DNA of 64,000 nucleotides. Origin: Pseudomonas sp. G2-4. GTDB taxonomy: Bacteria; Pseudomonadota; Gammaproteobacteria; Pseudomonadales; Pseudomonadaceae. The stretch's first letter is position 1. Each line of letters begins with the position of its first letter. Shown piece after piece: positions 1 to 64,000 of the stretch. The notes beneath the pieces were generated by a model that worked only from the letters and a program-made list of their open reading frames with translations, searched no databases and was not told the origin of the DNA. Position numbers and translations under genes: made by a program. The DNA lies in NCBI RefSeq assembly GCF_030064125.1, contig NZ_CP125957.1, forward strand, positions 5,574,501 through 5,638,500, read 5' to 3'.

Positions 1-615
1 GGCGACCGGGCGTTCGGTGAGTATGGCTTGCGCATGGCCTACCACGACCTCAACGACAACGCCGAGAGCTTCCCCCTGGGCGCGCAGATCGAAATTCTCC
101 AATTGAAACTGCGTCAGTACGAAGGCAATGACTGGCAGTTGCAGCAACTGGACCTGGCGACTATTCGTTCCCTGACCCCGCGCAACGAGCTGCTGCAACC
201 GCTGTCCTGGCAGGTTACCGGGGGCCTGGAGCGGGTGCCGGGCAAACACGACGATGAAACCTTGGTCAGCCACGTCAATGGCGGCGCCGGTGGTACCTGG
301 GCGCTGGGCGAAGATGTCCTGGGCTTTGCGCTGGGCACGGTGCGGGTCGAGCACAACAATGACTTCGCCCAGTTCATCGCCCCGGCCGCCGGTTTCAACA
401 GCGGGGTGCTGTGGAAAAATCCGTTGGGCAACCTGAGCCTGGAAGCCAAGGGCGACTATTTCGTCAACGGCGAAGTGCGCCGTAGCCTGAGCCTGAATCA
501 ACAATGGGAATTGTCCCGCAACCTCGGCCTGCGCTTGAGTGCCCAGCGGGAATTCAGCCAATTGGCTTCGCCGGAGAACGAGGTGATGCTCGAGGTGAAG
601 TGGTATCACTATTGA
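1..615 (+). CDS. DUF4105-type protein, C-terminal part (cut by window start)
   Basis: The frame is open from the first base, so the true start lies upstream of the window. About 204 residues remain. They look like alternating beta strands: repeated short aromatic/charged segments, and a final strand ending EVKWYHY with a C-terminal aromatic residue, as in outer-membrane beta structures. The segment GEYGLRMAYHDLND and a later GAQIEIL resemble the C-terminal region of Pseudomonas DUF4105 proteins, recalled from memory. Function is not known. Confidence is high that this is coding and moderate for the family. Confidence 0.6.
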   Translation, partial: GDRAFGEYGLRMAYHDLNDNAESFPLGAQIEILQLKLRQYEGNDWQLQQLDLATIRSLTPRNELLQPLSWQVTGGLERVPGKHDDETLVSHVNGGAGGTWALGEDVLGFALGTVRVEHNNDFAQFIAPAAGFNSGVLWKNPLGNLSLEAKGDYFVNGEVRRSLSLNQQWELSRNLGLRLSAQREFSQLASPENEVMLEVKWYHY

Positions 616-731
616 CCGAGGCGTCTCTGCACGCGCACAGGGACAAACGGATTAATCACAGGGCTTTCACATCGGCCTGACGAATCCGCCTCTAGACTTC
701 TCGTATAAGCGGATATGGCGGGAAGGCACAA

Positions 732-1088
732 ATGAGGCGCACGGCAGTGGTACTGGGTGTGTTGATGCTGCTCGGCGGCTGTGAAACCACCCATGAAGAC
801 CTGATCGCCCGAGGTTATCCACCAGCGTTCGCCGACGGTTACGACGACGGTTGCAGCAGCGGCCGGCAAGCGGCCGGGGTGATCACCGGACAGTTCAGGA
901 AAGACGTGCCGCGCTATCTCAAGGACCCGCACTACGCCGAAGGCTGGAGCGATGGTTTCCGTCAGTGCCAGGCCATGCGCGAAAGCGAAGAGCGTAATGC
1001 CTACCGCGAGCGTCATTGGGATGACCACGAACGGGCCTGGCAACAAGAGAAGGATCGGGACGCCGGCCGGGCGTACCGCTCGCCGTGA
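732..1088 (+). CDS. small lipoprotein, unknown function
   Basis: 118 residues. The N-terminus is a typical lipoprotein signal (MRRTAVVLGVLMLLGGC), with a lipobox LGGC ending at Cys17. The mature part is soluble and strongly charged towards the C-terminus (RESEERNAYRERHWDDHERAW). Two G[YF]xDGxxxG-like segments (FADGYDDGCSSGRQA and AEGWSDGFRQCQA) look like an internal duplication, each with a cysteine. A -10-like TATAAG lies at about 702-707. No characterised family is recognised. It is probably anchored in the outer or inner membrane facing the periplasm. Confidence 0.7.
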   Translation: MRRTAVVLGVLMLLGGCETTHEDLIARGYPPAFADGYDDGCSSGRQAAGVITGQFRKDVPRYLKDPHYAEGWSDGFRQCQAMRESEERNAYRERHWDDHERAWQQEKDRDAGRAYRSP

Positions 1089-1158
1089 GTCGCGTACAGA
1101 TATCCATCGAAACCAAAAGCCTGCCACCATGGCCCAAGCTCCAATAGAGGAGAACACC

Positions 1159-1650
1159 ATGAGCCGCGCTTTCGTCAACGAAGACAACGCCGCTGCCCAG
1201 GCCGATCAGCCGGTCGAACGCCAGGTCAGTGCGCAACCCAATTACGTCACCCCCAGCGGGTTTGCTCAATTGCAGGCCCGGGTCGCCGAGTTGCAGGCGT
1301 TGCACAGCCAGCAGACCGCCAGGAAAGATCAGTCAGACAAACAGCGCATCGCCGACATCGAACGGGACCTGCGCTATTTCAACCAACGCTTGCAAAGCGC
1401 GCAGGTCGTTGCGCCGACGTCAGCGGAACAGGTGCGCATCGGGCATTGGGTGACCTTTGTCGATGAGCACGATCAGCAACAGCGAGTGCAATTGGTGGGT
1501 GAAGACCAGGCCGATGCGGCGAGTGGGCTGATCAACTGGGGCTCCCCCCTGGGGCGGGCGTTGCTGGGGGCGAAGGCTGGGGATGAGGTGATCTGGGAGC
1601 GACCTGTCGGGAATCTCGCCATTGAAGTCGTTGCGATAGAGGTTGATTAA
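1159..1650 (+). CDS. GreA/GreB-family transcription elongation factor-like protein
   Basis: 163 residues. ATG at 1159 follows AGAGGAG at 1146-1152, so the longer open frame from 952 is rejected. An N-terminal helical segment of about residues 25-85 (QLQARVAELQALHSQQ ... RYFNQRLQSAQ) is predicted to form the coiled-coil stalk. It is followed by a GreA/GreB-like C-terminal beta domain (VRIGHWVTFVDEHDQQQRVQLVGEDQAD) ending in the family signature SPLGRALLGAKAGDEV near residues 133-148. The family binds the RNA polymerase secondary channel or acts as anti-factors of the Gfh/Rnk type. Whether the acidic coiled-coil tip needed for cleavage stimulation is kept is not clear, so the exact role is open. 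Confidence 0.75.
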   Translation: MSRAFVNEDNAAAQADQPVERQVSAQPNYVTPSGFAQLQARVAELQALHSQQTARKDQSDKQRIADIERDLRYFNQRLQSAQVVAPTSAEQVRIGHWVTFVDEHDQQQRVQLVGEDQADAASGLINWGSPLGRALLGAKAGDEVIWERPVGNLAIEVVAIEVD

Positions 1651-1731
1651 TGGACTAGGCGGCCGGCGCTTGTTAGTACAATGATAAAAAATAAAACATT
1701 TCCAACAGGGTCGCATAAAGAGCGTTAAAGC

Positions 1732-1745
1732 CTCTAGCGCTAGAG
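1732..1745. repeat. perfect 14-bp palindrome upstream of lanA1
   Basis: CTCTAGCGCTAGAG is its own reverse complement. No T-run follows, so it is not a standard terminator. It lies between the elongation-factor gene and the lantibiotic-like genes and could be an operator or a weak processing site. No function is shown. Confidence 0.45.
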
Positions 1746-1832
1746 CGTGGGAACAGCACATTACATGCCTGTAGCAACATGTAACCGCAACATAAGGTCA
1801 TAACGACATGTTTGTGTTAGTTCAGGAGCATG

Positions 1833-1879
1833 CTACTGTTTTCCCCGCGCCAAAACAGGGTGCAACAACAGTAGAGGAG
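1833..1879 (+). promoter_or_regulatory. lanA1 leader with two mutually exclusive hairpins
   Basis: Hairpin A pairs CTGTTTT (1836-1842) with AAAACAG (1852-1858). Hairpin B pairs CTACTGTT (1833-1840) with AACAGTAG (1867-1874). Both are perfect, share bases 1836-1840 and cannot form together. Hairpin B ends at the ribosome binding site GAGGAG (1874-1879) of lanA1, so it could shield it. The pairing is seen in the sequence. A regulatory role is inference, and the transcript start is unknown. Confidence 0.4.
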
Positions 1880-1886
1880 AAACATG

Positions 1887-2030
1887 ATGAGCGAACAAAT
1901 ACTGGCCATGTCAGGTGACTTCGACGGTGACTTCAAGTCCTACCAGCAAGTTAACAGTCGCGGTATTGAGTCAGCAGCGCTGACCATTGTCGAGTGCGGC
2001 ACCGCAGAGTGCACCGCTCTTTTGTGCTAA
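1887..2030 (+). CDS. lanA1: class II lanthipeptide precursor LanA1
   Basis: 47 residues from the second of two adjacent ATGs (1884 and 1887). The second gives a 7-nt spacing from GAGGAG and aligns with lanA2. The N-terminal leader (MSEQILAMSGDF, then F16, Y19, Q20) is shared with lanA2. The C-terminal core is Thr/Cys-rich: TIVECGTAECTALLC, with Thr33, Thr39, Thr43 and Cys37, Cys42, Cys47, plus Ser29. Thr-to-Cys spacings of 3, 2 and 3 intervening residues would allow three methyllanthionine rings. No Gly-Gly cleavage site is visible; the leader boundary probably lies between residues 25 and 33. The assignment rests on leader conservation, the Thr/Cys pattern and the LanM gene about 400 bp downstream. 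Confidence 0.85.
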   Translation: MSEQILAMSGDFDGDFKSYQQVNSRGIESAALTIVECGTAECTALLC

Positions 2031-2191
2031 ATCCCAGCCTTTCAAAGTCAACCTACGCTGGACGACTTTGATATCCCTAATCCCATTCATAAATGACTTT
2101 ATTTGACATCCTGCAGTTCGGACGCAGTGACTGGCTTCCGTTTGACCATAAATCGCTGCACGCGATGCTTAATAACTGATGAGGAAATACC

Positions 2192-2350
2192 ATGAGCGAA
2201 AAGATCCTGAACATGTCCGGTGACTTCTATCTCGAGTTCAACGCTTATCAAGCGCCTGCCAACAACATCGCGGGGATGCTCGCGACGACAATGGAATGTA
2301 ACACCTTTGGAACGTGCACCAACATTGGCTGTTCGACCCTTGGCTGTTAA
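2192..2350 (+). CDS. lanA2: class II lanthipeptide precursor LanA2
   Basis: 52 residues; ATG follows GAGG at 2181-2184 with a 7-nt spacing. The leader MSEKILNMSGDF ... F16 ... Y19-Q20 is near-identical in pattern to lanA1, so the two genes are paralogues. The core holds four cysteines (Cys36, 42, 47, 52) and hydroxy residues Thr32, 33, 38, 41, 43, 49 and Ser48. T32xxxC36, T38xxxC42, T43xxxC47 and S48xxxC52 are all spaced by three residues, a regular ladder that could give four non-overlapping rings. IAG at residues 26-28 may mark the leader end, but no classical double glycine is present. It is probably co-transcribed with lanA1 and lanM. Confidence 0.85.
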   Translation: MSEKILNMSGDFYLEFNAYQAPANNIAGMLATTMECNTFGTCTNIGCSTLGC

Positions 2351-2390
2351 TCCCGCTTAACTGATATCGAAACAGGCAACACCTATAAAC

Positions 2391-2415
2391 ATAGAGCAGG
2401 CAGCGCCTGCTCTAT
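2391..2415 (+). promoter_or_regulatory. intercistronic hairpin between lanA2 and lanM
   Basis: ATAGAGCAGGC (2391-2401) pairs perfectly with GCCTGCTCTAT (2405-2415) around a 3-nt loop. No U-run follows, so it is likely a partial attenuator, pause or RNA-stabilising structure. It ends 6 nt before the lanM ribosome binding site. Such a hairpin would let precursor RNA exceed synthetase RNA, as in other lantibiotic operons (inference). Confidence 0.65.
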
Positions 2416-2434
2416 CCATGTCAGGAGATACGGC

Positions 2435-5400
2435 ATGCTTGTTAACGCTTTGAAGTTGGATCAGCGAGGGAAGTATAGGTACGCCTCCGGCAGCGACATC
2501 GCCCTTTTTGAAAACAACCTGACCCGCCTGCATACTGATGACCAATCCTTGCTGAATCACTTTGGGCTGAACAGGGAACAGCTGGTCTCGTATATCAAGG
2601 AACCCATCAACCAGCAGCACTTGCCCGCCGATGGCAAAACCACCTTGAGCACCTTGAAGGAAAAGCTTATTCACCTCGACAGCATTAATGTCGAAGCGAA
2701 AATAAGCTCGAGCAGCAAAGACAATTTTTATTGGTTCGGCTATCGTTTTTTTCTTTATTTCATCGACACATTCAAGGCCGACGAGCGCTACTGCAATGCG
2801 TCAATATACATTGATGAACCCGCTTTGTTTGCAAGCCTTGAACGCTATGTCCTGGCCCGAGTCGGACGCACGTCAGAACAAAGCCTTGTCCATTATCTGA
2901 ATACGCGGATTGCGAACGGCGATGACATTGACTTGAGCGGATTCAATGAGCAATTGCGCACGTTGCCGTTGCTGAAGTTTTTCGAATCCTACCCAGTGCT
3001 GGCAACACTGCTGTTTGATCTGCTGGAAGACACCATTCATTACCTTTATACGGTCGTTCACAACTTCGCCGACGATGCTGAATCGTTGGAGGCAGAGTTT
3101 TCGATCCCGTCTCGGAAAATCGATGCTATTGAGCTCGGCCTGGGTGACCCCCACGGTCGTGGCGAAACGGTCTGCCAAGTGAAAACGTGTACGGTTTCAC
3201 TGATCTACAAGCCAAGAGCAAGCCGGGAGGCGCTTTTTTTCTATCGTCTTCTTGGGCAGTTGCGTGAGTGGACAGGCGCGGATTGTTTTTCTATCCACGC
3301 GCCAAGCATTCTCAGTCGCGAACGACATAGTTGGGTAGAAGAAGTCGACAACCTGCCTTGCGATAGCGAAACAGACATTGAGCTGTTCTATAAAAAAATG
3401 GGAGCACAAATAGCCGTCATTCATGCGTTGAATGGGATCGACTTCCACTACGAAAATATTATTGCGTGCGGCAACAGTCCGGTCATGATTGACCTCGAGT
3501 GTTTGTTCACGGCTTCCACCAGCGACCTGTTCACTGACCTGCCCACTGGCTGCGCACTGTCCAATAGCTTCAAATGGGTCCAGCAGTCAGTCTGTTCTAG
3601 CGGCTTTGTACCCTTTTCACAACAACTCAATAACGACCAAAGCGGTCTGACCCGGCAAGCGCTATTCATCTCTACCCGCCACTCCCTGGTTTTCGAGGCT
3701 GGCTTTTACCACCTGCGTAAAGTTGAATTCGAACACCATCTGATGCAAAAACATCTGCCGCTTTTACAGGCTGAGCGCAAGGGACCTGAAGCTTATAAAG
3801 CAGAACTCTTCCAAGGCTTTGAATATGCCTATGGCGAACTGATGGTTCATCGGCGCGCAATCATGCAGATGCTTGAACAATCCGCGGGCGAACTGTCAAC
3901 CCGGGTATTGCTCAAAAATTCCCAGCGCTACGCTGATTTTATCGGGCTGAGCCGCCACCCACGCTTTATGCAAAACATGCTCGACAGGGAACTTCTACTC
4001 GCCACGCTGTGGAAAGATTTGAAAGAACCCTATCGGGAAAAGGGCATTCCTCGCCATGAAATAGCCGATCTGCAAAAATCCAGTATTCCGTGTTTTACCA
4101 TGCCTCTGAACGCTAACTATTTTATGAGCGCACAGGGTGAACCCGTAGAAATGGCGGCCGTGGAGCAACCGATAAAAAGCTGTCTACAGAAAATAGCCAA
4201 CCTGTCCCGGAATGACTGGGCCTTGCAACGCACCTTACTCGAAATCTGTTTGTTCCCAGAACCGAATGGACGTCCACCCTCCCGTATCACCCAGACACTG
4301 ACGAACCTTGAACAGCGCCCACAAACGGACAGACTCGACGCGATAGTGAGCATCAGTTCCCGCCTTGAGGAACTCGCGGTAGTGGGCACAGCAGAGGATG
4401 TAAGCTGGCTGTCTTTCCATACGCACCCCACGACTCAGAGAAAATACCCGTCCCCCATGGATCACGGGCTTTACTCTGGTATCGCCGGGATTGGCCTGTT
4501 TTATCTGAGCCTGTTCAAAGTGAGCGGCAAACCGCACTTCCTGTCGCGCATGGATCAGGTCCTGTACTCCCTGGAACAACGCTTTGGCTTTTTCAAAACC
4601 GATTTGACCGTCAGTGCCTATCACGGGCTGGGGGCTTATCTCTATCTGCTGATCAATCGTCGGCAAATAACGGAAGATCCGAAACACGATGAAAAAATCG
4701 CCGGCCTGCTGACCCAACTGATTGAAGTCCCTCCTGAAGACTATGATTTCGACTTCCTGGGCGGCTGTTGTGGGGCGGTGACGCTACTGGCCAATATCCA
4801 TGCGTTATCTGCGCAGGAGGACGTGCTGCCGGCCATCCGACGCATGGTCGACTACATAAAGGATCAAGTCCTGATTGAAGACGGTCAGCTTCTGCGGCGG
4901 GATGATCGCTCCGTCATTTTGACGGGCTTATCCCACGGCCTCTCGGGCGTCATCCATGCATTGTGCAAAGCCTATGACGTGACCGGCGATGCGGCTTTGG
5001 TGCCCTTGGCCATCCAGGTGCTCAAGGGCGAAAACCGCTTGAGTCGGGACGGTTTCTGGCTGGACCTGCGAAACCTCGGGCCTGCGGACCATACGTCCAA
5101 GTGGTGCCACGGCGACGGAGGCATCCTCATCGCCAGGCGCCAGCTGATGAAATCCATGGGAGATGCCTTGGACGAAGCGACCAGGCAGACGGTGCTCGAC
5201 GACATACAGCGATGTGAGAGCAATCTCTGGCAGCACGGCTTTGGCGAGGGCTATAACCTTTGCCATGGCGATTTCGGCAATCTGATCTGCCTGTATGACT
5301 TGTATCGGCATTCAGATACCCCTGAAGGCATGCGCAGGGTCCGGGAGGCGCTTGGCGACATAGCCCAGCAGTTTTTTGAAGGACCATCGCTCGACAGCGA

Positions 5401-5518
5401 CCGGGTGCCCGACGTCAGTCTGCTCACCGGCATTACGGGCGCGGGTTATGCCTTGCTATATGCAATGGATCCGACCCTCCCCAACATACTCTCGCTTGAT
5501 TTTGCGATGCCTGCATAG
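2435..5518 (+). CDS. lanM: class II lanthipeptide synthetase LanM
   Basis: 1027 residues, normal for LanM; ATG follows AGGAG at 2422-2426. The N-terminal dehydratase half phosphorylates and eliminates Ser/Thr. It shows GDPHGRGETV (238-246), the lysine of LIYKPRA (K259), and DFHYEN...MIDLE with D336, H338, N341 and D353, whose spacing equals the catalytic D-H-N-D set of CylM. The RxxxxxT elimination motif appears as R490 ... S496, a Thr-to-Ser change. The C-terminal LanC-like cyclase (about 675-1010) has GLSHG (831-835), zinc ligands C891 in WCHG, and C943/H944 in LCHGD. Both halves look intact. It lies downstream of lanA1/lanA2 on the same strand, and the 5' third is AT-rich (19 of 60 G+C at 2701-2760), which suggests transfer. 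No LanT, LanP or LanFEG neighbour exists in the window. Confidence 0.96.
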   Translation: MLVNALKLDQRGKYRYASGSDIALFENNLTRLHTDDQSLLNHFGLNREQLVSYIKEPINQQHLPADGKTTLSTLKEKLIHLDSINVEAKISSSSKDNFYWFGYRFFLYFIDTFKADERYCNASIYIDEPALFASLERYVLARVGRTSEQSLVHYLNTRIANGDDIDLSGFNEQLRTLPLLKFFESYPVLATLLFDLLEDTIHYLYTVVHNFADDAESLEAEFSIPSRKIDAIELGLGDPHGRGETVCQVKTCTVSLIYKPRASREALFFYRLLGQLREWTGADCFSIHAPSILSRERHSWVEEVDNLPCDSETDIELFYKKMGAQIAVIHALNGIDFHYENIIACGNSPVMIDLECLFTASTSDLFTDLPTGCALSNSFKWVQQSVCSSGFVPFSQQLNNDQSGLTRQALFISTRHSLVFEAGFYHLRKVEFEHHLMQKHLPLLQAERKGPEAYKAELFQGFEYAYGELMVHRRAIMQMLEQSAGELSTRVLLKNSQRYADFIGLSRHPRFMQNMLDRELLLATLWKDLKEPYREKGIPRHEIADLQKSSIPCFTMPLNANYFMSAQGEPVEMAAVEQPIKSCLQKIANLSRNDWALQRTLLEICLFPEPNGRPPSRITQTLTNLEQRPQTDRLDAIVSISSRLEELAVVGTAEDVSWLSFHTHPTTQRKYPSPMDHGLYSGIAGIGLFYLSLFKVSGKPHFLSRMDQVLYSLEQRFGFFKTDLTVSAYHGLGAYLYLLINRRQITEDPKHDEKIAGLLTQLIEVPPEDYDFDFLGGCCGAVTLLANIHALSAQEDVLPAIRRMVDYIKDQVLIEDGQLLRRDDRSVILTGLSHGLSGVIHALCKAYDVTGDAALVPLAIQVLKGENRLSRDGFWLDLRNLGPADHTSKWCHGDGGILIARRQLMKSMGDALDEATRQTVLDDIQRCESNLWQHGFGEGYNLCHGDFGNLICLYDLYRHSDTPEGMRRVREALGDIAQQFFEGPSLDSDRVPDVSLLTGITGAGYALLYAMDPTLPNILSLDFAMPA

Positions 5519-5531
5519 ACAACCAAAAACC

Positions 5532-5623
5532 CTGTGGGAGTGAGTTTGCTCGCGATAGCGGTGGGTCAGTTTGCATCAACGCTGAATGTGCCACCGTCAT
5601 TGCGAGCAAGCTCGCTCCCACAG
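5532..5623. repeat. inverted REP pair (GTGGGAGCGAGC class)
   Basis: Two REP arms, GTGGGAGTGAGTTTGCTCGCGA and its inverted partner ending GCTCGCTCCCACAG, face each other about 45 bp apart after lanM. This doublet form (REPIN) recurs across the window. The first arm carries two substitutions relative to the others. Confidence 0.85.
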
Positions 5624-5641
5624 TGATTGATTGCCCCCCAT

Positions 5642-5673
5642 AAAAAACGGAGCCTTCGAAGGCTCCGTTTTTT
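5642..5673. terminator. bidirectional rho-independent terminator between lanM and ettA
   Basis: The stem ACGGAGCCTT/AAGGCTCCGT is flanked by six A on the left and six T on the right, so it can end transcription from lanM on the plus strand and ettA on the minus strand. Confidence 0.9.
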
Positions 5674-5689
5674 CATGCAACCAACCGGA

Positions 5690-7354
<1,665 letters not shown>

Positions 7355-7415
7355 GGTGAACCTAGCGTCAGTGACAGGTGAAAAGAACGAGCCAGGCCAT
7401 GCGCGGCGCCGGCAC

Positions 7416-7429
7416 TTGATCGTTATCAA
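7416..7429. promoter_or_regulatory. perfect ANR/FNR-type box between ettA and morA
   Basis: TTGATCGTTATCAA matches the consensus TTGAT-N4-ATCAA in every fixed base. It is 62 bp from the ettA start codon and about 195 bp from the proposed morA start, a distance that fits class II activation of ettA better. The match is visible; binding is inferred. Confidence 0.65.
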
Positions 7430-7624
7430 TGCCTGCGGGCAGTTCAAGCCTGGGGGTCTGGAGCCGGAGCGCTCTTGTTTGACCGGCAAAGCTACCTCAA
7501 CCGTCAGTCAAGGTCCAGCCATCGAGGACTGGCACTTTGCCACAAGGCAAGGCATGCTAGCCGCCCTCCGGGCGTCCGGCTTATAGTGCACGCGCGCCAG
7601 TCCAGCAAACTGCAGGATTCCAGC

Positions 7625-10600
7625 TTGTCCAACGTCACGCCGCCCCTGTCCCCACGAGCACCGACTGCTGTGCCAGGCGCGCCCCTGCGCGGGACGCTGA
7701 AGAGCGCGCTGGCCATGCTGGTGCTGGTGCTGCTCGGATTGCTCTTCTGGCTATTGCTCGACCAACTGCGCGAAACCCAGCAGCAACAGCGTCAATACAC
7801 CATCGAATACACCGCCGACCTGGCCGCGCAAGTCAGCCTTAACATGGCCCTGAACGCGCAAATCGCCCTCAATTTGCTACCGATCGTCGAACAACCGCAA
7901 ACGGCCGACGAACAGCAGGCCCTGTTGCGCAAACTCCAGCAATCGTTGCCCGAGCTGCGCAGCCTGGCGTTGCTGAGCCCGTCCGGCAAGGTGCTCAGTG
8001 ACAGCGCTGCCGACAGCCGGGACGCCGATTACCTGAGTGAACTGGTGCGCCGCAGTCGTGCCCAGGCGCACTATTTCAGCAATGCCGAAGACGGCTCCGT
8101 GGTGCATCTGCTGCTGCACCAGGCCACTGGCAGCACCCGCGGTTACTGGGCCTTGCGCCTGACCCCGAGCTTTTTCTCGACCCTGACCAAACAGGCCGAT
8201 GTGGGCATGCGTCCGTTATGGCTGGTGGAAAACCGCCTTAACCAGCAGATCATCAGTCGCGACGAAGGGCTGATCTCAGCCAGCCCTGGCCGCCTATCGC
8301 CGGATGACCTGAGCAACACCGTACTGACCGTGCCCCTGAGCAGCAGTGACTGGCAACTGCGCGGGCTGTTCGACCAGCGCCAGGTGATCGAGCAATTGCT
8401 ACCGGCCTTCATCGGCAAGTGCCTGCTGGGCCTGGCGTTTTCGATGCTGCCGGTGCTCGCGCTATTGAATACGCGCCGACGCCAGCGCCAGTTGCACGAA
8501 GAACGTCGTCGCTACCAGGATATTTTCGAAGGCACCGGCGTGGCCCTGTGCGTGCTTGATCTGTCGGGGCTCAAGGCCTTCTTTGACAGGGCCGGCCTGC
8601 ACAATGGCGATCAATTGCGAGCCTGGGTGGAACGTGCGCACCAGTTCGAGCAACTGCGCCAGGAAGTACACGTCACCGAAGTCAATCAGATGGCGTTGAA
8701 GCTGCTCAACGTCGATTCCTGCGAAGAGGCCCGCCGGCTGTTGGTCGGTGAAGGGACGCAGGACAACAACCCCATTGGCTCGAAACTGCTCGAAGCGCTG
8801 CTCGACCCGCACAAACAGCTGGAACTGGAAATCAAGCTCCAGGATGCCCATGGCCGCGATCAACACCTGTGGCTGGTACTGCGCCTGCCGGAAAAACAGC
8901 AAGACTATAATGCCGTCATCCTGAGCATCAACGACATCACCAGTCGCAAGCTGATCGAGCTCTCGCTGCTTGAACGTGAAGGCTTCTGGTCCGACGTGGT
9001 GCGTACCGTGCCGGATCATCTCTACGTGCAGGACGTCATCAGCCAGCGGATGATCTTCAGCAACCATCACCTGGGCCAGACCCTGGGGTACGACCGTACC
9101 GAACTGCACCAGATGGGCGAGTACTTCTGGGAGATCCTGCTGCACAGCGAAGACGCCGAGCACTACCATAACCTGCGCCAGGAACAACGGCGCGGCGGGT
9201 ATACGCAGCTGCTGCAATGTCAGCTGCGCTTTCGCCATCGCAACGGCAAGTGGCGGTGTTTCGACATTCGCGAACAGGCACTGGCCCGGGACCGACACAA
9301 CCAGGTGACACGGATCATCGGTGTGGCCAAGGACGTCACCGAGCAGATCGAGGCCAGCGAATCGCTGCGTGACAGCGAGCAACGCTACCGGATGCTCGCC
9401 GAAAGCATCAGTGACGTGATTTTTTCCACCGACAACAAACTCTCGCTCAACTACGTCAGCCCTTCGGTCCAAGCGGTACTGGGCTACAGCGCCGACTTGA
9501 TCTTCCAGAGCGGTTGGCAATCGATCATCGCCAATCCACAACAGTTGACCGGTATCTACACCCTGATGGACCGGGTCAGCAAAGCCCTCGACAAACCCGA
9601 ACAACTGGCCGAACTGCGTAACCAATTGCAAACCCAGCTGTTCCTGTTCGACTGCCTGCGAGCCGACGGGCGCAAGATCCCCATCGAGTTGCGGCTGGTG
9701 CTGGTGTGGGATGACAACGGTGGGTTCGAAGGCGTGCTCGGTGTCGGCCGCGACATCAGCCAGCAGCGGCGGGCTGAAAAAGACCTGCGCATGGCCGCCA
9801 CGGTGTTCGAGCATTCGACCTCGGCGATCCTGATCACCGACCCGGCTGGCTATATCGTCCAGGCCAACGAAGCCTTCAGCCGCGTCAGTGGTTACGCGGT
9901 GTCGCAAGTGCTGGACCAGTTGCCCAACATGCTGACCGTGGACGACCAGCAGGAAGCTCACTTGCGCTATGTGCTCAAGCAGCTGCAACAGCACAGCACC
10001 TGGGAAGGCGAAGTCTGGCTCAAGCGCCGCAATGGCGAGCACTACCCGGCCTGGGTCGGCATCACCGCAGTACTGGACGATGAAGGCGACCTGGCCAGCT
10101 ACGTGTGTTTCTTCAGCGACATCAGCGAACGCAAGGCCAGCGAGCAGCGTATCCATCGCCTGGCCTACTACGACGCCCTGACCCACCTGCCCAACCGCAC
10201 GCTGTTCCAGGATCGCCTGCACACGGCCTTGCAATCGGCCGAGCGGCAGAAGACCTGGGTGGTGCTGATGTTCCTCGACCTGGACCGTTTCAAGCCGATC
10301 AACGACTCCCTGGGCCACGCCGCTGGCGACCGGATGCTCAAGGAAATGGCCACGCGGCTGCTCGGCTGCGTGGCCGACGACGACACCGTGGCGCGCATGG
10401 GCGGCGACGAGTTCACCCTGCTGCTGCAACCTCGGGCCAGCCGGGAAATGGCGCTGAACCGGGCGATTACCGTAGCCGAGCAGATCCTCGCCAGCCTGGT
10501 CCGGCCATTCGTGCTCGAAGGTCGGGAATTCTTCGTCACCGCCAGTATCGGTATCGCCCTGAGCCCGCAGGATGGCAACGAGCTGAGCCAACTGATGAAA

Positions 10601-11473
10601 AACGCCGACACGGCCATGTATCACGCCAAGGAGCGCGGCAAGAACAACTTCCAGTTCTATCAAGCCGACATGAACGCCAGCGCCCTGGAGCGGCTGGAAC
10701 TGGAAAGCGACCTGCGCCATGCCCTGGAGCAGAACGAGTTCGTGTTGTATTACCAACCGCAGTTCAGCGGCGATGGCAAACGCTTGACCGGCGCCGAAGC
10801 CCTGCTGCGCTGGCGTCATCCACGCCGTGGACTGGTGCCGCCAGGGGATTTCATCCCGGTGCTCGAGGAACTCGGGCTGGTGGTGGACGTCGGCGACTGG
10901 GTCATCACCGAGGCCTGCCGGCAACTCAGGACCTGGCACCAGGCCAAGGTCCGGGTGCCGAAGGTCTCGGTCAACATTTCGGCCCGGCAGTTCTCCGACG
11001 GCCAACTCGGCACGCGAATCGCCAACATCCTGCGCAACACCGGCCTGCCACCGGCCTGCCTGGAGCTGGAGCTGACCGAAAGTATCCTGATGCGTGAAGT
11101 CAACGAAGCGATGCAGATCCTGGACGGCCTGAAAAACCTGGGCCTGAGCATCGCCGTGGATGACTTCGGCACTGGCTATTCGTCGCTCAACTACCTCAAG
11201 CAGTTCCCCATCGACGTGCTGAAGATCGACCGCACCTTTGTCGATGGCCTGCCCTCCGGCGTACAGGATGCCCAGATCGCCCGAGCGATCATCGCCATGG
11301 CCCACAGCCTCAACCTGGCGGTGATCGCCGAAGGCGTCGAGACCCACGAACAACTGGAATTCTTGCGCGAACACGGTTGCGACGAAGTCCAAGGCTACCT
11401 GTTCGGCCGACCGATGCCGGCCACCCGGTTTGAAGCACAGTTCAGCAATGATGCGTTGTTCATGCTCGACTGA
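7625..11473 (+). CDS. morA: membrane GGDEF-EAL protein MorA (c-di-GMP synthesis/degradation, motility regulator)
   Basis: 1282 residues from TTG at 7625, preceded by GCAGGA with 7-nt spacing; a start at 7475 is possible but lacks these features. Two membrane segments (about 27-46 and 261-281) enclose a periplasmic region of about 215 residues. Four PAS-like modules follow, then GGDEF ([12 protein letters not shown]) and EAL ([35 protein letters not shown]). Both catalytic signatures are intact. The allosteric I-site RxxD before GGDEF reads AxxD, so product inhibition may be lost. The position next to glyA and near ettA matches P. aeruginosa PA4601 morA, and synteny drives the name. MorA controls flagellar development and biofilm through c-di-GMP. 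Confidence 0.9.
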
Positions 11474-11499
11474 GGTTCTTCGGTGCCTGCAGTGGCCTC

Positions 11500-11573
11500 A
11501 TCGCGAGCAAGCTCGCTCCCACAGGATGATGGGCACACAGGTCCAACTGTGGGAGCGAGCTTGCTCGCGATGA
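11500..11573. repeat. inverted REP pair between morA and glyA
   Basis: TCGCGAGCAAGCTCGCTCCC and the inverse GGGAGCGAGCTTGCTCGCGA are separated by about 25 bp. This pair is oriented opposite (outward arms) to most others in the window. Confidence 0.85.
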
Positions 11574-11702
11574 GGCCCGCCAAGGCAGCGCAAAATGGCA
11601 CGTGAAACCCATTCGTCCGCGACATGACGTCCTTTCATATGCCTTCCAAAACCGGTTGGGTTAGAATGCCCCCCTTTTCTGCCCCGATCCTTGAGGACCG
11701 CC

Positions 11703-12956
11703 ATGTTCAGCCGTGATTTGACTATTGCCAAGTACGACGCCGATCTCTTTGCCGCCATGGAGCAAGAAGCTCAGCGCCAGGAAGAGCACATTGAGCTGAT
11801 CGCTTCGGAAAACTACACCAGCCCCGCGGTGATGGAAGCTCAAGGCTCGGTACTGACCAACAAGTACGCCGAAGGCTATCCAGGCAAGCGCTACTACGGC
11901 GGTTGCGAGTTCGTCGACGTGGTCGAGCAACTGGCCATCGACCGCGCCAAGGAACTGTTCGGCGCCGATTACGCCAACGTCCAGCCCCATGCCGGTTCCC
12001 AGGCCAACGCTGCCGTCTACCTCGCGCTGCTGTCGGCCGGTGACACCATCCTGGGCATGAGCCTGGCCCACGGCGGTCACCTGACCCACGGCGCCAGTGT
12101 TTCGTCCTCGGGCAAGCTGTACAACGCCATCCAGTACGGCATCGACGGCAACGGCCTGATCGACTACGACGAAGTCGAGCGCCTGGCCCTCGAGCACAAG
12201 CCAAAAATGATCGTGGCCGGCTTCTCGGCGTACTCGCAGATCCTCGACTTCCCGCGTTTCCGTGCAATCGCCGACAAGGTCGGTGCCTACCTGTTCGTGG
12301 ACATGGCTCACGTGGCAGGCCTGGTCGCCGCTGGCGTCTACCCGAACCCGGTGCCGTTCGCCGACGTGGTCACCACCACGACCCACAAGACCCTGCGCGG
12401 TCCACGTGGCGGCCTGATCCTGGCTCGCGCCAACGCCGACATCGAGAAGAAGCTGAACTCCGCCGTATTCCCGGGCGCCCAGGGCGGCCCACTGGAACAC
12501 GTGATCGCCGCCAAGGCGATCTGCTTCAAGGAAGCGCTGCAACCTGAGTTCAAGACTTATCAGCAACAAGTGGTGAAGAACGCCAAGGCCATGGCCGGCG
12601 TGTTCATCGAGCGCGGCTTCGACGTAGTGTCGGGCGGTACCGAGAACCACCTGTTCCTGTTGTCCTTGATCAAGCAGGACATCTCCGGCAAAGACGCTGA
12701 CGCGGCGCTGGGCAAGGCGTTCATCACCGTGAACAAGAACTCGGTGCCAAACGACCCACGCTCCCCGTTCGTCACCTCCGGCCTGCGCTTCGGCACCCCG
12801 GCGGTGACCACCCGTGGTTTCAAGGAAGCCGAGTGCAAGGAACTGGCCGGCTGGATCTGCGACATCCTGGCTGACCTGAACAACGAAGCGGTGATCGACG
12901 CCGTTCGCGAGAAGGTCAAGGCTATCTGCAAGAAGCTGCCGGTATACGGCGCTTAA
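11703..12956 (+). CDS. glyA: serine hydroxymethyltransferase
   Basis: 417 residues, the standard GlyA length. ATG at 11703 follows TTGAGGA; four extra codons upstream are rejected. It is a cytoplasmic PLP enzyme that interconverts serine plus tetrahydrofolate and glycine plus 5,10-methylene-THF. Signatures: [11 protein letters not shown] near the N-terminus, the substrate loop [15 protein letters not shown], and the PLP lysine in [14 protein letters not shown] near residue 230. Synteny with morA suggests the orthologue of P. aeruginosa glyA3 (PA4602). It has its own terminator. Confidence 0.97.
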
Positions 12957-12975
12957 TCAGCCCGTCATGCCGCAG

Positions 12976-13013
12976 TAAAAAAGGCCCGCATCTTTCGATG
13001 CGGGCCTTTTTTT
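12976..13013 (+). terminator. rho-independent terminator of glyA
   Basis: GGCCCGCATC (12983-12992) and GATGCGGGCC (12997-13006) form a 10-bp stem with a 4-nt loop followed by seven T; an A-run precedes it, so it may also work in reverse. Confidence 0.93.
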
Positions 13014-13187
13014 ATTGACCTTTAAAAAGACCATGCCAACTAACTAAATCGCCCTTACAACATTCAACGTCTGCCACCACACTTAACTTCCTGCAATACA
13101 GATAACACCACCCACAACCAATAAACCAATAAGATCCAGCTCGTCCCACACCATACTTCACAATTCAATACAGGATTCATTTATCAC

Positions 13188-13727
13188 ATGGACAGTGAAA
13201 AATCTTTTCATGCAACACTTCGCATGTTTGACGCCCACGTTAATTTACTTGAAACGCTGCATGGCAAACCCGCGATGGCAACCGTCAGTTCTTTCAGCGG
13301 CGGATTCTTTACCGGCAAACCGCAAACCCATGATCATTCACACCTGCTCGGCATGCGCGCCGAAGCCCAGGGCGTGGACCATAGCCAATTGTTGCTGCAT
13401 TTCCGGCCTACGCCCAATGGCTACATCCTGACCTTGAAAAAACCCGGGGAATACTATAACAAACTGATCAGCAAGAGCTGGCTTGAAGTGCTTGGCGCAG
13501 AAAACGCAAACACCGTTAATCCAACGCGTTTTATCCTTATCGATCATCAGCAAAACATCGTCACACGGAAAAACATTAACGCCCAGCACATCCCTGTCTC
13601 GCTCATGACCGCGACTAATAAATATGTCGGTGGATTAAGAGTGCGCGGCTCACCCTATCTCTATCTTGCCGAGACTGAAGAAAAGTCAAAGATAACTTTT
13701 ATCTTGAGCCTGCGTGAAGGCGTGTAA
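13188..13727 (+). CDS. orphan protein of unknown function
   Basis: 179 residues; ATG follows CAGGA at 13172-13176. It has no signal peptide and no transmembrane segment. The composition (many beta-prone stretches such as HSQLLLHFRP, GYILTLKKPG, RFILIDHQQ, KITFILSL) suggests a compact beta-rich fold. I recognise no family. The preceding 170 bp and parts of the gene are AT-richer than its neighbours, and it sits between two conserved core genes (glyA and the COG0523 GTPase), as expected of an acquired single-gene insertion. It has its own terminator. Confidence 0.75.
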   Translation: MDSEKSFHATLRMFDAHVNLLETLHGKPAMATVSSFSGGFFTGKPQTHDHSHLLGMRAEAQGVDHSQLLLHFRPTPNGYILTLKKPGEYYNKLISKSWLEVLGAENANTVNPTRFILIDHQQNIVTRKNINAQHIPVSLMTATNKYVGGLRVRGSPYLYLAETEEKSKITFILSLREGV

Positions 13728-13736
13728 GGGTAACCC

Positions 13737-13785
13737 TTTGTGGCGAGGGGGATTTATCCCCGCTGGACTGCGAAGCAGTCCTCAC
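13737..13785. repeat. single REP of the GTGGCGAGGG class
   Basis: TGTGGCGAGGGGGATTTATC followed by CCCCGCTGG and the short inverted repeat ACTGCGAAGCAGT; one arm only. It belongs to the second REP class of the window, related to the pairs at 18369, 28888, 38555 and 44553. Confidence 0.7.
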
Positions 13786-13801
13786 AGGAACGATCCAATC
13801 T

Positions 13802-13828
13802 ACCAGGCACACCTAGGTGCCTGGTTTT
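13802..13828 (+). terminator. rho-independent terminator
   Basis: ACCAGGCAC (13802-13810) pairs with GTGCCTGGT (13817-13825), followed by TTTTC. It probably ends transcription of the orphan gene at 13188. Confidence 0.75.
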
Positions 13829-13872
13829 CATAGCTGCTCGCCAGCCGCCGCGCCGGGACCGGGACCGGGACA

Positions 13873-14841
13873 TCAAGACAGGATGGCTTCGAAACCGGCG
13901 CGGATTTTCTCTTCGGGCAGTTCGTCGGCGATGAAGACGATCACGCTCTCCCGAGGTTCATCCGGGGCCCATTCGGTGTCCCAATCGAAACCATATAGCT
14001 TGAGTACGCCCTGGAACACCAGTCGACGGGGTTCGCCGGCGATGTTCAGCACGCCTTTGTAGCGCAGCAACTGCTTGCCGTGCTCTTCCAGCAACTGGTT
14101 CATGAATTCGCTGAGTTTGTCGATATCCAGCGGCTTGTCGGTGCGCAGCACGAGGCTGCTGATCCGATCGCCCGTGGTGGCCTTACCGACCGGGCGCAGG
14201 CTGAATCCCGCTCCCAGGTCCGCATTGAGATTGAAGCCACGGATATCGAGCAGTTCGGCCAGATCGATCTTGCCGTGTTCAACCACCCTGATGGGCGCCC
14301 GCCGATTGATGCGCGTCAGACGCTCGCCAAGGGCTTGGACATGGGCCGCGTCCACCAGATCGGTTTTGCTCAGGAGCAGGCGGTCGGCAAATCCGACCTG
14401 GGCCTGGGCGATGGCCTGGGTCAGGTGGACATCGGCGTGAGCAGCATCCACCAGGGTCAGAATCCCGTCGAGGATGTAGCGCTCGCGCAGGTCCTCGTCG
14501 ATGAAGAACGTCTGCGCCACCGGGGCCGGGTCGGCCAGGCCGGTGCATTCGATCACCAAGCGGTCGAAGGCGATCTCACCGCTGTCCAGACGTTCGAGCA
14601 ACAGGTACAGGGCCTTGGTCAGGTCGGTGTGAATGGTGCAGCACACGCAGCCATTGGCCAGGGTCATGACTTGCACCGGCTCGTCGCCGAGCAGCTGGGT
14701 ATCGATACCGGCATCACTGAATTCGTTCTCGATCACGGCGATTTTCAGGCCGTGCTCGGCCTTGAGCAGATGGCGCAACAGCGTGGTCTTGCCAGCGCCG
14801 AGGAAGCCACTGAGGATGGTGACCGGGATGGGAGAGGACAA
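13873..14841 (-). CDS. yjiA: COG0523 (CobW/YjiA) metal-binding GTPase
   Basis: 322 residues. Walker A is GFLGAGKTTLLRHLL at the N-terminus, followed by the metal-binding CxCC (NGCVCCTI) near residue 67 and the guanine motif LSKTDLV (SKxD). The C-terminal CobW_C domain contains RYKGVLNIAGEPRRLVFQGV. These are G3E-family zinc-binding GTPases implicated in metal insertion or zinc homeostasis. Its neighbours are ybdD and cstA, as in P. aeruginosa PA4604-PA4606 and E. coli yjiA-yjiX-btsT, so it is probably functionally tied to that transporter. A large REP array separates it from ybdD. Confidence 0.9.
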   Translation of the reverse strand: MSSPIPVTILSGFLGAGKTTLLRHLLKAEHGLKIAVIENEFSDAGIDTQLLGDEPVQVMTLANGCVCCTIHTDLTKALYLLLERLDSGEIAFDRLVIECTGLADPAPVAQTFFIDEDLRERYILDGILTLVDAAHADVHLTQAIAQAQVGFADRLLLSKTDLVDAAHVQALGERLTRINRRAPIRVVEHGKIDLAELLDIRGFNLNADLGAGFSLRPVGKATTGDRISSLVLRTDKPLDIDKLSEFMNQLLEEHGKQLLRYKGVLNIAGEPRRLVFQGVLKLYGFDWDTEWAPDEPRESVIVFIADELPEEKIRAGFEAILS

Positions 14842-14878
14842 GCTGAATCTCCTTGATGCCTGAAAGGAAAGCGGTTTT

Positions 14879-15517
14879 GTGGGAGCGAGCTTGCTCGCGA
14901 TAGCGTTGGGTCAGTCAACATTATCATTAACTGACACACCGCCATCGCGAGCAAGCTCGCTCCCACAGGGAATCCGTGGAGTATGCAAATGTTGAAACCA
15001 CCCCAAAACAACTGTGGGAGCGAGCCTGCTCGCGATAGCGGTGGATCAGTCAACATCATCACTCACTGACACACCGCCATCGCGAGCAAGCTCGCTCCCA
15101 CAGGGAATCTGTGGTGTATGCAAATGTTGAAACCACCCCAAAACAACTGGGGGAGCGAGCCTGCTCGCGATAGCGGTGGACCAGTCAACATCATCATGAA
15201 CTGACACACCGCCATCGCGAGCAGGCTCGCTCCCACAGGGAGTCTGTGGTGTATGCAAATGTTGAAACCACCCCAAAACAACTGTGGGAGCGAGCCTGCT
15301 CGCGAATGCGTTGGGTCAGTCAACATCATCACTCACTGACCCACCGCCATCGCGAGCAAGCTCGCTCCCACAAGGGGATCTGTGGTGTATGCAAATGTTG
15401 ACCCCCCCCCAAAACAACTGTGGGAGCGAGCTTGCTCGCGATAGCGGTGGGTCAGTCAACATCATCATTAACTGACCCACCGCCATCGCGAGCAAGCTCG
15501 CTCCCACAGGGGATTAC
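14879..15517. repeat. tandem array of REP doublets, period about 135 bp
   Basis: Forward arms begin at 14879, 15014, 15149, 15284 and 15420 (periods 135, 135, 135, 136). Each unit holds GTGGGAGCGAGC(T/C)TGCTCGCG, a spacer with GTCAGTCAACAT, the inverted arm CGCGAGCAAGCTCGCTCCCA, and the linker TATGCAAATGTTG...CCCCAAAACAA. The fifth unit stops after its inverted arm, giving about 4.7 copies. This fills most of the 694-bp gap between the COG0523 GTPase and ybdD; I see no gene in it. The short frames within it repeat with the array and are not credible. Confidence 0.95.
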
Positions 15518-15535
15518 CTCAACCCAAGCGGTGCT

Positions 15536-15733
15536 TCAACAGCACTTGGGCCCACCCTTGCCACCGTAACGGGCCTCTTGGCGTTCGCGGAAGAACGCCT
15601 CGTAGTCCATCAGCGGTTTGTCCGGGTGTTTGGCTTGCATGTGCTCGACGTAGTTGTCGTAGTCGGGCATGCCGACCATCAAGCGCGCGGCCTGACCGAG
15701 GTATTTACCGAGGCGACTCAGGTCATTGAACAT
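15536..15733 (-). CDS. YbdD/YjiX family small protein (DUF466)
   Basis: 65 residues. The family core [48 protein letters not shown] is recognisable: VG.PDY..Y..H...HP. and a C-terminal RYGG.......CC tail. Partners of this family sit beside CstA/BtsT-type pyruvate/peptide transporters. The start is 15 nt after the cstA stop, so the two are co-transcribed. A molecular role is not established. Confidence 0.92.
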
Positions 15734-15748
15734 CGTTGCAATCCTCTA

Positions 15749-17815
15749 TCAAGCGTCCGGCACGGCCTGGAAGGGTGCTTCCTTGTCCGTACGTTCTTTC
15801 GTGCCCCAGGCGGCGATGCCGACCTTGAGCGCGTAGAACAGGATGCTGAACACCACCAACAGGAACAACACCGTCAGCGTGGCATTGGTGTAGGCGTTGT
15901 ACACCACGTGCTGCATCTGCTCGATGCTCTTGGCCGGGGCCAGGATCTGGCCGGCGGCCAGGGCATCGTTGTATTTGCGCGCCAGGGCCAGGAAGCCGAT
16001 CGCCGGGTTGGCGTCGAACAGCTTGATCAGGCCCGCCGTGGTGGTGCAGATCAACAGCCAGGCCGCCGGCAGCATGGTCACCCAGACGTAGCGCTGGCGC
16101 TTCATCTTGATCAGCACCACGGTGGCGAGCATCAGGGCAATACCGGCCAGCATCTGGTTGGAGATGCCGAACAGCGGCCACAAGGTGTTGATCCCACCCA
16201 GCGGATCGATCACGCCCTGGTACAGCAGGTAGCCCCACATTGCCACGCAACCGGCGGTGGCGATCAGGTTGGCGGCCCAGGATTCGGTACGCTTGAGCGC
16301 CGGCACGAACGAGCCCAGCAGGTCCTGCAGCATGAACCGCCCGGCACGGGTGCCGGCGTCCACCGCGGTGAGGATGAACAGCGCTTCGAACAGAATCGCG
16401 AAGTGGTACCAGAACGCCATGGTGTTCTCACCCGGCAGCACCGAGTGCAGGATCTGCGCGATACCGACCGCCAGGGTCGGCGCACCGCCGGCACGGGCCA
16501 GGACGGTGGTTTCGCCGATGTCCTTGGCCACCGCCTGCAGCGCCTCGGGGGTGATTGCAAAACCCCAGCTGCTGACGGTTTGCGCCACGGCCACCACGTC
16601 ACCGCCGACGATGGCCGCCGGGCTGTTCATGGCAAAGTACACGCCGGGCTCGATCACCGAAGCGGCGACCATGGCCATGATCGCCACGAAGGACTCCATC
16701 AGCATGCCGCCGTAACCGATGTAGCGGGCGTTGACTTCGTTATCCAGCATCTTCGGCGTGGTGCCCGAAGAGATCAGCGCATGGAAACCCGAGACCGCGC
16801 CACAGGCGATGGTGATGAACAGGAACGGGAACAACCCGCCCTTCCACACCGGCCCGGTGCCGTCGGTGAACTGGGTCAGTGCCGGCATTTTCAGCTCGGG
16901 CATGGTGACCAGGATGCCGATCGCCAGGGCGACGATGGTGCCGATCTTCAAGAAGGTGGACAGGTAGTCCCGTGGCGCCAGGATCAGCCAGATCGGCAAC
17001 ACCGCGGCGACAAAGCCATAGCCGATCAGCATCCAGGTGATTTGCACGCCGGTGAAGGTGAAGGCCTGGGCCCAGACCGGGTCTGCGGCCACTTGCCCGC
17101 CGAGCCAGATCGAGCCCAGCAGCAACAGCACGCCGATGAGCGAGATTTCACCGATGCGGCCCGGGCGGATGTAGCGCATGTAGATGCCCATGAACATCGC
17201 GATCGGGATGGTCGCCATCACCGTGAAGATCCCCCATGGGCTCTCGGCCAGGGCCTTGACCACGATCAGTGCCAGCACCGCGAGGATGATGATCATGATC
17301 AGGAAGCAGCCGAACAGCGCGATGGTGCCGGGGACGCGGCCCATTTCTTCGCGGACCATGTCGCCCAGGGAGCGCCCGTTGCGGCGGGTGGACAGGAACA
17401 GGACCATGAAGTCCTGCACCGCACCGGCCAGCACCACGCCGGCAATCAGCCAGAGCGTGCCGGGCAGGTAGCCCATCTGCGCCGCCAGCACCGGCCCGAC
17501 CAGCGGCCCCGCGCCGGCAATGGCCGCGAAGTGGTGGCCGAAAAGGATGTGTTTGTTGGTCGGGACGTAGTCCAGGCCATCGTTGTTGAGCACGGCGGGG
17601 GTGGCCCGGCGCGCATCGAGTTGCATCACGTTGTTGGCGATGAAGAGGCTGTAGTAGCGGTAGGCGACCAGGTAGATGGCCACGGCTGCGACGACGATCC
17701 AGAGGGCGTTGATGGGTTCGCCGCGGCGCAAGGCCACGACGCCCAGGGCGCACGCGCCTGTGACGGCCAGCAGGAGCCAGGGTAGATGGCGCAGCAGGCT
17801 ATTATTGTTGTTCAT
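15749..17815 (-). CDS. cstA: CstA/BtsT family carbon-starvation transporter
   Basis: 688 residues starting MNNNNSLLRHLPW, the family length; a 13-residue extension is rejected. It is a polytopic inner-membrane protein with many hydrophobic segments. Conserved CstA regions visible are GHHFAAIAGAGPLVGPVLAAQMGYLPG, RRNGRSLGDMVREEMG and SSGTTPKMLDNE. E. coli members import pyruvate or support peptide use under starvation. It is followed by ybdD, as usual. No promoter element could be assigned in the short divergent region shared with the PilZ gene. Confidence 0.95.
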   Translation of the reverse strand: MNNNNSLLRHLPWLLLAVTGACALGVVALRRGEPINALWIVVAAVAIYLVAYRYYSLFIANNVMQLDARRATPAVLNNDGLDYVPTNKHILFGHHFAAIAGAGPLVGPVLAAQMGYLPGTLWLIAGVVLAGAVQDFMVLFLSTRRNGRSLGDMVREEMGRVPGTIALFGCFLIMIIILAVLALIVVKALAESPWGIFTVMATIPIAMFMGIYMRYIRPGRIGEISLIGVLLLLGSIWLGGQVAADPVWAQAFTFTGVQITWMLIGYGFVAAVLPIWLILAPRDYLSTFLKIGTIVALAIGILVTMPELKMPALTQFTDGTGPVWKGGLFPFLFITIACGAVSGFHALISSGTTPKMLDNEVNARYIGYGGMLMESFVAIMAMVAASVIEPGVYFAMNSPAAIVGGDVVAVAQTVSSWGFAITPEALQAVAKDIGETTVLARAGGAPTLAVGIAQILHSVLPGENTMAFWYHFAILFEALFILTAVDAGTRAGRFMLQDLLGSFVPALKRTESWAANLIATAGCVAMWGYLLYQGVIDPLGGINTLWPLFGISNQMLAGIALMLATVVLIKMKRQRYVWVTMLPAAWLLICTTTAGLIKLFDANPAIGFLALARKYNDALAAGQILAPAKSIEQMQHVVYNAYTNATLTVLFLLVVFSILFYALKVGIAAWGTKERTDKEAPFQAVPDA

Positions 17816-17973
17816 TTTTATATTCCAGCCAGGGTGGACAAGAAAGAGTGCCATCGGAGTTTAGCGCTAACCCGCGCAAAGGCCATACCTGACATTCGTC
17901 TGTCAGCGGTCGAACGGTGACGATGGCGCGCCAGTAGGGTCTATAGTCAGTGAATCTTCAGAGGGAAAGCGTA

Positions 17974-18330
17974 ATGAGCGAACGCCGCCGCTTCGTAAGA
18001 ATCAAATTCGATGCCAAGACCGAGCTGAGCCAGCCCCCGTTCACTTGGCCGGTGAAACTGCTGGACTTGTCCCTCAAGGGCTTGCTGATCGAAAAACCCC
18101 AGCCCTGGCTGGGCAACGTCGAAGAGTCCTTTATGGCCTACATCCACCTGGGCAATGAGGTAAAGGTGGAGATGGAAGTCAGGCTCACCCATGACGATCA
18201 CGGCCACCTGGGCTTTGTCTGCGAGCACATCGACCTGGACTCCATCGCCCACCTGCGTCGGCTGGTGGAGCTGAACCTGGCCGATGATGATGAGCTGGAG
18301 CGGGAATTGGCGGCGTTGATCCAGATTTGA
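17974..18330 (+). CDS. mapZ: PilZ-domain c-di-GMP receptor (MapZ-like)
   Basis: 118 residues from ATG 17974, preceded by AGAGGGAAAG. It is a single PilZ domain with both c-di-GMP motifs: RxxxR in ERRRFVRI at the N-terminus and DLSLKGLL (D/NxSxxG) near residue 29. It lies between cstA and radA, as PA4608 does in P. aeruginosa; PA4608 (MapZ) binds the chemotaxis methyltransferase CheR1. The name rests on synteny and domain content. It may respond to c-di-GMP made by the nearby MorA, but this is inference. Confidence 0.88.
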   Translation: MSERRRFVRIKFDAKTELSQPPFTWPVKLLDLSLKGLLIEKPQPWLGNVEESFMAYIHLGNEVKVEMEVRLTHDDHGHLGFVCEHIDLDSIAHLRRLVELNLADDDELERELAALIQI

Positions 18331-18368
18331 TCAGCCCTGCCACAGCTCCCGTGACAGACACGATCCCC

Positions 18369-18503
18369 TGTGGCGAGGGAGCTTGCTCCCGCTGGCCTGC
18401 GAAGCAGGCCCCAAAGCAGCGACTCAATTAACCTGACACATCACAGTTGCCAGTTTAAGGGGGCTGCTGCGCAGCCCAGCGGGAGCAAGCTCCCTCGCCA
18501 CGG
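18369..18503. repeat. inverted REP pair (GTGGCGAGGG class)
   Basis: TGGCGAGGGAGCTTGCTCCC and GGGAGCAAGCTCCCTCGCCA face each other. Between them lie GGCCTGCGAAGCAGGCC and GGCTGCTGCGCAGCC stems. It lies between the convergent PilZ gene and radA and could act as a bidirectional transcript end. Confidence 0.85.
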
Positions 18504-18512
18504 GATCGCGGG

Positions 18513-19880
18513 TTATTCGAACAACGCATCCAACGCCTGCTCCAGGCGTGTCACGGCAATGATCTGCAACCCCGGCGGCGCTTCCTTCGGTGCATTGCCC
18601 TTGGGCACGATGGCGCGCTTGAAGCCATGCTTGGCCGCTTCCTTGAGCCGCTCCTGGCCACTGGGCACCGGCCGTACTTCCCCCGACAGCCCCACTTCGC
18701 CGAACACCAGCAGATCATGGGGCAGCGGGCGATTGCGCAGGCTGGACATGACCGCCGCCATCAGCGCCAGGTCGGACGCCGTCTCCAGCACTTTGACCCC
18801 GCCGACCACGTTGAGGAACACGTCCTGGTCGTGAGTTGGAATCCCGCCGTGGCGGTGCAGGACGGCCAACAGCATGGCGAGCCGATTCTGATCCAGGCCC
18901 AAGGTGACCCGACGCGGGTTCGCCAAGTGACTGTCATCCACCAGCGCTTGCACTTCCACCAACATCGGCCGAGTGCCTTCCCACGTCGCCATGACCACGC
19001 TGCCCGGCACTTCTTCCTGGGCGCGCGTCAGAAAGATCGCAGAAGGGTTGGAGACTTCTTTCAGGCCTTTGTCGGTCATGCCGAACACACCCAGCTCGTT
19101 GACGGCGCCGAAGCGGTTCTTCACGGCCCGCAACAAACGCAGACGACCATCAGACTCGCCTTCGAAATACAACACCGTGTCGACCATGTGCTCCAGCACC
19201 CGCGGCCCTGCCAACGCACCCTCTTTGGTGACGTGGCCCACCAGGAAAATCGCCGTGCCGCTCTGCTTGGCGTAACGCACCAGCAACGCCGCGCTTTCGC
19301 GCACCTGGGACACACCGCCCGGGGCCGATTGCAGTTGTTCAGTAAAAATCGTCTGGATCGAGTCGATCACCATCACCTTGGGCTTTTCCAGGCGGGCCGT
19401 GGCGATGATGGTTTCGATACAGGTCTCGGTCATGACCCGCAGTTGATCCTGGGGCAGTCCCAGGCGTCGGGCCCGCATGGCGACTTGCTGCTGGGATTCC
19501 TCACCGGTGACATACAGCGCCGGCATCCGCGTGGCGAGGCTGCACAAGGTTTGCAGGAGGATGGTGGATTTACCGATGCCCGGGTCCCCGCCGATCAGCA
19601 CCACCGAACCGTCCACCAGGCCACCGCCCAGCACCCGGTCCAGTTCACCGGAGGCGGTGGAAAAACGCGGGACTTCTTCAACGCTGACTTCCGCCAGGGT
19701 CTTGATCTGCGCCTGCTGACCGGCCCAGCCGGTACGGCCGGTGGGCGCCGCCGCACCGCCGCTTTCCACCATGGTTTCAGTCAGGGTGTTCCAGGCCCCG
19801 CACTCGCTGCACTGGCCGGCCCATTTGGGAAAGGTCGAACCGCACTCGGTGCAGCCGTACATGCGCTTTGCCTTGGCCAT
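18513..19880 (-). CDS. radA: DNA repair protein RadA (Sms)
   Basis: 455 residues starting MAKAKRMYGCTECG, the family length; the longer frame overlaps the ankyrin gene and is rejected. The N-terminal zinc finger uses C10, C13, C24 and C27. The RecA-like ATPase has Walker A GGDPGIGKST, and the RadA-specific KNRFG motif is in AVKNRFGAVNELGVF. The C-terminal Lon-protease-like domain lacks catalytic function (LPHDLLVFGEVGLSGEVRPV). RadA is a branch-migration helicase that processes recombination intermediates in the cytoplasm. Confidence 0.97.
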   Translation of the reverse strand: MAKAKRMYGCTECGSTFPKWAGQCSECGAWNTLTETMVESGGAAAPTGRTGWAGQQAQIKTLAEVSVEEVPRFSTASGELDRVLGGGLVDGSVVLIGGDPGIGKSTILLQTLCSLATRMPALYVTGEESQQQVAMRARRLGLPQDQLRVMTETCIETIIATARLEKPKVMVIDSIQTIFTEQLQSAPGGVSQVRESAALLVRYAKQSGTAIFLVGHVTKEGALAGPRVLEHMVDTVLYFEGESDGRLRLLRAVKNRFGAVNELGVFGMTDKGLKEVSNPSAIFLTRAQEEVPGSVVMATWEGTRPMLVEVQALVDDSHLANPRRVTLGLDQNRLAMLLAVLHRHGGIPTHDQDVFLNVVGGVKVLETASDLALMAAVMSSLRNRPLPHDLLVFGEVGLSGEVRPVPSGQERLKEAAKHGFKRAIVPKGNAPKEAPPGLQIIAVTRLEQALDALFE

Positions 19881-19923
19881 CTGAACTCCGGGATAAAAAC
19901 CGCGATGATAGCCCAGGCAGCCA

Positions 19924-20472
19924 CTAACGCGGGGCCGGCATTCTGATTTCACCCTTGGCCAGATCCACCGCCGTGTTGCCCAGCGGGTCCCGGGCCTGCA
20001 GGTCAGCGCCATTGGCCTGCAAGGCATCGAGCAATTCGGCACGCTTGAACAGCCCGGCGTACATCGCGGCGGTCTGCCCGGCACTGTTGCGCTGGTCCGG
20101 GCTGCAATCGGTGGACAGCAAGCGACGCGCAATCTGCACTTCGCCCTTGAAAATGGCGCCCATCAGCGCCGTATTGCCGCGTTTATCCTGGGCGCAAGCA
20201 TCGGCGCCGGCGGCCAGCAGCCGCTCCACCGCCGGGCCATGGCCGTGATAAGCCGCTAGGATCAGCGCAGTGTAGCCCTTTTCATCCTGGGTATTGAGCG
20301 CGTAACCCGCCTCGATAAAGGTCTCGAGCATCGGCACATCACCCCGACGGGCAGCGTCAAAGTAATAGTTTTGCAACTGTTCTTGTACCGCCACCGGATC
20401 GGTAGGCACGGGCTGATCGGCCCACACGCTCAATGACCAGATTGCGAGCATCGATAATAGAAACTGACGCAT
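19924..20472 (-). CDS. ankB: periplasmic ankyrin-repeat protein (AnkB-like)
   Basis: 182 residues from ATG 20472. A Sec signal peptide MRQFLLSMLAIWSLSVWA precedes DQPVPTD. About four ankyrin repeats follow (DEKGYTALILAAYHGHGPAVERLLAAGAD, DKRGNTALMGAIFKGEVQIARRLL, NSAGQTAAMYAGLFKRAELLDALQANGAD, and DPLGNTAVDLAKG). In P. aeruginosa the ankB product is needed for optimal KatB activity and precedes or follows katB; here katB lies directly upstream on the same strand, 63 bp away. It probably assists periplasmic catalase assembly. Confidence 0.93.
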   Translation of the reverse strand: MRQFLLSMLAIWSLSVWADQPVPTDPVAVQEQLQNYYFDAARRGDVPMLETFIEAGYALNTQDEKGYTALILAAYHGHGPAVERLLAAGADACAQDKRGNTALMGAIFKGEVQIARRLLSTDCSPDQRNSAGQTAAMYAGLFKRAELLDALQANGADLQARDPLGNTAVDLAKGEIRMPAPR

Positions 20473-20493
20473 GACGTCTCCTTTGGCACATGA

Positions 20494-20520
20494 CTGTGGG
20501 AGCAGCACGCGCTCCCACAG
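20494..20520. repeat. 10-bp perfect hairpin between katB and ankB
   Basis: CTGTGGGAGC (20494-20503) pairs with GCTCCCACAG (20511-20520) around a 7-nt loop. It resembles a shortened REP. It could stabilise or attenuate the katB-ankB transcript. Confidence 0.7.
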
Positions 20521-20535
20521 GTTTTGCGGCGATGA

Positions 20536-22077
20536 TCAGTCGGTCAGTTTTTCCGCCAGTGCCTTGACCCGGGCCAGATCCCCTTTGGCGACACGGGCCA
20601 CGCCAGTGCCGTATTCAGGGTCAGCCTTGTAGAGGAACGACAGGATGATGTGCTTGCTCTCGTCATCGGTGGTCGCCAACGACCCGCCGAAACTTTCGAT
20701 CAGGTCATTGCGCTCCTTCTGGTTGAACGAGCGGTACAGGTCGCCAGCCTGCTTGAAGTTCTGCTCGCGTTGGATTTTCGCCTGCTGGGTGCTGCCGGTC
20801 AGCGCGGTCTGGCTGTAGCGGGCCGAGGATTGCTCCTCCCGCGGTGCCAGGCGGCTCGGCTGATAATTCACGCCGGTGCTGGTGTTGCCCGGGTTCATCG
20901 CACCGTCTTGGTTACCATTGTTCACCGCCACCTTGGGGGCGTTGATCGGCAGTTGCAGGGCATTGGCGCCTATCCGGTACATTTGCGTATCGGCGTAGGA
21001 GAACACCCGCCCCTGCAGCAGACGGTCCTCGGAAGGTTCGATCCCCGGCACCAGATTGGCCGGCGCCATCGCCACCTGTTCGGTTTCCTGGAAGACATTC
21101 GCCGGATTGCGGTTCAAGACCATTTGCCCGACTTTACGCTCAGGCACACCCGGCCAGATTTTGGTCGCGTCCAGCGGATCGAAGTCAAACTTGGACAAGT
21201 CTTGTGGGTTCAGCACCTGAACATACAAGTCCCACTTCGGGAAGTCGCCTTTATTAATATGAGTGACCAGATCATTGGTCATATGGCTGTAATCTTGCCC
21301 CTGAACTTTCGCCACTTCTTTCGGATCGAGATTTTTCAGGCCCTGCAAACTTTTCCAATGAAATTTCACATAGTGAACTTCACCCTTGGCATTGACCAAT
21401 TTGTAAGCATGCACACCGTTACCGTCCATTTCACGATAACTGGCCGGTGTACCGGAGTTGGAATACAACTCGGTCAGCGTGCGGGTGGACTCTGGGACAT
21501 GGGAGAAAAAGTCGAAACGACGTGAGTCATCGTCCAGGTTAGTCCGCGGATCGGGTTTGAACGCATGGACCATGTCGGGAAACTTGATGGCATCGCGGAT
21601 GAAAAAGGTCGGGAAGTTGTTGCCCACCAGGTCCCAATTACCATCGGCCGTGTAGAACTTTGTGGCAAAGCCACGGGGATCACGCAGGGTTTCCGGGGAG
21701 TGATTGCCGTGCACCACCGCAGAAAAGCGTACAAAAACCGGTGTGACCTGGCCAGCGGCGAACACCTTGGCCTTGGTCAGGTCGCTCAGGTCATCAGACA
21801 CCGTGAAGCTGCCATGGGCGCCGGTACCACGGGCATGCACCACGCGCTCCGGAATGCGTTCGCGGTCGAAGCGCTGCAGCTTCTGGATCAACTGCACGTC
21901 TTGCAGCAGGGTCGGGCCATTGGGGCCGGCCGTTTGCGAGTTCTGGTTGTCGCCCACGGCTGCACCGTTGTCACGGGTCAGGGTGGCCGCGTTGACGGAC
22001 AAGGACAGCAGGCTGGCGGTCAGCACAACAAGAGCGCGGCGGTGGGGAAAAGCCCCGTAGCCAAGGGAGGTGTTCAT
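20536..22077 (-). CDS. katB: periplasmic haem catalase KatB
   Basis: 513 residues from ATG 22077, placed 8-9 nt after AGAGGA, equal in length to P. aeruginosa KatB; two extra codons upstream are rejected. The signal peptide ends ...SLLSLSVNA, before ATLTRDNGA. It is a clade of small-subunit haem catalases: catalytic His81 in RVVHARGTGAHG, Asn153/154 in VGNNFPTFFIRD, and the haem-ligating Tyr in RVFSYADTQMYRIG. It decomposes hydrogen peroxide. Its neighbours ankB and mscL match the P. aeruginosa katB locus, where OxyR controls expression. Confidence 0.96.
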   Translation of the reverse strand: MNTSLGYGAFPHRRALVVLTASLLSLSVNAATLTRDNGAAVGDNQNSQTAGPNGPTLLQDVQLIQKLQRFDRERIPERVVHARGTGAHGSFTVSDDLSDLTKAKVFAAGQVTPVFVRFSAVVHGNHSPETLRDPRGFATKFYTADGNWDLVGNNFPTFFIRDAIKFPDMVHAFKPDPRTNLDDDSRRFDFFSHVPESTRTLTELYSNSGTPASYREMDGNGVHAYKLVNAKGEVHYVKFHWKSLQGLKNLDPKEVAKVQGQDYSHMTNDLVTHINKGDFPKWDLYVQVLNPQDLSKFDFDPLDATKIWPGVPERKVGQMVLNRNPANVFQETEQVAMAPANLVPGIEPSEDRLLQGRVFSYADTQMYRIGANALQLPINAPKVAVNNGNQDGAMNPGNTSTGVNYQPSRLAPREEQSSARYSQTALTGSTQQAKIQREQNFKQAGDLYRSFNQKERNDLIESFGGSLATTDDESKHIILSFLYKADPEYGTGVARVAKGDLARVKALAEKLTD

Positions 22078-22154
22078 AGGCATGTTCCTCTGATGTTATA
22101 GAGCGCATCCATGTGCGCCATCCAGAGGCTAGTGCCCGAAAAAGGAAAACCTAA

Positions 22155-22191
22155 ATAGAAATGCCGTACCGCTGCGATAGATAAAACGTTG
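22155..22191. promoter_or_regulatory. possible OxyR site upstream of katB
   Basis: On the katB strand two CTAT quartets are separated by 18 nt (ATAG at 22155-22158 and 22177-22180 on the plus strand), which equals the 22-bp periodicity of the OxyR tetranucleotide motif. The outer quartets match poorly. It is 78-114 bp upstream of the katB start. Confidence 0.3.
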
Positions 22192-22359
22192 TAGGGGATC
22201 GACCGGAAACCGCGTATCACGCGCGATTGATGGCACTTTGTAAACTTTTCATCCAGGCCCGGGTCGATAACTGGAGCATTGTAAGCAGGCGTTTCAAGCG
22301 CGACGCGTTGGGCTGATTTACACTGCCACTACCCCTTTATCTGTCACAAGGAATAACTC

Positions 22360-22773
22360 ATGGGCGTGCTAAGCGAGTTCAAGGCCTTCGCGGTCAAAGG
22401 CAATGTCGTCGACATGGCCGTCGGGATCATCATCGGTGCCGCTTTCGGCAAAATCGTTTCGTCATTCGTTGGCGACGTAGTGATGCCGCCAATAGGCCTG
22501 CTGATCGGTGGGGTGGACTTCAGTGACCTGGCCATTACCCTCAAGGCCGCCCAGGGTGATGCGCCCGCCGTGGTACTGGCCTACGGTAAATTCATCCAGA
22601 GCACCATAGACTTCATCATCGTGGCGTTCGCCATTTTCATGGGCGTCAAGGCCATCAACCGCCTCAAGCGCGAAGAGGCCGTGGCCCCGAGCGCGCCGCC
22701 CATTCCGAGCAAGGAAGAACTACTACTGGGCGAAATCCGCGACCTGCTCAAGGCCCAGAACGAGCGGCCCTGA
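22360..22773 (+). CDS. mscL: large-conductance mechanosensitive channel MscL
   Basis: 137 residues; ATG follows AAGGA (22349-22353). TM1 is preceded by the amphipathic N-terminal helix [46 protein letters not shown], the hallmark sequence; TM2 is [20 protein letters not shown], followed by a cytoplasmic helix bundle. It forms a pentamer that opens under high membrane tension during hypo-osmotic shock. It has its own terminator. Confidence 0.97.
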
Positions 22774-22791
22774 ACCCTCATTTATTAAAAG

Positions 22792-22815
22792 TGGCGTCCC
22801 TGGGACGCCATTTTT
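22792..22815. terminator. terminator of mscL (and possibly fpr)
   Basis: TGGCGTCCC (22792-22800) and GGGACGCCA (22802-22810), followed by five T. An A-run on the left (TTAAAAG) makes it potentially bidirectional for the convergent fpr gene. Confidence 0.88.
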
Positions 22816-23592
22816 CTACCAGTAGTTTTCCACCGCCACCTGGCCTGGCCGGCGGGTAAGGCTCAGTTGCAGGCCCCTGGCCTTGAGCAGCTTGCGCGTG
22901 TCGTCGATCATTTGCGGGTTGCCACACAGCATCACTCGCGAATGTTCCGGTGTCAGTTCTACCTCGGCCACCCGCTCCAGTTCGCCATTTTCCAGCAGCG
23001 TGGTAATCCGCCCACTGAGCGCGCCCGGATGCTGCTCACGCGTGACGGTCGCAATGAACCGAAACTTATGGGCGTACTCGGCCAGATAGTCGCGCAGGGT
23101 GAGCTCCTTGATAAGGTCCTGATAGGCCAGCTCCCGCGCCTCGCGCACGCTGTACACCAGGATAATGCGTTCGAATTTTTCCCAGACTTCAAAATCCTGG
23201 AGAATCGAAAGAAACGGCGCAACGCCCGTCCCCGTGGACAGCAGCCATAAATCCCGCCCATCAACGAAGCGGTCCAGGGTCAGGTAACCAAAGGCCTGGC
23301 GATCCACCAGTAGCTCGTCACCTGGCTTTAAGCGGCTAAGCTCGCTGGTGAATTCGCCATCCGGAACCACGATGGAAAAAAACTCGAGGAATTCGTCGAA
23401 GGGCGAAGACACCATGGAGTACGCGCGCCAGACGGTAGTCCCGTCCGCCTTGGTGACGCCCAGCCGGGCGAACTGACCCGCCCGGAAGCGAAAGCCGCGG
23501 TCCCGGGTTGTACGCAAGGTAAACAGATGAGGCGTCAATGGCTGAACATCGAGCAGGGTCTGGCGGGTGAATTTCTCTGCGTTGTCGGTCAT
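22816..23592 (-). CDS. fpr: ferredoxin-NADP(+) reductase
   Basis: 258 residues from ATG 23592 (MTDNAEKFTRQTLL); a 25-codon extension is rejected on family length. The FAD-binding domain shows RAYSMVSSP (RxYS), and the NADP domain has STGTGVAPFLSIL and VMLCGNPQMI. The C-terminus ends ENYW, an aromatic residue that may stack on FAD. Bacterial FPRs shuttle electrons between NADPH and ferredoxin/flavodoxin and are linked to oxidative stress. It occupies the position of P. aeruginosa PA4615 (FprB-like) rather than FprA. It converges with mscL. Confidence 0.92.
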   Translation of the reverse strand: MTDNAEKFTRQTLLDVQPLTPHLFTLRTTRDRGFRFRAGQFARLGVTKADGTTVWRAYSMVSSPFDEFLEFFSIVVPDGEFTSELSRLKPGDELLVDRQAFGYLTLDRFVDGRDLWLLSTGTGVAPFLSILQDFEVWEKFERIILVYSVREARELAYQDLIKELTLRDYLAEYAHKFRFIATVTREQHPGALSGRITTLLENGELERVAEVELTPEHSRVMLCGNPQMIDDTRKLLKARGLQLSLTRRPGQVAVENYW

Positions 23593-23810
23593 GAGCCACT
23601 CCACTGAACAAGAGCCACAGTGTCCCGCAAAGTGAGCATCGCCACCACTGATGGCGAGTAATGGCAATTTAACTGCAGCGCTTATTTACCCTACGCTGAT
23701 CTTCTACCAAACTTGTACAACTTGCGAGCCATGTAAAAATTATTAACTAAAGCGTTTACTTCCTTAAACACACCTCCTTGTAAGTAAACCAAAAAAAACT
23801 CACTACAAGT

Positions 23811-23824
23811 TAGGAATAGTCCTA
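23811..23824. promoter_or_regulatory. palindrome in the luxR-solo promoter region
   Basis: TAGGAATAGTCCTA has 5-bp arms TAGGA/TCCTA and lies about 60 bp upstream of the LuxR start codon. It has the form bound by GerE/NarL-type helix-turn-helix proteins. The 290-bp intergenic region is AT-rich and holds no gene I can support. Confidence 0.4.
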
Positions 23825-23884
23825 CACTGCAATTTCGCATCATGGATTGGATCCGCAGGGGCGAATCAAACCCAGGAGAGAGCG

Positions 23885-24598
23885 ATGGACAAGTGGAAGG
23901 ACTTGCAGCTGAGGAAGTTATCCTGTGAAAGAGACCTGCAGACGGCCTATCGTCTGGTCCTTAATTTCTTTAACAATCAGGGATTTGAATACTGCGCATT
24001 TGCAGCCTATCTAGGAAGCCCCGATAAGCACACCAGTAAGGTCAACCTGAACAATTACCCTTATGGATGGGACCGGCTTTATGAACAAAACGGCTATGCT
24101 TCGAGTGATCCTGTAGTAGCACATTGCAATCAATCACCGTTACCCATTTTGTGGAATGAAGATGTATTTGCCCAGGCCCCCAAGTTGTGGCAAGAACTTA
24201 ATCGACAGGGACTCAAATACGGCTGGACCCAGGCAGTTCATGATGAACAGGGAACACACTGCAGTCTGTTCAGCCTCGCACGGACTCATTGCCCCATCGA
24301 CATCGACGAGCATTATGGCAATCTCGGCTACGCCATCTTTGCCAGTCAAAGGCTGCATGCCCTCGCCGGCAAAAAGCTATCTGACGCCGTCGCCGTCAGG
24401 CAAAAATGTCATTTGTCGCCCAGAGAGATCGAAGTGTTGAGATGGTCTGCCGAAGGCAAGACGGCGTCGGAAGTAGGCAGGATTCTTTGTCTTTCCGAAC
24501 GGACGGTGAATTTCCATGTATGCAGTTGCATGCGCAAACTGAATGTCAGCAATAAAATTTCAGCGGTCGCCAAAGCCGCTCAAATCCATGTGATCTGA
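23885..24598 (+). CDS. LuxR-type quorum-sensing regulator, orphan (solo)
   Basis: 237 residues; ATG follows CAGGAGAG at 23873-23880. The N-terminal autoinducer-binding domain keeps the acyl-homoserine-lactone contacts in canonical spacing: W62, Y66 (WDRLY), D75-P76 (SSDPVV) and W90. The C-terminal GerE helix-turn-helix is LSPREIEVLRWSAEGKTASE...LSERTVNFHVCSCMRKL. No luxI gene is present within the window. It may respond to own or foreign AHLs. AT-richer DNA around it suggests late acquisition or a horizontally mobile regulator. Unlike the plant-responsive PsoR/OryR group, both W and Y are unsubstituted. Confidence 0.92.
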   Translation: MDKWKDLQLRKLSCERDLQTAYRLVLNFFNNQGFEYCAFAAYLGSPDKHTSKVNLNNYPYGWDRLYEQNGYASSDPVVAHCNQSPLPILWNEDVFAQAPKLWQELNRQGLKYGWTQAVHDEQGTHCSLFSLARTHCPIDIDEHYGNLGYAIFASQRLHALAGKKLSDAVAVRQKCHLSPREIEVLRWSAEGKTASEVGRILCLSERTVNFHVCSCMRKLNVSNKISAVAKAAQIHVI

Positions 24599-24779
24599 AC
24601 AACGGAGCACCCTTGCCGAGCTGAAAAACCCGCGAGTAATGTGCCACAAAAAAACGTACCATTTACGGCTCCACTTGAATGATGACGCTTCTCGCACGCG
24701 ACGCAGTTCATTCAGGCGGTCCCGCTCAGACACCTGCCCCAGGCAGCGGGACATTCGTTGATCTCCAGAGTCCCCAGCC

Positions 24780-25904
24780 ATGCCCCTGCTCGACAGTCCC
24801 TTCGCCCAACTCGACCTGATCCGCCAGCCCGAACAGCAGAACGAACCGCTGCAAGCCTTCGATGCGGCCGATGAATACCTGCTCGCGCATCTGGCCGAAC
24901 AACAACCGGCCGCCGATACCCGGGTGCTGGTACTCAATGACGGCTTCGGCGCCCTGGCGGCAAGCCTGGCCGGCAAAGTAGAGGTGATCAGCAGCGGCGA
25001 CTCATTTCTGGCCCTGCAAGCACTGGAGAAAAACCTGGTGCGCAATGGCCGGGCCTTTGACGCGGTGCCGACCTTGCCGGCCAGCGAACCCTTGACAGGA
25101 CCCTTCGACCGCGTGCTGATCAAAGTGCCGAAAACCCTGGCCCTGTTGGAAGAACAATTGATTCGCCTGCAAAGCCAACTGGCTCCCGGTGCCCAGGTCA
25201 TTGCCGGTGCAATGGTCAAGCATCTGCCCCGGGCCGCCGGTGATCTGTTGGAGCGTTACATCGGCCCGGTGCAGGCTTGCCTCGCAGTGAAGAAAGCGCG
25301 CCTGTTGATCGCCACGCCTGCCGCCAAGGCGCCGGTCGTATCGCCCTATCCCACCCGCTACTGGCTGGACGAGCCGAAAATAGAACTGCTCAACCACGCC
25401 AATGTGTTCTGCCGCGAAGGCTTGGACATCGGCACCCGCGCCTTCCTGCCGCATCTGCCGAAAAACCTGGGCACCGCACATGTCGCGGACTTGGGCTGTG
25501 GCAACGGCGTATTGGCCATCGCCAGTGCCCTGGAAAACCCGGAGGCCCGCTATACCCTGGTGGACGAGTCCTACATGGCCGTGCAATCGGCAGCCGAGAA
25601 CTGGCGCGCCGCCCTGGGCGAACGCGAGGTGACAATACGCGCCGGTGACGGCTTGGCCGGACAGGAGGCGCAGTCCCTGGACGTGGTGCTGTGCAACCCG
25701 CCCTTCCACCAACAGCAAGTGGTGGGTGACTTCCTGGCCTGGCGGATGTTTCAACAGGCGCGCGAGGCATTAGTGGTCGGCGGCGCGCTGTACATCGTCG
25801 GCAACCGGCACCTGGGTTACCACAGCAAACTGGCGCGGCTGTTCCGAGGTGTCGAGCAAGTGGCCGCCACACCGAAATTCGTCATCCTCAAAGCGCGCAA
25901 ATAA
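24780..25904 (+). CDS. rlmG: 23S rRNA (guanine-N2) methyltransferase RlmG
   Basis: 374 residues. It has a duplicated methyltransferase fold: the N-terminal half is degenerate (TRVLVLNDGFGALAASLAG), while the C-terminal half is catalytic, with SAM motif VADLGCGNGVLAIASA and the N-methylation motif VVLCNPPFH. RlmG makes m2G1835 in 23S rRNA, using SAM. It is the orthologue position of PA4627 in the conserved block. The next gene on the other strand is the oxidase operon, and a shared terminator lies between them. Confidence 0.94.
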   Translation: MPLLDSPFAQLDLIRQPEQQNEPLQAFDAADEYLLAHLAEQQPAADTRVLVLNDGFGALAASLAGKVEVISSGDSFLALQALEKNLVRNGRAFDAVPTLPASEPLTGPFDRVLIKVPKTLALLEEQLIRLQSQLAPGAQVIAGAMVKHLPRAAGDLLERYIGPVQACLAVKKARLLIATPAAKAPVVSPYPTRYWLDEPKIELLNHANVFCREGLDIGTRAFLPHLPKNLGTAHVADLGCGNGVLAIASALENPEARYTLVDESYMAVQSAAENWRAALGEREVTIRAGDGLAGQEAQSLDVVLCNPPFHQQQVVGDFLAWRMFQQAREALVVGGALYIVGNRHLGYHSKLARLFRGVEQVAATPKFVILKARK

Positions 25905-25920
25905 TTTATCCATCGCCCGA

Positions 25921-25943
25921 AAAAAACCCTCCGTCAGGAGGGT
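25921..25943 (-). terminator. terminator of the cio operon
   Basis: Read on the minus strand, CCCTCC and GGAGGG (25937-25942 and 25927-25932 in plus coordinates) form a stem followed by at least six T. Confidence 0.85.
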
Positions 25944-25976
25944 TGAAACCGTGCCACAAGGCAACGGGACGGGAAA

Positions 25977-26141
25977 TCAGTGGGTGGTCAGGCCCGCAGC
26001 GTTCATGAACATGCGCATCAGGCTGGCGACGATAAACAGCGCCAGCACACTGCCGGTCCAGATCACCGCCAGCCAGCCGAGCCGCTGCCAGAGCGGTTTT
26101 TTCTCGGCGGCTTCGATGTCTTTCAAATCAGGTCTGGCCAT
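25977..26141 (-). CDS. small DUF2474-type membrane protein of the oxidase operon
   Basis: 54 residues. One transmembrane helix (LGWLAVIWTGSVLALFIVAS) follows a charged N-terminus (MARPDLKDIEAAEKKPLWQR). The stop at 25977 and start at 26141 place it 21 bp after cioB on the same strand. Small single-helix subunits such as CydX accompany bd-type oxidases, and DUF2474 proteins occur after CioAB in Pseudomonas. A structural or stability role in the oxidase is inferred. Confidence 0.88.
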   Translation of the reverse strand: MARPDLKDIEAAEKKPLWQRLGWLAVIWTGSVLALFIVASLMRMFMNAAGLTTH

Positions 26142-26162
26142 GCTCAATACCCCGCAGGTCGA

Positions 26163-27170
26163 TCAATGGTAACCGTCGTCGTGGGTCACCTTGCCGCGGA
26201 ACACGTAGTAGCTCCAGAAGGTGTACACCAGGATCAACGGGATGATGAACAGCGTGCCGACCAGCATGAAGCCCTGGCTCTGGGGCGGTGACGAGGCGTC
26301 CCAGATCGAGATGGACGGCGGCACGATGTTCGGCCACAGGCTGATGCCCAGGCCGCTGTAACCGAGGAAAATCAGCACCAGCGTCAGGATGAATGGCGTG
26401 TAGTTGGCGTTGCGGGCGACCGCGCGGAACAACCCGTACATGGTCACCAGCACCAGGATCGGCACCGGCAGGAACCAGAACAGGTTCGGCAGGGTGAACC
26501 AGCGCGCTGCGATGTCGGCGTGGGCCAGCGGCGTCCAGATGCTGACAATACCGATCACCGCCAGTACCACGAACGCCAGCGGCCTGGCCAGGTCATGCAT
26601 CTGTTCCTGCAACTTGCCTTCGGTCTTCATGATCAGCCAGGTGCAGCCGAGCAAGGCATAGGCTGCGATCAACGCCAGGCCACAGAACATCGTGAACGGC
26701 GTGAACCAGTCCAGGGAGCCCCCGGCGAACTGACGATTGACCACAGGAAAACCGTCGATGAATGCGCCGAGCGCGACTCCCTGGAAGAAGGTGGCCGTCA
26801 GCGAACCGCCGATGAAGGCCTTGTCCCAGAGGTGGCGCTTCTCAGCCTTGGCCTTGAAGCGGAACTCGAAGGCCACGCCTCGGAAGATCAGGCCGATGAG
26901 CATCAGGATCAGCGGCAGGTACAGGGCCGACAGCACCACCGAATAGGCCAGCGGAAACGCGCCGAACAGGCCCGCCCCGCCCAGCACCAGCCAGGTTTCG
27001 TTACCGTCCCAGACCGGCGCCACGGTGTTCATCATCACGTCGCGGTCGCGCTCGCCCTTGACGAAGGGGAAGAGGATGCCGATCCCCAGGTCGAAGCCGT
27101 CCATGACCACGTACATCATGATGCCGAAGATGATGATCACGGCCCAGATCAGCGGAAGATCAATACCCAT
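26163..27170 (-). CDS. cioB: cyanide-insensitive ubiquinol oxidase subunit II
   Basis: 335 residues, CydB family. The start MGIDLPLIWAVIIIFGIMMYVVMDGFDLGIGILFPF carries the family signature DGFDLGIG. The rest alternates hydrophobic helices (about eight). It is the inner-membrane partner of CioA, completing quinol oxidation with oxygen reduction to water. Its start is 3 nt after the cioA stop, so the two are an operon. It ends 21 bp before the small DUF2474 gene. Confidence 0.95.
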   Translation of the reverse strand: MGIDLPLIWAVIIIFGIMMYVVMDGFDLGIGILFPFVKGERDRDVMMNTVAPVWDGNETWLVLGGAGLFGAFPLAYSVVLSALYLPLILMLIGLIFRGVAFEFRFKAKAEKRHLWDKAFIGGSLTATFFQGVALGAFIDGFPVVNRQFAGGSLDWFTPFTMFCGLALIAAYALLGCTWLIMKTEGKLQEQMHDLARPLAFVVLAVIGIVSIWTPLAHADIAARWFTLPNLFWFLPVPILVLVTMYGLFRAVARNANYTPFILTLVLIFLGYSGLGISLWPNIVPPSISIWDASSPPQSQGFMLVGTLFIIPLILVYTFWSYYVFRGKVTHDDGYH

Positions 27171-27173
27171 GAC

Positions 27174-28610
27174 TCAATTCCCCTTGTTCGAGCGGTCAGT
27201 TGTGTCCACGTCTTCGCCGTCATCGGCGGCCGACAATGGTCGGGCCGGCGTCCGTTTCTGGCCGGGACCACCATCGCTCGGTTCGGCTTCGTGGGCCTCC
27301 GGTCCCTTGCGCACCAGGCGCATCATGTAGCTCAAGCCAGCCCCGAACAGCGCGAAATACACCACCACGAACAGCACCAGGGTGATGCTCATTTGCGCAA
27401 AACTGTGACCGGACGAAGCATCGGCCGTGCGCATCAAGCCGTAGACCACCCAGGGCTGGCGACCGATTTCAGTGGTGAACCAGCCGGCCAGGATCGCGAT
27501 CAGCCCGGACGGCCCCATCCACAACACCATGTGGAGGAACGGTCGGGATTGGTAGATTCGATCCTTGCGGCGCAGCCACAGGCTGCAAAGGCCGGTGAAG
27601 ATCATCAGCAGCCCGAGGCCGACCATGACCCGGAACGACCAGAACACGATGGTTGAATTGGGTCGATCCTCAGGTGGAAACTCCTTGAGGGCAGGCACCT
27701 GATCGGTCAACGAGTGGGTCAGGATCAGACTGCCCAGGTAGGGAATCTCTACCGCGAACTTGGTCCGTTCCTCCTTCATGTCCGGCCAGCCAAACAGAAT
27801 CAGTGGGGTCGGTTCGTTGCCGACGTTCTCCCAGTGACCTTCGATGGCCGCGATCTTCGCCGGCTGATGCTTGAGGGTATTGAGCCCATGGAAGTCGCCG
27901 ATGACCGCCTGTATCGGCGCCACCAGCAACGCCATCCACATCGCCATCGACAGCATGCGGCGGATGGCCGGGGTATCGCGACCGCGCAGCAGATGCCAGG
28001 CCGCCGACGAACCCACGAAGAACGCCGTGGCGACAAATGCTGCCGTGGACATGTGCAGCAGGCGATAGGGGAACGAGGGATTGAACACCACCGCCAGCCA
28101 ATCCACCGGAATCACCCGGCCATCAATGATTTCGTAGCCCTGGGGGGTCTGCATCCAGCTGTTGGAGGACAGGATCCAGAAGGTCGAAATCAGCGTACCA
28201 ATCGCCACCATCACCGTGGAAAAGAAGTGCAGGCCACGGCCGACGCGGTTCCAGCCGAACAGCATCACGCCCAGGAAACCCGCCTCGAGGAAGAAGGCCG
28301 TGAGCACTTCGTAGGTCAGCAGCGGCCCGGTCACCGCACCGGCGAAGTCCGAGAAGCGGCTCCAGTTGGTGCCGAACTGATAGGCCATGACCAAGCCGGA
28401 CACCACGCCCATGCCGAAGTTGACGGCAAAGATCTTCGACCAAAAGTGGTACAGGTCGCGGTAGGTGTCATCGCGGGTCTTGAGCCACAAGCCCTCGAGT
28501 ACCGCCAGGTAACTCGCCAGGCCAATGGTGATGGCCGGGAACAGGATGTGGAACGAGATCGTGAATGCAAACTGGATTCGGGCGAGATCGAGCGCCTCCA
28601 AACCGAACAT
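27174..28610 (-). CDS. cioA: cyanide-insensitive ubiquinol oxidase subunit I
   Basis: 478 residues, CydA family. Haem-ligand regions visible are the early His in FTISFHILFPAITIG, LLHMSTAAFVATAF near residue 186, and GRQPWVVYG late. The periplasmic Q-loop is short, which distinguishes CIO-type from E. coli bd-I CydA (whose Q-loop insert is longer). The enzyme uses ubiquinol and resists cyanide, important for pseudomonads that make HCN. An ANR-like box lies about 160 bp upstream. Confidence 0.95.
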   Translation of the reverse strand: MFGLEALDLARIQFAFTISFHILFPAITIGLASYLAVLEGLWLKTRDDTYRDLYHFWSKIFAVNFGMGVVSGLVMAYQFGTNWSRFSDFAGAVTGPLLTYEVLTAFFLEAGFLGVMLFGWNRVGRGLHFFSTVMVAIGTLISTFWILSSNSWMQTPQGYEIIDGRVIPVDWLAVVFNPSFPYRLLHMSTAAFVATAFFVGSSAAWHLLRGRDTPAIRRMLSMAMWMALLVAPIQAVIGDFHGLNTLKHQPAKIAAIEGHWENVGNEPTPLILFGWPDMKEERTKFAVEIPYLGSLILTHSLTDQVPALKEFPPEDRPNSTIVFWSFRVMVGLGLLMIFTGLCSLWLRRKDRIYQSRPFLHMVLWMGPSGLIAILAGWFTTEIGRQPWVVYGLMRTADASSGHSFAQMSITLVLFVVVYFALFGAGLSYMMRLVRKGPEAHEAEPSDGGPGQKRTPARPLSAADDGEDVDTTDRSNKGN

Positions 28611-28768
28611 AAGTCTTCCTCTGTCAGGTAAAACCGGCTGCGGGCGGGGCCTGCATCACAGCCTCCAGGGATATGGAGTGCGATGCTTTTCAAATCGTTC
28701 TTTTTTTAAAACCGTCACAACGCAGGACTCTGGCCGGATGGCCCCCCAGCCCAACACCCCGGTAGGTA

Positions 28769-28782
28769 TTGACCTGGATCAA
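28769..28782. promoter_or_regulatory. ANR-type box upstream of cioA
   Basis: TTGACCTGGATCAA differs from TTGAT-N4-ATCAA at one base. It lies 159 bp before the cioA start in a 481-bp gap (28611-29091) that otherwise holds a REP pair. In P. aeruginosa ANR represses cioAB at low oxygen, so a repressor role is the likeliest here. Confidence 0.6.
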
Positions 28783-28887
28783 GCAATGATCAAAGAGTAG
28801 ACGCATTATTGCCGATGAACGGCGTGGTCTTTTGTCGCGTGACAGGTTGTCTCAGGTCGATCAATAACGTTCAGGAGTACGCAGTAC

Positions 28888-28983
28888 CCGTGGCGAGGGA
28901 GCTTGCTCCCGCTCGGTTGCGCAGCGACCGCAAAATCCTGGGGCCGCTTCGCAGCCCAGCGGGAGCAAGCTCCCTCGCCACAG
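28888..28983. repeat. inverted REP pair (GTGGCGAGGG class)
   Basis: GTGGCGAGGGAGCTTGCTCC and GGAGCAAGCTCCCTCGCCAC enclose GGTTGCGCAGCGACC and GCCGCTTCGCAGC stems, between cioA and the divergent MFS gene. No gene is seen in this stretch. Confidence 0.85.
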
Positions 28984-29091
28984 GTGTCCGCGATGTCCCT
29001 GACCTGAACAGTCCACAGGCGAAAGTAGATGCTTGGCTAACTATTTTTTCCAGCAGGCGTAACTTCCAGTTACAGCTCGGTGATAATCTCG

Positions 29092-30357
29092 ATGCCTTCC
29101 TCACCGGCCCCGTCCCAGATGCCCAGCCAAGCGCCGCTGCTGCTCCGTCACCATCGTCCCTTCATCGCCTTCTGGCTGGCTCGGATATTCACCGCCAGCG
29201 GCTTCCAGATGCTGACCGTGGCCATCGGCTGGAACCTCTATCAACTGACCGGCAACGTCTTGGACCTGGGCCTTGTGGGGTTGGTGGAGTTTGCCCCGCG
29301 CGTACTGTTCATGCTCCATACCGGGCACGTGGCCGACCGCTATGACCGGCGCAAGGTCGCGGCGATCTGCCAATCATTGCAGGCGATGATTGCCCTGGCG
29401 CTGGTCATTGGCAGTGCCACCGACAATGTCACCCGGGAAATGATCTTCATCCTCGCTTTCCTGCTGGGGGCCGCCCGCTCCTTCGAAATGCCCACCACCC
29501 AGGCCCTGCTGCCCAGCATCGTGCCCGCTGCGCTGTTTCCCCGGGCCGTGGCCGCCGCCCAGTCGGCCCAGCAGTCCGCCACCATCGTCGCCCCCGCCCT
29601 CGGCGGCTTGCTCTACGCCTTCGGCAGCGTCTGGGTCTATGGGCCGACGGTGCTGCTCTACATCATCGCCTGCTGCCTGATGCTCAACCTGCCCGCCCGG
29701 CAGACACCGCTGAACAAAGGCAAGGCGACACTGGACTCATTGCTGGCCGGGATTCGCTTCATTCGCAGCCGCCCGGACATTCTCGGGGCGATTTCCCTGG
29801 ACCTGTTCGCCGTGCTGTTGGGCGGCGCGACAGCGTTGCTGCCGGTGTTCGCCAAGGATATTTTGCTCACCGGCCCCTGGGGCCTGGGCCTGTTGCGCTC
29901 GGCGCCGGCGGTCGGGGCCTTGCTGATGTCGCTGTGGCTGGCGCGATTTGCCGTGGAGCGCAAGGTGGGACGGGTGATGTTCACCGCCGTGGGGGTGTTC
30001 GGCGTCGCCACCATTGCGTTCGGTCTCTCCACCTCGTTCTGGTTCTCCCTGGCGGTGCTGGTGGTGCTGGGGGCGGCTGACATGATCAGCATGGTCATCC
30101 GCGCCTCTTTCGTGCAGTTGGAAACCCCGGATGAAATGCGCGGCCGGGTCAGCGCGGTGAACGGGCTGTTCATCGGCGCCTCGAACCAGCTGGGCGAATT
30201 CGAGTCCGGCCTCACCGCCCACTGGTTCGGCACCGTGCCGGCGGTGGTCATGGGCGGCGTCGGCACGCTGCTGGTGACCGGGGCCTGGATCAAACTGTTC
30301 CCGACCCTGGCCAACCGCGACCGGATGCACGAACCGGCTGAAGAGGCGAAAGCCTAG
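29092..30357 (+). CDS. MFS exporter (EntS-like, MFS_3)
   Basis: 421 residues from ATG 29092; an in-frame GTG at 29080 is an alternative. About twelve hydrophobic helices are visible, with the MFS loop motif GHVADRYDRRKVAAI (DRxxRR) between helices 2 and 3. Similar to EntS-type and other exporters with the signature ARSFEMPTTQALLPSIVP. The substrate is unknown. Its stop overlaps the stop of the convergent molybdenum-hydroxylase gene by 4 nt, which suggests close packing but no shared function. Confidence 0.85.
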   Translation: MPSSPAPSQMPSQAPLLLRHHRPFIAFWLARIFTASGFQMLTVAIGWNLYQLTGNVLDLGLVGLVEFAPRVLFMLHTGHVADRYDRRKVAAICQSLQAMIALALVIGSATDNVTREMIFILAFLLGAARSFEMPTTQALLPSIVPAALFPRAVAAAQSAQQSATIVAPALGGLLYAFGSVWVYGPTVLLYIIACCLMLNLPARQTPLNKGKATLDSLLAGIRFIRSRPDILGAISLDLFAVLLGGATALLPVFAKDILLTGPWGLGLLRSAPAVGALLMSLWLARFAVERKVGRVMFTAVGVFGVATIAFGLSTSFWFSLAVLVVLGAADMISMVIRASFVQLETPDEMRGRVSAVNGLFIGASNQLGEFESGLTAHWFGTVPAVVMGGVGTLLVTGAWIKLFPTLANRDRMHEPAEEAKA

Positions 30358-32555
30358 AGCAACTTATCCAGGGTAATGGGGAAGTCCCGCACCCGTTTGC
30401 CGGTGGCATGGTAAATCGCATTGGCCACCGCCGCCGCCACGCCGACGATACCGGTTTCACCGACGCCCTTGGACCCAAGGGCGTTAACGATCTCGTCATG
30501 TTCCTCGACGAAAACCACGTCGATCTCGCCAATGTCGGCATTCACCGGCAGGTGATACTCCGCCAGGCTGTGATTCATGTGGCGGCCCAGCGCATGGTCG
30601 GTCAGGGTTTCTTCGTGCAGGGCCATGCCAACGCCCCAGACCACGCCACCGAGAATCTGACTGCGCGCGGTTTTCGGGTTGACCACCCGCCCAGCCGCAA
30701 TGGCGCTGACCACGCGATTGACCTTCACCGTACCCAAGTCTTCATCCACCCACACTTCGACGAATACCGCCGAGTGGGTAGCGGTGGCGTAGGCCTGGCG
30801 TTTTGCGTCCGGTTCAGCGGTAACCTGGGCCTGCAACGGCGCCTCGGCGCTTTTTTGCGCCAACTCGGCCAAGGTGACGCTCGCCTCGCCCAACCGCAAC
30901 TGGCCATCCACAAACGTCACTTGATCAAGGGTCGCACCGCTGAAGGCCGGGCAAGCCTGGCGGGCCACGGCCAGTAGTTTTTCCTTCAGCGCTTCACAGG
31001 CCTGCTGCACGGCAGTGCCTACGGACGAGACGGTGAACGAACCACCTTGCAGCGGTGCGGTAGGCAGTGACGAATCCCCCAGGACAAAGGTGACGTCTTG
31101 CAGGGAAACGCCTGACGCCTCAGCGGCGATCTGGGTCATGACCGTGTAGGTGCCGGTGCCGATATCAGTGGTGGCGCTGCTGACGGTCAGCTTGCCGTCG
31201 GAATCCAGCGACGCTTTGGCGCTGGCCTTCTGTTGCATGGCCTCCCACACACCACCGGCCATGCCCCAACCCACCAATTGCCGGCCTTCACGCATGCTGC
31301 GTGGCTCCGGGTTCCGCTTGTCCCAGCCGAAACGTTGAGCCCCCTGGGCGTAACATTCATGCAGCTCCTTGCTGGAATACGGCTTGCCCTCGTTCTCGTT
31401 GCGCTCGGCGTAGTTGATCAACCGCAGCTGGACCGGATCGATCGCCAGGGCACAAGCCAGTTCATCCATGGCGCACTCCAGGCCGATCAGTCCGAGGGCG
31501 GCGCCGGGCGCGCGCATGTCCAGCGGTGTATAGACGTCCAACGGCACCAACTTATAGGTCAACGCCACGTTGTCGCAGTGATAGAGCATGCCGCTCCACT
31601 CCACCACATGCTCGGTGAAATCTTCGAAGCGCGAGGTCTGGCCGACGGCGCTGTGGGAGATGGCCAGCAACCGCCCATTGGCCGCCGCGCCCAATTGCAC
31701 GCGCTGGAGAGTGCGCGGGCGATAGCCGAAGGTAAACATTTGCTGGCGCGTCAGGCTGACCCGCACGGAGCGCTTGAGGGCCAGCGCTGCCATCACCGCC
31801 AAGGGCAGTTGATACTGGGGCCGCAGCCCGGAACCGAAGGCACCGCCAACAAACGCGGCCAACACGCGCACCTGTTCTTTTTCCAGCCCGAATACTTTTT
31901 GCACATAGGCCTGGCAGTTTTGCGTGCCTTGGGTCTTGTCGTGGATGTGCAGGCTGCCATCGGCTTGATACAGCACGGTGGAGGCATGCGGCTCCATCGG
32001 GTTGTGATGCTCGATCGGCGTGCTGTAGGACACATCCACGCTGAGCGCCGCACTGGCGTACTCGCCCTGAAAATTCCCACGGGGCTTGGGCAGTTCGGCA
32101 GGTGCGGGATGGGCTTCGTTTTGCAGGATTGCCAGATCGGTCTGATGGTCCTGGACTTCATATTCGATTTCCACCAGCGAACCGGCATAGCGGGCCAGTT
32201 CGAGGTTTTCCGCCACCACCACGGCCAGGGGCTGGCCGCTGTAGAGGACCTGGTCGTTGTACAGCGGACGGAAGGGTGAACCGTCGGCGGCGTCGGCGTC
32301 CTGGTAGGGCTCATCGTAGCTGGCGATGCGAGGCCGGTTGGTATGGTCGATCACCGCGACCACGCCGGGCAGCGCCAGGGCCCGGGAAGCATCGATGCGC
32401 AGCACTCGACCGCGGGCGATGGCGCCCGACACGACGCTGCCATGCAGCAAGCCGTCCTCGGGGTACTCACCGGCATAACGGGCATGGCCCGTCACCTTGA
32501 GCAGGCCATCGACCCGATCGAGTGACTGTCCTATGGATTTGCTCGAAGCGTTCAT
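30354..32555 (-). CDS. paoC: molybdopterin-binding subunit of a xanthine-dehydrogenase-type aldehyde oxidoreductase (PaoC-like)
   Basis: 733 residues, matching PaoC/YagR. It holds the molybdenum cofactor and the substrate site. Visible family blocks include the N-terminal RVDGLLKVTGHARYAGEYPE, VDVSYSTPIEHHNPMEPHAS, the FVGGAFGSG cofactor loop, and the active-site Glu at about residue 700 in SKGVGETGIVG. Together with PaoA and PaoB it oxidises aldehydes (inferred from subunit architecture; the substrate is unproven). The start overlaps the stop of the FAD subunit by one base, marking an operon. Confidence 0.92.
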   Translation of the reverse strand: MNASSKSIGQSLDRVDGLLKVTGHARYAGEYPEDGLLHGSVVSGAIARGRVLRIDASRALALPGVVAVIDHTNRPRIASYDEPYQDADAADGSPFRPLYNDQVLYSGQPLAVVVAENLELARYAGSLVEIEYEVQDHQTDLAILQNEAHPAPAELPKPRGNFQGEYASAALSVDVSYSTPIEHHNPMEPHASTVLYQADGSLHIHDKTQGTQNCQAYVQKVFGLEKEQVRVLAAFVGGAFGSGLRPQYQLPLAVMAALALKRSVRVSLTRQQMFTFGYRPRTLQRVQLGAAANGRLLAISHSAVGQTSRFEDFTEHVVEWSGMLYHCDNVALTYKLVPLDVYTPLDMRAPGAALGLIGLECAMDELACALAIDPVQLRLINYAERNENEGKPYSSKELHECYAQGAQRFGWDKRNPEPRSMREGRQLVGWGMAGGVWEAMQQKASAKASLDSDGKLTVSSATTDIGTGTYTVMTQIAAEASGVSLQDVTFVLGDSSLPTAPLQGGSFTVSSVGTAVQQACEALKEKLLAVARQACPAFSGATLDQVTFVDGQLRLGEASVTLAELAQKSAEAPLQAQVTAEPDAKRQAYATATHSAVFVEVWVDEDLGTVKVNRVVSAIAAGRVVNPKTARSQILGGVVWGVGMALHEETLTDHALGRHMNHSLAEYHLPVNADIGEIDVVFVEEHDEIVNALGSKGVGETGIVGVAAAVANAIYHATGKRVRDFPITLDKLL

Positions 32556-33556
32556 CAGGCTTGTCCTCCCTGCGGTGCGGTACCCAACGCGGCATCGCTC
32601 AAGGCGCGGACAATCGCCCGGCGCGCCAGTTTGACCTTGAAGCCGTTGTGCTCCAGGGGCTCGGCGTTTTGCAGCAGCGCATCGGCGGCGGCGGTGAAGG
32701 TTTCGCGGCTGACGGTCTGGCCGTTCAGCCAGCTCTCCACGGCGCGGTCGCGCCAGGGTTTGTGGGCGACGCCGCCCAAGGCCAGGCGCGCCTGGCGAAT
32801 CACCGGTCCGTCCAACTCCAGCGCCGCCGCCACCGACACCAGCGCAAAGGCGTAGGAGGCGCGGTCACGAATCTTCAGGTAGTGGCTATGTTCGGCGAAA
32901 CCGGGCGCCGGTAGCTCAATGGCGGTGATCAGCTCATCGTCGGCCAGTTGGTTATCCCGCTCCGGGGCATCGCCGGGCAGGCGATGAAAGTCGGCGAACT
33001 CGATGGTCCGCGCCCCGCCCCTGCCCAGGACATGGACCACTGCTTCCAGCGCGGCCAGGGCCACGCACATGTCGGAGGGATGGGTGGCGACACATTGGTC
33101 GCTGGCGCCGAAAATCGCGTGGATCCGGTTCAAGCCGTCCCGGGCCGGGCAACCGCTGCCGGGGCGGCGTTTGTTGCACGGTACGTTGGCGTCATAGAAG
33201 TAATAGCAGCGGGTGCGTTGCAACAGGTTGCCGCCGGTACTGGCCATGTTGCGCAACTGCGGCGAAGCGCCGGCCAGGATCGCCTGGGACAACAGCGGGT
33301 AACGCCGCTCGATCCATGGGTGCCAGGCCAGGTCGGCATTGCTCACCAAGGCACCGATCATCACCCCGCCGGAAGGGGTTTCGCTGAGGTCCGCCAGGGG
33401 CAGCCCGGTGATGTCGATCAGATGCTCGGGGCGGGTGAGGTTTTCTTTCATCAAGTCCAGCAGGTTGGTGCCGCCGGCGATGAAGCGCGAAGCCGGACTC
33501 GACAGAGCGATGGCCGCCTGCACAGTGTCGGGCTTGCTGTATTGGAAGGGATTCAT
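32555..33556 (-). CDS. paoB: FAD-binding subunit with extra Fe-S cluster (PaoB-like)
   Basis: 333 residues. The FAD-binding motif FIAGGTNLLDLMKENLTRP lies near residue 26, and the second flavin region is MASTGGNLLQRTRCYYFYD. The sequence TRCYYFYDANVPCNKRRPGSGC has the cysteine insert that in PaoB binds a [4Fe-4S] cluster, which distinguishes this subtype from ordinary xanthine dehydrogenase FAD subunits. It relays electrons between the Mo/2Fe-2S chain and an acceptor. Start and stop overlap both neighbours in the operon. Confidence 0.92.
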   Translation of the reverse strand: MNPFQYSKPDTVQAAIALSSPASRFIAGGTNLLDLMKENLTRPEHLIDITGLPLADLSETPSGGVMIGALVSNADLAWHPWIERRYPLLSQAILAGASPQLRNMASTGGNLLQRTRCYYFYDANVPCNKRRPGSGCPARDGLNRIHAIFGASDQCVATHPSDMCVALAALEAVVHVLGRGGARTIEFADFHRLPGDAPERDNQLADDELITAIELPAPGFAEHSHYLKIRDRASYAFALVSVAAALELDGPVIRQARLALGGVAHKPWRDRAVESWLNGQTVSRETFTAAADALLQNAEPLEHNGFKVKLARRAIVRALSDAALGTAPQGGQA

Positions 33557-34074
33557 TGATCACCTCCCTGCTGGCAAAGTGGCAAGGCTTCTTCGATGGC
33601 ATCGCGAATGTTGGTGTAGGCGCCGCAGCGGCACAGGTTGCCACTCATCAACTCGCTGATCTGCCCACTGGTCTGAGCCCGGCCCTCGTTGGCCAGCCCC
33701 ACCGCCGAACATATCTGCCCCGGCGTGCAATAACCGCACTGGAACGCGTCGTGCTTGATGAACGCCTGCTGCATGGGATGCAGCTGGTCGCCGCTGGCCA
33801 GGCCTTCAACAGTGGTCAGTTCGGCGCCGTCACACATGACGGCCAGCGTCAGACAGGCGTTGATCCGCTTGCCGTCGCGCAACACCGTGCAGGCGCCGCA
33901 CTGGCCGTGGTCGCAGCCTTTCTTGCTGCCCACCAAGTCCAGTTGCTCGCGCAGCAGGTCCAGCAGCGTGGTCCAGGGCAGCACCTGCAACTCACGCGCC
34001 TGGCCATTGAGTGTCAGACGAATCGGATGACGGACGAAGGACGCCTGCGTCGCTTCGGACAGGGTCGCGCTCAT
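33553..34074 (-). CDS. paoA: [2Fe-2S] subunit of the aldehyde oxidoreductase (PaoA-like)
   Basis: 173 residues from ATG 34074, placed after TGAGGTG; four upstream codons are rejected. Plant-type 2Fe-2S cysteines are in GCDHGQCGACTV and the next NACL; the second cluster is in CGYCTPGQ and LCRCGAY. E. coli PaoA carries a Tat signal for periplasmic export; no twin-arginine signal is visible here, so this complex is probably cytoplasmic. No XdhC/PaoD-like cofactor-loading gene lies next to it in the window. Confidence 0.92.
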   Translation of the reverse strand: MSATLSEATQASFVRHPIRLTLNGQARELQVLPWTTLLDLLREQLDLVGSKKGCDHGQCGACTVLRDGKRINACLTLAVMCDGAELTTVEGLASGDQLHPMQQAFIKHDAFQCGYCTPGQICSAVGLANEGRAQTSGQISELMSGNLCRCGAYTNIRDAIEEALPLCQQGGDQ

Positions 34075-34223
34075 GGAACACCTCACGGTTGGTCGTACTC
34101 GCGGCGTTTTGGAAAACCGCCGTCATAAGGGGTACGACTTCAGGGTGGGGGTGAGCGTTCAAGGCAATTTCGAAGCACTGGAAAAGCCTTGTAAACCGCA
34201 GGATGCACAGATTCGCCGGGCAT

Positions 34224-34271
34224 GTGCGGTATATAAATACCGCACCGAGTGTAATGTATCGCCTTACACTC
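34224..34271. promoter_or_regulatory. two operator palindromes upstream of higB
   Basis: Palindrome 1 has perfect 9-bp arms GTGCGGTAT (34224-34232) and ATACCGCAC (34237-34245) around ATAA; it includes a TATAAAT -10-like core. Palindrome 2 has perfect 8-bp arms GAGTGTAA (34247-34254) and TTACACTC (34264-34271) and ends 6 bp before the higB start codon. The second fits an antitoxin HigA/GraA operator. Confidence 0.75.
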
Positions 34272-34277
34272 TATTCC

Positions 34278-34556
34278 ATGATTAAATCCTTCCAGCACAA
34301 AGGCCTCAGGATCTTTTATGAAACGGGTTCAACCCGTGGCATCCGGGCTGACCATGAGAAACGCCTGGCCCGTATGCTCCAGTTCATGGACAGGGCCCAG
34401 GTCCCAAACGACTTGGATATCCCCGGCTGGCGACTGCACCCGCTCAGGGGTGAATGGCGTGAATACTGGTCACTGAGCGTTTCAGGAAACTGGCGAATCA
34501 TTTTTCGCTTCATCGGGTCCGACATCGAACTGGTCGATTATCTGGACTACCACTGA
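34278..34556 (+). CDS. higB: HigB/GraT-type toxin (RelE superfamily mRNA interferase)
   Basis: 92 residues from ATG 34278. The family sequence MIKSFQHKGLRIFYETGSTRGI and the C-terminal GNWRIIFRFIGSDIELVDYLDYH are clear. These toxins cleave ribosome-bound mRNA. The toxin precedes the antitoxin, the inverted order typical of higBA. It is close to P. putida GraT in remembered sequence, a slow-growth, low-activity toxin. The stop is 14 bp before higA. Confidence 0.94.
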   Translation: MIKSFQHKGLRIFYETGSTRGIRADHEKRLARMLQFMDRAQVPNDLDIPGWRLHPLRGEWREYWSLSVSGNWRIIFRFIGSDIELVDYLDYH

Positions 34557-34570
34557 CAGGAGGCTGGAAA

Positions 34571-34858
34571 ATGCCCATGCACAATCCGCCACACCCTGGC
34601 CAAACACTGCTGATGGATGTGTTGCCCGAGTTGGGCATCACGGTCACAGAACTGGCGCGACACCTCGGTTTCGCACGGCCTCACCTCTCTCGGGTATTAC
34701 ATGGCCATGCGCCTGTCAGTCCCGATCTGGCCGTACGCCTGGAACGCGCCGGGATCGGCAAGGCCAGGGTCTGGCTGGGCGTCCAGACGGACTATGACTT
34801 GTGGCAAGCGGAACAGCGCGAACAGCCCTTGATCAAACCCTTTCCACTGCACGCTTGA
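34571..34858 (+). CDS. higA: HigA-type antitoxin
   Basis: 95 residues; ATG follows AGGAGG with 7-nt spacing. The helix-turn-helix of the XRE type is near residues 25-60 (ITVTELARHLGFARPHLSRVLHGHAPVSPDLAVRLE). It neutralises HigB and represses the higBA promoter through the upstream palindromes. Its stop is 5 bp from the end of the convergent DJ-1 gene. Confidence 0.94.
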   Translation: MPMHNPPHPGQTLLMDVLPELGITVTELARHLGFARPHLSRVLHGHAPVSPDLAVRLERAGIGKARVWLGVQTDYDLWQAEQREQPLIKPFPLHA

Positions 34859-34863
34859 CCCCG

Positions 34864-35430
34864 TCAGGCCAGCAACTCCGCCGCCACCACGCCCCGCACG
34901 CCCTTGCCACAGAGTTGCTCCACCAGCGTCAAGGCGAACGCCAGGGCAGCGGCCGAGCCTTGGGCGGTGATGCAGTTGCCGTCCACCACCACCGGCTGGT
35001 CGACGAAGCTGCAACCGGACAGCTGTTGGCTCACTGCGGGCAAGCAGGTCATGCGGCGTTGGCGCAGTACGCCAAACGCCTGTAGCGCCAGGGCCGGGGC
35101 TTCGGCAATGGCGGCGAAGAAACGTCCGGTGGCGGCCTGGTCCTTGATCAGTTGTTGCAGCGGCTGGTGAGCCGCCAGGTGTTGAGCGCCGATGATGCCG
35201 CCGGGCAACACGATCAGGTCGAAATCCTGCACGAGCATGTCCACCAACATGCCATCGGCGGTCAGGCGCGTACCACGGGCACACGTGAACATCCTTCGTC
35301 CTTCGATGCTCGCCACGACCACTTCGATCTGCGCTCGACGCAGCACGTCGATCAGGGTCACGGTCTGCAGGTCATCGACACCTTCGGCGACCGTAATCAG
35401 GGCTCGAGGCAGCTTGGTTCCAGGCATCAT
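34864..35430 (-). CDS. DJ-1/PfpI-family protein with catalytic residues replaced
   Basis: 188 residues with the DJ-1 fold: RALITVAEGVDDLQTVTLIDVLRRA, LPGGIIGAQHL and the region around AAIAEAPALALQAFGVL. In active DJ-1 homologues the nucleophile lies in xICAAPA; here it reads IAEAP, with Ala109 in place of Cys. The conserved Glu (E18 in DJ-1) is Gln22, and the His of THP is Leu130. The codon for Ala109 is GCC, so this is not a sequencing frameshift. A glyoxalase or deglycase role is therefore unlikely; regulation or binding may remain. Confidence 0.88.
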   Translation of the reverse strand: MMPGTKLPRALITVAEGVDDLQTVTLIDVLRRAQIEVVVASIEGRRMFTCARGTRLTADGMLVDMLVQDFDLIVLPGGIIGAQHLAAHQPLQQLIKDQAATGRFFAAIAEAPALALQAFGVLRQRRMTCLPAVSQQLSGCSFVDQPVVVDGNCITAQGSAAALAFALTLVEQLCGKGVRGVVAAELLA

Positions 35431-35508
35431 GGGCGCGCTCTCCGCTGGGGTGGTTCCTCAAGCCTAGTCAGGATTGCCGGACCGCGTTCAGCTTGTCATA
35501 CCGACAGG

Positions 35509-35964
35509 TCATTTAATGTACAGCTGGGCCGACATCCGATTACCCGGTGCATTGATCGACAGGTTGCTGAAGCTGAAGGTGCCTGCCTGCTTGCCCTTCA
35601 GATCGAAGATGTACAAATAGCCGACGATCTTGGTCGTGGCTGAACAGTCATTGAGATTGCCATTGTTGTATGCACACACCGGCGAGCGGGTGCCATCGAC
35701 CTCGAAACCGTCCAGCGTGACTTGGGGCTGACGGCCGTAGCCAACCTCCAGCACATAGACTTTGATATTCGGCCCACTGTGATCGCAACGGGTCTGTTCC
35801 TGCCCTGGCGCGATATCCTCGAAACCACAGGCCGGCGATTCGACCTTGAGCACCTTGACCTCGCTCAAAGGCGGCGCCGACGCGGCATTGACGGCCTGCC
35901 CGGGCAACCACAAGCCCAGTGCGCAGCCCACTGCCGCCAGCCGTTTTTTATTCATGCGATACAT
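35509..35964 (-). CDS. small secreted protein, YolA/DUF4879-like
   Basis: 151 residues from ATG 35964, preceded by GGGGAGG. A Sec signal (MYRMNKKRLAAVGCALGLWL...AVNA) precedes ASAPPLSE. The mature part has four cysteines in likely disulfide pairs (PACGFEDI, TRCDHSG, PVCAYNN, NDCSATT) and beta-rich segments. The family resemblance to DUF4879/YolA is from memory. The function is unknown; periplasmic or extracellular location is inferred from the signal peptide. Confidence 0.7.
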   Translation of the reverse strand: MYRMNKKRLAAVGCALGLWLPGQAVNAASAPPLSEVKVLKVESPACGFEDIAPGQEQTRCDHSGPNIKVYVLEVGYGRQPQVTLDGFEVDGTRSPVCAYNNGNLNDCSATTKIVGYLYIFDLKGKQAGTFSFSNLSINAPGNRMSAQLYIK

Positions 35965-36169
35965 AAAGACCTCCCCGGAACCGCGCGCAGTATGGCCCAG
36001 TTGGCGCGTTGGCAAAACATCGGCGACGATCGCAGCCACAACGCTACGCTGCTGGTATGATGCGCGGCTTTTTCCGACCCACAGAAAATTCCCGGGCGCC
36101 GCTGGCGACCTGTGCTTTGCTGTTGAGGTCGATACATTCACGGCGCCCGACGCGCCACGGGGAGCAGAC

Positions 36170-37465
36170 ATGCTGGAAAGGCTGTTTCAACTCAAGGCAC
36201 ACAACACCAACGTGCGGACCGAGATCCTGGCGGGCGTCACGACCTTCCTGGCCATGGCCTACATCCTGTTCGTCAACCCGAGCATCCTCGGCGAAACGGG
36301 CATGGACAAGGGCGCGGTGTTTGTCGCCACCTGCCTGGCGGCGGCCATTGGCTCGACGGTCATGGGCCTGATCGCCAACTACCCGATCGCCCTCGCGCCG
36401 GGCATGGGCCTGAACGCCTTCTTCACCTACACCGTGGTCCTGCACATGGGCCACACCTGGCAAGTGGCGCTGGGCGCGGTGTTCATTTCCGCCGTGCTGT
36501 TTTTCCTGCTGTCGATCTTTCGCATCCGCGAGTGGATCATCAACAGCATCCCGCTGCCCTTGCGTTCGGCCATCGCGGCCGGTATCGGCCTGTTCCTGGC
36601 GCTGATCGCCCTCAATAACGCCGGCATCGTGGTGAAGAACCCGGCGACCCTGGTCGGCCTCGGCGACTTGAAGCAACCGGCACCGATCCTCGCGACCCTC
36701 GGCTTCGTCCTGATCGTCGGCCTCGAAGCGCTGAAAGTGCGCGGGGCGGTGCTGATCGGCATCCTGGCGGTCACCCTTGCTTCGATCCTGATGGGCTTCA
36801 CGCCGTTCGGCGGTGTGGTGTCCATGCCGCCCTCCCTGGCCCCGACCTTCCTGCAACTGGACATCAAGGGCGCCCTGGACATTGGCCTGGTGAGTGTCAT
36901 CTTCGCCTTCCTGTTCGTCGACCTATTCGACAACTCCGGCACCTTGATCGGCGTCGCCAAGCGCGCTGGCCTGATGGGCAAGGACGGCCACATGCCGAAG
37001 ATGGGCCGTGCGCTGATCGCCGACAGTACTGCCGCCATGGCCGGTTCGCTGCTGGGCACCTCCACCACCACCAGCTACATCGAATCGGCAGCGGGCGTCA
37101 GCGCCGGCGGCCGCACCGGCCTGACCGCCATCGTCGTGGCGATCCTGTTCCTGCTGGCGCTGTTCTTCTCGCCACTGGCCGCTAGCGTACCGCCGTTCGC
37201 CACCGCGCCGGCCTTGTTGTTCGTCGCCGTGCTGATGACCTCGGGCCTGGCGGAAATCGACTGGGACGACATCACCGTCGCCGCCCCGGTGGTGGTGACC
37301 GCCCTGGCCATGCCCTTCACTTATTCCATCGCCAACGGCATCGCCTTCGGTTTCATCGCCTGGACCGCCATCAAACTGGTGTCTGGCCGTGGCCGTGAGC
37401 TGAACCCGGCGCTGGTCATCCTGTCGATTCTGTTCGTGATCAAGTTGGGTTGGTTCAACGCATGA
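36170..37465 (+). CDS. NCS2/AzgA-type hypoxanthine/guanine permease
   Basis: 431 residues from ATG 36170 after GGGGAGC; the frame upstream is not coding. About 12-14 helices are seen. Signature segments are [47 protein letters not shown] and [18 protein letters not shown]. The AzgA group imports adenine, guanine or hypoxanthine by proton symport. The start of trmA overlaps its last codons, so the two are co-transcribed, a usual order in Pseudomonas. Confidence 0.93.
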
Positions 37466-38541
37466 CTTTTGATTCCCAAGCCTACGCCGCGCAGCTGCAG
37501 GACAAGGTCACCCGCTTGCGTGACCTGCTGGCCCCGTTCGATGCACCAGAACCTGCGGTGTTTGACTCACCGCTGGAGCATTTCCGCCTGCGGGCCGAAT
37601 TCCGCCTGTGGCGCGAGGCCGGCGAACGGCATTACGCGATGTTCTCCCAGGACGACAAGCGCACGCCGATCCTCATCGAGGAGTTTCCCATTGCCAGCCT
37701 GCGCATCAATCAGCTGATGCCGCAACTCAAGGCCGCATGGCAGGCCAGCGCGCCCCTGAGCCACAAGCTGTTCCAGGTGGAGTTCCTGACCACCTTGGCC
37801 GGCGACGCGATGATCACCCTGTGCTATCACCGTCCGCTGGATGAGCACTGGCACGCAGCGGCCTCGAAGTTGGCGACTGACCTGGGTGTCAGCATCATCG
37901 GTCGTTCCAAGGGCAAACGGGAAGTGATCGGCCATGACTACGTGGTGGAGAAACTCGACGTCGGCGGCCGCACGTTCAGCTATCGCCAACCCGAAGGCGC
38001 CTTCACCCAGCCCAACGGCACGGTTAACCAGAAGATGCTCAACTGGGCCTACGAGGCATTGGGCGATCGCAGCGACGATCTGCTGGAGTTGTATTGCGGC
38101 AACGGCAACTTCACCCTGCCCCTGGCCACCCGTGTGCGCAAAGTATTGGCCACCGAAATCAGCAAGACCTCGGTGAACGCCGCGCTGAGCAACCTCAGCG
38201 AGAATGCGGTGGATAACGTGACGCTGGTGCGCCTGTCCGCTGAAGAGCTGACCGAAGCCCTGAACGAAGTCCGTCCGTTCCGGCGCCTGCATGGCGTCGA
38301 TCTGAAAAGCTATGAGTTCGGCAGCGTCTTCGTCGACCCGCCCCGCGCCGGCATGGACCCGGACACCTGCGAGCTGACCCGGCGTTTCGAGAACATCCTC
38401 TACATCTCGTGCAACCCGGAAACCCTCGCCGCCAACATCGCGCAACTGCACGACACCCACCGCATCACCCGCTGTGCAATGTTTGATCAATTTCCCTGGA
38501 CCCATCATATGGAATCCGGGGTGTTGCTGACTCGGCGGTAA
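37462..38541 (+). CDS. trmA: tRNA (uracil-5-)-methyltransferase TrmA
   Basis: 359 residues; ATG overlaps the permease stop as ATGA. It is SAM-dependent, making m5U54 in the T-loop. Motifs: [15 protein letters not shown] (SAM binding), [10 protein letters not shown], and the catalytic cysteine of ISCNPETLA. The length matches E. coli TrmA (366). It is followed by a REP pair. Confidence 0.96.
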
Positions 38542-38554
38542 GCACAGTCCCCCC

Positions 38555-38650
38555 CGTGGCGAGGGAGCTTGCTCCCGCTGGGCTGCGCAGCAGCCCCAAG
38601 CTTTTTGCGGTTGCTGCGCAACCGAGCGGGAGCAAGCTCCCTCGCCACAG
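38555..38650. repeat. inverted REP pair (GTGGCGAGGG class)
   Basis: GTGGCGAGGGAGCTTGCTCC faces GGAGCAAGCTCCCTCGCCAC, with two inner GC-rich stems (GGGCTGCGCAGCAGCCC and GTTGCTGCGCAAC) after trmA. Confidence 0.85.
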
Positions 38651-38728
38651 TTTCCGTCTCCAAATTACCGACCTCTGAGGACCATGTTCGATCATCGAAC
38701 ACTTAATGGCCAATGACGGCGGCTTTAT

Positions 38729-38755
38729 TTGACCAAATTAACCATCTAGTACAAT
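38729..38755 (+). promoter_or_regulatory. aroQ promoter region with candidate TetR operator
   Basis: TTGACC (38729-38734) and TACAAT (38750-38755) form a possible -35/-10 pair with 15-bp spacing. They overlap TAACCATCTAGTACA (38739-38753), which shares 11 of 15 bases with the reverse complement of 43029-43043 upstream of quiC1. Overlap with the promoter suggests repression. Confidence 0.5.
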
Positions 38756-38813
38756 TTATCTCCACCGGCCGAAACCTGGCCGACGCCAACAATAAAAATG
38801 TGGAGAAATTGCG

Positions 38814-39254
38814 ATGCCTCCGATCGTTCTGGTGCTTAACGGCCCGAACCTGAACCTGCTCGGCACACGCGAGCCGGCGACCTATGGCCACGAAACCCTG
38901 GCTGACATCTCCACACTGTGCGGTCGCGCCGCTGAAGAGTTCGGCCTGGCGGTGGAATTTCGCCAGACCAACCAGGAAGGCGAATTGCTCGATTGGGTAC
39001 ATGGCGCCCGAGGCCGATGTGCCGGTATCGTCATCAACCCGGCGGCCTGGACCCACACCTCGGTGGCAATCCGCGACGCCCTGGTGGCCAGCGAAGTCCC
39101 GGTGATCGAAGTTCACTTGTCCAACGTCCACGCCCGGGAAACCTTCCGCCACCACTCCTTCGTCTCCTCCGTCGCCATCGGCGTGATGTGCGGGTTTGGC
39201 AGCCATGGTTATCGCCTGGCCCTGGAACATTTCAGTCAGCGGTTGAAGGGTTGA
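38814..39254 (+). CDS. aroQ: type II 3-dehydroquinate dehydratase
   Basis: 146 residues. Type II dehydroquinase blocks are all visible: [20 protein letters not shown], the [15 protein letters not shown] helix, [16 protein letters not shown], and [17 protein letters not shown]. It converts 3-dehydroquinate to 3-dehydroshikimate by trans-elimination. The gene order points to quinate catabolism rather than aromatic biosynthesis. The stop overlaps the start of the next gene (TGATG). Confidence 0.95.
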
Positions 39255-40111
39255 TGAGCATGTCGAATATCACTGTGCTGGCCGGCCTGATCGGCGCGGG
39301 CATCCAGGCGTCGCGCACGCCGGCGCTGCATGAGCGTGAAGGCGATGCCCAAGGCATGCGTTACCTCTATCGTCTGATCGACCTCGATGCGCTGAAACTC
39401 GACAGCGGCGCCCTGCCCGATTTGCTCAAGGCCGCCGAACGCATGAACTTCACCGGCCTGAACATCACCTTCCCCTGCAAGCAGGCGATCATCCCATTGT
39501 TGGACGAGCTGTCACCCGAGGCCCGAGGCATCGGCGCGGTGAATACCGTGGTGCTCAAGAATGGCAAACGCATCGGCCACAACACCGACTGCCTGGGGTT
39601 CGCCGAAGGTTTTCGCCGCGGCCTGGGGGATGTGGCGCGCCGACGCGTGGTGCAGATGGGCGCCGGTGGCGCAGGCGCGGCGGTTGCCCACGCCCTCTTG
39701 GCAGAAGGCGTACAGACGCTGAGTATTTTTGACGTCGAAGTCAGCCGTGCCGAGGCCTTGGCCAACAACCTGAACCAACACTTCGGCGCCGGCCGTGCCC
39801 GGGCCGGACATGACCTGCCCACCGCCATGACCGAGGCGGACGGCCTGGTGAACACCACGCCCATGGGCATGACAAAGCTGCCAGGCATGCCAGTACCGGC
39901 CGAGTTGTTGCGGGGCGAATTGTGGGTCGCAGAGATCGTCTACTTCCCACTGGAAACCGAACTGCTGCGCCATGCGCGCGCGCTGGGCTGCCGTACGCTG
40001 GACGGCGGCAATATGGCGGTGTTCCAGGCGGTGAAGGCGTTCGAACTGTTCAGTGGCGTCGTGCCGGATGCGCCGCGGATGCTGGAGCATTTCCAGGATA
40101 TGAATCACTGA
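39254..40111 (+). CDS. NAD-type shikimate/quinate dehydrogenase
   Basis: 285 residues from ATG 39254; ATG 39260 is equally possible (better spacing from AAGGG). The AroE fold is clear: NITFPCKQAIIPLLDE, GHNTDCLGFAEGF, QMGAGGAGAAVAHALL. The first substrate loop reads GIQASRTPALHE instead of the usual HSxSP, and after the second strand of the cofactor domain the residue is acidic (IFDVEVSRAEA), in place of NRT, which favours NAD over NADP. Both differences fit a catabolic quinate/shikimate enzyme. The likely orthologue is PA0244. Confidence 0.85.
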   Translation: MSMSNITVLAGLIGAGIQASRTPALHEREGDAQGMRYLYRLIDLDALKLDSGALPDLLKAAERMNFTGLNITFPCKQAIIPLLDELSPEARGIGAVNTVVLKNGKRIGHNTDCLGFAEGFRRGLGDVARRRVVQMGAGGAGAAVAHALLAEGVQTLSIFDVEVSRAEALANNLNQHFGAGRARAGHDLPTAMTEADGLVNTTPMGMTKLPGMPVPAELLRGELWVAEIVYFPLETELLRHARALGCRTLDGGNMAVFQAVKAFELFSGVVPDAPRMLEHFQDMNH

Positions 40112-40116
40112 AGAAC

Positions 40117-40206
40117 CTGTGGGAGCGAGCTTGCTCGCGATGACGGTGTGTCAGTCGCAATCGGTGTTGGCTATCGACCGCTATCGCGAGCAAGCTCGCT
40201 CCCACA
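40117..40206. repeat. inverted REP pair (GTGGGAGCGAGC class)
   Basis: TGTGGGAGCGAGCTTGCTCG and its inverted arm ending GCTCGCTCCCACA, between the dehydrogenase gene and the convergent tetR gene; a third partial arm (CCGCTCCCACA) follows. Confidence 0.85.
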
Positions 40207-40234
40207 CAAGCCCGCTCCCACATTCGGTTCGGTG

Positions 40235-40912
40235 TCAGGGCTGCAGGTAGCGCAGCACCGACTCACAGATCATCTCCCGATGCCGCTGCTTGATCGCTTC
40301 GTCCGACAAATCGATCTGAAAGATCTCACCGAACGTGTTGCGGTTGGACACCCGGTAAAAACAGAACGAATTGATCAGCAGATGCACATCCAGCGGTTCG
40401 AGGCCGGCGCGGAACACGCCCTCTTCGGCGCCTCGACGCAGGATCACGCCCAGGGAGTCGAGGATGGTGTTGGTCATCGCCTTGATTGCGCCTGACTGCT
40501 TCACGTATTCGGCGTTATGGATGTTCTCGATGCAGACGATGCGCACGAAATCCACATTGCGATCGTGGTGGTCGAAGGTGAACTCCACCAGCCGCCGAAT
40601 CGCATCGACCGGGGCCAGTTCCGCCAAGTGCAGGCGGCTCTCGGTGTTGCGGATATCACCGTAGAGTTTTTCCAGCACCTCGACGTACAACTGCTCCTTG
40701 CTGCCGAAGTAGTAATAAATCATGCGTTTGGAGGTGTGGATGCGTTCGGCGATGGCATCGACCCGGGCGCCGGACAGGCCCTGCTGGACGAACTCGACGA
40801 TAGCTTCCTGAAGAATGTTCTCCCGGGTTTTCTCCGGGTTGTTCTTGCGACTCTTGCGCGGCGCGGCGACAGGTTCGTCGAGGGCTGCGGAAAGCTCTGG
40901 ATTCATAGTCAT
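40235..40912 (-). CDS. TetR/AcrR-family regulator of the quinate block
   Basis: About 225 residues. The start is uncertain: ATG 40912 (MTMNPELS), ATG 40906 or ATG 40930 are all in frame with weak ribosome sites. The TetR helix-turn-helix is near residues 30-75 (TRENILQEAIVEFVQQGLSGARVDAIAERIHTSKRMIYYYFGSKEQLYVEVL). The ligand domain is full length. Position between aroE-like and quiC1, with both promoters sharing a motif, suggests control of the block by a quinate-pathway metabolite. The PA0243 position supports this. Confidence 0.85.
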   Translation of the reverse strand: MTMNPELSAALDEPVAAPRKSRKNNPEKTRENILQEAIVEFVQQGLSGARVDAIAERIHTSKRMIYYYFGSKEQLYVEVLEKLYGDIRNTESRLHLAELAPVDAIRRLVEFTFDHHDRNVDFVRIVCIENIHNAEYVKQSGAIKAMTNTILDSLGVILRRGAEEGVFRAGLEPLDVHLLINSFCFYRVSNRNTFGEIFQIDLSDEAIKQRHREMICESVLRYLQP

Positions 40913-41015
40913 TGCGGGGCTCACGGCCATCACTGCACAGGTGGGCGATTATGGGCCGCACCGTGCAGTGAAGGAAACCACGGCGTTGCCCTTTACCGCA
41001 GCGTTTACGATTTCC

Positions 41016-42917
41016 CTACAACTTGGCGTGCCGCACACCACCGCTGCGGGACTTGGCCATGGCCGCCAGCCGCACCGCGACGTTGGCCGCGCCGTACCCG
41101 GCGTAACCGTTCTTGCGCTGAATAATTTCAAAGAAAAACCGCCCTTCGAACGGCTCGGTGTAAACGTGAAACAACTCGCCGCCCTGGGCGTCACGGTCGT
41201 ACAGCACGTTGAAATACGCCAACTCGCTGAGGAACTCATCGTCAAAATCGAAACGCGCCGCCAAGTCGTCGTAATAGTTGAGCGGAATGTCCAGCAACGG
41301 CACGCCAGCCTCTTTGGCGCGACTGACCTGGGCGAAGATGTCATCGCAATCGAAAGCGATGTGATGCACGCCGGAGCCGCGATAACTCGACAGTGCGTGT
41401 GAGATCGCGGTGTTGCGGTTCTCGGAAATGTTCAGCGGCAGCCGGATCGAACTGCAACGGCTGCGCAAGGCCCGGCTTTTGACCAGACCATAGGGGTCGG
41501 GCAACACCACTTCGTCGTCGGCTTCGAAATCCAGCAGGCTCTTGTAGAACAGCACCCAACTGTCGAGGCTGTCGGCCGGCAGCGCCATCGCCATGTGGTC
41601 GATGCGCTTGAGGCCGGCGCCAATGACTGCACCGGGTTGCAGGTTAAAATCGGTGCCATAGACGTCGGCCTCCTGATCCACCAGGTAGATCAGGCTACCG
41701 TCCGGCGCGCGCACCGCCGCCAGCTCCAGTTCGTTGGGCCCGACCAAGCCACGATAGGGCTGGCCCTTGTAGGCCACGGCCCGCTCCAGGGCGCTGGCGC
41801 TGTCCTTGACCCGCACGGCGGTGGCGCACAGCGACGGCCCATGGGCTTCGAAAAAGCTGTGGGCAAAAGAATACGGCTCACAGTTGAGGATCAGATTGAT
41901 ATCGCCCTGGCGCAGCAGGCTCACGTTCTTGGAGCGATGCTGGCCGGCCTTGACGAATCCCAGCCGTTCCAGCCAATGGGACAGCTTGGCGCCGAGGTTA
42001 TCGTCCACGGCGAACTCGAGGAACTCGATGCCGTTGTATTCACTGGCCGGCGGCGTGGCGAAGAGAATATCGGCATGGCTGACGGGCGTGGCGTCTTCAG
42101 CCAGGCGCTGACGGGTCTTCTCCTCCAGGTACAGCAACGAGCGCAGGCCGTCGGCGGCATTGGCCCGTGGCGGCGCGGCGCGAAAGCCGTCGTTGAAGAT
42201 TTCCAGCGACAGCGGCCCGGTGTAGCCGCTCTTGATGATCGGTGCTAAAAAACCCGGCAAATCGAACTCGCCCTGGCCCGGGAAACACCGAAAATGCCGG
42301 CTCCACTCCAAGACGTCCATCGCCAGGACCGGCGCATCGGCCATTTGCACGAAAAAAATCTTCTCGCCCGGGATCTCGGCAATCGCACTCGGATCCCCCT
42401 TGAGGGACAAGGTGTGGAAGCTGTCGAGCAACACCCCGAGGCTGGGGTGATCGGCCTGGCGCACGATGTTCCAGACCTGTTGATAAGTATTCACGTGCCG
42501 GCCCCAGGCCAACGCCTCGTAGCCAATGCGCAAGCCCCGCGCACCGGCCCGTTCGGCCAATAGGCGCAGGTCATCGATCAGGATCTGTTCGTCGCCGACG
42601 CTGTCGGCCGAAGCATTGCTGCACACCAGCACCAGGTCGGTGCCCAGCTCCTGCATCAGATCGAACTTGCGCTCGGCCCGTTCCAGGTTGCGCGCCAGGC
42701 GATCGCGGCGGCAACCTTCGAAGTCACGAAACGGCTGGAACAAGGTGATTGCAATGCCCAGGTCGGCGCACATCTGCCTGATTTCCCGAGGGCTGCCATC
42801 GTAATAGAGAAGATCGTTCTCGAAGATTTCCACCCCATCGAAACCGGCGGCGGCAATGGCCTCGAGTTTTTCCGGCAGGGTACCGCTCAAGGATACGGTG
42901 GCAATGGAACGCTGCAT
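41016..42917 (-). CDS. quiC1: 3-dehydroshikimate dehydratase fused to an HPPD-like domain (QuiC1)
   Basis: 633 residues from ATG 42917, placed 8 nt after GGAG; eight upstream codons are rejected. Residues 1-280 are a TIM-barrel sugar-phosphate-isomerase type domain with likely metal ligands in EIFENDLLYYDGS, LLDSFHTL, FFVQMAD and LSLEIFNDGFRA. Residues about 295-633 form a vicinal-oxygen-chelate/HPPD-like part with metal-ligand positions His (RIDHMAMALP), His (GVHHIAFDCDD) and Glu (GRFFFEIIQ). The first domain converts dehydroshikimate to protocatechuate; a role for the second is not established in this family. Orthologue of PA0242 by order. Confidence 0.92.
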   Translation of the reverse strand: MQRSIATVSLSGTLPEKLEAIAAAGFDGVEIFENDLLYYDGSPREIRQMCADLGIAITLFQPFRDFEGCRRDRLARNLERAERKFDLMQELGTDLVLVCSNASADSVGDEQILIDDLRLLAERAGARGLRIGYEALAWGRHVNTYQQVWNIVRQADHPSLGVLLDSFHTLSLKGDPSAIAEIPGEKIFFVQMADAPVLAMDVLEWSRHFRCFPGQGEFDLPGFLAPIIKSGYTGPLSLEIFNDGFRAAPPRANAADGLRSLLYLEEKTRQRLAEDATPVSHADILFATPPASEYNGIEFLEFAVDDNLGAKLSHWLERLGFVKAGQHRSKNVSLLRQGDINLILNCEPYSFAHSFFEAHGPSLCATAVRVKDSASALERAVAYKGQPYRGLVGPNELELAAVRAPDGSLIYLVDQEADVYGTDFNLQPGAVIGAGLKRIDHMAMALPADSLDSWVLFYKSLLDFEADDEVVLPDPYGLVKSRALRSRCSSIRLPLNISENRNTAISHALSSYRGSGVHHIAFDCDDIFAQVSRAKEAGVPLLDIPLNYYDDLAARFDFDDEFLSELAYFNVLYDRDAQGGELFHVYTEPFEGRFFFEIIQRKNGYAGYGAANVAVRLAAMAKSRSGGVRHAKL

Positions 42918-43028
42918 GACGTCGGCTCCCGGTACAGGCATCGGCTACAGAAGGTGCGCCGCTTTTGAAAATACGTTTAAAAGAATGAGCCGATTATTGA
43001 GCTGCCAATTTCTTTGAGCAATTTAATA

Positions 43029-43043
43029 TGTACCATTCGGTTA
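43029..43043. promoter_or_regulatory. candidate TetR operator upstream of quiC1
   Basis: TGTACCATTCGGTTA; its reverse complement TAACCGAATGGTACA matches the aroQ site at 11 of 15 bases, with preceding A-tracts also similar. It lies 112 bp upstream of the quiC1 start and 157 bp before the divergent MFS gene. Confidence 0.5.
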
Positions 43044-43199
43044 GTTTTTTGGGCGATTATCGAACAAAATGCCGATTGCTGAATTGACGATTTTTTGCTC
43101 ACTGCGCACCATCGCTCCCACCTTGACGCAGGCCCTGGCCGCCAGCAAAGACTGAAAGACCCAGACCAACCATAAGAATTTCAAAAACGGGTACATGCT

Positions 43200-44537
43200 A
43201 TGATTCCTTCCCAAAGTTCCCGCCTGGCCCCTGGCCTGGGTGCCTCGACCGGCGGCATCGGCGACAAGATCCGCGGCGCCATGGCCGTAGGCAAAACCCG
43301 CTGGGGCATGCTCGCCCTGGTGTTTTTCGCCACCACGCTGAACTACATCGACCGTGCCGCCCTGGGCGTGATGCAGCCGATCCTCGCCAAGGAGATGAGC
43401 TGGACGGCGATGGATTATGCCAACATCAATTTCTGGTTCCAGGTCGGCTATGCGATCGGCTTTGTGCTGCAGGGTCGGCTGATCGACCGGGTCGGCGTCA
43501 AGCGCGTGTTCTTCTGCGCCGTGCTGCTCTGGAGCCTCGCGACCGGTGCCCATGGCCTGGCCACTTCGGCGCTGGGGTTCATGGTCTGCCGCTTCATCCT
43601 CGGCCTGACCGAAGCTGCCAACTATCCAGCCTGTGTGAAGACCACACGGCTGTGGTTCCCGGCCGGTGAACGGGCCGTGGCCACCGGCATTTTCAACGCC
43701 GGGACCAACGTCGGCGCGATGTTCACCCCGATGCTCTTGCCACTGGTCCTGCACGTGTGGGGCTGGCAGGCTGCGTTCCTGTGCATGGCCGCGCTGGGCG
43801 GGATCTGGCTGCTGTTCTGGGGCCTGAAATACTTCAACCCGGAAGACCATCCCAGCGTCAAACAATCGGAACTTGACTACATCCAGGCCCAGGAAGAACC
43901 CGACCAGGTCCGCGTGCCCTTCTCCCGCATCCTGCGCATGCGCGGCACATGGGCCTTCGCCTTGGCCTACTCGATCACCGCACCGGTGTTCTGGTTCTAC
44001 CTTTACTGGCTGCCGCCGTTCCTGAACCAGCAATACAACCTGGGCATCAACGTGACCCAAATGGGCATCCCGCTGATCATCATCTACCTCACCGCCGACT
44101 TCGGCAGCGTGGGCGGCGGGATCCTGTCTTCGTTCCTGATCGGCCGCGGCCTCGATCCGATCAAGGCGCGCCTGGTGTCCATGCTGCTGTTCGCCTGCTG
44201 CATCATCGGCGTGATCATGGCCGCCGGTTCCAGCAGCCTGTGGATGGCGGTGTTTGCCATTTCCCTGGCCATCGGCGCGCACCAGGCCTGGACCGCCAAC
44301 ATCTGGAGCCTGGTGATGGATTACACGCCTAAGTACATGATGAGCACGGTGTTCGGCTTCGGTGGCATGTGCGCGGCCGTCGGCGGGATGTTCATGACCC
44401 AACTGGTGGGCCACATCCTTACGATCACCAACAACAACTACACCGTGTTGTTCACCTTGATCCCGGCGATGTATTTCATAGCCTTGACCTGGCTGTACTT
44501 CATGGCGCCGCGCAAGGTGCCGACGCTGGAAAACTGA
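43200..44537 (+). CDS. MFS transporter for aromatic/quinate-type acids (ACS family)
   Basis: 445 residues; ATG 43200 follows an ACGGG ribosome site. An in-frame ATG near residue 28 (MAVGKTRWGMLALVFFATTLNYIDRAALG) is an alternative. There are twelve helices; the start resembles anion/carboxylate porters (NYIDRAALGVMQP) and RFILGLTEAANYPACVKTTRLWFP is a family hallmark. It is divergent from quiC1 in the PA0241 position, so uptake of quinate, shikimate, dehydroshikimate or a similar acid is inferred. Confidence 0.88.
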   Translation: MIPSQSSRLAPGLGASTGGIGDKIRGAMAVGKTRWGMLALVFFATTLNYIDRAALGVMQPILAKEMSWTAMDYANINFWFQVGYAIGFVLQGRLIDRVGVKRVFFCAVLLWSLATGAHGLATSALGFMVCRFILGLTEAANYPACVKTTRLWFPAGERAVATGIFNAGTNVGAMFTPMLLPLVLHVWGWQAAFLCMAALGGIWLLFWGLKYFNPEDHPSVKQSELDYIQAQEEPDQVRVPFSRILRMRGTWAFALAYSITAPVFWFYLYWLPPFLNQQYNLGINVTQMGIPLIIIYLTADFGSVGGGILSSFLIGRGLDPIKARLVSMLLFACCIIGVIMAAGSSSLWMAVFAISLAIGAHQAWTANIWSLVMDYTPKYMMSTVFGFGGMCAAVGGMFMTQLVGHILTITNNNYTVLFTLIPAMYFIALTWLYFMAPRKVPTLEN

Positions 44538-44552
44538 TACGGCTGGAAATGA

Positions 44553-44650
44553 CCCGTGGCGAGGGAGCTTGCTCCCGCTCGATTGCGCAGCAATCGCAAA
44601 AAAGCGAGGGCCGCTTCGCAGCCCAGCGGGAGCAAGCTCCCTCGCCACAG
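44553..44650. repeat. inverted REP pair (GTGGCGAGGG class)
   Basis: GTGGCGAGGGAGCTTGCTCC and its inverse arm ending CTCCCTCGCCACAG, with ATTGCGCAGCAAT and GGCCGCTTCGCAGCC-type inner stems, between convergent transporter genes. Confidence 0.85.
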
Positions 44651-44683
44651 AGGGCTGTGCTGGCCATCAAGGGTTCTGTGCGG

Positions 44684-45562
44684 TTACTTACGCCGCTGCT
44701 GCCACGCCGCCGCCAACCCGCTCAAGCAGATCAGGGCGATGCCCACCACGGTGGTCAGCGTCGGTGTATGGCTGAAAAACAACCAGCCCAGCAACCCGGC
44801 AAACACGATCTGGCAATACCCGAACGGCGCGAGCAGCGCCGGGGCGGCAAAGCGGAAGGCTTGGGTCAACATCAAGTGAGCGGTCATCCCGCAGGCACCC
44901 AGCGCCAGCATCATCACCCCATGCATCAGGCTCGGCACTTGCCAGAAGAACGGCACCAGTGCGCTCATCACCAACGTGTTGCACAGGCCGGCGAAGAAAT
45001 TGCTGGTGGTCGGGCTGTCGATCTCACTGAGCTTGCGCGTGAGCAACTGGTAGAAGCAGAAAAAAAGCGCCGAACAGAATGGCAACAACACCGCCGGGGT
45101 GAACAGATCGCCACCGGGATGGACGATGATCAACACCCCGATAAAACCGAAGATCACCGCGATCCATTGACCGCGCGTCACGTGTTCACCCAGCAACGGC
45201 ACCGACAACGCGGTCACCAGCACGGGCGCGAGGAAGTTGACCGCCGTCGCTTCCGCCAATGGAATGAACATCAACGCGGTGGTGAAAAACAGACTGGTCC
45301 CCAGCAAGCACAACGCCCGGGCGAACTGCCATAACGGGCGCTTGGTACGTAGAACCCGCAGCCCCGAACGCGGCAGGAAGATACCCGCCATCAACAAGGT
45401 GTGCACCACGTAACGTGCCCAGACCACCATGATGATCGGATAAAAACCCGACAGATATTTGGCCAACGCGTCATGACTGGAGAACAGGAACGTTGCGACC
45501 AGAATAAGCACGATGCCCTTGAAAGCCTGATTGACGCCGGAGAGCGGTGTGCTGACGGTCAT
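44684..45562 (-). CDS. EamA/DMT-family transporter
   Basis: 292 residues, about ten transmembrane helices in two EamA repeats (first starts VLILVATFLFSSHDALAKYLSG; second near LLPFCSALFFCFYQLLTRKL). Members move amino acids, nucleosides or other metabolites out of the cell; the substrate here is unknown. Typical motifs LAEATAVNFLAPVLVTALSVPLLGEHVT (helix 3-4) are present. It is not obviously linked to the quinate block, whose end is marked by a REP pair. Confidence 0.88.
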   Translation of the reverse strand: MTVSTPLSGVNQAFKGIVLILVATFLFSSHDALAKYLSGFYPIIMVVWARYVVHTLLMAGIFLPRSGLRVLRTKRPLWQFARALCLLGTSLFFTTALMFIPLAEATAVNFLAPVLVTALSVPLLGEHVTRGQWIAVIFGFIGVLIIVHPGGDLFTPAVLLPFCSALFFCFYQLLTRKLSEIDSPTTSNFFAGLCNTLVMSALVPFFWQVPSLMHGVMMLALGACGMTAHLMLTQAFRFAAPALLAPFGYCQIVFAGLLGWLFFSHTPTLTTVVGIALICLSGLAAAWQQRRK

Positions 45563-45814
45563 GAGGGAAACCTGCGTTGCTTGATGTAGGGGCCGTGACG
45601 CACGTTGCAGTTATTGGGCCAGCGAGCATACCGATAAGTTCTGAATCCGAAGTGTAATGAAAATTCCGCAGCCAGGCAGGATTGGCTCACCGCTGAACCA
45701 AAACCCGTGTCCGTTGCCTGACAGCTCAAGCGCAGCGCGCACCTTGGGCGCCTAAAAGCTAGACTTACCGCCACAGCAGTCATTTTTAGCAGGGTCATTC
45801 AGAGGACTTCCCCC

Positions 45815-46696
45815 ATGTTATGGAAAAAAGGTCGCCGTAGTGACAATGTGGTGGACGCCCGTGGTGACGGTGGCGGCGGCGGGATGCGCTTCGGCGGTGG
45901 CAAGGGCCTGAGCCTGACGGCCATTGTCCTGATCGTCGGCATTGGCTGGATCACCGGCCAGGACCCGATGCAAATTCTCGGGCAATTGGCCGGGCAGATG
46001 GACCAGTCTGCACCCACGTCCTCGCAAACCCGCCAGGCGCCACCGGCCAACGATGAACAGGCCGAGTTCGTGCGCTCGATCCTTGGCGACACCGAAGACA
46101 CCTGGGGCCAGGTTTTCCAGCAGGCGGGTCGCCAATACCAACAACCGAAACTGGTGCTGTTCAGTGGTCGGGTCAACTCGGCCTGCGGCCTGGCCTCCTC
46201 GGCAACCGGCCCGTTCTACTGCCCGGCCGACCGCCAGGTGTACCTGGACATGAGCTTCTTCAAGGAAATGTCCCAGCGCTTCGCCGCCGCCGGGGACTTC
46301 GCCCAGGCCTACGTGATTGCCCATGAAGTCGGACACCATGTGCAGACCCTGCTCGGCGTGTCGGCGAAAATCCAGGAGGCCCGCCAACAAGGCCGGCAGA
46401 TGGAGGGTGACGGTGGCTTGCTGGTACGCCAGGAATTGCAGGCCGATTGCCTGGCCGGGGTCTGGGCCAACCACGCGCAGAAACGCCTGAACTGGCTGGA
46501 ACCGGGCGACATCGAAGAAGCCTTGAACGCCGCCAATGCCATCGGTGACGACCGCTTGCAGCAACAAGGCCAGGGCCGTGTGGTGCCGGACTCCTTTACC
46601 CACGGCACCTCGGCACAACGGGTGCGCTGGTTCAAGACCGGCTTCGCCCAGGGCCAGGTCAGCCAGTGCGACACCTTCGCGGCGAAAGCCCTGTAA
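45815..46696 (+). CDS. ypfJ: YpfJ-type neutral zinc metallopeptidase
   Basis: 293 residues. A glycine-rich N-terminus (RGDGGGGGMRFGGGKG) leads into one membrane helix (LSLTAIVLIVGIGWITG). The catalytic zinc site is AYVIAHEVGHHVQ (HExxH), with a third ligand or accessory residue in RQELQADCLAGVWAN. Four cysteines are possible disulfides in the periplasmic part (VNSACGL, FYCPADR). It is an inner-membrane-anchored periplasmic protein of unknown substrate. The stop TAA is followed directly by the next ATG. Confidence 0.93.
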   Translation: MLWKKGRRSDNVVDARGDGGGGGMRFGGGKGLSLTAIVLIVGIGWITGQDPMQILGQLAGQMDQSAPTSSQTRQAPPANDEQAEFVRSILGDTEDTWGQVFQQAGRQYQQPKLVLFSGRVNSACGLASSATGPFYCPADRQVYLDMSFFKEMSQRFAAAGDFAQAYVIAHEVGHHVQTLLGVSAKIQEARQQGRQMEGDGGLLVRQELQADCLAGVWANHAQKRLNWLEPGDIEEALNAANAIGDDRLQQQGQGRVVPDSFTHGTSAQRVRWFKTGFAQGQVSQCDTFAAKAL

Positions 46697-47644
46697 ATGA
46701 AGTGGGGCGCATTGATTGGGCTGCTGCTGTGCTGCACCGTCGCCCAGGCAGACGAACATGGCGTGAACGTGGTCGCGCAGGGGCGACTGCAGTTCAAGGG
46801 GGGCGCCATGGCCGTCGATGTGAGCCCGCCCCCTGCGTCCATCCAACGCGTGCTGATCATCCTCCATGGTCGACTGCGCAATGCCGACACCTACCTGCAC
46901 AGCGCCGAAAAAGCCGCCGAGCACGCCGGACAGCTGGCCACGACCCTGATCATCGCCCCGCAGTTTCTCAACGAACAGGATGTAGCTCGGCATCAACTGC
47001 CCAACGACCTCCTGCGCTGGCAGGGCAACGACTGGATGGCCGGTGGTTTGTCCACAGGGCCAAATCCGGTCAGTTCCTTTCAGGTACTCGATGACATCGT
47101 GGCGCGGGTCAGTGATCGCCAGCAATTCCCCGAAGTGAAGGAGATCGTCATCGCCGGCCATTCCGGCGGCGCCCAGGTGGTGCAGCGCTATGCCCTGCTC
47201 GCCCACGGCCAATACCGGATCAGCCCGCGGTTTGTCATTGCCAACCCGTCGTCCTACGCCTATTTCGATGCCCAACGGCCCATGGCCTTCGACCCTGCCA
47301 GTTGCCCTGGCTTCAATCACTGGAAGTACGGCCTGCAGAACCTGCCCGCCTATGCCGCCGGACAAACCCCCGCTCAGTTGGAGGCAAACTACGTCAGGCG
47401 CGACATCGTCTATTTGCTCGGGCAACAAGACATCGACCCGGAGCATCCGGCGCTGGATAAAGGTTGCGAGGCGCAGACCCAGGGGCCGTATCGGCTACTG
47501 CGCGGGCATTTCTTTTTCGACTACCTGACGCGGCGTCATCCCGCAGGGTTGAACCAGCGGCTGATCGAGGTGCCGGGGGTTGGGCATAACGGCAATGGGA
47601 TGCTGACTTCGCCGGAGGGGTTGAAGGTGTTGTTTGGGCGGTAA
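46697..47644 (+). CDS. secreted alpha/beta-hydrolase-like protein
   Basis: 315 residues; signal peptide MKWGALIGLLLCCTVAQA. The oxyanion region is RVLIILHGRLRNADTYL, and the nucleophile elbow IVIAGHSGGAQVVQRYA carries the GxSxG serine. The final histidine probably lies in VPGVGHNGNGML. It resembles serine hydrolases of the LipA/esterase-like type but no substrate can be named. It starts immediately after the ypfJ stop, so the two are translationally linked. Confidence 0.85.
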   Translation: MKWGALIGLLLCCTVAQADEHGVNVVAQGRLQFKGGAMAVDVSPPPASIQRVLIILHGRLRNADTYLHSAEKAAEHAGQLATTLIIAPQFLNEQDVARHQLPNDLLRWQGNDWMAGGLSTGPNPVSSFQVLDDIVARVSDRQQFPEVKEIVIAGHSGGAQVVQRYALLAHGQYRISPRFVIANPSSYAYFDAQRPMAFDPASCPGFNHWKYGLQNLPAYAAGQTPAQLEANYVRRDIVYLLGQQDIDPEHPALDKGCEAQTQGPYRLLRGHFFFDYLTRRHPAGLNQRLIEVPGVGHNGNGMLTSPEGLKVLFGR

Positions 47645-47669
47645 GTTTTGTGTCGACTGGACGGGCCTC

Positions 47670-47766
47670 TTCGCGAGCAGGCTCGCTCCCACAGGAGAAC
47701 TTTGTTGATCGCAGTTTTTTTGCCCACAGCAGATCAACTGTGGGAGCGAGCCTGCTCGCGAAGGCG
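47670..47766. repeat. inverted REP pair (GTGGGAGCGAGC class)
   Basis: TCGCGAGCAGGCTCGCTCCC is followed about 45 bp later by GGGAGCGAGCCTGCTCGCGA, in the convergent space between the hydrolase gene and the HAD gene. Confidence 0.85.
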
Positions 47767-47787
47767 GTGGGTCAGTCACCACCCATC

Positions 47788-48381
47788 TCAAGCCAAAAGC
47801 ATCCGCCGCAACTCAACACAATCGCGCGCATGCCAGTCCGTCAGCTCCGGCCACGGATTATCCGGCAGGTTCACCAGTACCGTCCGCGCACCCGCCGCCC
47901 GGCCACAGTCCAGGTCGAAGCGGTAGTCGCCCACCATCACCATCGTCTCGGGCGCGACGTTCCAGGCTTCGGCCAGCTTCAACAGCCCACCGGGATGAGG
48001 CTTGGGTGGTGCTTCGTCGCGGCCCAGTACATCCTCCACGGCAAAACAGTCCGCCAGGCCGATGGCCTCGAGGGTGACATGGGCCAGCTCGCGGGCGTTG
48101 CGGGTCAGGATGCCCAGGCGATCACCCCGCCCGGCCAGTTCGCGCACCAACTCCACCGCCCCCGCCGCGGGCCTGGAGCCCAGCGCCAGGTCGCGCTCGT
48201 GCTCCAGCAGCCAGGCATGTTTGATGGCGGCCTCATCAGCCGGCAACGCCGCCAGGTGGGTCAGGATGTCGTCTTCGGCCGGGATCGCCAGGGCCACGCG
48301 GATCGCCGCGAAATCATGCACGGCGATGGTCAGCGTGCCATCCATGTCGAACACCCAGTGCCGCACTTCGGACAGGCTCAT
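47788..48381 (-). CDS. HAD-superfamily hydrolase (subfamily IA)
   Basis: 197 residues from ATG 48381, overlapping the tesB stop by 4 nt (ATGA). HAD motifs: VFDMDGTLT (motif I nucleophile and acid Asp), GILTRN (II), KPHPGGLL (III, K) and MVGDYRFDLDCGRAAG (IV). It is a small phosphatase of unknown substrate; phosphoglycolate or other small phosphoesters are typical. Coupled to tesB in one transcript. Confidence 0.92.
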   Translation of the reverse strand: MSLSEVRHWVFDMDGTLTIAVHDFAAIRVALAIPAEDDILTHLAALPADEAAIKHAWLLEHERDLALGSRPAAGAVELVRELAGRGDRLGILTRNARELAHVTLEAIGLADCFAVEDVLGRDEAPPKPHPGGLLKLAEAWNVAPETMVMVGDYRFDLDCGRAAGARTVLVNLPDNPWPELTDWHARDCVELRRMLLA

Positions 48382-49247
48382 GCCCAATCCTTGCGGTGGC
48401 GGATGAGCCCTTCCTGGGTAACCGACGCCACCAGTTGCCCGGCGCGGTTGAACACGCTGCCACGGGAGAATCCACGGGAATTGCCGGCCCACGGGCTGTC
48501 CATGGCGTAGAGCAGCCAATCATCGGCGCGCAGGTCGGCATGGAACCACAAGGCGTGATCGAGGCTGGCGACCTGCATGTCTTTCTGCCACACCGATTTG
48601 CCGTGGGGCAACATCGAGGTGGTCAACAAGCCGAAGTCCGACGCGTAGGCCAGCAGATACTTGTGCAAGGCCGGCGAATCCGCCAGGGCACCATCGGCGC
48701 GGAACCACACGTACTTGACCGGATCGGCCGGTTGCGGGTTGTAGGGGTCTTTCTCGGTGACCGGGCGCACTTCGATCGGCTTGGGGCACAGCAGTTTTTC
48801 CCGCATGTGCTCGGGCAGCAGGTGCGCCCGCTGCTGAGTCAGCTCCAGCTCGGACGGCAGGTTCTCCGGCCCGACGACGTGCGGCATGGTGCTCTGATGC
48901 TCAAAGCCCTCTTCGTCGTACTGGAACGACGCGCTGCAAGTAAAAATCGGATGGCCCTTCTGGATCGCCGTCACTCGGCGGGTGCTGAAACTGCCACCGT
49001 CACGCACTCGGTCCACCTGGTAGACCACCGGCAACGCCGCGTCACCCGGGCGCAGGAAATAACCGTGCATCGAGTGCACATGACGCGCCTCTTCCACGGT
49101 CTGGCTGGCCGCTGACAGTGACTGGCCCAACACCTGGCCGCCGAACAACTGGCGGAACCCCAGGTCCTGGCTGCGACCGCGAAACAGGTTCTCTTCGATC
49201 GGTTCCAGGGTCAGCAGGTCGACCAGATCTTCCAACACGTGGCTCAT
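48378..49247 (-). CDS. tesB: acyl-CoA thioesterase II
   Basis: 289 residues, the normal TesB length. It has two hot-dog folds: N-terminal QLFGGQVLGQSLSAASQTV and C-terminal YASDFGLLTTSMLPHG with the catalytic Asp in SDFGLL, plus later Thr/Gln (SVTQEGLIRHR). It hydrolyses medium- and long-chain acyl-CoA esters. It lies in a two-gene operon with the HAD gene downstream. Confidence 0.95.
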   Translation of the reverse strand: MSHVLEDLVDLLTLEPIEENLFRGRSQDLGFRQLFGGQVLGQSLSAASQTVEEARHVHSMHGYFLRPGDAALPVVYQVDRVRDGGSFSTRRVTAIQKGHPIFTCSASFQYDEEGFEHQSTMPHVVGPENLPSELELTQQRAHLLPEHMREKLLCPKPIEVRPVTEKDPYNPQPADPVKYVWFRADGALADSPALHKYLLAYASDFGLLTTSMLPHGKSVWQKDMQVASLDHALWFHADLRADDWLLYAMDSPWAGNSRGFSRGSVFNRAGQLVASVTQEGLIRHRKDWA

Positions 49248-49350
49248 TCAGACTTTCCTCACACAGCGCAACACCGCGCAGCCTGTGCTGCGGCGGTGGA
49301 TCGATTGTTGGCCCGGCCATTGTCGCGGGCATTGTAAACGTCCGTGTCGG

Positions 49351-49920
49351 CTAACCGTGCAGGGTCTGCAGCCACTGCTCACGGTTGATGCGATAGAGCA
49401 CATGGTGACGCAATGGATGATCGACTGCGAGTGTTGGGTGTTCGAAGTCGTCAGCCGGGTCATGCTGCATGCCGATGGCCTGCATGACTTTTTGCGACGG
49501 CAGGTTATCCACAGCGGTGAACGCCACCACTTCGTTCAGCAACAACTGGTCGAAAGCACAGCGCAGTGCCGTCCATGCGGCCTCGCTGGCATACCCCAGC
49601 CCCCAATGCTCCCGGGCCAGGCGCCAGCCAATCTCGATCGCCGGCGTGAAGTGCGCGTCAAACCCGACCACGCCCAGCCCGGTAAAACCGATAAAGGCCC
49701 CGGTGTCCTTGCGCTCCAGTGCCCACAAGCCAAAACCATGCTCGGCAAAATGCCCACGCACGCGCCCGATCAGTGCGGCGCTTTCCAGACGGCTCAGGCG
49801 CGCCGGGAAATAACGCATCACCTGCGGGTCTGCGCACATGGCGGCAAATTCCGGCAAGTCATCATCGCGCCACTGCCGCAAGAGCAGCCGCGCGCTTTCC
49901 AGTTCCAGTATCGGCTCCAT
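49351..49920 (-). CDS. GNAT-family N-acetyltransferase
   Basis: 189 residues from ATG 49920 after GGGGAG; a GTG two codons upstream is too close to that site. The RimJ/RimL-like acetyltransferase_3 layout: LESARLLLRQWRDDDLPEFAAM, EIGWRLAREHWGLGYASEAAWTAL (acetyl-CoA pyrophosphate loop) and EVVAFTAVDNLPSQKVMQAIGM. The substrate is unknown; ribosomal or small-molecule amines are possible. Confidence 0.88.
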   Translation of the reverse strand: MEPILELESARLLLRQWRDDDLPEFAAMCADPQVMRYFPARLSRLESAALIGRVRGHFAEHGFGLWALERKDTGAFIGFTGLGVVGFDAHFTPAIEIGWRLAREHWGLGYASEAAWTALRCAFDQLLLNEVVAFTAVDNLPSQKVMQAIGMQHDPADDFEHPTLAVDHPLRHHVLYRINREQWLQTLHG

Positions 49921-49993
49921 TTTCACTCCCCTTCCATGCCCCAGAGTCTACATCGCTGGTAGGATCCGTCACTCCATCGCCACTGAAAACACC

Positions 49994-50914
49994 ATGTCGC
50001 TGCCACTGATCTATCACGAAGACTACAGCCCCGAGTTCCCGGCGGAACACCGTTTCCCCATGGATAAATTCCGCCTGCTGCGCGATCACCTGGTAGACAG
50101 CGGCCTGACCTGCGACGCCGACCTGCTGCGCCCGGAGCTGTGTCCGCCAGACATCCTCGCCCTGGCCCATGACCGCGCTTATATCGAACGCTACATGGGC
50201 GGCGAGTTGTGCCGTGAAGACCAACGGCGGTTAGGCCTGCCCTGGAGCGAAGCCCTGGCCCGCCGAACGGTACGCGCCGTGGGCGGCTCGCTACTGGCGG
50301 CCGAGCAGGCCCTCGAGCACGGGCTGGCCTGCCATTTGGCCGGCGGCACCCATCACGCCCATTACGACCACCCGGCCGGATTTTGCATTTTCAACGACCT
50401 GGCGGTGATCAGCCGGTATTTCCTGGCCAGCGGCCGAGTCTCGCGGGTGCTTATTTTCGACTGCGATGTGCATCAGGGCGACGGTACCGCCCGAATACTC
50501 CATGACACTCCGGACGCCGTGACAGTTTCCTTGCACTGCGAAAAGAATTTTCCTGCACGCAAGGCCCAAAGCGACTGGGACATTCCCCTGCCCATGGGCA
50601 TGGAAGACGGCGCTTATCTGAAAGTGGTGGACGATGCGCTCAACTACCTGCTGCCGCTCTACCAGCCCGACCTGGTGCTGTACGACGCCGGTGTCGACGT
50701 GCACAAGGACGATGCCCTCGGTTATCTGAAGCTGACCGACGCAGGCCTTGCCGCCCGGGACGAAAGCGTCATGCGCCATTGCCTGGGGCGCGACATCCCG
50801 GTGGTCGGCGTGATCGGCGGCGGCTACAGCAAGGATCGCCAGGCCCTGGCTCGCCGCCACGGGATCCTGCACCACAGCGCACAAAAGGTCTGGGCGTCAT
50901 CAGGTTGTCATTGA
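49994..50914 (+). CDS. histone-deacetylase-like amidohydrolase
   Basis: 306 residues from ATG 49994. The arginase/deacetylase fold is visible with GGTHHAHYDHPAGFCIFNDLAV (charge-relay His pair), metal ligands FDCDVHQGDGTA (Asp, His), and YDAGVDVHKDDALGYL (second Asp). The bacterial class IV-like group acts on acetylated polyamines or small amides, but the substrate here is unknown. It lies alone between the GNAT and a REP region. Confidence 0.9.
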   Translation: MSLPLIYHEDYSPEFPAEHRFPMDKFRLLRDHLVDSGLTCDADLLRPELCPPDILALAHDRAYIERYMGGELCREDQRRLGLPWSEALARRTVRAVGGSLLAAEQALEHGLACHLAGGTHHAHYDHPAGFCIFNDLAVISRYFLASGRVSRVLIFDCDVHQGDGTARILHDTPDAVTVSLHCEKNFPARKAQSDWDIPLPMGMEDGAYLKVVDDALNYLLPLYQPDLVLYDAGVDVHKDDALGYLKLTDAGLAARDESVMRHCLGRDIPVVGVIGGGYSKDRQALARRHGILHHSAQKVWASSGCH

Positions 50915-51047
50915 AAGCTGGGCGCGTTACCCACAATGCCTGTGGAGCGGCCTGTGGATAACCTGAGTGAAACGGCCTACAGGCTATGTCGCTTGTAGCG
51001 TGCAGGGGCTTGGTTGTTTTTTGATCACTCATTAAAAACACCACCCC

Positions 51048-51138
51048 CTGTGGGAGCGAGCTTGCTCGCGATAGCGGAGGGTCAGATACATCAATGCCAC
51101 TGACACGCCGCTATCGCGAGCAAGCTCGCTCCCACAGG
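51048..51138. repeat. inverted REP pair (GTGGGAGCGAGC class)
   Basis: TGTGGGAGCGAGCTTGCTCG and the inverse arm GCGAGCAAGCTCGCTCCCAC in the 274-bp space before the flavoprotein gene; no other feature is seen there. Confidence 0.85.
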
Positions 51139-51188
51139 GATCCGTACTGGTAGAATGCCCCGCCTATCCCAGCCCCCCAGTTCAAATC

Positions 51189-52430
51189 ATGACCTCGACC
51201 GCCCAGCCATCCCCCTCAAACATCGCCATCATCGGCGGCGGCCCAGCCGGCCTGATGGCGGCCGAGGTGTTGAGCCAGGCCGGGATCCAAGTCGATCTGT
51301 ACGACGGCATGCCTTCAGTGGGCAGGAAGTTTCTGCTGGCCGGTGTCGGCGGCATGAACATCACCCACTCGGAAGCTTACCCGGCCTTCCTGGCCCGCTA
51401 CGCCGAACGCGCGCCGAACCTCGCGCCGCTGCTGCGAGCCTTCGGGGCCGATGAGTTGTGCTCATGGATTCACGGGCTGGGCATCGACACCTTTGTCGGC
51501 AGCTCCGGGCGGGTTTTTCCGACCGACATGAAAGCCGCCCCGCTGCTGCGCGCCTGGCTCAAACGCCTGCGCGAGGCGGGCGTGAGGATTCACACTCGCC
51601 ATCGCTGGCTTGGCTGGAACCCCGACGGCAGCCTGAGGATCGCAGCCCCGGACGGTGAAAAGGCGCTGCTGCCCAGCGCGACATTGCTGGCATTGGGCGG
51701 CGGCAGCTGGTCACGGCTGGGCTCCGATGGCGCGTGGATGTTGCCGCTGGAACAACGCGGTGTGGTCCTGGCGCCCTTGCAGCCGAGCAACTGCGGATTC
51801 GAAGTGCAGGCCTGGAGCGATTTGATGGTCAGCAAATTCGCCGGCGCCCCGCTGAAAAACATCGCCATCGGTTTGAACGACGATGTACCGCGCCTCGGCG
51901 AATGCGTGATCACCGCCACGGGTATCGAAGGCAGCCTGATCTACGCCCTGTCGGCACCAATCCGCGAAGCGATCAACCAACACGGCAGCGCGACCATTCA
52001 CCTGGACCTGCTGCCGGGCCGGCCTGTGGATAAAATCCAGCACGCCCTGAGCAAGCCTCGCGGTTCACGCTCGATGGCCAAGCACTTGCACAGCCAGTTG
52101 GGGATCGACGGGGTCAAGGCCGCGCTGCTGCGCGAACTCACACCAGCCGAATGCTTCGCTGAGCCGACGCGCCTGGCCCGGGCGATCAAGGCCTTGCCAT
52201 TGACCCTGGTGAAAACCCGCCCACTGGATGAAGCCATCAGCAGCGCCGGTGGCGTGACATTCGAAGCCTTGGACGAACGCCTGATGCTCAAGCAGATACC
52301 CGGCGTGTTCTGCGCCGGGGAAATGCTCGACTGGGAAGCGCCGACCGGCGGCTATCTGCTGACGGCCTGCTTTGCCAGCGGCCGGGCGGCGGGGTTGGGG
52401 ATGCTGGAGTGGCTAAAGCGCAAGGGTTGA
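51189..52430 (+). CDS. HI0933-like FAD-dependent oxidoreductase (TIGR03862-type)
   Basis: 413 residues. The Rossmann FAD motif is IAIIGGGPAGLMAAEVLSQAG; the family block GRKFLLAGVGGMNITHSE is typical of HI0933/YhiN flavoproteins. C-terminal FAD contacts are in GVFCAGEMLDWEAPTGGYLLTACFASGRAAG. The reaction is unknown. The start codon ATG 51189 has no strong ribosome site. It is followed by a REP pair. Confidence 0.88.
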   Translation: MTSTAQPSPSNIAIIGGGPAGLMAAEVLSQAGIQVDLYDGMPSVGRKFLLAGVGGMNITHSEAYPAFLARYAERAPNLAPLLRAFGADELCSWIHGLGIDTFVGSSGRVFPTDMKAAPLLRAWLKRLREAGVRIHTRHRWLGWNPDGSLRIAAPDGEKALLPSATLLALGGGSWSRLGSDGAWMLPLEQRGVVLAPLQPSNCGFEVQAWSDLMVSKFAGAPLKNIAIGLNDDVPRLGECVITATGIEGSLIYALSAPIREAINQHGSATIHLDLLPGRPVDKIQHALSKPRGSRSMAKHLHSQLGIDGVKAALLRELTPAECFAEPTRLARAIKALPLTLVKTRPLDEAISSAGGVTFEALDERLMLKQIPGVFCAGEMLDWEAPTGGYLLTACFASGRAAGLGMLEWLKRKG

Positions 52431-52446
52431 AGACCGAGGCGCGCCT

Positions 52447-52530
52447 ATCGCGAGCAAGCTCGCTCCCACATTGATCGCAATCCTTCTGACAGAACCCGGT
52501 CAACTGTGGGAGCGAGCTTGCTCGCGATAG
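52447..52530. repeat. inverted REP pair (GTGGGAGCGAGC class)
   Basis: TCGCGAGCAAGCTCGCTCCC and GGGAGCGAGCTTGCTCGCGA oriented outward, between the flavoprotein and the helicase genes that converge here. Confidence 0.85.
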
Positions 52531-52554
52531 CGATTTATCAGACCCAGCAGGTCA

Positions 52555-53892
52555 TCAAGGCTTGCGCTTACGCGGCCCGGTATTGAACACCGGCACTTTT
52601 CGCACCGGCTTGACCGAAGGCTCCACAGGCGCGGCGTCGCCGCTGTCCACCCACTTGCCCAGGTTACGCTTGCCGCCACCGCCCGAGGTTTTCGGTTTCT
52701 TCGGCTTTTTCGGTTTCTTGATGACCTGGCCGCTGGCATCGGTGTCCGGTACGCGGTGTTCAGGCTCGAAGTCGTGTTCCATCTGGCGAGTCAACGTCTG
52801 ACGGGTCAGCGTCTCGATGGCTGACAGCAAATTCACTTCATCTGCGCAGACCAGGGAAATCGCCTGCCCTGTAGCGCCTGCCCGGCCGGTACGGCCGATG
52901 CGGTGGATGTAGTCCTCGGCGACGATCGGCAAGTCGAAATTCACCACCAACGGCAAATCTTCGATATCCAGACCGCGGGCGGCAACATCGGTGGCCACCA
53001 GGATCTGCACTTCGCTGGCCTTGAAACGGTCCAGCGCTCGTTGCCGGGTGGCCTGGGGTTTGTCGCCATGGATGCCGTCGGCGTTGATGCCCAGGCCCTG
53101 GAGTTTTTCCACCAGCGCGTCGACACCGTTGCGGGTCTTGGCGAACACCAGCACTTGCTTCCACTTGTGCTTGCGCATCAGGTGCACGAACAATTCCGGC
53201 TTGCGCTTCTTGTCCACCGTCACCACCCACTGCTTGACGGTGCTGGCCGCCACATTGCGCGGGCTTACTTCAATGCTCAGCGGATCGTTGAGCATCTGCT
53301 CGGCCAGCAGGCGAATCGCGTCGGAGAACGTTGCCGAGAACAGCAAAGTCTGGCGCTTTTTCGGCAATGCCTTGTAGATGTTCGCCAGTTCTTCGGAGAA
53401 GCCCAGGTCGAGCATGCGGTCAGCTTCGTCCAACACCAGGGTTTGCAACTGGTTGAACTTCAGCGCGTTCTGCCGGAACAGGTCGAGCAAGCGCCCGGGC
53501 GTGGCGACCAGCAGGTCGACGCCTTTGCGCAGCTTCATCATCTGCGGATTGATGCTGACGCCGCCATACACCGCGTAGGTGCTCAACGGCAGGTTTTGCG
53601 CGTACTGACGCACGCTTTCATGCACCTGTTCGGCCAGCTCGCGGGTCGGCACCAGAATCAGCGCCCGCACCGAGTTGGCGGTAACCTTCGGCCCTTCGGT
53701 GGTCAGCAGTTGCAACAGCGGCACAGCAAAACCGGCGGTCTTGCCGGTGCCGGTCTGGGCGGCGGCCATCAGGTCGCGACCGGCCAGCACCGCCGGCATG
53801 GCTTGGGCCTGCACTGGGGTCGGGGTTTGGTAGCCAAGCGTCTCGAGAGCGCGCAGCAAGGGTTCGATCAGGCCAAGGGTGGCGAAAGTCAT
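52555..53892 (-). CDS. rhlE: DEAD-box RNA helicase, RhlE family
   Basis: 445 residues. Q motif GYQTPTPVQAQAMP, motif I AAAQTGTGKTAG, Ia PTRELAEQV, motif II VLDEADRMLDLGF, motif III FSATFSD, motif VI HRIGRTGRAGATG. A lysine/glycine-rich tail (KKPKKPKKPKTSGGGGKRN ... RKVPVFNTGPRKRKP) likely binds RNA. It unwinds RNA, helping ribosome assembly or RNA decay, in the cytoplasm. Pseudomonads carry two RhlE types; which one this is cannot be told here. Confidence 0.93.
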   Translation of the reverse strand: MTFATLGLIEPLLRALETLGYQTPTPVQAQAMPAVLAGRDLMAAAQTGTGKTAGFAVPLLQLLTTEGPKVTANSVRALILVPTRELAEQVHESVRQYAQNLPLSTYAVYGGVSINPQMMKLRKGVDLLVATPGRLLDLFRQNALKFNQLQTLVLDEADRMLDLGFSEELANIYKALPKKRQTLLFSATFSDAIRLLAEQMLNDPLSIEVSPRNVAASTVKQWVVTVDKKRKPELFVHLMRKHKWKQVLVFAKTRNGVDALVEKLQGLGINADGIHGDKPQATRQRALDRFKASEVQILVATDVAARGLDIEDLPLVVNFDLPIVAEDYIHRIGRTGRAGATGQAISLVCADEVNLLSAIETLTRQTLTRQMEHDFEPEHRVPDTDASGQVIKKPKKPKKPKTSGGGGKRNLGKWVDSGDAAPVEPSVKPVRKVPVFNTGPRKRKP

Positions 53893-53950
53893 GGAAATAC
53901 CGTAGGAAAAATCAGCGCAAGATGTGCAATGCGCGGCAGTTTACCCTAAT

Positions 53951-54853
53951 TCAGGATACGGCCGGCGCAGGCTTGGGTCTGCGCCACTGGGGCAGGCCGA
54001 TCAGCACCACCGCACTGATGATCACCAGCATCGCCAAGGCCTCTTCTGTGCCGATGGTTTCACCGGCGAACACGATCCCCAGCAACACCGCCACCGCCGG
54101 GTTGACGTAGGCATAACTGGTGGCCGCCGCCGGACGCACGTGCTTGAGCAGATACATGTAGGCGTTGAAGGCGATGATCGAACCAAAAAAAGTCAGGTAG
54201 GCCAAGGCAAACCAGCCTTCGAGCGGCGGCATGGCGACCAGGTGTTCGCCGCTGGCCACACTGCCGATCAACAGCACCACGCCGCCCACCAGCATTTCCA
54301 CCGCACTGGCCATCGCCCCCGCCGGCAACGGCAGGTGCTTGCTCAGCACCGAACCAAAGGCCCAGGACGCCGCCGCGAACACCAGCAAGGTTGCGCCCAA
54401 CGGGCTCGATTGCAAGTTGGAGCCGAGGTTGAGCATGGCGATGCCGATCAGGCCCAGCGCAATTCCCGCCCATTCCAGACGCGTATTACGTGCGCCCCAG
54501 AAGTATCCGCACAGCAGGGTAAACAACGGCACCGTCGCCACGGCTAACGCAGCCACCCCGGAAGCCACACCGGTGTGCTCGGCGACACTGACCGCGCCGT
54601 TGCCGAAACTGAGCAACAACACGCCGATGATGCCCCCGGCCTTCCACTGTGCCCAAGTCGGTGCCGGCGCCCCGCGCCAGCGCAGGAAGCCATACATCAG
54701 CGACCCGGCAATCACAAAACGAATCCCGGCCAGCAGCAGCGGCGGCCAATGCTCCACGCCGATGCGAATCACCAGGTAGGTCGACCCCCAAATGACGTAC
54801 AAGGCAAAAAAGGCAGCGATCAATGGCAGAGGAAAACGGCGTGGGCCCGGCAT
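53951..54853 (-). CDS. yedA: EamA/DMT-family transporter (YedA-like)
   Basis: 300 residues, ten predicted helices in two EamA repeats; the start FFALYVIWGSTYLVIRIGVEHWPPLLLAGIRFVIAG is a family hallmark. A drug/metabolite exporter; the E. coli homologue YedA resembles it in opening sequence. The substrate is unknown. It is divergent from the Lrp-like regulator gene, which may control it, as Lrp regulators often control adjacent amino-acid exporters (inference). Confidence 0.85.
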   Translation of the reverse strand: MPGPRRFPLPLIAAFFALYVIWGSTYLVIRIGVEHWPPLLLAGIRFVIAGSLMYGFLRWRGAPAPTWAQWKAGGIIGVLLLSFGNGAVSVAEHTGVASGVAALAVATVPLFTLLCGYFWGARNTRLEWAGIALGLIGIAMLNLGSNLQSSPLGATLLVFAAASWAFGSVLSKHLPLPAGAMASAVEMLVGGVVLLIGSVASGEHLVAMPPLEGWFALAYLTFFGSIIAFNAYMYLLKHVRPAAATSYAYVNPAVAVLLGIVFAGETIGTEEALAMLVIISAVVLIGLPQWRRPKPAPAVS

Positions 54854-55014
54854 GGTCAGCTCGAAGTCAGGACAATGAGAGACCCTATTCTAGAAAGGCG
54901 ACAAGCGGAAAATAAGCTACAAAACCTGTTTATCCAGACCATACACTTTTCAAAACATGGAGATCAGCGCTATAAACCGTGCTTTCGAAAGTCACGTCAC
55001 GTGGAAGCCAAACC

Positions 55015-55467
55015 GTGGACAAATACGACCGCATGCTACTTGCCGCCCTGCTGGAAAACGGTCGTGCGTCCTACGCCGAACTGGCCCGTAAAGTGAACCT
55101 GTCAGCCCCGGCCGTGGCCGAGCGAGTCGCCAAGTTGGAAGCCAGCGGCGTGATTACCGGCTATCAGGCAAAAGTCGACATGGCGAAGATCGGCCTGCCG
55201 GTGCAGTGCGTGATCGAACTGCGGATGAACCAGCACGGTAACCAAAAGACCTACGACGAACTGTGCAAGATCCCACAGCTGACCGAGTGTCATCGAGTGA
55301 CGGGTGATCCCTGCGTGATCATGCAGGCGGCGGTCGGCTCGATGCCGGAGCTGGAAGAACTGATCAACCGCATCGCCAAGTTCGGCTTCAGCAAGACCTC
55401 GATCGTGCTGTCCAGCGCCATTGAAAAGCGCGTGCCGTTGGGGCAGTTGGAGGGGAATGGAAAATAA
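55015..55467 (+). CDS. Lrp/AsnC-family transcription regulator
   Basis: 150 residues from GTG 55015 (GGAAG seven nt before); the frame upstream is rejected because the family starts xDKYDRMLLAAL. The winged helix is ENGRASYAELARKVNLSAPAVAERVAKLEASGVITGY, followed by the RAM ligand domain (CVIELRMNQHG ... HRVTGDPCVIMQAAV). It binds amino acids or their derivatives and acts as octamer or dimer. Divergent from the DMT transporter, which is the likely target. Confidence 0.92.
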   Translation: MDKYDRMLLAALLENGRASYAELARKVNLSAPAVAERVAKLEASGVITGYQAKVDMAKIGLPVQCVIELRMNQHGNQKTYDELCKIPQLTECHRVTGDPCVIMQAAVGSMPELEELINRIAKFGFSKTSIVLSSAIEKRVPLGQLEGNGK

Positions 55468-55487
55468 ACTGCTTCACACAGATCAAC

Positions 55488-55579
55488 CTGTGGGAGCGAG
55501 CTTGCTCGCGATAGCGGAGTGTCAGTCACCATAAGTACTGACTGATCCGACGCTATCGCGAGCAGGCTCGCTCCCACAG
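55488..55579. repeat. inverted REP pair (GTGGGAGCGAGC class)
   Basis: TGTGGGAGCGAGCTTGCTCG and GCGAGCAGGCTCGCTCCCAC between the Lrp-like gene and the convergent exonuclease gene. Confidence 0.85.
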
Positions 55580-55596
55580 TTTTTTCGGTGGTGTGG

Positions 55597-56208
55597 TCAG
55601 AACCCACGATGCCGCTTGAGATGCTCATTGATCTTCGCTGCCGGCACTTTCTGCAAACTGCACAGCAAATCATGGGACAACTCCCGTAACCCATGCTTTT
55701 GCCGCAGTTCCGAGGCCAGGTGGGCGGTGAGGTTGGCGGCCATTTCGGCGTCGGCCATGGCCCGGTGAGCCTGGCCGGTGTGGGGCAGGCCAGCGAACGC
55801 GTTGAGCGTGCCGAGCTTGTGGTTCGGCGCCGCCGGCATCAGGCGCCTGGCCAGCAGCAGTGAACAGGCGAAGTTCTGCAGGCGGGTGCGTTTGATTCGC
55901 CCCAGTTCAAAATCCCAGAACTTCTGGTCGAACGCAGCGTTATGGGCCAGCAGCGGCGTGATGCCGACGAACTCGTTGACCTCGTTCATCACCCGCTCCG
56001 CTGGCGGCGCGCTGCGCAGCATGGCGTTGCTGATGCCGGTCAGTTGCTCGATGAAGGCAGGCACGCGCACACCGGCATTCATCAGGCTCTGGTAGCGGTC
56101 GACGATCCGGCCTTGTTCGAGAATCACCACGGCAATTTCGGTGGCCCGGCAACTGCTGCTGGGTGTGATGCCGGTGGTTTCAAAGTCGATGACTGCGATG
56201 CGTTCCAA
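55597..56208 (-). CDS. DnaQ-like 3'-5' exonuclease (DEDDh)
   Basis: 203 residues from TTG 56208 (LERIAVIDFETTG), with AGGAG upstream; the alternative TTG at 56232 overlaps the preceding stop. The catalytic set is complete: D and E in VIDFETTG, D in LAHNAAFDQKFWDFEL, and H and D in HRAMADAEM. The exonuclease acts on single strands, perhaps DNA repair or RNA processing. It lies 20 bp after a NYN nuclease-like gene, suggesting a nucleic-acid processing pair. Confidence 0.9.
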   Translation of the reverse strand: MERIAVIDFETTGITPSSSCRATEIAVVILEQGRIVDRYQSLMNAGVRVPAFIEQLTGISNAMLRSAPPAERVMNEVNEFVGITPLLAHNAAFDQKFWDFELGRIKRTRLQNFACSLLLARRLMPAAPNHKLGTLNAFAGLPHTGQAHRAMADAEMAANLTAHLASELRQKHGLRELSHDLLCSLQKVPAAKINEHLKRHRGF

Positions 56209-56228
56209 ACCTTTCTGAACTCCTGAAA

Positions 56229-56708
56229 TCAATTCTTGAGCAGCAACGCGCCTTCGATGGGCACGTAGCGGCTGGCGGCGCGGATCAGCGAGTTGGCCGT
56301 CAACCCCGGCACGCCATAGGCCACGGCCTGCACGCCGTGCTTGTTGATGATGCGCTCGAGCAGCATGTCGAAATCGCCGTCACCGGAGGCCAGCACCACT
56401 TCGTCGACGTGGTCGGCGGCGTCCATGATGTCCAGCGTGATGCCCACGTCCCAGTCGCCCTTGGCCGAGCCATCGCTGCGCTGGATGTAGGGCTTGAGCT
56501 TCACGACGAAACCCAGGTTGCGCAGGATCTGCTGGAACTGTTGCTGTTTGCTGTCGCCGCGATCGATTGCATAGGCATAGGCTTCGACGATCTGCCCCTG
56601 CTTGCTGACATCGGCCCACAACGCGGCGTAGTTGAAATGGCAGCCATAGGCCTGGCGCACGGTGTAATAGAGGTTCTGGACATCGGCGAACACTGCGATT
56701 TTTTTCAC
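56229..56708 (-). CDS. NYN-domain protein (LabA/DUF88-like)
   Basis: 159 residues from GTG 56708, after AGAGGA. It has a PIN-like NYN nuclease fold with conserved acidic residues: IAVFADVQNLYYTVRQ at the start and KGDWDVGITLDIMDAADHVDEVVLASGDGDFDMLLERI. NYN proteins are predicted RNases; some are regulators. The next gene downstream on the same strand is the DEDDh exonuclease. The function is not tested here. Confidence 0.88.
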   Translation of the reverse strand: MKKIAVFADVQNLYYTVRQAYGCHFNYAALWADVSKQGQIVEAYAYAIDRGDSKQQQFQQILRNLGFVVKLKPYIQRSDGSAKGDWDVGITLDIMDAADHVDEVVLASGDGDFDMLLERIINKHGVQAVAYGVPGLTANSLIRAASRYVPIEGALLLKN

Positions 56709-56846
56709 CGCGTTTCCTCTTGGATGCACAAGCGCGCAGGCTGGATCGGGCCACCCGGCCCGAAAAGTCGCCCAGTATGCCAGCCCCGAGGATTGTTCCG
56801 CGAATAATCGACCCGAGGCGCCAGGGCGCCCCGGACGAATGGCAGG

Positions 56847-57614
56847 TCAGACGAAGGAATCGTCGTCGCCGAAGGAGGACGAATCGTCGCTGTAGTCCGC
56901 GTCGCTGAAACCGCCCTGGTCGCTGCCGTAGGCATCGTTGTCGGCCACGCGCGAATCATCACCCCAGCCGGTGTCGCTGCTGTTACCGGTGTCATTGACC
57001 GGTTGAGCCGGCTCTTCCTTGATCACCTCGACGATCTCCTGCGGTTGCTGACCGCTATGGAACAGGCTGCTGATGCCCTGGGCCAACATTACGCCACCGG
57101 CCACACCCGCTGCGGTTTTCAAGGCACCGCCGAGGAAACTGCTCGCTGCCGGGGCCTGCTGTTGCGGCGCGCCATAGTTGCCGGGCGACGCACCAAAGCC
57201 CTGTTGGGCCGGGGCATTGAAGGCCGGCCGCGCCGGTTCGCGCCAACCGCCACCACCGGATGCCGGGGCGCTGGGGGCGGACGCCGGCCGTGAATCACGG
57301 GAACCACCGCCGAAAATACTCGAAAGGAAACCACCGCCACCGCTGGGCGCCGAGGCTGGGTTGCGGGCCTGTTGCACGTCGGCCTGCAACTGCTCGACTT
57401 GCTGGGCGAGCTGTTTATTCTGCTCGTCGAGGCGCTTGATCGCGGCCTCTTGCACCAGGATCGCCTGGGCCATGAAATAGCCCGCCGCAGGCTGGTTGGC
57501 CAGGTGCTCCTTGATCCGCGCCTCGGCCTGGGCGTCGCGCGGGGCTGAATCCTTTTCGGCCTGTTGCAGCCGTGAAAACAGTCCATCGATCAGGGTTTGC
57601 TCTTCGCTGTTCAT
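56847..57614 (-). CDS. DUF2076 domain protein
   Basis: 255 residues from ATG 57614 (MNSEEQTLIDGLFSRLQQAEKDSAPRD); the 29-codon extension is rejected. Residues 1-90 are helical (LNKQLAQQVEQLQADVQQA coiled coil), followed by Gly/Ser/Pro/Ala-rich low-complexity linkers. FLGGALKTAAGVAGGVMLAQGISSLFH is one hydrophobic segment, and a very acidic Asp/Ser tail (SDADYSDDSSSFGDDDSFV) ends the protein. The biochemical role is unknown; membrane association or a periplasmic-binding role is possible. Confidence 0.88.
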   Translation of the reverse strand: MNSEEQTLIDGLFSRLQQAEKDSAPRDAQAEARIKEHLANQPAAGYFMAQAILVQEAAIKRLDEQNKQLAQQVEQLQADVQQARNPASAPSGGGGFLSSIFGGGSRDSRPASAPSAPASGGGGWREPARPAFNAPAQQGFGASPGNYGAPQQQAPAASSFLGGALKTAAGVAGGVMLAQGISSLFHSGQQPQEIVEVIKEEPAQPVNDTGNSSDTGWGDDSRVADNDAYGSDQGGFSDADYSDDSSSFGDDDSFV

Positions 57615-57789
57615 GGCGACCTCATCAGATTGCCGGGTAGATATCATTCCGGTCCTGAAGACCGGTGCCACCAGTAATGGGGCTCGCCGGATAGGTTTCA
57701 ACGGTCTTTACCAGATGTTTACGTTTGCTTGTGCGGGCGCCTGATCGGTTAAAGTGTCCGACCGCTTTTTGAATTGCGATTACCGACTC

Positions 57790-58452
57790 ATGAATCCGTT
57801 TGACGTGCTGCGCGACTCTTTGTATTTCTTCAAGCGACATCTGGGCCGGATCGCCCAACTGTGCCTGCCGCTGGTGATACTCGAGGCCGTGTTGCAGCAA
57901 GGATTGAACAGTGCCATCGGCCCCGAAGGTTTTCCCGGCTACAGCTTGATCGTCGGGCTGCTGGTGTATCCGCTTTATACCGTCGCGTTGATCTTGTTTC
58001 TCGACGCCCGCAGTCGCGGTGAATCGCCGCCCGCCCGTGACCTTCTTGCAACGGCCCTGACCCTGTGGCCACGCTTTGCCTTGCTGACGGCCCTGAACAC
58101 GCTGCTGATCCTGGTGGGCATTTCGTTGTACTTCCTGCCGGGCCTGTGGCTGATGGTGGTCCTGGCCTTCGGTGAGTACCTGCTGGTGCTGCGGGGCTTG
58201 GCGCCGCTGGCCGCCATGAAGGAAAGCCTGCGCATGAGCCGCGGCCATTTCTGGCGGATCCTGTTGTGCATTCTCTGTGTGATGGTGCCGCTTTGGCTGC
58301 TCAAGGGCGCCAGTGTCTCGGTATATCCACCGCCTCAGAACCCCTTGATCAGCTTGCTGATCGAGAGCGTTCACAGCTTCTTGCAACTGTTCACCAGCGT
58401 GGTGCTGTTCCGGATGTTCATGCTGATCGAAGCGAAGCCTGACAACCGCTGA
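57790..58452 (+). CDS. YciC-like inner-membrane protein
   Basis: 220 residues from ATG 57790; a GTG at 57754 is possible. Five or six transmembrane helices (for example LCLPLVILEAVLQQGL, GLLVYPLYTVALILFL, FALLTALNTLLILVGISLYFLPGLW). The UPF0259/YciC type recurs in proteobacteria; the role is not known. It is divergent from the DUF2076 gene. Confidence 0.85.
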   Translation: MNPFDVLRDSLYFFKRHLGRIAQLCLPLVILEAVLQQGLNSAIGPEGFPGYSLIVGLLVYPLYTVALILFLDARSRGESPPARDLLATALTLWPRFALLTALNTLLILVGISLYFLPGLWLMVVLAFGEYLLVLRGLAPLAAMKESLRMSRGHFWRILLCILCVMVPLWLLKGASVSVYPPPQNPLISLLIESVHSFLQLFTSVVLFRMFMLIEAKPDNR

Positions 58453-58536
58453 CCGCACACTGCGACGGGCTTGGGCTTGAGAACCGCTCTCGGGTATGCT
58501 CGGGATCACTTTTGCGTATCGTCCATAAGCCGAGCC

Positions 58537-59616
58537 ATGACCCGTCTACTGCGCTACACCCTGCTGGGCCTGCTGCTGATCCTCTGCCTGGCCGCCCTAT
58601 CGATCTACAGCCTGACCTGGCGCCCACAAGCCAGGGAAGCGATACCGGTCAGTTGCGCCGCCAACGCCGCGCCGCTGATGCCCGGCCAGGCCTTGAAGGT
58701 GATGACCTGGAACGTGCAGTTCCTGGCTGGCAAGCGCTACGTGTTCTGGCACGACCTGGCCCAAGGCAACGACGAACGCCCGACCCCGGAAGACATGGCC
58801 TTCAGCCTCGATGAGGTAGCCCGGGTCATTCGCGACGAGCAACCGGACCTCGTGTTGCTCCAGGAACTGGACAACGGCGCCAAGGCCAGCGACTACCAGG
58901 ACCAGCTCAAGCTGTTGCAGGAACGCTTGGCCGACCTCTATCCATGCAGCACCAGCGCCTTCGACTGGAAGGCTGACTTCGTCCCCGAGCCGCACATCTT
59001 CGGCAGCGTCGGCCGGCAACTGGCGACGCTGAGCCGCTACCGCATCGACCACGCCGAACGGGTGCAATTGCCGGTGGCCGACGCCAACTTCATCAGCCGG
59101 CAGTTCCAACCGAAAAATGCCTTGTTGGTGAACTATGTGGCACTGAGTGGCGGCGGTCAGCTGGTGGTGCTCAACACCCATCTGGAACGAGCCACCGAGC
59201 CCGACGACACGCTGCCGAACCAGGTCACTGCCGTGGCCAAGGCCCTGGACAAACTCGAATCCGCCGGCACGTCTTGGCTGATCGGCGGTGACTTCAATCT
59301 GCTGCCCCTGGGCCAGTACCGGCGCCTGCCTTCCGAGCAACGCACGCCCTATGCCGCCGACAGTCCTCTGCACTTGCTGTGGGACAAATATCCGATGATC
59401 CCCACCAACAACGAAGCCAGCGGCATCGACCGCGAGCACTGGCTGACCCACTACCCGAACGACCCCGGCCTCAACGGCCCGGACCGGACCGTTGACTACC
59501 TGTTCTACAGCCCGCGGATCAAACGGGTTGAAGCTCAGGTGCGGCAGGACGATACCTTGCGTATTTCCGATCATTTGCCGGTGATTGCGCGGTTCCTGTT
59601 GCCGGCAGCGCCTTAG
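58537..59616 (+). CDS. endonuclease/exonuclease/phosphatase-family protein, membrane-anchored
   Basis: 359 residues from ATG 58537. One N-terminal membrane helix (LLRYTLLGLLLILCLAALSIYSL), then the EEP fold: VMTWNVQFLAGKR (Asn), LLQELDNGA (Glu), LNTHLE (His), IGGDFNLLPLG (Asp, Asn) and the final SDHLPVIARF (Asp, His). All key residues are present. Likely faces the periplasm, acting as a phosphodiesterase on nucleic acid or phospholipid head groups; the substrate is unknown. It is followed by an unusual REP pair. Confidence 0.88.
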   Translation: MTRLLRYTLLGLLLILCLAALSIYSLTWRPQAREAIPVSCAANAAPLMPGQALKVMTWNVQFLAGKRYVFWHDLAQGNDERPTPEDMAFSLDEVARVIRDEQPDLVLLQELDNGAKASDYQDQLKLLQERLADLYPCSTSAFDWKADFVPEPHIFGSVGRQLATLSRYRIDHAERVQLPVADANFISRQFQPKNALLVNYVALSGGGQLVVLNTHLERATEPDDTLPNQVTAVAKALDKLESAGTSWLIGGDFNLLPLGQYRRLPSEQRTPYAADSPLHLLWDKYPMIPTNNEASGIDREHWLTHYPNDPGLNGPDRTVDYLFYSPRIKRVEAQVRQDDTLRISDHLPVIARFLLPAAP

Positions 59617-59635
59617 CAGGACTCACCTAAGCCCC

Positions 59636-59729
59636 CTGTGGGAGCCGAGCTTGCTCGCGATTGCGGTGGATCAGCAGCATTGTTATTGGCTGAGACACCG
59701 TTATCGCGAGCAAGCTCGGCTCCCACAGG
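59636..59729. repeat. variant inverted REP pair with matching insertions
   Basis: The left arm reads GGGAGCCGAGCTTGCTCGCG and the right arm CGCGAGCAAGCTCGGCTCCC. Relative to the other pairs, both arms carry an extra base (C on one, G on the other) at the mirrored position, so base-pairing between arms is retained. Confidence 0.85.
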
Positions 59730-59761
59730 GTTTGTATTTCAGATTCAAATTCGGAATCAGC

Positions 59762-62278
59762 TCACTTGCGCGGCTTGACCCGGGCCGTCGCCTCCGCCAC
59801 CAACGGATCATCCGGCCAGTAATGCTTGGGATACCGCCCCTTCAAATCCTTCTTCACCTCGGCATACGTGCTGCGCCAGAAGTTCGCCAAATCCTGGGTC
59901 ACCTGCACCGGCCGGCGCGCTGGTGACAACAGATGCAGCTTGACCACCTGACGGCCGCCGGCGATGCGCGGGGTGTCGGCCAGGCCGAAGAGTTCCTGCA
60001 AGCGCACCGCCAGGATTGGTGGATGTTCGCTGTAGTCCAGGCGAATCGACGAGCCCGAGGGCACGCTCAAATGGTGGGGCGCCTGTTCGTCCAGGCGTTG
60101 CGGCAACGGCCAGGGCAACAAGTTGTGGACGATGCTCGACAGGTCCAGGTTAGCGAAATGACTGAGGCGCGAGACACGTCCCAGGTACGGCATCAACCAA
60201 TGCTCCAGACTGTCCAGCAATGCCCTATCGCTAACGTCAGGCCATTCGCTCTCGCCCTTGGCCTCCAGCTCAAGTCGACGCAGCAGCGCCACGCGCGCCT
60301 GCCATTGACGCAGCTCCGGGGTCCAGGGCAATAGCTCCAGGCCCTTGCGCCGCACCAGGTTCACCAGCGCCTGGCTGCGGGCGGACTCGTCCAGGCCGGT
60401 CAGCGGTTCGCGGCTGAGGACCAGTTCGCCGACCTTGCGCTGGCGCTCGGCCCGCAGCACGCCTTCGCGCTCGTCCCAATCCAGTTGATCCACCACGCGA
60501 ACCTGTTCGGCCAACACCGAATCGAACAGCGCCGGGGCGAAATCCGTCGCCAGGTAGATGCGCTCTTCCCGCTGGCCCTGACGACTGCCCAAGTCGGCGA
60601 TCACTAACCAGGCTTGCTTCATCAGGCTGTCGGCCTCGGCAAACAACGCCGCGCGGCCGTTGGCCAGGCGATATTCCGCGCCGCCGGGCCGGCGCTGCTG
60701 GGCGACGCGGTCCGGATAGGCCAACGCCAGCAATGCGCCAAGCCAGCGCGGATGATCGGGGTCGGCGACGGCTTCCTGGGCCTTGCCCCGCAGGTAACCG
60801 CGATATTGCCGGGCCAATTGCCGCGCCCGCTGCACGCCACCCTGGGCGCCGCGCGCCGGGCGTTCTTCGCCAGACAGCAACACCAGACGACTGTGCAGGT
60901 CCGCGCCGGCACCCCGGAGAATATCGCGCTCGCCCAACAGCGCGGCGACGTTACAGGCCATGTCCGCCAGCCCCAACGCCTGCCCGCGCAGCAGCAAATG
61001 GGCAATGCGCGGGTGGGCGGGCAGTTCGGCCATGGTCTGGCCGTGGCGGGTCAGTTGCTCGCCCTCCAGCGCACCCAGGCGTTGCAGCAGGTCTTGGGCC
61101 TGGGCATAAGCGGCGGCGGGCGGAATGTCGAGCCAGACCAATTGTTGCGGCGTCACGCCCCAGCGCCCCAGTTGCAGGGCCAATCCGGCCAGGTCCGCCG
61201 AAAGAATCTCCGCACTGCCGTAGGCGGCCAATTGTTCGTGCTGGTCTTCGGACCACAACCGGTAACACACCCCCGGCTCCAGACGCCCGGCCCGACCGGC
61301 CCGCTGCGTGGCGCTGGCCCGGGAAATACGCTGGGTGTCGAGACGGGTCATGCCACTGCCCGGATCGAAACGTGGCACCCGGGCCAACCCGGCGTCGATC
61401 ACCACCCGCACACCGTTGATGGTCAGGCTGGTTTCGGCGATGTTGGTGGCCAGCACCACTTTGCGCTGACCGGGCGGCGCGGGGTCGATGGCGGCGCGTT
61501 GGGCCGCCAGGTCCAGTTCGCCATGCAGCGGGCAGAGCAACACGTTGCCGCCCTCGCCCAAGGCATCGGCCAATTGCTGATGCACCCGACGGATTTCCGC
61601 TTGCCCGGGCAAGAACACCAACACGCTGCCGGTTTCGTCGTGCAGCGCATCCAGCACGGTCTGCACCAGTCGCGGCTCGATGAATTCACCGGGCTGGAAC
61701 GGCCGGCCCCAGCGCACAGTCACCGGAAACATACGGCCTTCGCTGCGCAGGATCGGCGCGTCGTCCAGCAACCCGGCCAGGCGCTCGCCTTCGAGGGTGG
61801 CGGACATCAGCAGGATTTTTAGCGGTTGGTCTTCGCGAAACAGCTCGCGGCCGTTGAGGCTCAGGGCCAGGGCCAGGTCGGCATCGAGGCTGCGTTCGTG
61901 GAACTCATCGAAAATCAGTAGCCCCACGCCTTCCAGCGCCGGATCGTCCTGCAGGCGGCGGGTGAGGATGCCTTCGGTGACCACTTCAATACGGGTCTTG
62001 GGGCCGACCTTGCTCTCGAGGCGAATCCGGTAGCCGACCGTTTCACCGACCTTTTCCCCCAGCTCGCTGGCCAGGCGCTCGGCCGCCGCCCGTGCCGCCA
62101 GGCGTCGGGGTTCGAGCATCAGGATGGTCTGCCCGGCCAGCCAGGGCTCGTTCAACAGGGCCAAGGGAACGCGGGTGGTTTTACCGGCACCGGGCGGTGC
62201 TTCGAGCACCGCTTCGTGGCGCGACGCCAGGGCTTGACGCAGGGCGGGTAAAACTTCATCAATCGGCAAAGAAATCAT
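59762..62278 (-). CDS. hrpB: ATP-dependent RNA helicase HrpB
   Basis: 838 residues from ATG 62278. DExH-box helicase: motif I EAPPGAGKTTRVPLAL, motif II LLIFDEFHERSLDADL, motif III LLMSATLEGERLAG, motif VI SATQRAGRAGRLEPG. The C-terminal HrpB region follows the helicase core. It is a DEAH/RHA-like protein of unknown exact substrate in bacteria. The start codon is within a divergent promoter space shared with the small lipoprotein at 62374. Confidence 0.95.
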   Translation of the reverse strand: MISLPIDEVLPALRQALASRHEAVLEAPPGAGKTTRVPLALLNEPWLAGQTILMLEPRRLAARAAAERLASELGEKVGETVGYRIRLESKVGPKTRIEVVTEGILTRRLQDDPALEGVGLLIFDEFHERSLDADLALALSLNGRELFREDQPLKILLMSATLEGERLAGLLDDAPILRSEGRMFPVTVRWGRPFQPGEFIEPRLVQTVLDALHDETGSVLVFLPGQAEIRRVHQQLADALGEGGNVLLCPLHGELDLAAQRAAIDPAPPGQRKVVLATNIAETSLTINGVRVVIDAGLARVPRFDPGSGMTRLDTQRISRASATQRAGRAGRLEPGVCYRLWSEDQHEQLAAYGSAEILSADLAGLALQLGRWGVTPQQLVWLDIPPAAAYAQAQDLLQRLGALEGEQLTRHGQTMAELPAHPRIAHLLLRGQALGLADMACNVAALLGERDILRGAGADLHSRLVLLSGEERPARGAQGGVQRARQLARQYRGYLRGKAQEAVADPDHPRWLGALLALAYPDRVAQQRRPGGAEYRLANGRAALFAEADSLMKQAWLVIADLGSRQGQREERIYLATDFAPALFDSVLAEQVRVVDQLDWDEREGVLRAERQRKVGELVLSREPLTGLDESARSQALVNLVRRKGLELLPWTPELRQWQARVALLRRLELEAKGESEWPDVSDRALLDSLEHWLMPYLGRVSRLSHFANLDLSSIVHNLLPWPLPQRLDEQAPHHLSVPSGSSIRLDYSEHPPILAVRLQELFGLADTPRIAGGRQVVKLHLLSPARRPVQVTQDLANFWRSTYAEVKKDLKGRYPKHYWPDDPLVAEATARVKPRK

Positions 62279-62373
62279 GCTGGCTCCAAAACAGAGGGCC
62301 GAGTATAACGGCGAACTGTTTAGCGTGGTCTGGACTCCAACCAGCAACGCCTTTATCTGCTCAGGAGATTGCT

Positions 62374-62793
62374 ATGCGTATTCCCTTTCGCGTAATCGGC
62401 GGCGTCCTGGTCGCCACCCTGCTGACCCAGGTCAGCGCCTGCGGCTCGATCTTCTACCCGGACCGGCGTGGCCAGATCGACGGCAAGATCGACCCGGCGA
62501 TTGCCGCGCTCGATGCCGTCGGCCTGCTGTTCTACATCATCCCCGGCCTGATCGCCTTCGCGGTGGACTTCGCCACTGGCGCCATTTATTTCGAGCCGGG
62601 CCGAAGCGTCCAGATCGAGCCAGAAAAACTCAAGCCGGCCATCAACCCCGACGGCACCGTCAATAACCACAAGCTGCAAGCGATCCTGGAAAGCGAACTG
62701 GGCCGCAGTTTCCCGTTGGACGATCCACGGCTGATCCAGCACAAGGGCAACGCCCAGCAACTGGCCGCCCTCGGTCTCAAACCGGCGGCATGA
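62374..62793 (+). CDS. small lipoprotein, unknown function
   Basis: 139 residues; ATG follows CAGGAG. A lipoprotein signal (MRIPFRVIGGVLVATLLTQVSAC, lipobox VSAC, Cys23) precedes an uncharged hydrophobic segment (AALDAVGLLFYIIPGLIAFAVDFATGAIYF) and a soluble tail. The pattern FYPDRRGQIDG at the start of the mature protein recurs in Pseudomonas lipoproteins of unknown role. A likely partner is the CDF exporter 29 bp downstream. Confidence 0.8.
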   Translation: MRIPFRVIGGVLVATLLTQVSACGSIFYPDRRGQIDGKIDPAIAALDAVGLLFYIIPGLIAFAVDFATGAIYFEPGRSVQIEPEKLKPAINPDGTVNNHKLQAILESELGRSFPLDDPRLIQHKGNAQQLAALGLKPAA

Positions 62794-62821
62794 CAGGCGC
62801 CACTGAAGGAACGAGCGCGCC

Positions 62822-63715
62822 ATGACCACCAGCACCGAACACGCTCGCCTGCTGCGCCTGGCCACCCGGGCTTCTGTGGCCGTGGCGCTCATCCTGGTGA
62901 TTGCCAAGGCGCTGGCCTGGTGGCTGAGCGGTTCGGTGAGCATGCTCGCCGGCCTGACCGACTCGGCCCTGGACGGCGTCACGTCGCTGCTTAATCTGCT
63001 GGCGGTGCATTACGCATTGCGCCCCGCCGACGATGATCATCGCTACGGACACGGCAAGGCCGAATCCCTGGCCGGCATGGCCCAGGCGCTGTTTATCGGC
63101 GGCAGTGCCGTGTTGATTGCCTTGCAGGCGTTCGAGCGGTTGAAAAACCCGCTGCCGGTGGACGCCCCTTGGCTCAGCGTCGGGGTGATCGTGTTTTCCC
63201 TCGGACTGACCCTGGCGTTGTTGGCGTTGCAACATCGGGTCATCCGTGCCACCGGCTCCAATGCCGTGCGCGCCGACTCCCTGCACTATCGCTCCGACCT
63301 GTTGCTCAACGGCAGCATCCTGGTCGCCCTGGTGCTGGCCGGGTTCGGCTGGTATCAACTCGACGCCTGGTTCGGCCTGGGCATTGCGGCGTACATCCTG
63401 TGGAGCGCGATCCAGATAGCCCGGGAAAGCTTCGCCGTGCTGATGGATGAGGAACTGCCGCCCGACGTCAGCCAGCACATGCTGGAACTGGCTTGTGCCG
63501 TGCCGGGAGTCGTTGGCGCCCACGACCTGCGCACGCGGATTTCCGGCAACCACTGGTTCGTGCAGCTGCACCTGGAGTTGCCGGGGGAACTGACCCTGTC
63601 AGTGGCCCACGGCATCAGCGACCAGGCGGCCGACGCGATCCATCGCGCTTACCCGAAGGCCGAAGTGCTGGTTCATGCTGATCCGCTGGAAGTGGTGAGC
63701 GGGTCCAAAGCTTGA
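62822..63715 (+). CDS. fieF: cation diffusion facilitator FieF-like metal exporter
   Basis: 297 residues. Six transmembrane helices; the metal site A is D47/D51 (LAGLTDSALDGV) and H155/D159 (DSLHYRSDLL), matching the DDHD set of YiiP/FieF. The cytoplasmic dimerisation domain carries the histidine-rich tail (GNHWFVQLHLELPGEL). It exports zinc or iron by proton antiport. The preceding lipoprotein gene is 29 bp away. Confidence 0.94.
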   Translation: MTTSTEHARLLRLATRASVAVALILVIAKALAWWLSGSVSMLAGLTDSALDGVTSLLNLLAVHYALRPADDDHRYGHGKAESLAGMAQALFIGGSAVLIALQAFERLKNPLPVDAPWLSVGVIVFSLGLTLALLALQHRVIRATGSNAVRADSLHYRSDLLLNGSILVALVLAGFGWYQLDAWFGLGIAAYILWSAIQIARESFAVLMDEELPPDVSQHMLELACAVPGVVGAHDLRTRISGNHWFVQLHLELPGELTLSVAHGISDQAADAIHRAYPKAEVLVHADPLEVVSGSKA

Positions 63716-63734
63716 TGGCCTGAACTGCGCTGAA

Positions 63735-64000
63735 TCAGTAAGTCACCTGATACCCACGACTGCTCAAGCAACTACCCTGGGCCTGGCGATAGGTCTGCAC
63801 CACCTCCGGTGCCGGCGGGTAGGTGTAGCTGCGCGGATCGAAACCACTCTGCTGCACCGCCCAGCGATAGCAATCGTACCCATCCTGGTTGACCTGCTCG
63901 GGCGACTGGCCGTTGGCTGGATAAGCCACCACGTCGTAGCTGTTGCCTTGGGGCTGAGGTTGCGGGTTGGCCACCGGCGGCTCGACCACGACGTAATCCT
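63735..64000 (-). CDS. secreted/lipoprotein-like protein, N-terminus beyond window
   Basis: At least 88 residues; the frame continues past the window edge (reading ...DYVVVEPPVANPQ). The visible C-terminal part has Pro/Gln-rich linker (VANPQPQPQGNSY) and a domain with CYRWAVQQSGFDPRSY and a final cysteine (GSCLSSRGYQVTY), resembling Pseudomonas glycine/tyrosine-rich periplasmic proteins whose DUF number I do not fix. The start codon is not in the window. Confidence 0.6.
   Translation of the reverse strand, partial: DYVVVEPPVANPQPQPQGNSYDVVAYPANGQSPEQVNQDGYDCYRWAVQQSGFDPRSYTYPPAPEVVQTYRQAQGSCLSSRGYQVTY

Follow-up and report, generated by a model that had tools for sequence, protein, structure and literature searches.

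A two-precursor class II lanthipeptide locus without a local LanT or LanP in Pseudomonas sp. G2-4

Main

Within a 64-kb stretch of the Pseudomonas sp. G2-4 genome (hereafter the window, meaning the whole stretch that was analysed), three genes lie side by side: lanA1 (1887-2030), lanA2 (2192-2350) and lanM (2435-5518), the last of them intact. Their sequences support a two-precursor lanthipeptide locus of class II that lacks LanT and LanP nearby. We consider it probable that this is a conserved LanM locus giving a three-ring and a four-ring peptide, with export and trimming likely left to the products of genes outside the locus. The best-known class II lanthipeptides are antibiotics of Gram-positive bacteria, made alongside their own exporter-protease; in the Pseudomonas family described here, found in plant-associated species, only the precursors and the synthetase are kept together. 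This makes it possible to ask, directly in a laboratory strain, whether a general exporter and peptidase complete such a peptide, which ones they are, and what the peptide is for. The features of the locus and its surroundings are as follows.

1159..1650, + strand: GreA/GreB-type gene bordering the conserved site on the left, outside the lanthipeptide system
1767..1846, + strand: block 5′ of lanA1 defined by column conservation, probable promoter and operator region
1887..2030, + strand: lanA1, 47-aa precursor with three core Cys (TIVEC-G-TAEC-TALLC); alternative start at 1884
2192..2350, + strand: lanA2, 52-aa precursor with four core Cys (TTMEC-NTFGTC-TNIGC-STLGC)
2391..2415, + strand: hairpin between lanA2 and lanM, 11-bp stem and 3-nt loop
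2435..5518, + strand: lanM, 1027-aa class II lanthipeptide synthetase with TIGR03897, DUF4135 and LANC_like matches
5690..7489, - strand: ettA, right neighbour at the conserved site, an ABC-F translation factor and not a transporter, outside the system

A preliminary description of this DNA had proposed a compact lanA1-lanA2-lanM locus at 1884..5518. The two short frames and lanM all lie where it placed them, and the end of the span holds. For its start, the second lanA1 ATG (1887) is more likely, the first (1884) being missing in 11 of 13 aligned relatives, the window counted among them.

Synthetase and precursors

Against TIGR03897 (cut-off 304), LanM reaches 549 bits, and a single protein holds both the DUF4135 dehydratase (253 bits) and the LanC-like cyclase (LANC_like, 176 bits). 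Eight residues that we take to have catalytic roles, D238, H240, N341, D353, H834, C891, C943 and H944, are present and invariant in 40 relatives chosen among 120 of 262 matches listed, bearing out the earlier view of an intact enzyme with dehydratase and cyclase residues. Relatives with solved structures are LicM2 (6st5) and CylM (5dzt), the same two-domain enzyme, which align to LanM residues 181-1023 and 179-764, respectively. Identity to LanMs from outside Pseudomonas is 25-28% among the matches listed.

LanA1 and LanA2 share the leader MSExIL.MSGDF..[DE]F..Y, and both carry F16, Y19 and Q20 as previously described. Across 20 aligned precursors, three Cys are invariant, as is the Thr after the second Cys. 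A LanA profile search of the G2-4 genome for further orphan precursors matched only the two at the locus; the extra LanA copies that it recovered in genomes G340 and G313 lie at their own loci. The common leader would dock LanA1 and LanA2 on one LanM. In each precursor, this enzyme is expected to dehydrate Thr/Ser and form thioether rings, so that LanA1 would yield a three-ring and LanA2 a four-ring product.

Distribution and conservation

Related LanM (at least 38% identity) occurs in 18 of 398 genomes of the genus, and the LanA profile matches exactly these 18 and none of the 380 others; the preliminary description had called for such mapping. The refuting condition it had set, short frames that are not conserved beside LanM, did not arise: at every one of 29 distinct related loci, a LanA precedes lanM. 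Both precursors are found in 14 of 16 clade-A loci, and a single LanA is present at all 13 clade-B loci; within clade A, LanA2 was not found in L066 and LanA1 was not found in L068, each of which keeps the other precursor.

This uneven pairing bears on whether the two products form a two-component lantibiotic that jointly hits rival envelopes, a narrower reading compatible with our preferred one that we regard as possible but doubtful. Cytolysin offers a parallel, in which one LanM serves two unlike cores with leaders of the same family. The same arrangement is described for LanII-57 of Kitasatospora (PMC9576775), and the LanA2 core TTxEC lies near the mersacidin motif TxTxEC given in PMC7268733, although the window LanA2 does not fully match it. 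The single LanA in every clade-B locus and the retention of one precursor each in L066 and L068 argue against this reading.

Sequence divergence points to purifying selection across 14-15 loci (dN/dS 0.13-0.17; lanA1 0.174, lanA2 0.125, lanM 0.145), values that are only approximate because median dS is near 0.9. lanM was matched as a single full-length piece in 28 of 29 loci. The exception is G388, where lanM matches come in pieces only and LanA1 has Tyr in place of the middle Cys; P. hefeiensis has, among the matches listed, a LanM of 824 aa. Judged from such sequences, the lanA-lanM set is decaying in some lineages. The fragmented and short lanM genes, together with the precursors missing from L066 and L068, would also suit a relic of a once-complete cluster that lost its transporter and immunity genes and is now decaying; we find this very improbable, given the low dN/dS, the full-length lanM at nearly every locus, and the fact that the absence of a nearby ABC exporter (below) is common to all 18 genomes rather than scattered.

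Upstream region and intergenic hairpin

The block at 1767..1846 stands out among 13 aligned loci, with 20-base column means of 0.81-0.92 against 0.42-0.61 in the preceding 80 bases and 0.74-0.78 in the following 40, and is probably the promoter and operator region of lanA1. No match to the sigma-70 consensus was found within it, and a scan of 1500-5750 returned 3 promoter-like matches (2.5 in shuffled sequence), none upstream of lanA1, and 5 terminator-like matches (4.7 in shuffled sequence).

The 84-nt lanA2-lanM gap has a folding z of -4.33, and a lanA-lanM hairpin is present in all 27 loci checked (14/14 in clade A, 13/13 in clade B); its sequence in clade A is unrelated to that in clade B. 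Such a hairpin may set a high lanA:lanM mRNA ratio through partial termination or processing. The hairpin and the different cores carried on one leader offer handles for expression and engineering studies.

Chromosomal site

The Gre-type gene and ettA are both present in the DNA around lanM at all 15 clade-A loci that have an intact lanM; among 29 loci of relatives, 9 have these two genes 83-591 bp apart. The ettA product scores 993 bits against NF008775, with the match beginning at residue 46 of the longest frame. Ten clade-B neighbour proteins were scanned as transporter candidates and rejected as such, having given an SDF symporter, two GntR regulators, glyA, cobW and cstA; judged by these matches, clade-B neighbours are taken as ordinary genes. 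At L049, the scanned neighbour frames had no Pfam match and resembled shadow frames.

Export, leader removal and immunity

The preliminary description had further claimed that no transporter, protease or immunity gene accompanies the locus. The G2-4 genome has 16 ABC_membrane, two Peptidase_C39 and three Peptidase_S8 (subtilisin-type) matches, and none lies inside the window. A Pfam or NCBIfam scan of all 40 frames of at least 150 aa listed from position 7475 onwards gave matches for 31, among them no LanT, LanP or type-2 ABC transporter; some of the 9 without a match are probably shadow frames. Transporter-type genes of other kinds do occur there: an MFS protein (29080-30354), a permease (35846-37462), two EamA proteins and a cation exporter. 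The claim thus stands for transporter and protease; for immunity it carries less far, as an immunity protein lacking any recognised domain would escape the scan. Within 75 kb of lanM on the same contig, ABC_membrane was likewise matched in 0 of 18 genomes, in 9 of which lanM sits on draft contigs of 22.7-411 kb, with the lanM of G058 only 2 kb from a contig end. The LicM2 and CylM systems, unlike this locus, have their own LanT and protease.

A search for C39-peptidase transporters elsewhere in the genome, suggested in the preliminary description, gave two matches, neither accepted as a dedicated LanT. One is a stand-alone 248-aa peptidase; the other, an ABC protein, carries part of a C39-like domain, which passed the cut-off in a six-frame search but not in a scan of the protein itself. 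Its match starts at model position 18, past the region that we take to be that of the catalytic Cys. Peptidase_C39 is found in 18/18 genomes of the family and 363/380 others (381/398 of the genus), and because it is near-universal it is uninformative as an exporter clue; C39 proteins encoded elsewhere were rejected as the system's own LanT, as they do not track LanM. A C39 protein may nonetheless act as a shared exporter. A full-length C39-ABC-type match occurs in 2 of 18 family genomes (G209 and G058), distant from lanM.

Two features of lacticin 481-type systems are absent from the window: it has no C39 match that could represent a C39-protease ABC transporter in the cluster, and neither peptide has a double-Gly leader end. 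Near the leader end, double-Gly appears in LanA1 at 0 of 15 loci, in LanA2 at 2 of 15 and in clade B at 6 of 13; since some LanA leaders have it, a C39-type cut is possible in part of the family.

The missing C39, S8 and ABC-exporter matches, the lack of a conserved double-Gly in clade A and the same two neighbours at every mapped clade-A locus would also be expected if the modified peptides were not exported at all and acted in the producer cell or were freed by lysis, the leader perhaps never being removed. We think this improbable, as the peptides could leave through general exporters such as MFS proteins or type I systems, and the Thr/Cys-rich cores resemble those of secreted lanthipeptides. 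It is quite improbable, too, that the family was long kept at one site without a dedicated exporter, protease or immunity because both products work intracellularly instead of being secreted antibiotics. Under the preferred reading of export by proteins encoded elsewhere, housekeeping proteins would remove the leader and export the peptide in trans, and the product would act extracellularly, probably to compete with other bacteria.

Comparison with known lanthipeptide systems

Lanthipeptide systems of this kind are already known from these Pseudomonas. LanII-23 of P. ogarae, made in E. coli, received five dehydrations and four rings, a pattern that fits a LanA2-type core; like the system here it is class II and from a P. 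corrugata-subgroup host, with four rings matching the four Cys of LanA2 (PMC9576775, Table 1). That paper lists one product for LanII-23, compared with two precursors here, and reports that several LanII products have no recognisable cleavage site or protease (PMC9576775). We infer, from species group and ring count, that LanII-23 belongs to the family described here.

Genome surveys also list lanthipeptide clusters for P. thivervalensis SC5 and NFX104, for P. mediterranea and for strains F113, Q2-87, 1M1-96, MVP1-4 and Ph11C2 (PMC8515041, PMC13074693, PMC4528175, PMC9059233), and one account has clusters of a precursor beside a TIGR03897 LanM (PMC8719888), the same LanM family model used here. 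These clusters come from the same or neighbouring species and, in the sections available, are given without anatomy or function. The preliminary description had left it undecided whether the system was already described: its kind was, as lanthipeptide clusters that may belong to the same family are published from this Pseudomonas subgroup, and LanII-23 was shown to be modified in E. coli. No mention of the two-precursor layout, the ettA-adjacent site, the hairpin or the strict co-occurrence was found in the portions of these published accounts available to us.

Other Pseudomonas LanM loci encode more distant enzymes: L053, L054, L055 and L057 have LanM-type synthetases with 20-24% identity in the aligned parts, and L050, L051 and L056 are counted with them by gene clustering. 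At the four of these loci that were scanned, lanM has a gene nearby that encodes an ABC-transporter or AAA ATPase domain.

A two-precursor class II lanthipeptide locus

Re-analysis of the window confirmed the lanA1–lanA2–lanM arrangement proposed in the preliminary description, although its lanA1 start at 1884 is doubtful, as that ATG is missing from 11 of 13 aligned loci. The three genes are placed as follows:

1887-2030, + strand: lanA1, precursor
2192-2350, + strand: lanA2, precursor
2435-5518, + strand: lanM, class II synthetase

LanM scored 549 bits against TIGR03897 (cut-off 304), with DUF4135 (253 bits) and LANC_like (176 bits) domains, and its best sequence matches among solved structures were LicM2 and CylM; it is the sole LANC_like match in the genome (single contig, 6.65 Mb). 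The dehydratase and cyclase/zinc residues attributed to it were corroborated by alignment of 40 relatives, hand-chosen out of 120 listed among 262 matches, in which D238, H240, N341, D353, H834, C891, C943 and H944 are unchanged; we take these positions to serve dehydration, cyclisation and zinc binding.

Both precursors begin with MSE[QK]IL.MSGDF and retain F16, Y19 and Q20, as noticed earlier. LanA1 ends in TIVEC-G-TAEC-TALLC (three Cys) and LanA2 in TTMEC-NTFGTC-TNIGC-STLGC (four Cys). Across 20 selected precursors, M1, G10, three Cys and the Thr following the second Cys are invariant; LanA1 of genome G388, outside this selection, departs from the pattern. Binding of LanA1 and LanA2 by LanM through their common leader, and modification of both, is the most likely and a well supported reading.

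Distribution and conservation in Pseudomonas

A LanM match was found in 26 of 398 genus genomes, 18 of which carry the family of the window LanM (at least 38% identity to it) and eight only other LanMs, some very partial. The LanA profile was present in precisely these 18 genomes and in 0 of the remaining 380; in the protein database it gave 79 matches, and those with a named organism are all from Pseudomonas and annotated as hypothetical or uncharacterized. Among the LanM matches listed there, identities drop from at least 39% to at most 28% in other phyla, and where an organism is named at or above 39% it is always a Pseudomonas, apart from one compost metagenome. A named-genome scan yielded 20 Pseudomonas loci of the family, including P. 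kilonensis, P. brassicacearum subsp. neoaurantiaca, P. thivervalensis, P. zanjanensis, P. citri, P. koreensis, P. lini and P. migulae; it also gave one weak Nonomuraea match.

Removing loci common to both sets left 29 distinct loci: clade A, with the window (16 loci, LanM identity ~75% or more, one with fragmented lanM), and clade B (13 loci, 38-45%). LanA lies upstream of lanM in all 29, and the short frames are thus conserved beside LanM. LanA1 and LanA2 occur together in 14 of 16 clade-A loci, and each clade-B locus (13/13) carries one LanA; that the LanA1 and LanA2 products form a two-component antibiosis is kept as a rival reading. Genome G340 has a second copy of the LanA2-type gene. Locus L038 (genome G313) has an extra LanA ~0.5 kb behind lanM with a mixed core, between LanA1 and clade-B types, and L066 has, upstream of lanA, a LanA-like frame with the leader motif and a single Cys in the core region, perhaps a decaying precursor.

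The literature describes Pseudomonas lanthipeptide clusters that may be related. PMC8719888 defines those it reports by a putative precursor next to a TIGR03897 LanM, and four papers jointly (PMC8515041, PMC13074693, PMC4528175, PMC9059233) list lanthipeptide clusters in P. thivervalensis SC5 and NFX104, in P. mediterranea, and in strains F113, Q2-87, 1M1-96, MVP1-4 and Ph11C2. LanII-23 of P. ogarae was made in E. coli and carried four rings and five dehydrations, according to PMC9576775; if it belongs to the window family, it would be LanA2-like, because a three-Cys core cannot yield four rings. P. ogarae (type strain F113) belongs to the P. corrugata subgroup, as do P. kilonensis, P. brassicacearum and P. 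thivervalensis, three species in which we found clade-A loci. With such clusters listed and LanII-23 produced, the window locus is of an already known kind.

That the locus is in decay is also retained as a rival. Counted against the main reading are G388 (locus L052), where lanM matched only as separate pieces and the middle Cys of LanA1 is Tyr, so that precursor and enzyme seem to be decaying together, a shortened LanM in P. hefeiensis, and one missing precursor in each of L066 and L068. Median dN/dS was 0.145 for lanM (105 pairs), 0.174 for lanA1 (86 usable of 91 pairs) and 0.125 for lanA2 (89 of 91), approximate figures because dS is ~0.9.

Chromosomal site and RNA features

The sequence covered contains both a Gre-type gene and ettA, an ABC-F translation factor gene, in 15/15 clade-A loci whose lanM is intact. 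In the 12 loci mapped in detail, including G388, the Gre-type gene lies 1.2-1.5 kb ahead of the lanM start and ettA 3.2-3.9 kb beyond it. In relatives' loci outside the 18 genomes, 83-591 bp separate the two genes in 9 of 29, and the other 20 have no ettA within the sequence stretch covered, one stretch being just 48 bp. Clade-B lanM sits near a GGDEF-EAL gene in five of six mapped loci (L049 sits elsewhere), 9-12 kb from ettA in the four whose sequence reaches it. LanM identity correlates moderately with flanking-gene identity (Spearman 0.41-0.65), which allows vertical descent yet leaves it unproven.

A stem of 9-14 pairs occupies the lanA-lanM gap in all 27 loci examined, 14 from clade A and 13 from clade B, although the clade-B count, taken as the best stem in 95 nt with G-U pairs permitted and no shuffled control, could partly be chance. 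Stem sequences of the two clades are unrelated; one A-U to G-C exchange occurs within clade A, and the window lanA2-lanM gap has a folding z of -4.33. Upstream of lanA1 lies a conserved block (1767-1846), and by eye its 5′ leader shows a possible short stem at 1846-1863 (GCGCC/GGgTGC) with paired changes among relatives; similar stems precede lanA in clade B, also by eye.

Export and processing

The absence of LanT and LanP downstream held up: of all 40 frames of at least 150 aa from 7475 onward, each of them scanned (31 with a family match), none matched LanT, LanP or a type-2 ABC transporter. The genome's 16 ABC_membrane, 2 Peptidase_C39 and 3 Peptidase_S8 matches all fall outside the 64-kb window. 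Of the ABC_membrane matches, the one closest to lanM (5.58 Mb) lies at 4.52 Mb. In the 18 family genomes, not one of the 264 ABC_membrane matches comes within 75 kb of lanM where the two share a contig; the smallest distance is 76 kb, in G300, and nine draft genomes have a lanM contig lacking any such match. By contrast, an ABC-transporter or AAA ATPase gene lies near lanM in 4/4 scanned distant Pseudomonas LanM loci. The distant loci are L053, L054, L057, L050, L051, L055 and L056, several with split or short LanM frames.

We infer that general cell proteins export and trim both peptides; a rival in which the peptides act inside the producing cell is kept. Counted against the main reading are a full-length C39-ABC-type gene in 2/18 family genomes and double-Gly pairs close to the core in 6/13 clade-B precursors and 2/15 LanA2 loci. 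Other transporter-type genes in the window are of MFS, EamA, permease and cation-exporter types. An MFS exporter-like gene (29080-30354; EntS-like but under the EntS model cut-off), 24 kb from lanM, and a LuxR-type regulator with an autoinducer-binding domain (23885-24595), 18 kb from lanM, showed no connection with the lan locus. REP-type palindromes (GCGAGCAAGCTCGCTCCCACA) in alternating orientation match 24 times in the window versus 0 expected, ten forming an array at 14878-15508 and one pair following lanM at 5533-5622.
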